Origin: an archaeon
Lineage (GTDB): Archaea > Aenigmatarchaeota > Aenigmatarchaeia > GW2011-AR5 > GCA-2688965
NCBI GenBank assembly: GCA_002688965.1
Contig: NZEE01000055.1
Span: 23,777-36,965, forward strand
DNA length: 13,189 nucleotides
Direction of reading: 5' to 3'
Shown piece after piece: positions 1 through 13,189 of this stretch (within the stretch, counting starts at the first letter, position 1; each line of letters opens with the position of its first letter). The notes beneath the pieces are model-generated. The model was not told where the DNA came from, made no database searches, and saw nothing but the letters and a program-made list of their open reading frames with translations. The position numbers and the translations under genes were made by a program.

Positions 1-290
1 CCATGTGTTGCACCAGCATGAACAAATAATTTATCCATTTCAAGACCCATGAACTCAGCATTTTTTTCACATGAGCCAAGTAATTCCAATATTGCTGTAG
101 TTGCGTTTGTATAATATTTTCCTTTTAATGAACGTTTCTCAGATATAACATCTTCAAGTAACCGTCTTGCTACAGTTAATTTCTTATTGTTTATAGCTCT
201 GCAAATAATTATTGAATTTTTCGTACTAACGCCTAAGTTATCTCCATATGCTTTCGCATGTTCTTGCTCTGGTTTAAACGTATATGTCAT
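1..290 (-). CDS. rpl22: Ribosomal protein uL22 (L22), partial at the window edge
   Basis: Large-subunit protein uL22, which binds 23S rRNA and lines the exit tunnel. The minus strand from the ATG at 290 reads MTYTFKPEQEHAKAYGD and continues open for 96 codons to base 1, so the C-terminus lies outside the window. The pattern of an early AKAYG, then SIIICRAIN, ARRLLEDVI and YYTNAT is the archaeal/eukaryotic form of L22. It is the sixth gene of the uL3-uL4-uL23-uL2-uS19-uL22 order, which independently supports the identity. The start is fixed by a GGTGATT Shine-Dalgarno sequence ending 2 nt before the ATG. The uS19 stop TAA directly abuts that site, so the two genes are very likely translated from one message. 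Confidence 0.93.
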   Translation of the reverse strand, partial: MTYTFKPEQEHAKAYGDNLGVSTKNSIIICRAINNKKLTVARRLLEDVISEKRSLKGKYYTNATTAILELLGSCEKNAEFMGLEMDKLFVHAGATH

Positions 291-299
291 TCAATCACC

Positions 300-686
300 T
301 TACTTCAATGGTACGAACTTTGAGGAACGTGTAGCACCAAATCCTGGTGAACTATGTGATACCTTTCCTCTTGTTTGTGAATATTCTCCTAAATAATGTC
401 CCAACATTTCAACAGTTGGAATAAACTTCACAAATTCTTTACCATTATAAATTGCAAATTCTAATTCAATCATTTCTGGAATAATTGGCATATCTCTACA
501 GTGAGTTCTTATTGGTTTTGAACCATCTTTCCATGCACGAACATCTGAAAGAAGTTTCTTTTGTTTATCATTGAAACCTCTTGTAATGCTTCGTCTCTGT
601 CTTGCATTAACTAATTTAACAAACTCTTCCATAGGCATTGCCTTTAATTCTTTCAAAGTTTTACCTTTCCATGTTAATTCAGCCAT
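300..686 (-). CDS. rps19: Ribosomal protein uS19 (S19)
   Basis: Small-subunit head protein that pairs with uS13. From the chosen start MAELTWKGKT it is 128 aa, a normal archaeal length. Family hallmarks are KPIRTHCRDMPIIPEMI (about residues 57-73), the VEMLGHYLGEYSQTRG segment (92-107), and a basic C-terminal tail ending SSKFVPLK. Candidate starts run GTG(695)-ATT-ATG(689)-ATG(686). The GTG overlaps the uL2 stop and is itself part of the GTGATT Shine-Dalgarno sequence. I prefer the second ATG because its spacing (4 nt after GTGAT) matches the neighbouring genes; 689 is the alternative. Fifth gene of the operon, between uL2 and uL22. Confidence 0.93.
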   Translation of the reverse strand: MAELTWKGKTLKELKAMPMEEFVKLVNARQRRSITRGFNDKQKKLLSDVRAWKDGSKPIRTHCRDMPIIPEMIELEFAIYNGKEFVKFIPTVEMLGHYLGEYSQTRGKVSHSSPGFGATRSSKFVPLK

Positions 687-697
687 CATAATCACTT
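680..697 (-). promoter_or_regulatory. Stop/Shine-Dalgarno/start overlap of uL2-uS19
   Basis: The 18-nt string AAGTGATTATGATGGCTG holds the last Lys codon and TGA stop of uL2, a GTGATT ribosome-binding core, two consecutive ATG codons and the first Ala codon of uS19. The identical 18 nt occurs at the uL4-uL23 junction (1741-1758). The arrangement implies translational coupling and makes the second ATG the likelier start. Confidence 0.7.
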
Positions 698-1414
698 CTT
701 CTTTTTCTTTCTACCTCTACCCATTGAGCTAGCTCCTACACTTCCAACTTTTTGTCCAGGTGGAGCATCTTTTCTCACAGTTTTATGTTTACCAGGGGTT
801 GCTGAACCACCAAATGGATGATCTACAGCATTCATCGAAACTCCTTTTACACGAGGATAAATCTTTCCACGAGATTTCATTTTATGGAATTTAGTTCCAG
901 CTTTTGCAAATGGTTTACTTAGTATTCCATCACCAGCAACTTTACCAATAGTAGCTCTACATATTGCTGAAAGAGTTTTAACTCTTTTTGAAGCTAATTG
1001 AACATCACAAGTTTTTTCTCCTTTTCTCACAACTATTGCAGAAGATCCTGCTGTTCTACAAAATCGTCCACCATCACCTGGATATCTTTCTATATTAAAA
1101 ATAGTATTTCCTTCTGATATTTTTCCAAGAGGTAAAACATTTCCTAAACTTACTTTACTATCATCATCTGTAAACAGTATAGTTGAATCTGTTGACATTC
1201 CTGAAGGAGCAAGCATCAAATGAACATTACCATCAATTTTCACTTTCAAAACCGGTGCACCTCTTCCAGGAGCATTAAAAATATCAACAACCTTTCCTTC
1301 TGCTTTATCACCATGATTTACTTTGTATGAAATCTTACCAGGATATCTATGACTAGGAGTCCTGTAAGTAAGTGATCCTTTTCCTCTTTTTTGTTGTCTT
1401 AGTGGTTTTCCCAT
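692..1414 (-). CDS. rpl2: Ribosomal protein uL2 (L2)
   Basis: Peptidyl-transferase-centre protein uL2, 240 aa, close to the usual archaeal length. The sequence starts MGKPLRQQKRGKGS (archaeal/eukaryotic N-terminus). It contains the central PGDGGRF...AGSSA segment (about 112-126) and the conserved GVSMNAVDHPFGGS motif (191-204), whose His is the residue long implicated near the peptidyl-transferase centre. It ends in a GRGRKKKKK tail. The start at 1414 is 3 nt after a GGTGAT core that directly follows the uL23 TAA. Its own TGA is embedded in the uS19 ribosome-binding site. The terminal poly-Lys run is typical of rRNA-binding tails. Confidence 0.96.
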   Translation of the reverse strand: MGKPLRQQKRGKGSLTYRTPSHRYPGKISYKVNHGDKAEGKVVDIFNAPGRGAPVLKVKIDGNVHLMLAPSGMSTDSTILFTDDDSKVSLGNVLPLGKISEGNTIFNIERYPGDGGRFCRTAGSSAIVVRKGEKTCDVQLASKRVKTLSAICRATIGKVAGDGILSKPFAKAGTKFHKMKSRGKIYPRVKGVSMNAVDHPFGGSATPGKHKTVRKDAPPGQKVGSVGASSMGRGRKKKKK

Positions 1415-1423
1415 TTAATCACC

Positions 1424-1747
1424 TTATAGCATTCCAAGACGCATTGCAATATCGCCTGCTGCGCCATCTTCTTTAAATTTTACAATTGCTTTTTTTCGAC
1501 CTTTCTGGTCATTAAGCACATTAACATTAACAACTTCAGTTTGGAAAGCTGATTCAACTGAGTTTTTTATTGTACGTTTATTTGATTCTCTATAAACTAT
1601 GAATGAAAGTTTGTTTTCTATTTCTATATTCTGTATTGCTTTTTCTGTCATCAATACAAACCGTATAATTTTGAATGGATCATCTACTTTTGCAAATGAT
1701 TTTTTCTTCTCTTTCTTTTTTTTCTTTTCAATTTTTTTTGCAGCCAT
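1424..1747 (-). CDS. rpl23: Ribosomal protein uL23 (L23)
   Basis: Exit-tunnel protein uL23, a docking site for SRP and other nascent-chain factors. From the chosen ATG (1747) it is 107 aa: a Lys-rich N-terminal extension (MAAKKIEKKKKKEKKK) and then the compact L23 domain with LMTEKAIQNIE, NKLSFIV and VNVNVLNDQKGRKKAIVKF. Possible starts are GTG(1756), ATG(1750) and ATG(1747). The GTG overlaps the uL4 stop and forms the Shine-Dalgarno core, so I reject it; spacing favours 1747. Third gene of the operon. The basic extension is encoded by a near-uninterrupted A-rich stretch. Confidence 0.93.
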   Translation of the reverse strand: MAAKKIEKKKKKEKKKSFAKVDDPFKIIRFVLMTEKAIQNIEIENKLSFIVYRESNKRTIKNSVESAFQTEVVNVNVLNDQKGRKKAIVKFKEDGAAGDIAMRLGML

Positions 1748-1758
1748 CATAATCACTT
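1741..1758 (-). promoter_or_regulatory. Stop/Shine-Dalgarno/start overlap of uL4-uL23
   Basis: Exact second copy of the 18-nt junction found at 680-697: the uL4 Lys codon and TGA stop, GTGATT core, tandem ATG, Ala codon. Two unrelated gene pairs in one operon carry the same 18-nt junction. Confidence 0.7.
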
Positions 1759-2547
1759 TCCAAATCTTTTATCTAATTCTTTCAAAGCATCTTCTGTAAT
1801 AACTGTTAACCGTCCCGCAAAAGCTCCAGGTGCAAGCAATAATGCATTTGCATCTTTTGCAGTTACAACATCAACTCCTTGAATATTTCTTGCAGCTTTA
1901 ATCAAGTTACAATTTTTTGAAGCAATAATAACTGGTCCTTTCTTAACTTTGTATTTTCTTCCACGCATTTTTCCTTTACCAGCACGAACTTTTCTCTTTC
2001 CGCATCTTGCAAGTTCTTTTGAAAGCCCAGCGTTCTCAAGACTAGCAAAAACTTCTTTAGTTTTTGAAATACTTTCAAATCCATTTTCAAATATCATAGG
2101 AGAAACATCTGTTCTATGTCCTTTTGCTTTTACAACATCAATATTTGCACTTGCAGCTAAAGCACTTCTTACAGCAAGTTTTTTCTCTTTCTTATTAATT
2201 AATTCAGTCCAATTTTTCTCAATACTAGGTGCATGAGATTTTCTTCCTTTTCTTGCTTGAGGAGCATTTCTTGCAGTCATACTCATGTATCCAACAACAC
2301 CATGGATACGTGTAAGTCTAGCAGTTTCTTTATTCATCATCGTATATCTATAATGTCTTGCACCATGATAGTGAGCTGAAGATCTATTACCAGCAAAGTA
2401 ACTTGGTCCATATGGTTGTCTTAATTTACTCATAATTGAAAGAAAAGCTCTTTGAATAACATCAGGTAAAATTCGTGTACCAAACACTTTAGGTAGTTCT
2501 ACTTCACCTTTCTCATTTCCCTTAGCATCATAAAGTTTAGTTTTCAT
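1753..2547 (-). CDS. rpl4: Ribosomal protein uL4 (L4)
   Basis: Archaeal/eukaryotic uL4, 264 aa. It begins MKTKLYDAKGNEKGEVELPKVF. It then shows the basic rRNA-binding loop (RQPYGPSYFAGNRSSAHYHGARHYRY), the archaeal block GRKSHAPSIEKNWTELINKKEKKLAVRSALAA (about 101-132), and the C-terminal ILLAPGAF-like segment (here LLLAPGAFAGRLTVIT). The ATG at 2547 lies 5 nt after a GGTGAT core formed by the last two sense codons of uL3 (Gly-Asp) before its TAA. Second gene of the operon. In bacteria L4 can autoregulate its operon; nothing here shows that directly. Confidence 0.95.
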   Translation of the reverse strand: MKTKLYDAKGNEKGEVELPKVFGTRILPDVIQRAFLSIMSKLRQPYGPSYFAGNRSSAHYHGARHYRYTMMNKETARLTRIHGVVGYMSMTARNAPQARKGRKSHAPSIEKNWTELINKKEKKLAVRSALAASANIDVVKAKGHRTDVSPMIFENGFESISKTKEVFASLENAGLSKELARCGKRKVRAGKGKMRGRKYKVKKGPVIIASKNCNLIKAARNIQGVDVVTAKDANALLLAPGAFAGRLTVITEDALKELDKRFGK

Positions 2548-2549
2548 TT

Positions 2550-3539
2550 TTAATCACCCTGTTGTGACTCCAGTGAAATGTCTTTAATTTCAACTGGCTC
2601 ACTTTTTGAGTTTCGTAAAGCTTTTCTCAAAAATATAACTCTTTTCTTAATTCCTGGCACAGAACCTTCAATCAATACATATTTGTTCTTAACCAAACCA
2701 TATCTAACAAATCCACCATTAGGATTTACTTTTTTTGAATCATCACCAATAGCAACTAATCTCTTATTTAATTCAACTCTATTGAAAAATCCATATTGTC
2801 CTGCAGCTGGTGTTCTCCAATCCATCTTTGCAGGAGTTTCAGAACCAGTACAACCAACGTGCCTATGATGTTGCTCATTTTTACGACCCTGAATCTTAAT
2901 ACCAAATCTCTTTACAGGTCCAGTAAATCCAAATCCCTTTGTTACACCAGCAGCATCAACATAATCACCAGGTTTGAAAACATCTTCTACATTTAGTTCC
3001 TTACCAATCAAACCTTCAGCATATTTTATTGCAGCTTCCTTTTCACCGCAAACATCTAATTCTAATATATCAGCTTTTTTCTTTTTCATACCACTTTCAG
3101 TAGGTTGAGTACATACAATTATACGAACAAAAGCAGTTTCATTCTTTTTTTCATCAGAAATTGCCTTTTTTGAAGGAATAATATTTTTTATTGCCTTAGG
3201 AACAGAAGCTGACCATTTTTCACCCAAAACAGTCATATCGAATTTTTTATCACCAATAGATGTTGCATAAGAATAATAACGCACACCACAAACAAAAAGA
3301 GAAGGAGCATCCAAAACCGTCACAGCTTTAGAAACAAGCTTACCTTTTGTGTATTTTATAGAAGTATCATTATATGTAATTTGTGTCATACCTGCCTTAA
3401 AACAAGCAAAACCATCAATTCTAGGCTCTTTTTCTGCTTTTCTATTTCTAGGATTAGAAACTATATTGTGAACTAACTTATTTGCCCTTTTTCTCGTATA
3501 TCCAGTTGAACCTCTTCGAGGTCGTCTTTGTCTTGGCAT
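2550..3539 (-). CDS. rpl3: Ribosomal protein uL3 (L3), first gene of the cluster
   Basis: Archaeal/eukaryotic uL3, 329 aa, normal length. The N-terminus MPRQRRPRRGSTGYTRKRA is followed by FACFKAGMTQI (about 44-54). The core signature VTKGFGFTGPVKRFGIK (199-215) runs into the HHRHVGCTGS finger (224-233) that reaches toward the peptidyl-transferase centre. The start ATG at 3539 has AAGGTGA 4 nt upstream. As the first gene it should carry the operon promoter in 3540-3700. Its last codons GGT GAT TAA double as the uL4 ribosome-binding site. Confidence 0.96.
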   Translation of the reverse strand: MPRQRRPRRGSTGYTRKRANKLVHNIVSNPRNRKAEKEPRIDGFACFKAGMTQITYNDTSIKYTKGKLVSKAVTVLDAPSLFVCGVRYYSYATSIGDKKFDMTVLGEKWSASVPKAIKNIIPSKKAISDEKKNETAFVRIIVCTQPTESGMKKKKADILELDVCGEKEAAIKYAEGLIGKELNVEDVFKPGDYVDAAGVTKGFGFTGPVKRFGIKIQGRKNEQHHRHVGCTGSETPAKMDWRTPAAGQYGFFNRVELNKRLVAIGDDSKKVNPNGGFVRYGLVKNKYVLIEGSVPGIKKRVIFLRKALRNSKSEPVEIKDISLESQQGD

Positions 3540-3638
3540 AATTTCACCTTATAATCTCATCTATAACTCAAAGTTTACCTATGATTAACTAATTACACGT
3601 AGAAATTTGTGCGTCCGAGTTCATGAGAGTGATAGATA

Positions 3639-3647
3639 ATTGAACAT
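3639..3647 (+). repeat. ATTGAACAT direct repeat, left copy
   Basis: Nine bases identical to 7293-7301, in the same orientation, at the left edge of the atypical block. This could be a target-site or attachment duplication. In AT-rich intergenic DNA a 9-bp match between two regions of about 200 bp is not rare by chance, so this is only a candidate boundary mark. Confidence 0.25.
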
Positions 3648-3651
3648 AATG

Positions 3652-3659
3652 CATTTAAA
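3652..3659 (-). promoter_or_regulatory. Candidate archaeal TATA box for the ribosomal operon
   Basis: Minus-strand TTTAAATG fits the archaeal TATA consensus and would place transcription start near 3630, giving uL3 a leader of about 90 nt that includes its Shine-Dalgarno site. The 3540-3700 interval holds no gene. It is the last clearly AT-rich DNA before the GC-richer block, so this box sits right at the composition boundary. Other TATA-like strings (around 3560 and 3670) are alternatives. Confidence 0.35.
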
Positions 3660-3701
3660 GGTACAATTCGATATATATCTACCTATAAGTTGACAGTAAT
3701 A

Positions 3702-3729
3702 AAGAGAACCGCTGGTTTGCGGTTCTCTT
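3702..3729 (-). terminator. Intrinsic terminator of the leftward bacterial-type genes
   Basis: A perfect 11-bp inverted repeat (AAGAGAACCGC and its complement) around a 6-nt loop, followed on the minus strand by TTTATT. It lies 12 bp past the likely original stop (3742) of the NfeD-like gene. This is a textbook Rho-independent terminator of bacterial type and closes the left end of the atypical block. Confidence 0.85.
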
Positions 3730-3741
3730 GAAAGGAAGATG

Positions 3742-3804
3742 TTACTCTTCAGGTGTGTCATCTGCAACATCTGCCGCCGGCTCTTCAGCTGCCGGAGCAT
3801 CCGG
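3742..3804 (-). other. Displaced C-terminal tail of the NfeD-like gene (different frame)
   Basis: Minus-strand codons 3804 to 3745 encode 20 residues beginning PDAPAAEEP and ending DDTPEE, then TAA at 3742-3744. The acidic Ala/Pro composition, GC-rich codons and position directly before the terminator suggest the genuine end of the upstream gene. A TGA in this same frame at 3820-3822 shows the frame change lies between about 3785 and 3820. Confidence 0.6.
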
Positions 3805-4231
3805 AGCCAGAAAGTATAGTCATGGTAACAGAACCTTCCTTGCCAAGCAACGACCGTCTTGAATAAGATGATGTTGCCTGCTGCTTATAGAGAAACCCCA
3901 ACAGTTGGCTGACAAGAAATCCAAGAACACCGCCTGATGCCAACGCAATCAGCAACGACTGAGTAGGAGATGCATCATAACATTTTGCAATAGCACCTCC
4001 TGCACCAAATGCCGTGCCGAAAGCACAAATGACTTTGAGACTGAACCAGTGGCCAAAACCACCCCCACCATCCACTTCAGCGTCGCCATCGATATCAGCG
4101 TCAACATCAAGGTCCATATCGAAATCAGCATCAATCTCGACATCGGCATCAGCATCACCTCCAAGCACAAGTGTCAGAAGCATGATGCCTCCAAAGAACA
4201 CCGCAAAACAAATGTACACGATTAACGACAT
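3785..4231 (-). CDS. NfeD/YqiJ-like membrane protein, OB-fold lost by an out-of-frame junction
   Basis: As read, 148 aa. Membrane segment 1 is at about 3-23. An alternating Asp tract follows at 25-54 (GGDADADVEIDADFD and onward), then segments at about 63-83 and 91-114, then a linker and LLGKEGSVTMTI (128-139), which is how the C-terminal OB-fold of NfeD/YqiJ-like proteins begins. The expected fold of about 60 residues is absent: the frame ends after nine unrelated residues (LSGSGCSGS). In another frame just downstream, an acidic Pro/Ala tail (PDAPAAEEP...) runs to a TAA at 3742, immediately before the terminator. That looks like the true C-terminus separated by an out-of-frame deletion or a sequence error. 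The start at 4231 has AGGAGG 6 nt upstream. NfeD-like proteins act in membrane-domain organisation; the role here is inferred only. Confidence 0.7.
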   Translation of the reverse strand: MSLIVYICFAVFFGGIMLLTLVLGGDADADVEIDADFDMDLDVDADIDGDAEVDGGGGFGHWFSLKVICAFGTAFGAGGAIAKCYDASPTQSLLIALASGGVLGFLVSQLLGFLYKQQATSSYSRRSLLGKEGSVTMTILSGSGCSGS

Positions 4232-4264
4232 GGCAACCTCCTTTCCAGTTTCCATGGAAAAATG

Positions 4265-4420
4265 TTACACCCTCATTCCACATTCCTCGTTGTGACACTT
4301 TCTGTCAGAAAACGAAACCTCTTTGCCTACGATAACGCAGTGAAATTTTCCCTCCTTGGGCTTGCGCTCTTCATCCAGGTTCGTGATCTTCTTGCGACTC
4401 GGGCAACTCTTCCTTGCCAT
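4265..4420 (-). CDS. 51-aa Cys/His-containing small protein
   Basis: Short gene reading MARKSCPSRKKITNLDEE, then KPKEGKFHCVIVGKEVSF, then SDRKCHNEECGMRV, stop TAA. Its ATG (4420) is preceded by GAGGAGGG with 5 nt spacing, one of the strongest ribosome-binding sites in the window. It lies 33 nt upstream of the NfeD-like gene on the same strand, with no terminator between, so the two are probably co-transcribed. Cys6, His27/Cys28, Cys42/His43 and Cys47 could coordinate a metal (a small zinc-ribbon-like arrangement), but no family is recognised. The N-terminus is strongly basic. Function unknown. Confidence 0.7.
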   Translation of the reverse strand: MARKSCPSRKKITNLDEERKPKEGKFHCVIVGKEVSFSDRKCHNEECGMRV

Positions 4421-4444
4421 CGTTCCCTCCTCTTGTAGAAACAA

Positions 4445-4465
4445 GGGAATCCACTGAGGGTTCCC
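4445..4465 (-). terminator. Hairpin downstream of purC
   Basis: GGGAAcCC/GGaTTCCC stem (8 positions, one C-A mismatch, 5-nt loop) starting 11 bp past the purC stop, followed on the minus strand by TTGTTTCT. It is probably a weak intrinsic terminator or attenuator between purC and the 51-aa gene. Confidence 0.55.
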
Positions 4466-4476
4466 ATTACTGTCAG

Positions 4477-5385
4477 TTACGCAAACGGAAACTTCTGGCC
4501 AGTCAGCTTCTCGTACGCATCAGCATACCTCGCACGAGTCTGCCCAACGACATCATCAGGCAACTCAGGTCCTGGTGGAGTCTTGTCCCACTCCCCATCA
4601 TCACAGCGTGCCTGCAACCAATCGCGAAGAGGTTGCTTGTCAAACGAAGGCTGAACAAGCCCAGGCTTATAGACATCGGCTGGCCAGAACCGACTCGAGT
4701 CAGGTGTCAGAACTTCATCGATGAGCATGAGTTCACCGCTGGCATCAAATCCAAACTCAAACTTGGTGTCAGCAATGATTATGCCACGCTCAAGAGCATA
4801 ATCAGCAGCTTCCTGATAGAGCTGAATGGAAATGTCCCTCAACATCCCAGCATGACCCGGGCCAATCAGATCAACAACACCTGCAAAGTCCATGGCCTCA
4901 TCATGCCCTGACTCAGCCTTTGTGGTCGGTGTGAAAATCGGCACCGGCAACTGTTCACATTCCCGGAGCCCAGCAGGAAGTCCAATACCACAAACCGTGC
5001 GGTCCTCCGTGTAGCTTTTCCAGCCACTGCCAGTGATATAGCCACGAACCACACACTCAACCGGAATGACCTCAGTTGCCTTGCAACAAAGCATTGTCCT
5101 TCCATGGAATTCCTCGCCATGGAATTCCGGCGGCATATCTCTCCGTGCAGTAGAAATCATATGGTTTTGAACAACTGCACCCAGTTGGTTAAACCAGAAA
5201 TCACTGAGCAAATTCAACACCTGCCCCTTGTTCGGAATGCCGTTTTGCATCACCACATCATACGCACTAATGCGGTCAGTGGTAACCACCACCAAATACC
5301 CGTCCCCGAGATCAAATACCTCACGAACCTTGCCGGTCTTCTGAGGAAGATTGACATCCAGCACACCCATCACTACCTTTGCCAT
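4477..5385 (-). CDS. purC: Phosphoribosylaminoimidazole-succinocarboxamide synthase (PurC)
   Basis: SAICAR synthetase (EC 6.3.2.6), which condenses CAIR with aspartate using ATP in de novo purine synthesis. It is 302 aa from the ATG at 5385, the long (about 300-residue, Ade1-like) form rather than the short form of about 240. Motifs seen: KTGKVREVFDLGDG (16-29), VTTDRISAYDV (34-44), VVRGYITGSGWK (112-123), FTPTTKAE (151-158), IADTKFEFG (204-212) and DEVLTPDSSRFW (223-234). A TTG two codons earlier could also initiate, but the ATG is better placed after GGAAAGGG. It is the only purine gene here; its neighbours are unknown membrane and small proteins. Codons are GC-rich, unlike the flanking archaeal genes, so the gene is bacterial in style. 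Confidence 0.95.
   Translation of the reverse strand: MAKVVMGVLDVNLPQKTGKVREVFDLGDGYLVVVTTDRISAYDVVMQNGIPNKGQVLNLLSDFWFNQLGAVVQNHMISTARRDMPPEFHGEEFHGRTMLCCKATEVIPVECVVRGYITGSGWKSYTEDRTVCGIGLPAGLRECEQLPVPIFTPTTKAESGHDEAMDFAGVVDLIGPGHAGMLRDISIQLYQEAADYALERGIIIADTKFEFGFDASGELMLIDEVLTPDSSRFWPADVYKPGLVQPSFDKQPLRDWLQARCDDGEWDKTPPGPELPDDVVGQTRARYADAYEKLTGQKFPFA
5102..5128. repeat. Tandem CCATGGAATTCC duplication inside purC
   Basis: The 12-mer CCATGGAATTCC occurs at 5102-5113 and again at 5117-5128 (15-nt period) and encodes EFHGEEFHG on the minus strand (about residues 88-95). The frame is kept. It may be a small in-frame duplication in a surface loop. Confidence 0.6.
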
Positions 5386-5401
5386 TTCCAAATCCCTTTC
5401 C

Positions 5402-5415
5402 GCGTCTAAAGACGC
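5402..5415 (-). promoter_or_regulatory. Small hairpin abutting the purC ribosome-binding site
   Basis: GCGTC-TTTA-GACGC on the minus strand (5-bp stem, 4-nt loop) ends directly before GGAAAGGG of purC. A second short stem, CCCAA-TTG-TTGGG, lies at 5433-5445. Neither has a T-tract. They may affect message stability or initiation, or be incidental. I see no clear promoter in this 66-bp gap, so purC may be read through from upstream. Confidence 0.35.
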
Positions 5416-5451
5416 ATTCAGTAATGTTCCAACCCAACAATTGGGAAGAAA

Positions 5452-6003
5452 TCAAGCTTCTCGGATGAGAACGTGCACATTGTCGTCATATCGTGAGACG
5501 ATGTGCAAAATACCATATGCGATTACAGCTGGCAGCCAAAAAACAGCAACAACCACCAACTGGAATTTGTGTTGGTTGCCACGAGAACTTGCGTACATCT
5601 CCACAAAAAAAACAAAGAACACGAACCCGATGAGCAGATAGATTGATGGAAAAACTATCTGGGCCCAGAGTTCCCCAGGAAAAGCGCCGAATACGAAAAT
5701 GACAAATGCAAGCAATCCTGCGTAAATCGGCAGGTCCATATACCACGGCGATTTCTTCTCCAATTTCACACCTCCGTTATTCTTAGAAGCTTGTTGTTTT
5801 CCCCATTGAACTAACAGTTCGTGTACCTCAGCTTTTTCCAGCTGAGTAGGTTCTGGCTGGTTTCCCTTGAGCCTAACCCATAACAGGGTTACACCAACAG
5901 TGGCAGCAATCATCCACTTGAAACCAATGAGAAGCCCAAGACCAACCCACATAGATAGACCAATGAGAACAACACCCCAAAACAACCAGTACATCTTGTT
6001 CAT
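5452..6003 (-). CDS. 183-aa multi-pass membrane protein of unknown function
   Basis: No family recognised. Hydrophobic segments lie at about 5-27, 28-45, 91-109, 115-136 and 147-169. Between the second and third is a soluble, charged, probably cytosolic loop of about 45 residues (46-90). The first two segments are rich in Trp and Gly. The ATG at 6003 overlaps the stop of the upstream 56-aa gene (ATGA), with GAGGAGGG 8 nt before it inside that gene's last codons. This implies translational coupling and a shared membrane role. The C-terminus (RYDDNVHVLIREA) is polar. Codon use matches purC and the rest of the block, not the archaeal flanks. Confidence 0.8.
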   Translation of the reverse strand: MNKMYWLFWGVVLIGLSMWVGLGLLIGFKWMIAATVGVTLLWVRLKGNQPEPTQLEKAEVHELLVQWGKQQASKNNGGVKLEKKSPWYMDLPIYAGLLAFVIFVFGAFPGELWAQIVFPSIYLLIGFVFFVFFVEMYASSRGNQHKFQLVVVAVFWLPAVIAYGILHIVSRYDDNVHVLIREA

Positions 6004-6170
6004 TTATCGTCCCTCCTCTTTGAGTCAAACAAGCAACGAAGTATGCTCTCAAGCCAACCACCATCCTGATCAACAACAGCGTCCAGCAGGAAAAGAATAA
6101 GAGCAAAACCACCAAATACCACAATCGGGAACAACTTTTCCCAGATAGTCATAGTTTCCCACACAGTCAT
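6000..6170 (-). CDS. 56-aa single-pass membrane protein, coupled to the 183-aa gene
   Basis: Reads MTVWETMTIWEKLFPIVV, continues through a hydrophobic stretch (about 14-29), and then a polar tail ending SKRRDDK. The ATG at 6170 has GGAGGG 6 nt upstream. Its stop TGA overlaps the ATG of the next gene (ATGA), and its last codons contain that gene's ribosome-binding site (AGG AGG GAC), so the pair is almost certainly one translational unit. The topology suggests a short N-terminus, one helix, and a tail of about 27 residues with mixed charge. No known family recognised. It could be an accessory subunit of the 183-aa protein. Confidence 0.75.
   Translation of the reverse strand: MTVWETMTIWEKLFPIVVFGGFALILFLLDAVVDQDGGWLESILRCLFDSKRRDDK
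6135..6170 (-). repeat. Two imperfect 18-nt tandem units at the start of the 56-aa gene
   Basis: ATGACTGTGTGGGAAACT is followed directly by ATGACTATCTGGGAAAAG (14 of 18 identical), encoding MTVWET-MTIWEK. Both units begin with ATG, so the start codon itself was duplicated. Ribosome-binding-site spacing favours the first. Confidence 0.6.
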
Positions 6171-6205
6171 GGCTTTCCCTCCTTATAGTTTGACAAATCT
6201 AAACA

Positions 6206-6231
6206 CGCGGAACAGCTGAAACCATTCCGCG
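6206..6231 (-). terminator. Hairpin after the 316-aa gene
   Basis: CGCGGAA and TTCCGCG arms (7 bp, 12-nt loop), about 20 bp past the stop of the 316-aa gene, followed on the minus strand by TGTTTAG. This is a probable intrinsic terminator with a short, imperfect T-tract. It separates the 316-aa gene from the two membrane-protein genes. Confidence 0.6.
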
Positions 6232-6252
6232 CGCATTGTTCAGAGTGATTTC

Positions 6253-7203
6253 TCACTCGTGGCCAGAACCATCGTCATCAGCGCTCTCTCCAGGAACGCT
6301 TTCATCCACCTTTGGAATCGGATCCATTGAACTCAACATAGCGATGACATGCTCCACGTTTGCGTTCTTGTCACCCATGGATGCAAAGAGCGCAGCAACA
6401 TCTTGAAGCCGAATCTGAATCTCCGGGTCATTGTCAAACATCGGGTCGCCTTCTTTGACGCCCAGTTCATTCAACAATGACTTGAGTTCAGTCTGATTTT
6501 TCTCAAGACGTTGCTCATTTGCTGCATCATGTTCAGATCCAACTGACACAGCATACGAGAAGACAGAACGAGAAATGGAAATAGTTAAGGCCATAAGAGG
6601 ATCACGGCCTTCAGCTTCTGGTTTTCCAAACTCATTTAGCAACCATTGGTTGAACTCTTCTGGAGAAACGTCCAAGATACTTTTAAGTTTCTTGATTCTC
6701 ACAAGAAAAGTTTCTTTGGCTGGACCATCTTCCATTGCCGAATAATCATCACAAATCAGACTGTAATGATCACGAGCCATTGCATAGATGATCGAACTCA
6801 AACGAATGAAAATACAATCAGGGTGGTTGAGTATTTCAGGCTCACCTGAAACCTCCTCACCCGCAAAAATCTTCAGCATGTAAGCATTCATCTCTGCGTC
6901 ATCCACTCGTGCTTTTTCGATGAGTGAAATTTCATGCTTGAGCTTCCGAACTCGAGAAATCTTCTTGATCCTGGGTGTGACAACAATGAGTTTTCCACCC
7001 TCACACCTACCACAAGGACACCTCACAATTCGCGTAACACCCTTGCCACTGTCGTCGTCTTCAGGATTTGCATCCTGAGAAAAGGAATTGCCAAGGATGG
7101 CTGACAACAAAGGGTTCTTCTCACCGAATTCAACCAAACCATCCAAGGAACCCAGACCAGGCAAATCAAGACCAGCAAACATCTTACGAAGAGCCTCATG
7201 CAT
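6253..7203 (-). CDS. 316-aa protein of unknown function with a CxCxxC motif
   Basis: Not recognised. From the ATG at 7203 (GGAGGG 7 nt upstream): an N-terminal Gly/Leu-rich segment (1-40), an acidic linker (44-53), RCPCGRC (Cys62, 64, 67; a possible metal-binding knuckle), a basic stretch of about 25 residues (PRIKKISRVRKLKHE), and then a mostly helical, charged body. The C-terminus is acidic (ESADDDGSGHE). There is no signal peptide or membrane segment, so it is probably cytosolic. The frame is open upstream to 7341, but that extension lacks a ribosome-binding site and is AT-rich, so I reject it. First gene of the leftward atypical block, with its own hairpin downstream. Partial resemblance to a single Cys-rich zinc knuckle is all that can be said. 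Confidence 0.75.
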   Translation of the reverse strand: MHEALRKMFAGLDLPGLGSLDGLVEFGEKNPLLSAILGNSFSQDANPEDDDSGKGVTRIVRCPCGRCEGGKLIVVTPRIKKISRVRKLKHEISLIEKARVDDAEMNAYMLKIFAGEEVSGEPEILNHPDCIFIRLSSIIYAMARDHYSLICDDYSAMEDGPAKETFLVRIKKLKSILDVSPEEFNQWLLNEFGKPEAEGRDPLMALTISISRSVFSYAVSVGSEHDAANEQRLEKNQTELKSLLNELGVKEGDPMFDNDPEIQIRLQDVAALFASMGDKNANVEHVIAMLSSMDPIPKVDESVPGESADDDGSGHE

Positions 7204-7292
7204 TACAACACCCTCCAAAAAGAGAACTAAAGAAACAACCCAGTAAATTACGCTTTCAAGCGCAAAAGACACGTTTTTACGAGAATAACTGT

Positions 7293-7301
7293 ATTGAACA
7301 T
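7293..7301 (+). repeat. ATTGAACAT direct repeat, right copy
   Basis: Matches 3639-3647 in the same orientation; the two copies bracket the atypical block at about 3.65 kb spacing. It overlaps the foot of the inverted repeat 7299-7336. A chance match is quite possible. Confidence 0.25.
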
Positions 7302-7379
7302 TACTACATCTAAGTACAAGAAAAGTACCTGTAATGCCCATTAGAGCATGATTTCACACAAATTTTTTCAAATTCATGC

Positions 7380-7402
7380 AAATATGTCAAAATGACATAT
7401 TT
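7380..7402. repeat. Perfect 10-bp palindrome with a 3-bp spacer (operator-like)
   Basis: AAATATGTCA-AAA-TGACATATTT. The two-fold symmetry and short spacer resemble a dimeric repressor site, about 180 bp upstream of the 316-aa start. Its core TATGTCAAAATGAC recurs as TACGTCAAAATGGC at 7494-7507 (12 of 14 identical), exactly 111 bp away. Confidence 0.5.
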
Positions 7403-7485
7403 TACGATTCGGTATAATGTGTTAGAAATTAACTCAATTTTGAAGATTTTAAAGGGTTTTAAATTCGAATCGACAACCCCAAAAA

Positions 7486-7510
7486 TAGCCAAAATACGTC
7501 AAAATGGCTA
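7486..7510 (-). terminator. Inverted repeat and T-run after tRNA-Ala
   Basis: TAGCCA and TGGCTA arms with a 13-nt loop, starting 6 nt past the 3' end of tRNA-Ala, followed on the minus strand by TTTTT (7485-7481). The T-rich loop and tail fit archaeal termination. The same DNA carries the second copy of the GTCAAAATG motif, so it could alternatively be a protein-binding site. Confidence 0.4.
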
Positions 7511-7515
7511 GGTAT

Positions 7516-7586
7516 GGACTCTGAGGGATTCGAACCCCCAGCCTCTTGCATGCCATGCAAGCGATCTACCGTTGATCTAAGAGCCC
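7516..7586 (-). tRNA. tRNA-Ala, anticodon GGC
   Basis: The 71-nt cloverleaf closes fully. Acceptor GGGCTCT/AGAGTCC contains the G3-U70 wobble that is the alanine identity element. D stem GATC/GATC encloses loop AACGGTA. Anticodon stem CTTGC/GCAAG encloses loop ATGGCAT (anticodon GGC). The variable loop is AGGCT. T stem GGGGG/CCCTC encloses loop TTCGAAT. CCA is not encoded. No intron. Its 3' end faces the atypical block. Confidence 0.95.
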
Positions 7587-7611
7587 TTTTTATTAAAGCG
7601 CCACAATTAAA

Positions 7612-7620
7612 CATATAAAA
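7612..7620. promoter_or_regulatory. TATA box apparently shared by the divergent tRNA genes
   Basis: CATATAAAA (minus strand TTTTATATG) is centred at 7616: 30 nt from the tRNA-Ala 5' end (7586) and 31 nt from the tRNA-Ile 5' end (7647). Archaeal TATA boxes sit about 26 nt before transcription start, so either direction gives a 4-5 nt leader. It is the only well-placed box for both genes in the 60-bp gap. A TTTATAATA at about 7627-7635 would be a second option for the minus strand. Confidence 0.6.
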
Positions 7621-7646
7621 GTGATATTATAAACATTAGAAATCAA

Positions 7647-7720
7647 GCTCGGGTAGCTTAGTCTGGTTAGAGCGCCACGCTGATAACGTGGAGGTCGTGA
7701 GTTCAAATCTCATCTCGAGC
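7647..7720 (+). tRNA. tRNA-Ile, anticodon GAT
   Basis: 74-nt cloverleaf: acceptor GCTCGGG/CTCGAGC (one G-U), D stem GCTT/GAGC, anticodon stem CCACG/CGTGG with loop CTGATAA (anticodon GAT), variable AGGTC, T stem GTGAG/CTCAT with loop TTCAAAT. CCA is not encoded and there is no intron. It ends one base from the stop codon of the convergent cmk gene (7722). Confidence 0.96.
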
Positions 7721-7721
7721 A

Positions 7722-8270
7722 TTATTCTTTATATCCGCCTTCTAGATTACGCAGGATTATATCCACGATTTCATCAGGAGTCTTATCAGAAGTATCTATA
7801 ACATTATCCGCATTTTTCTCCTGAGCAAAGAAATCAAAACCATAAACATCCTTGAATACCTTACGTTCTATTCTCTCTTTTTCCTCTAAGTTCTTAGCAG
7901 ACTGACTAGAATTAGTCTTATCTCTTTTAGAATATCTTTGAGCACGAACTTCTGGCAAAGCTTTAAGCCAAACACGTAAATCTGCTTTATCACCAACCAT
8001 TCGTATTGCTATTTTACCCTCAATAACTATATCGCCTTTATCAGCAAGAGAAATAACAAGATTATCAATTCCATGATGAAAATCAGAAGAACTTCCTTTT
8101 TTAGTTTTCATAAGCTTCAACGCTCTTTCAGTCTCTTTTTTAGCTGTTTTTTCATGGTCTTTGAAATGTTTACCAACTGAAAAGAACTTTAGTTTCAATT
8201 TTTTAGCAAGTAATCTACCAACAGTACTATTACCAGAACCAGGCATTCCAGAAATGACAATTACACTCAT
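7722..8270 (-). CDS. cmk: Archaeal-type cytidylate (CMP) kinase
   Basis: P-loop nucleoside monophosphate kinase that phosphorylates CMP/dCMP with ATP in pyrimidine salvage. It is 182 aa, the size of the short archaeal CMP kinases. It shows the P-loop GMPGSGNST (8-16), the central DLVISLADKGDIVIEGKIA-like block (here DNLVISLADKG, 69-79, and IVIEGKIAIRM, 81-91), ADLRVWLKALPEVRAQRYSKRD (96-117), and a lid/C-terminal segment with DNVIDTSDKTPDEIV. Odd point: the Walker A lysine is Asn14 (codon AAT). From memory, archaeal CMP kinases often have Thr rather than Lys there, so this need not mean inactivity. Adenylate-kinase-like relatives are the alternative. The start ATG 8270 has no Shine-Dalgarno site but a TATA box about 25 nt upstream, which fits leaderless transcription. 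Confidence 0.85.
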   Translation of the reverse strand: MSVIVISGMPGSGNSTVGRLLAKKLKLKFFSVGKHFKDHEKTAKKETERALKLMKTKKGSSSDFHHGIDNLVISLADKGDIVIEGKIAIRMVGDKADLRVWLKALPEVRAQRYSKRDKTNSSQSAKNLEEKERIERKVFKDVYGFDFFAQEKNADNVIDTSDKTPDEIVDIILRNLEGGYKE

Positions 8271-8290
8271 ACTATCTTATAGAATAAGAA

Positions 8291-8298
8291 CTATAAAA
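8291..8298 (-). promoter_or_regulatory. TATA box of cmk (leaderless)
   Basis: Minus-strand TTTTATAG centred near 8294-8295, about 25 nt before the cmk ATG. Transcription would start at or next to the start codon. It lies 10 bp past the stop of the surface-protein gene. Confidence 0.6.
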
Positions 8299-8307
8299 AT
8301 AAGAATA

Positions 8308-10947
8308 TCATGCAGTGACATATTTTATATAAAACATGATTTTTGCTCTGAAAAGAAGGAATACTACTGCAATAACAGCAATTATAATGAAAAGCAATAT
8401 TAATCCCATTCCATCGTCTCCTGGTTCAACAGGATCAACAGGGTCATCTGGATCAACAGGATCAGAAGTACAATCTCCCGCATCAAAATTACATGCAACA
8501 TTATTACAAACAGAATCACAAGTTCCATCATCTAGATAACTGTTTGGACAACCAGGAGCACATAAGGTTGTATCAGTATCATCGTCGTCATCGTCGTCAT
8601 CATCATCTGTATCATTAACAGTATCATCTGGGTCATCATCAGTGTCATCTGGAGGAACGCTCTGAACAGTTGGAAGAGTAAATGTATGTGGGTCGCCAAT
8701 ATCATCAAGAGATACATTAGCATACTGATCAACAGAATATGTTATAGTAATAGTCTGGTTTGGTTGTATTTTATCATACAAGAACATAAATTCTGGGTCA
8801 TTTAACACTATTCGCTTAATTCCAGTTGAACCTGTAGTTACTTTATTGCTATGAGTTGCATATTCTTTAGGAAGTGCATCAAATACAAAAAAGTTCGTAT
8901 AATCACTTGTTCCTTTATTTCTAAGCGATAAAGTTATTTTAGAAACACCTGCTGATGTAATATCAAGAACTCTAGTATATTCTATTTTATTTTGCATACT
9001 AGTTGAACTTGAAATAGCATCAGTTATTGAAGAATTGGAAAGCGTAATATGAAGCATTGTACTCATATGAGTTCTCAAAGCATTAACTTTTTGAGTAACT
9101 GAAGTTGAATTATGAGAAAGGTTATTCATTTCTTTTTGATTAATCGGTTGTCTACATGGAAGCCAATTAAGAGGCATATCAGAACGACAAACTACAACAT
9201 CATTATCAGTAACCTCATCGTTAACAAACACATCAACATCCAGAGAAATATTAAAATTAGTAGGTGTTGTTCCTGAATCACTTACATTAAATGCTACAGT
9301 AAATGGAGATGAAACAAATGTACCTGCCATTCTTGAAAAAGGAGCATCAGGATCTGTAAGATTTCCTGATATTTTTGCAAAACTACGTTCACCACCACTC
9401 CACACAGCAGTAGCTTCAACACCATAAGTATTATTAAACAAATATTCACAAGTAGCTTCAATATTAGCAAGACACACGCCAGTACCTAAAACATTAAGAT
9501 ATTTGTACATGACTTTGTTAAAACCATCATTATTATCAAGCCATGTTAAGTGGAATCCATCTACAGTAGAATCAATAGCAATATCACCATTTGCTTCTGC
9601 ACCAGTAATTGACCCAGATTTAATTTCAGTAGTAGATTCATCTATTAGTTTATATGACAATTTACCAGTAGAAGCCCATCTCCATGCAATCATAGTAAGA
9701 TTATCTACAACCGCTACAGTTGCATCAGAACCTTGTGTATCTAATTCCACTTCATTGCCTTTGTATGAATAAAATACTCCACTTGAATTGCTCCAAGTAA
9801 TTAAAATACTCTCATTCAACATTGCAAATGATTGACGACTAAATTCCCTTCTATGATTGAATTCAGTAATAGTAGCTAAATCTGAAGTATCTGCAATACG
9901 TACATTAGACCAATTAAAGACATTACCAAATTCTGAAGTAATTATAGCATTGATATGAGTACCATCAAAATATATTCCAGATAAATTAAACACGGAAATT
10001 GAACTATATTCAAGAACCCCACTATATTGTTCACCATCATCTGTTAACTTTGTATAATATAGTCCATTTTTACCATCTTTTTTCTCAATCCAGAAAATAT
10101 AACCAGCATTACCAACAGTTTCAACAATAACATCAGTAACATTTGAAGAAAAATCTACGTAATTATGTTGTTCATCACCAAAGCTTTCTGAAGTACAATC
10201 AAGCCAAGCTGAATTAGCTGGTTCAGTATTACAAATAGAAGAAGTATCTTGAGGACCAACATATAGATGAGAAGCTAAAGACACAAAAGATTCTTCACCT
10301 GGAATAGATAAAACATATGAATGGACAAGTGGATTATCAGTACTATCTAAGCCAAACAATCCCCAAGTATCATCAGTCTTATTTCCAATAAAATCAAGTC
10401 TATCTCCACCCAACTGTTCAGTATTTGTATCAATAGTGTATGTATCATCACCATTATCAGTACATGTAGCACTCAAATTAATATAACAATAGATTGAAGC
10501 ATCATCAGATATCAATACATCACTCGTAATTGAATTTTTTGATGCCAATGACGCAAAATGAGTTCTATAGTTTCCATCACCATTTGCTTGTTCGAAAATA
10601 ATATCACTACCAGAAAAATAAGGGTTTCTCATATCCCCAAGATCCACAGTATCTCCATCTTTTACACCCTGAACATATTGTGCGCTTTGCATACTCCCAT
10701 CATTAATATTCCAAACTAAAACACCATTAGTACCAATACCAGAAACAGCTAAATTAGTAGGTTTATTATTGGCAGTAGTTACTTCTATTGTATCAGACCA
10801 ATCAAAATAATAACCATTCTCATATGTAGCCATTCCTGTAATCAAATTTTCTTCAGTTACAAATCCTGTAGGAGTAGTTGGGAATAGAGTAAAAAAGCTA
10901 TAAACTATTACTAACATCACTAAAACTACTAAAAATCCCTTTGCCAT
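8308..10947 (-). CDS. Large membrane-anchored surface protein with a Notch-type (LNR) module
   Basis: 879 aa from the ATG at 10947. N-terminal membrane anchor (MAKGFLVVLVMLVIVYSFF, about 3-19). A long extracytoplasmic region follows, rich in beta-type sequence, with numerous N-x-S/T sequons (NLSG, NWSN, NSSG, NLTM, NVSD, NLSH and others), pointing to a glycosylated surface protein. Near the C-terminus come a DUF11-like adhesion segment (about residues 665-765), an Asp/Thr-rich stalk with ten consecutive Asp (767-795), a six-Cys LNR module (796-826: CAPGC...DDGTCDSVC...CNFDAGDC), a Pro/Asp/Val linker, and a C-terminal membrane helix (about 848-868) with a basic cytoplasmic end. A TTG at 10992 could extend it by 15 residues; I chose 10947 because a TATA box lies 26 nt upstream. 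The function (adhesion or cell contact) is inferred. Confidence 0.85.
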   Translation of the reverse strand: MAKGFLVVLVMLVIVYSFFTLFPTTPTGFVTEENLITGMATYENGYYFDWSDTIEVTTANNKPTNLAVSGIGTNGVLVWNINDGSMQSAQYVQGVKDGDTVDLGDMRNPYFSGSDIIFEQANGDGNYRTHFASLASKNSITSDVLISDDASIYCYINLSATCTDNGDDTYTIDTNTEQLGGDRLDFIGNKTDDTWGLFGLDSTDNPLVHSYVLSIPGEESFVSLASHLYVGPQDTSSICNTEPANSAWLDCTSESFGDEQHNYVDFSSNVTDVIVETVGNAGYIFWIEKKDGKNGLYYTKLTDDGEQYSGVLEYSSISVFNLSGIYFDGTHINAIITSEFGNVFNWSNVRIADTSDLATITEFNHRREFSRQSFAMLNESILITWSNSSGVFYSYKGNEVELDTQGSDATVAVVDNLTMIAWRWASTGKLSYKLIDESTTEIKSGSITGAEANGDIAIDSTVDGFHLTWLDNNDGFNKVMYKYLNVLGTGVCLANIEATCEYLFNNTYGVEATAVWSGGERSFAKISGNLTDPDAPFSRMAGTFVSSPFTVAFNVSDSGTTPTNFNISLDVDVFVNDEVTDNDVVVCRSDMPLNWLPCRQPINQKEMNNLSHNSTSVTQKVNALRTHMSTMLHITLSNSSITDAISSSTSMQNKIEYTRVLDITSAGVSKITLSLRNKGTSDYTNFFVFDALPKEYATHSNKVTTGSTGIKRIVLNDPEFMFLYDKIQPNQTITITYSVDQYANVSLDDIGDPHTFTLPTVQSVPPDDTDDDPDDTVNDTDDDDDDDDDDTDTTLCAPGCPNSYLDDGTCDSVCNNVACNFDAGDCTSDPVDPDDPVDPVEPGDDGMGLILLFIIIAVIAVVFLLFRAKIMFYIKYVTA
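8578..8607. repeat. Trinucleotide tract encoding ten Asp
   Basis: Near-perfect ATC/GTC triplets in the surface-protein gene encode a run of ten Asp (residues 781-790). Such tracts change length easily by slippage while keeping frame, so stalk length may vary between strains. Confidence 0.7.
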
Positions 10948-10968
10948 GTTACTATTAAAAAACAAGGG

Positions 10969-10977
10969 ATATATATT
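10969..10977 (-). promoter_or_regulatory. TATA box of the surface-protein gene (leaderless)
   Basis: Minus-strand AATATATAT centred at 10973, exactly 26 nt from the ATG at 10947. There is no Shine-Dalgarno-like sequence before that ATG, so a leaderless message starting at the ATG is likely. The box lies inside the longer reading frame that would begin at TTG 10992, which argues against that longer start. Confidence 0.65.
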
Positions 10978-11048
10978 GTTGTTTACAGACAATAATAACT
11001 TAGTAAATGTGTAATTACTATAGATATTACTGAATTAGGATGATAATC

Positions 11049-13189
11049 ATGGAAACTAAAGACAAATTACCAAAAAGATGGGAAAAAGAGATGGAAATTC
11101 CTTTGTATGAAGTATGGCAAGAAAAACAACTATTCCAATTCAATCGAGACAATGTTATGTCTGGAAAAAAAGAGCTATTTAGTATTGATACTCCTCCGCC
11201 ATATCTAAACCGACCTGTACATGTTGGACAAACTACTACATACGTACTAATGGACTTTTTCGCTCGTTTCAATCGTATGATAGGAAAAGAAGTATTATTT
11301 CCATTAGGATTAGATAGAAATGGATTACCAATTGAAATGTCAGTTGAAAAAGATTATAACATTCAAATGTGCGATGTAACAAGAAAAGAATTCATAAGAA
11401 TGTGCAAAGAAATGTTAGAAAAGTTCAGTATGGAATCAGTTTCATCTTTCTTGCGTTCAGGTATTTCATTTAACTCATGGGATGTTGGAAAAAATATAGG
11501 AGATGTATATCAAACAGACTCACCAGAATACAGAGCCTTAACACAAGCAACTTTCATTGATATGTGGAATAAGGGACTTATACATGAAGATGAAAGAATC
11601 AATAATTTTTGCCCTGGGTGTGGAACAACTATCGCAGATGCAGAAATAGAGTACGCAGAATTGCCAACAATGTTCAATGATATTATTTTCAAAGTTAAAG
11701 AAACTGGGGAAGACTTGATTATAACAACAACCAGACCAGAATTAGTATGCACATGTGGAATGGTTATCTACAATCCTGAAGATGATAGATATCAACATTT
11801 GAAAGGGAAAACAGCTATATCACCAATATTTAATAAAGAAATTCCTATCAAACCACATCCAATGGCTGATATTGAAAAAGGTACTGGATTAGTAATGATG
11901 TGTTCTGCAGGTGATACTCATGATATACAATTCTTTAGAGAAGAAAAACTAAAACCAGTAATAGCAATTGATATTGATGGAAAAATGAACAAACACGCTG
12001 GCTTCTTAGAAGGATTACTAGTTAAAGATGCCAGACAAAAAATAATTGATACATTAAAAGAAAAAGAATTACTTGTAAAACAAGTTCCAACTAATCATAA
12101 AACTCCAGTTTGTGAAAGAAGTAAAGATCCAATAGAATTCATATCAATGAAAGAATATTATGTTAAACAAATGGACTACAAACCTAAAATGAATAAAATT
12201 GCAAAAGAACTAAATATATTTGATCCTAAATCAAAACAAATTTTATTAGACTGGATTAAAGCAGTTAACATTGATTGGCCAATTTCTCGTCGTCGTGTTT
12301 ACGCAACTGAAATTCCATTATGGTATTGTAAAAAATGTAATGAACCAATTTTAGGAGAAAAAGGTAAATATGTTCAACCTTGGGATGAGCCACCACCAAT
12401 TGAAAAATGTCCTAAGTGCAGTAGCACAGAATTTAAAGGAGAAACAAGAGTATTAGATACTTGGTTTGATTCTTCAATATCTCCGTTGTATATTCTTGGA
12501 TATGAAAAAGATGATGAATTCTTCCAAAAAGCTGCACCATGTACTGTAAGACCACAAGGAAAAGAAATTGTACGAACATGGTTATACTATACTTTACTAA
12601 AATGTCATATGTTAACAGACAAAACAATATTCAAAGATGTTTGGATTAATTATCATATTGTCGATAACAAAGGAAAGAAAATGTCTAAGAGTAAAGGAAA
12701 TGTTATTGATCCTAAAGAAATACTTGATAAATTCGGTGCAGAACCTTTTAGATTATGGGCTGCAATAGAAGGAAATCTTACAAAAACTGATTTTAGATGC
12801 TCATTTGATAGAATAGAAGGAGCTACAAAAACTTTAACAAAACTATGGAATGTGGCAAGATTCATTGAAATGTTTCCAGAAAATGAAAAATCAATAAACT
12901 TTGACACTAAAGAATTACAAGAACTTGATAAATGGATTATTCATGAAATAAACACTTTAGCAAAAGATGCTAAAAGAAGATATGAAAAATACGATTTCCA
13001 TAATCCAGCAATAAAAATGAAACACTTCCTATGGGAAACTTTTGCATCACATTATATTGAATTAGTAAAAAATAGAGCTTATAATTCATCTGAATTATTT
13101 AATGAACAAGAACAAAATAGTGCTATCTACACTCTAAATTATTGTTTAGATATTATGCTAAAAGTTCTATCTCCAATAATTCCTTTCAT
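11049..13189 (+). CDS. valS: Valyl-tRNA synthetase (archaeal type), truncated at the window edge
   Basis: Class I aminoacyl-tRNA synthetase (EC 6.1.1.9) charging tRNA-Val with valine. 713 codons are open to the window end; the family is usually about 850 residues, so roughly the anticodon-binding C-terminus is missing. In order: SIDTPPPYLNRPVHVGQ (45-61; the HIGH box reads HVGQ), PLGLDRNGLPIE (85-96; usually GWDxHGLPxE), zinc-type CPGC (188-191), CP1 editing domain with TTTRPEL and GTGLVMMCSAGD, a CKKC...CPKC knuckle, the LDTWFDSS segment, and an intact KMSKS loop (544-548). Departures from His in the HIGH box are known in archaeal ValRS. The start at 11049 has GGATGAT just upstream; it is divergent from the surface-protein gene across about 100 bp. 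Confidence 0.93.
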   Translation, partial: METKDKLPKRWEKEMEIPLYEVWQEKQLFQFNRDNVMSGKKELFSIDTPPPYLNRPVHVGQTTTYVLMDFFARFNRMIGKEVLFPLGLDRNGLPIEMSVEKDYNIQMCDVTRKEFIRMCKEMLEKFSMESVSSFLRSGISFNSWDVGKNIGDVYQTDSPEYRALTQATFIDMWNKGLIHEDERINNFCPGCGTTIADAEIEYAELPTMFNDIIFKVKETGEDLIITTTRPELVCTCGMVIYNPEDDRYQHLKGKTAISPIFNKEIPIKPHPMADIEKGTGLVMMCSAGDTHDIQFFREEKLKPVIAIDIDGKMNKHAGFLEGLLVKDARQKIIDTLKEKELLVKQVPTNHKTPVCERSKDPIEFISMKEYYVKQMDYKPKMNKIAKELNIFDPKSKQILLDWIKAVNIDWPISRRRVYATEIPLWYCKKCNEPILGEKGKYVQPWDEPPPIEKCPKCSSTEFKGETRVLDTWFDSSISPLYILGYEKDDEFFQKAAPCTVRPQGKEIVRTWLYYTLLKCHMLTDKTIFKDVWINYHIVDNKGKKMSKSKGNVIDPKEILDKFGAEPFRLWAAIEGNLTKTDFRCSFDRIEGATKTLTKLWNVARFIEMFPENEKSINFDTKELQELDKWIIHEINTLAKDAKRRYEKYDFHNPAIKMKHFLWETFASHYIELVKNRAYNSSELFNEQEQNSAIYTLNYCLDIMLKVLSPIIPF

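Follow-up and report, generated by a model that had tools for sequence, protein, structure and literature searches.

How did a GC-rich block of bacterial-type genes come to lie between the ribosomal protein operon and the tRNA genes of an archaeal contig? The window analysed here, 13,189 nucleotides in all, had been read in an earlier note as containing either a recent inter-domain transfer or an assembly chimera. The analysis supports a bacterial origin for purC and the NfeD-type gene, and it leaves the choice between these two readings standing. Our judgment inclines slightly toward a real, recent insertion, in which a DPANN archaeon acquired bacterial chromosomal DNA. The features of the window are collected in Table 1.

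Table 1. Genes, RNAs, hairpins, and junction zones of the window.
Feature	Position	Strand	Remarks
uS19 frame	300-695	-	left flank ribosomal protein gene
L2	692-1414	-	left flank ribosomal protein gene
L23	1424-1756	-	left flank ribosomal protein gene
L4	1753-2547	-	left flank ribosomal protein gene
L3	2550-3539	-	left flank ribosomal protein gene
Left junction zone, AT-rich	3540-3709	.	from breakpoint interval and sequence; join ~3660-3775 by composition
Terminator-like hairpin, left block edge	3702-3729	-	-19.0 kcal/mol, z -4.5, 60-base fold
Out-of-frame tail	3742-3804	-	~20 codons with stop; acidic, Ala/Pro-rich
NfeD/YuaF-type membrane protein, broken	3785-4255	-	likely start 4231, 148 aa
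orf51, small Cys-containing protein	4265-4420	-	open frame with GAGGAGGG site; matches no family
purC, SAICAR synthase	4477-5391	-	302 aa from likely start 5385; NF010568, PF01259
tm183, hydrophobic	5452-6003	-	no Pfam, NCBIfam, or PHROG match
tm56, small hydrophobic	6000-6170	-	open frame with AAGGAGGG site; matches no family; overlaps tm183 start
Terminator-like hairpin after orf316	6203-6234	-	14-pair stem; z -3.7, 60-base fold
orf316, orphan with CPCGRCEGG motif	6253-7203	-	no family
Right junction zone, AT-rich	7204-7514	.	join ~7155-7310 by composition
tRNA-Ala(GGC)	7515-7586	-	3' end toward block
tRNA-Ile(GAT)	7647-7721	+	tRNA and Rfam scans
Cytidylate kinase (cmk), archaeal-type	7722-8270	-	TIGR02173, 109.1 bits, above cut-off 102.1
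Valyl-tRNA synthetase, archaeal-type	11040-13187	+	NF009687, 800 bits, above cut-off 738; extends past window end

A two-breakpoint GC model fitted to the whole window placed the block at 3710-7220, a length of ~3.5 kb, with 3-log-unit support intervals of 3660-3775 on the left and 7155-7310 on the right. The GC contents of the left flank, block, and right flank are 33.6, 47.4, and 32.3%. The log-likelihood gain was 117.7 for the window; none of 50 shuffles, in which 100-base pieces were permuted and scanned on a coarser grid than the window, gave more than 21.4. In another scan, in which the block length was capped, the window scored 116.8. The 32 loci fetched from archaeal relatives, each of at least 9 kb, had a median of 10.6 and reached 56.2 at most, and the step in the window is about twice the strongest in that set. 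The six block frames have a GC3 of 0.42-0.62, compared to 0.11-0.21 for the eight flank genes. These data show that the composition of the block is foreign to both flanks, and they bear out the sharp change described earlier, for which a recount returned the same 35/60 and 16/60 G/C in the two lines compared. Tetranucleotide profiles normalised for base content did not separate the block from its flanks; thus, the contrast lies mainly in GC, codons, and start sites. We did not detect host-ward codon drift in the block. The missing drift fits equally DNA that was never inside the archaeon.

The flanks are archaeal in type. L3 scored 316 and 297 bits with two archaeal models versus 51 bits with the bacterial model, both archaeal scores falling short of their cut-offs (341 and 308.7), and its closest counterpart among the matches listed from 371 genomes searched was 46% identical. 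The identity of the valyl-tRNA synthetase to Nanoarchaeota genomes reaches 68%. The 18 L3 loci fetched from Nanoarchaeota keep the S19-L2-L23-L4-L3 order, apart from one in which L23 went undetected. L2, L4, and L3 carry GGTGATT or GGTGAA start sites, the former as had been proposed for the flanks. Two further Rfam matches lay far below their gathering scores and were taken as chance. The nearest relatives found for the flanks are Nanoarchaeota, and archaeal-type genes on both sides together with nearly equal GC indicate that the flanks fit one genome.

The block holds the six leftward open frames previously described, one of which, the NfeD-type gene, is broken. Pfam, NCBIfam, and PHROGs were searched with all six and matched purC alone, the only block gene with a firm function. 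It passes the cut-off of the PRK13961-type model (NF010568) with 406.7 versus 251 bits. Its identity is 53-62% to 119 listed relatives, of which the four that carry organism names are all bacterial, and just 35-42% to the purC genes of Nanoarchaeota (eight of eight fetched). PRK13961-type purC gave some match in 34 of 148 Nanoarchaeota genomes and exceeded the cut-off in 15. A tree was built from the window purC, the other 119 listed of 8000 scored, and eight of the 34 matching archaeal genomes, a sample skewed toward the query. In this tree, the branch of the window purC is long (0.51), and its position relative to its closest neighbours has no support (0.038). The sequence comparisons support a bacterial origin of purC.

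The NfeD-type frame has no Pfam match, and it aligns with four relatives of 173-188 aa, one of which is named as NfeD family and carries PF01957. The C-terminal half present in these relatives is missing, and with it the soluble OB-fold domain that follows the N-terminal membrane segments. As judged by alignment, the gene is an incomplete member, a remnant of the family. Its sole named relative is a Sumerlaeia bacterium, which supports a bacterial origin for this gene as well. The out-of-frame tail may be the C terminus of a lost downstream gene; our guess, made by analogy with the NfeD-SPFH operons described in the available portion of PMC2636767, is that this gene encoded a flotillin. The purC and truncated NfeD clusters have five contigs listed each, and if these listings are taken at face value, an isolated assembly error probably does not explain the truncation. 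The orf316 cluster has one contig listed.

The remaining four frames match no family. The tm183 product is a probable membrane protein, judged by eye. A search of 5.8 billion proteins covered three of the six block frames (purC, NfeD-type, and orf316) and returned no relative of orf316 except itself. We did not find orf316 in any of 148 Nanoarchaeota genomes in a search run without a positive control, nor a solved-structure relative up to E 1. A single-sequence structure prediction for orf316 (mean pLDDT 41.3) was too unreliable to serve as a search query.

The named relatives of the two judgeable genes, purC and NfeD-type, come from Phycisphaerae, Planctomycetota, Acidobacteria, and Sumerlaeia, and none is closer than 62%. 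Best matches to the same archaeal clade, which would have marked the genes as not foreign, were absent for both; the agreement on one bacterial lineage that had been looked for was not seen either. On these alignments, a close donor was not found, and the lineages of the named relatives are discordant.

The expression signals gave a mixed result. GGAGG-type ribosome-binding sites, ascribed earlier to all six genes, precede orf51, tm183, tm56, orf316, and the likely internal NfeD start, whereas the site of purC is the weaker GGAAAGGG. The 16S tail that reads GGTGATT can also pair with GGAGG sites such as those of the block. Intrinsic terminators for all six genes were not borne out: folding of seven block ends gave two strong hairpins (z -4.5 and -3.7) and one moderate hairpin (z -2.3), and the T tails of the block hairpins are weak. 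Over the whole window, neither terminator-like sites (6 versus 7.0 in shuffles) nor sigma-70-like sites (46 versus 45.5) were in excess.

Both joins are intergenic. L3 is intact, as are its likely promoter and the two tRNAs; the promoter probably lies within the left junction zone, where a TTTAAA-type box near 3654 was judged by eye. The left block edge closes with a hairpin, and the right-most block gene is headed by a ribosome-binding site. The two edges (3500-3860 and 7150-7660) have no exact word of more than 9 bases in common, and the only repeats found within 3450-7800 are imperfect inverted pairs and short sequences present in two copies. Intergenic edges and whole archaeal neighbours mildly favour a real, recent inter-domain insertion, since random misjoins would be expected to cut genes often.

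Such an insertion would have brought ~3.5 kb of bacterial DNA to rest in the intergenic space that separates tRNA-Ala from the L3 ribosomal operon. No mobility gene was detected among the six block frames with Pfam, NCBIfam, and PHROGs, and no duplicated target site was seen. An entry route that would fit these data, which showed neither an integrase nor a transposon end or att repeat, is uptake with subsequent end-joining between unrelated sequences. Residence would have been too short for the base composition to drift to that of the host, and the operon of the NfeD-type gene would have been partly deleted within the archaeon. The intact purC frame could yield SAICAR synthase in the new host, and the GGAGG sites of the block could pair with the host 16S tail. 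That the block records a very early bacterium-to-DPANN insertion, with composition undiluted, the NfeD-type operon decaying, purC intact, and a donor without sequenced close relatives, is a proposition we regard as nearly balanced, tipping slightly against.

The strongest competitor is an assembly chimera, in which the assembler or a gap-filling step built a fragment of an unsampled bacterium from the same sample into the archaeal contig, with a false join at each end. We take it seriously but consider it somewhat improbable. Undetectable amelioration and the missing mobility gene and target duplication are what a chimera would leave, the broken NfeD-type gene could mark a third misjoin, and the single contig listed for the orf316 cluster points the same way. 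L3 was beside cmk or tRNA-Ala in none of the 16 valyl-tRNA synthetase and 18 L3 neighbourhoods fetched from Nanoarchaeota, and these loci furnish no uninterrupted L3-tRNA-Ala arrangement as a synteny control. Neither cmk nor tRNA-Ala occurs upstream in any of the 18 L3 neighbourhoods, three of which span just 2.2-3.3 kb on that side, and a tRNA scan of 14 of 30 short L3 loci found one tRNA-Ser. However, a chimera requires two joins, both of them intergenic, in a sequence with no N bases, and the five contigs listed for each of the truncated NfeD and purC clusters argue against it. That the two edges have no exact word of more than 9 bases in common also speaks against a chimera, although what a misjoin requires is a word in common with the partner genome.

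It is very unlikely that the block is cargo or a leftover piece of a virus or mobile element that integrated beside tRNA-Ala. The 3' end of a tRNA is a common integration site, the block lies just downstream of that of tRNA-Ala, and it carries an orphan and small hydrophobic genes. In contrast, the window has no other exact copy of tRNA-Ala of 9 or more bases, the edges lack a common word as described, and no integrase family was detected among the six block frames, purC being the sole match. Four block proteins have no confirmed relatives in viral contigs, and the block DNA met one plasmid and four phage records in short partial matches covering 3-5%. A virus origin was rejected, with no confirmed viral-contig relative and a PHROG match for purC alone, as was a plasmid origin, with no plasmid match for orf316 or tm183 and one plasmid record met by the block DNA. 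A native archaeal island of unusual composition would suit the PRK13961-type purC of some Nanoarchaeota and the inseparable normalised tetranucleotides, but it deserves hardly any credence given the low identity of all eight fetched archaeal purC genes, GC3 unlike that of all eight flank genes, GGAGG sites unlike the flank sites, and the failure to find orf316 in Nanoarchaeota in the search without a positive control.

Usually, the bacterial genes found in DPANN archaea are old arrivals whose composition has already adapted. An unameliorated block with clean edges, if real, would make the size, breakpoints, and early gene loss of a transfer directly visible, a snapshot of DPANN archaea gaining bacterial chromosome pieces without a visible mobile element. 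If the block is a chimera, it is a warning that a bacterial purC can be credited to an archaeon on a safe-looking contig with ribosomal proteins.

The locus resembles inter-species chimeric metagenome contigs in its abrupt compositional and taxonomic change without host-like codon drift, but it differs from them in having two joins, both intergenic. The NfeD-SPFH (flotillin) operons, as presented in the available portion of PMC2636767, share the YuaF/NfeD-like N-terminal membrane half found here; unlike them, the block lacks the OB-fold half and an SPFH gene and has the out-of-frame tail and hairpin in their place. Bacterial-type genes in DPANN archaea are already known. For families of this kind in Woesearchaeota and Pacearchaeota, the available portion of PMC8204110 sets inter-domain transfer and misbinning against each other as explanations, and what the locus shares with them is a DPANN-like genome containing metabolic and membrane genes of bacterial type. 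The cases in that portion are mostly handled as protein families, whereas the DNA described here is a single contiguous stretch of several genes, one of them broken, whose bacterial composition is undiluted.

The base composition of the window was fitted with a two-breakpoint model that delimits a GC-richer, bacterial-looking block between archaeal-type flanks. The GC contents of the left flank, block, and right flank are 33.6, 47.4, and 32.3%. The log-likelihood gain was 117.7 compared to at most 21.4 in shuffled controls (50 random reorderings in 100-base pieces, for which the scan used a coarser grid). When the block length was capped in a comparable scan, the window scored 116.8 versus a maximum of 56.2 and a median of 10.6 in 32 fetched archaeal loci, each 9 kb or longer. 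GC3 is 0.42–0.62 in the block versus 0.11–0.21 outside. The GC step, breakpoint gain, and GC3 gap support the sharp change reported in the earlier note. Base-content-normalized tetranucleotide profiles count against a sharp contrast; they do not separate the block from its flanks (correlations 0.56–0.67 throughout). By codon-position rules, GC1, GC2, and GC3 of the block resemble those of a genome at equilibrium with roughly 47% GC and thus give no sign of drift to the host composition.

Features of the window and their coordinates
Feature	Position	Description
uS19, L2, L23, L4, L3	300–3539	left flank; archaeal-type ribosomal protein genes
Block	3710–7220	support intervals of the limits 3660–3775 and 7155–7310
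Hairpin	3702–3729	strong, z −4.5
NfeD-type	3785–4255	block frame; 3742–4255 with the out-of-frame tail
orf51	4265–4420	block frame
purC	4477–5391	block frame
tm183	5452–6003	block frame
tm56	6000–6170	block frame
Hairpin	6203–6234	strong, z −3.7
orf316	6253–7203	block frame
Word pair	7380–7506	right junction zone
tRNA-Ala		right flank
tRNA-Ile		right flank
cmk		right flank; archaeal-type cytidylate kinase
LNR-domain protein	8308–10992	right flank; 894 residues
ValRS	11040–13187	right flank; archaeal-type valyl-tRNA synthetase

L3 scores 316 and 297 bits with archaeal profiles versus 51 with the bacterial one. Despite this strong preference, it falls under the archaeal cut-offs (341 and 308.7), as would be expected of a divergent lineage. 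Six leftward frames lie between the flanks, as claimed. The GGAGG-type sites ascribed to all six are present upstream of five (NfeD counted from its likely internal start), and purC has a weaker site. GGTGATT or GGTGAA sites precede L2, L4, and L3; cmk, the LNR-domain protein, and ValRS have no such site ahead of their listed starts. Intrinsic terminators after all six block genes was too strong a claim because the seven block ends folded gave strong hairpins at two and a moderate one (z −2.3) at a third. None of five flank gene ends folded below z −1. Judged by eye, the LNR-domain protein is a probable surface protein with hydrophobic N- and C-terminal segments and an Asp-rich stretch; its Notch/LNR domain near the C terminus (PF00066, E 1.7e-7) is, to our knowledge, unusual in an archaeon. 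The right junction zone contains near-identical 15-base words, AAATATGTCAAAATG and AAATACGTCAAAATG, spaced by 112 bases; the first belongs to a palindrome.

The purC product belongs to PRK13961 (406.7 bits, cut-off 251), and its relatives are 53–62% identical (best 119 of 8000 scored, self left out). The four organism-named relatives are from Phycisphaerae (two), Acidobacteria, and Planctomycetota. The family has any match in 34 of 148 Nanoarchaeota genomes and a match above cut-off in 15; the eight best Nanoarchaeota purC fetched are 35–42% identical to the window gene. Four relatives of the NfeD-type gene were found, self left out (39–49% identity); one, from a Sumerlaeia bacterium, is named NfeD. 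The named relatives do not converge on a single bacterial donor lineage, the agreement the earlier note had proposed to look for. The C-terminal half of the NfeD relatives is absent, and the frame ends in a stop. Downstream, some 20 codons in a different frame encode an acidic tail that is perhaps the end of a lost gene. The operon of an NfeD gene often also includes an SPFH (flotillin-type) gene (PMC2636767), so flotillin is our guess for the lost gene. A search of 5.8 billion proteins returned no relative of orf316 except itself. It has no match in Pfam, NCBIfam, or PHROG, nor do tm183, tm56, and orf51, and no usable structure model of orf316 was obtained.

The closest L2 loci found in named genomes are three from Woesearchaeota (44–47% identity). 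L3 was detected in 365 of 371 Nanoarchaeota genomes, with a top identity of 46% among the matches listed. ValRS reaches 68% identity in Nanoarchaeota but is patchy: at E ≤ 1e-200, it is matched in 84 of 371 genomes. Within one order, 17 of 103 genomes have a ValRS 60–68% identical (one copy split in two), one additional genome has a 60% fragment, and for most others the best match listed is at 33–41%. This patchiness, with high identity confined to some genomes, suggests that a ValRS variant has been passed around within DPANN. Judged by the L2 and L3 identities and the patchy ValRS, the host is a deep DPANN lineage that falls within or close to Nanoarchaeota and has no close relative in the Nanoarchaeota sample searched.

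A real insertion of the block has a marginally better than even chance of being correct. In its favor, both joins are intergenic, the neighboring genes are whole, N bases are absent, and the purC and shortened-NfeD clusters are each listed with 5 contigs. Contig counts were given little weight because some clusters have more members than contigs. An assembly chimera is a less probable but serious alternative, favored by a composition without drift, the absence of a mobility feature, named relatives that point to no one donor, and, again with little weight, an orf316 cluster listed with 1 contig. Other readings are jointly improbable. The block edges share no exact word longer than 9 bases, and tRNA-Ala has no exact copy of at least 9 bases elsewhere in the window. 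None of the six block frames matched an integrase or viral gene family except purC, which matched its own PHROG, and viral and plasmid searches with the block were empty or gave trivial matches. If the insertion is real, bacterial DNA would have been taken up and then joined at unrelated sequence within an intergenic gap, the best account given the lack of an edge repeat, tRNA copy, integrase, or viral family.

Eighteen fetched Nanoarchaeota L3 loci were compared with the window. None has the uninterrupted L3-to-tRNA-Ala arrangement: neither cmk nor tRNA-Ala lies upstream of L3 in any of them (three stretches cover only 2.2–3.3 kb upstream). Ribosomal gene order is conserved in all 18, with L23 undetected in one. 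In four (loci L073, L084, L087, and L088), tRNA-Ile(GAT) lies ~3.6–6.3 kb upstream of L3 and on the L3 strand, unlike in the window. A tRNA-Ile upstream of L3 is perhaps an old neighborhood.
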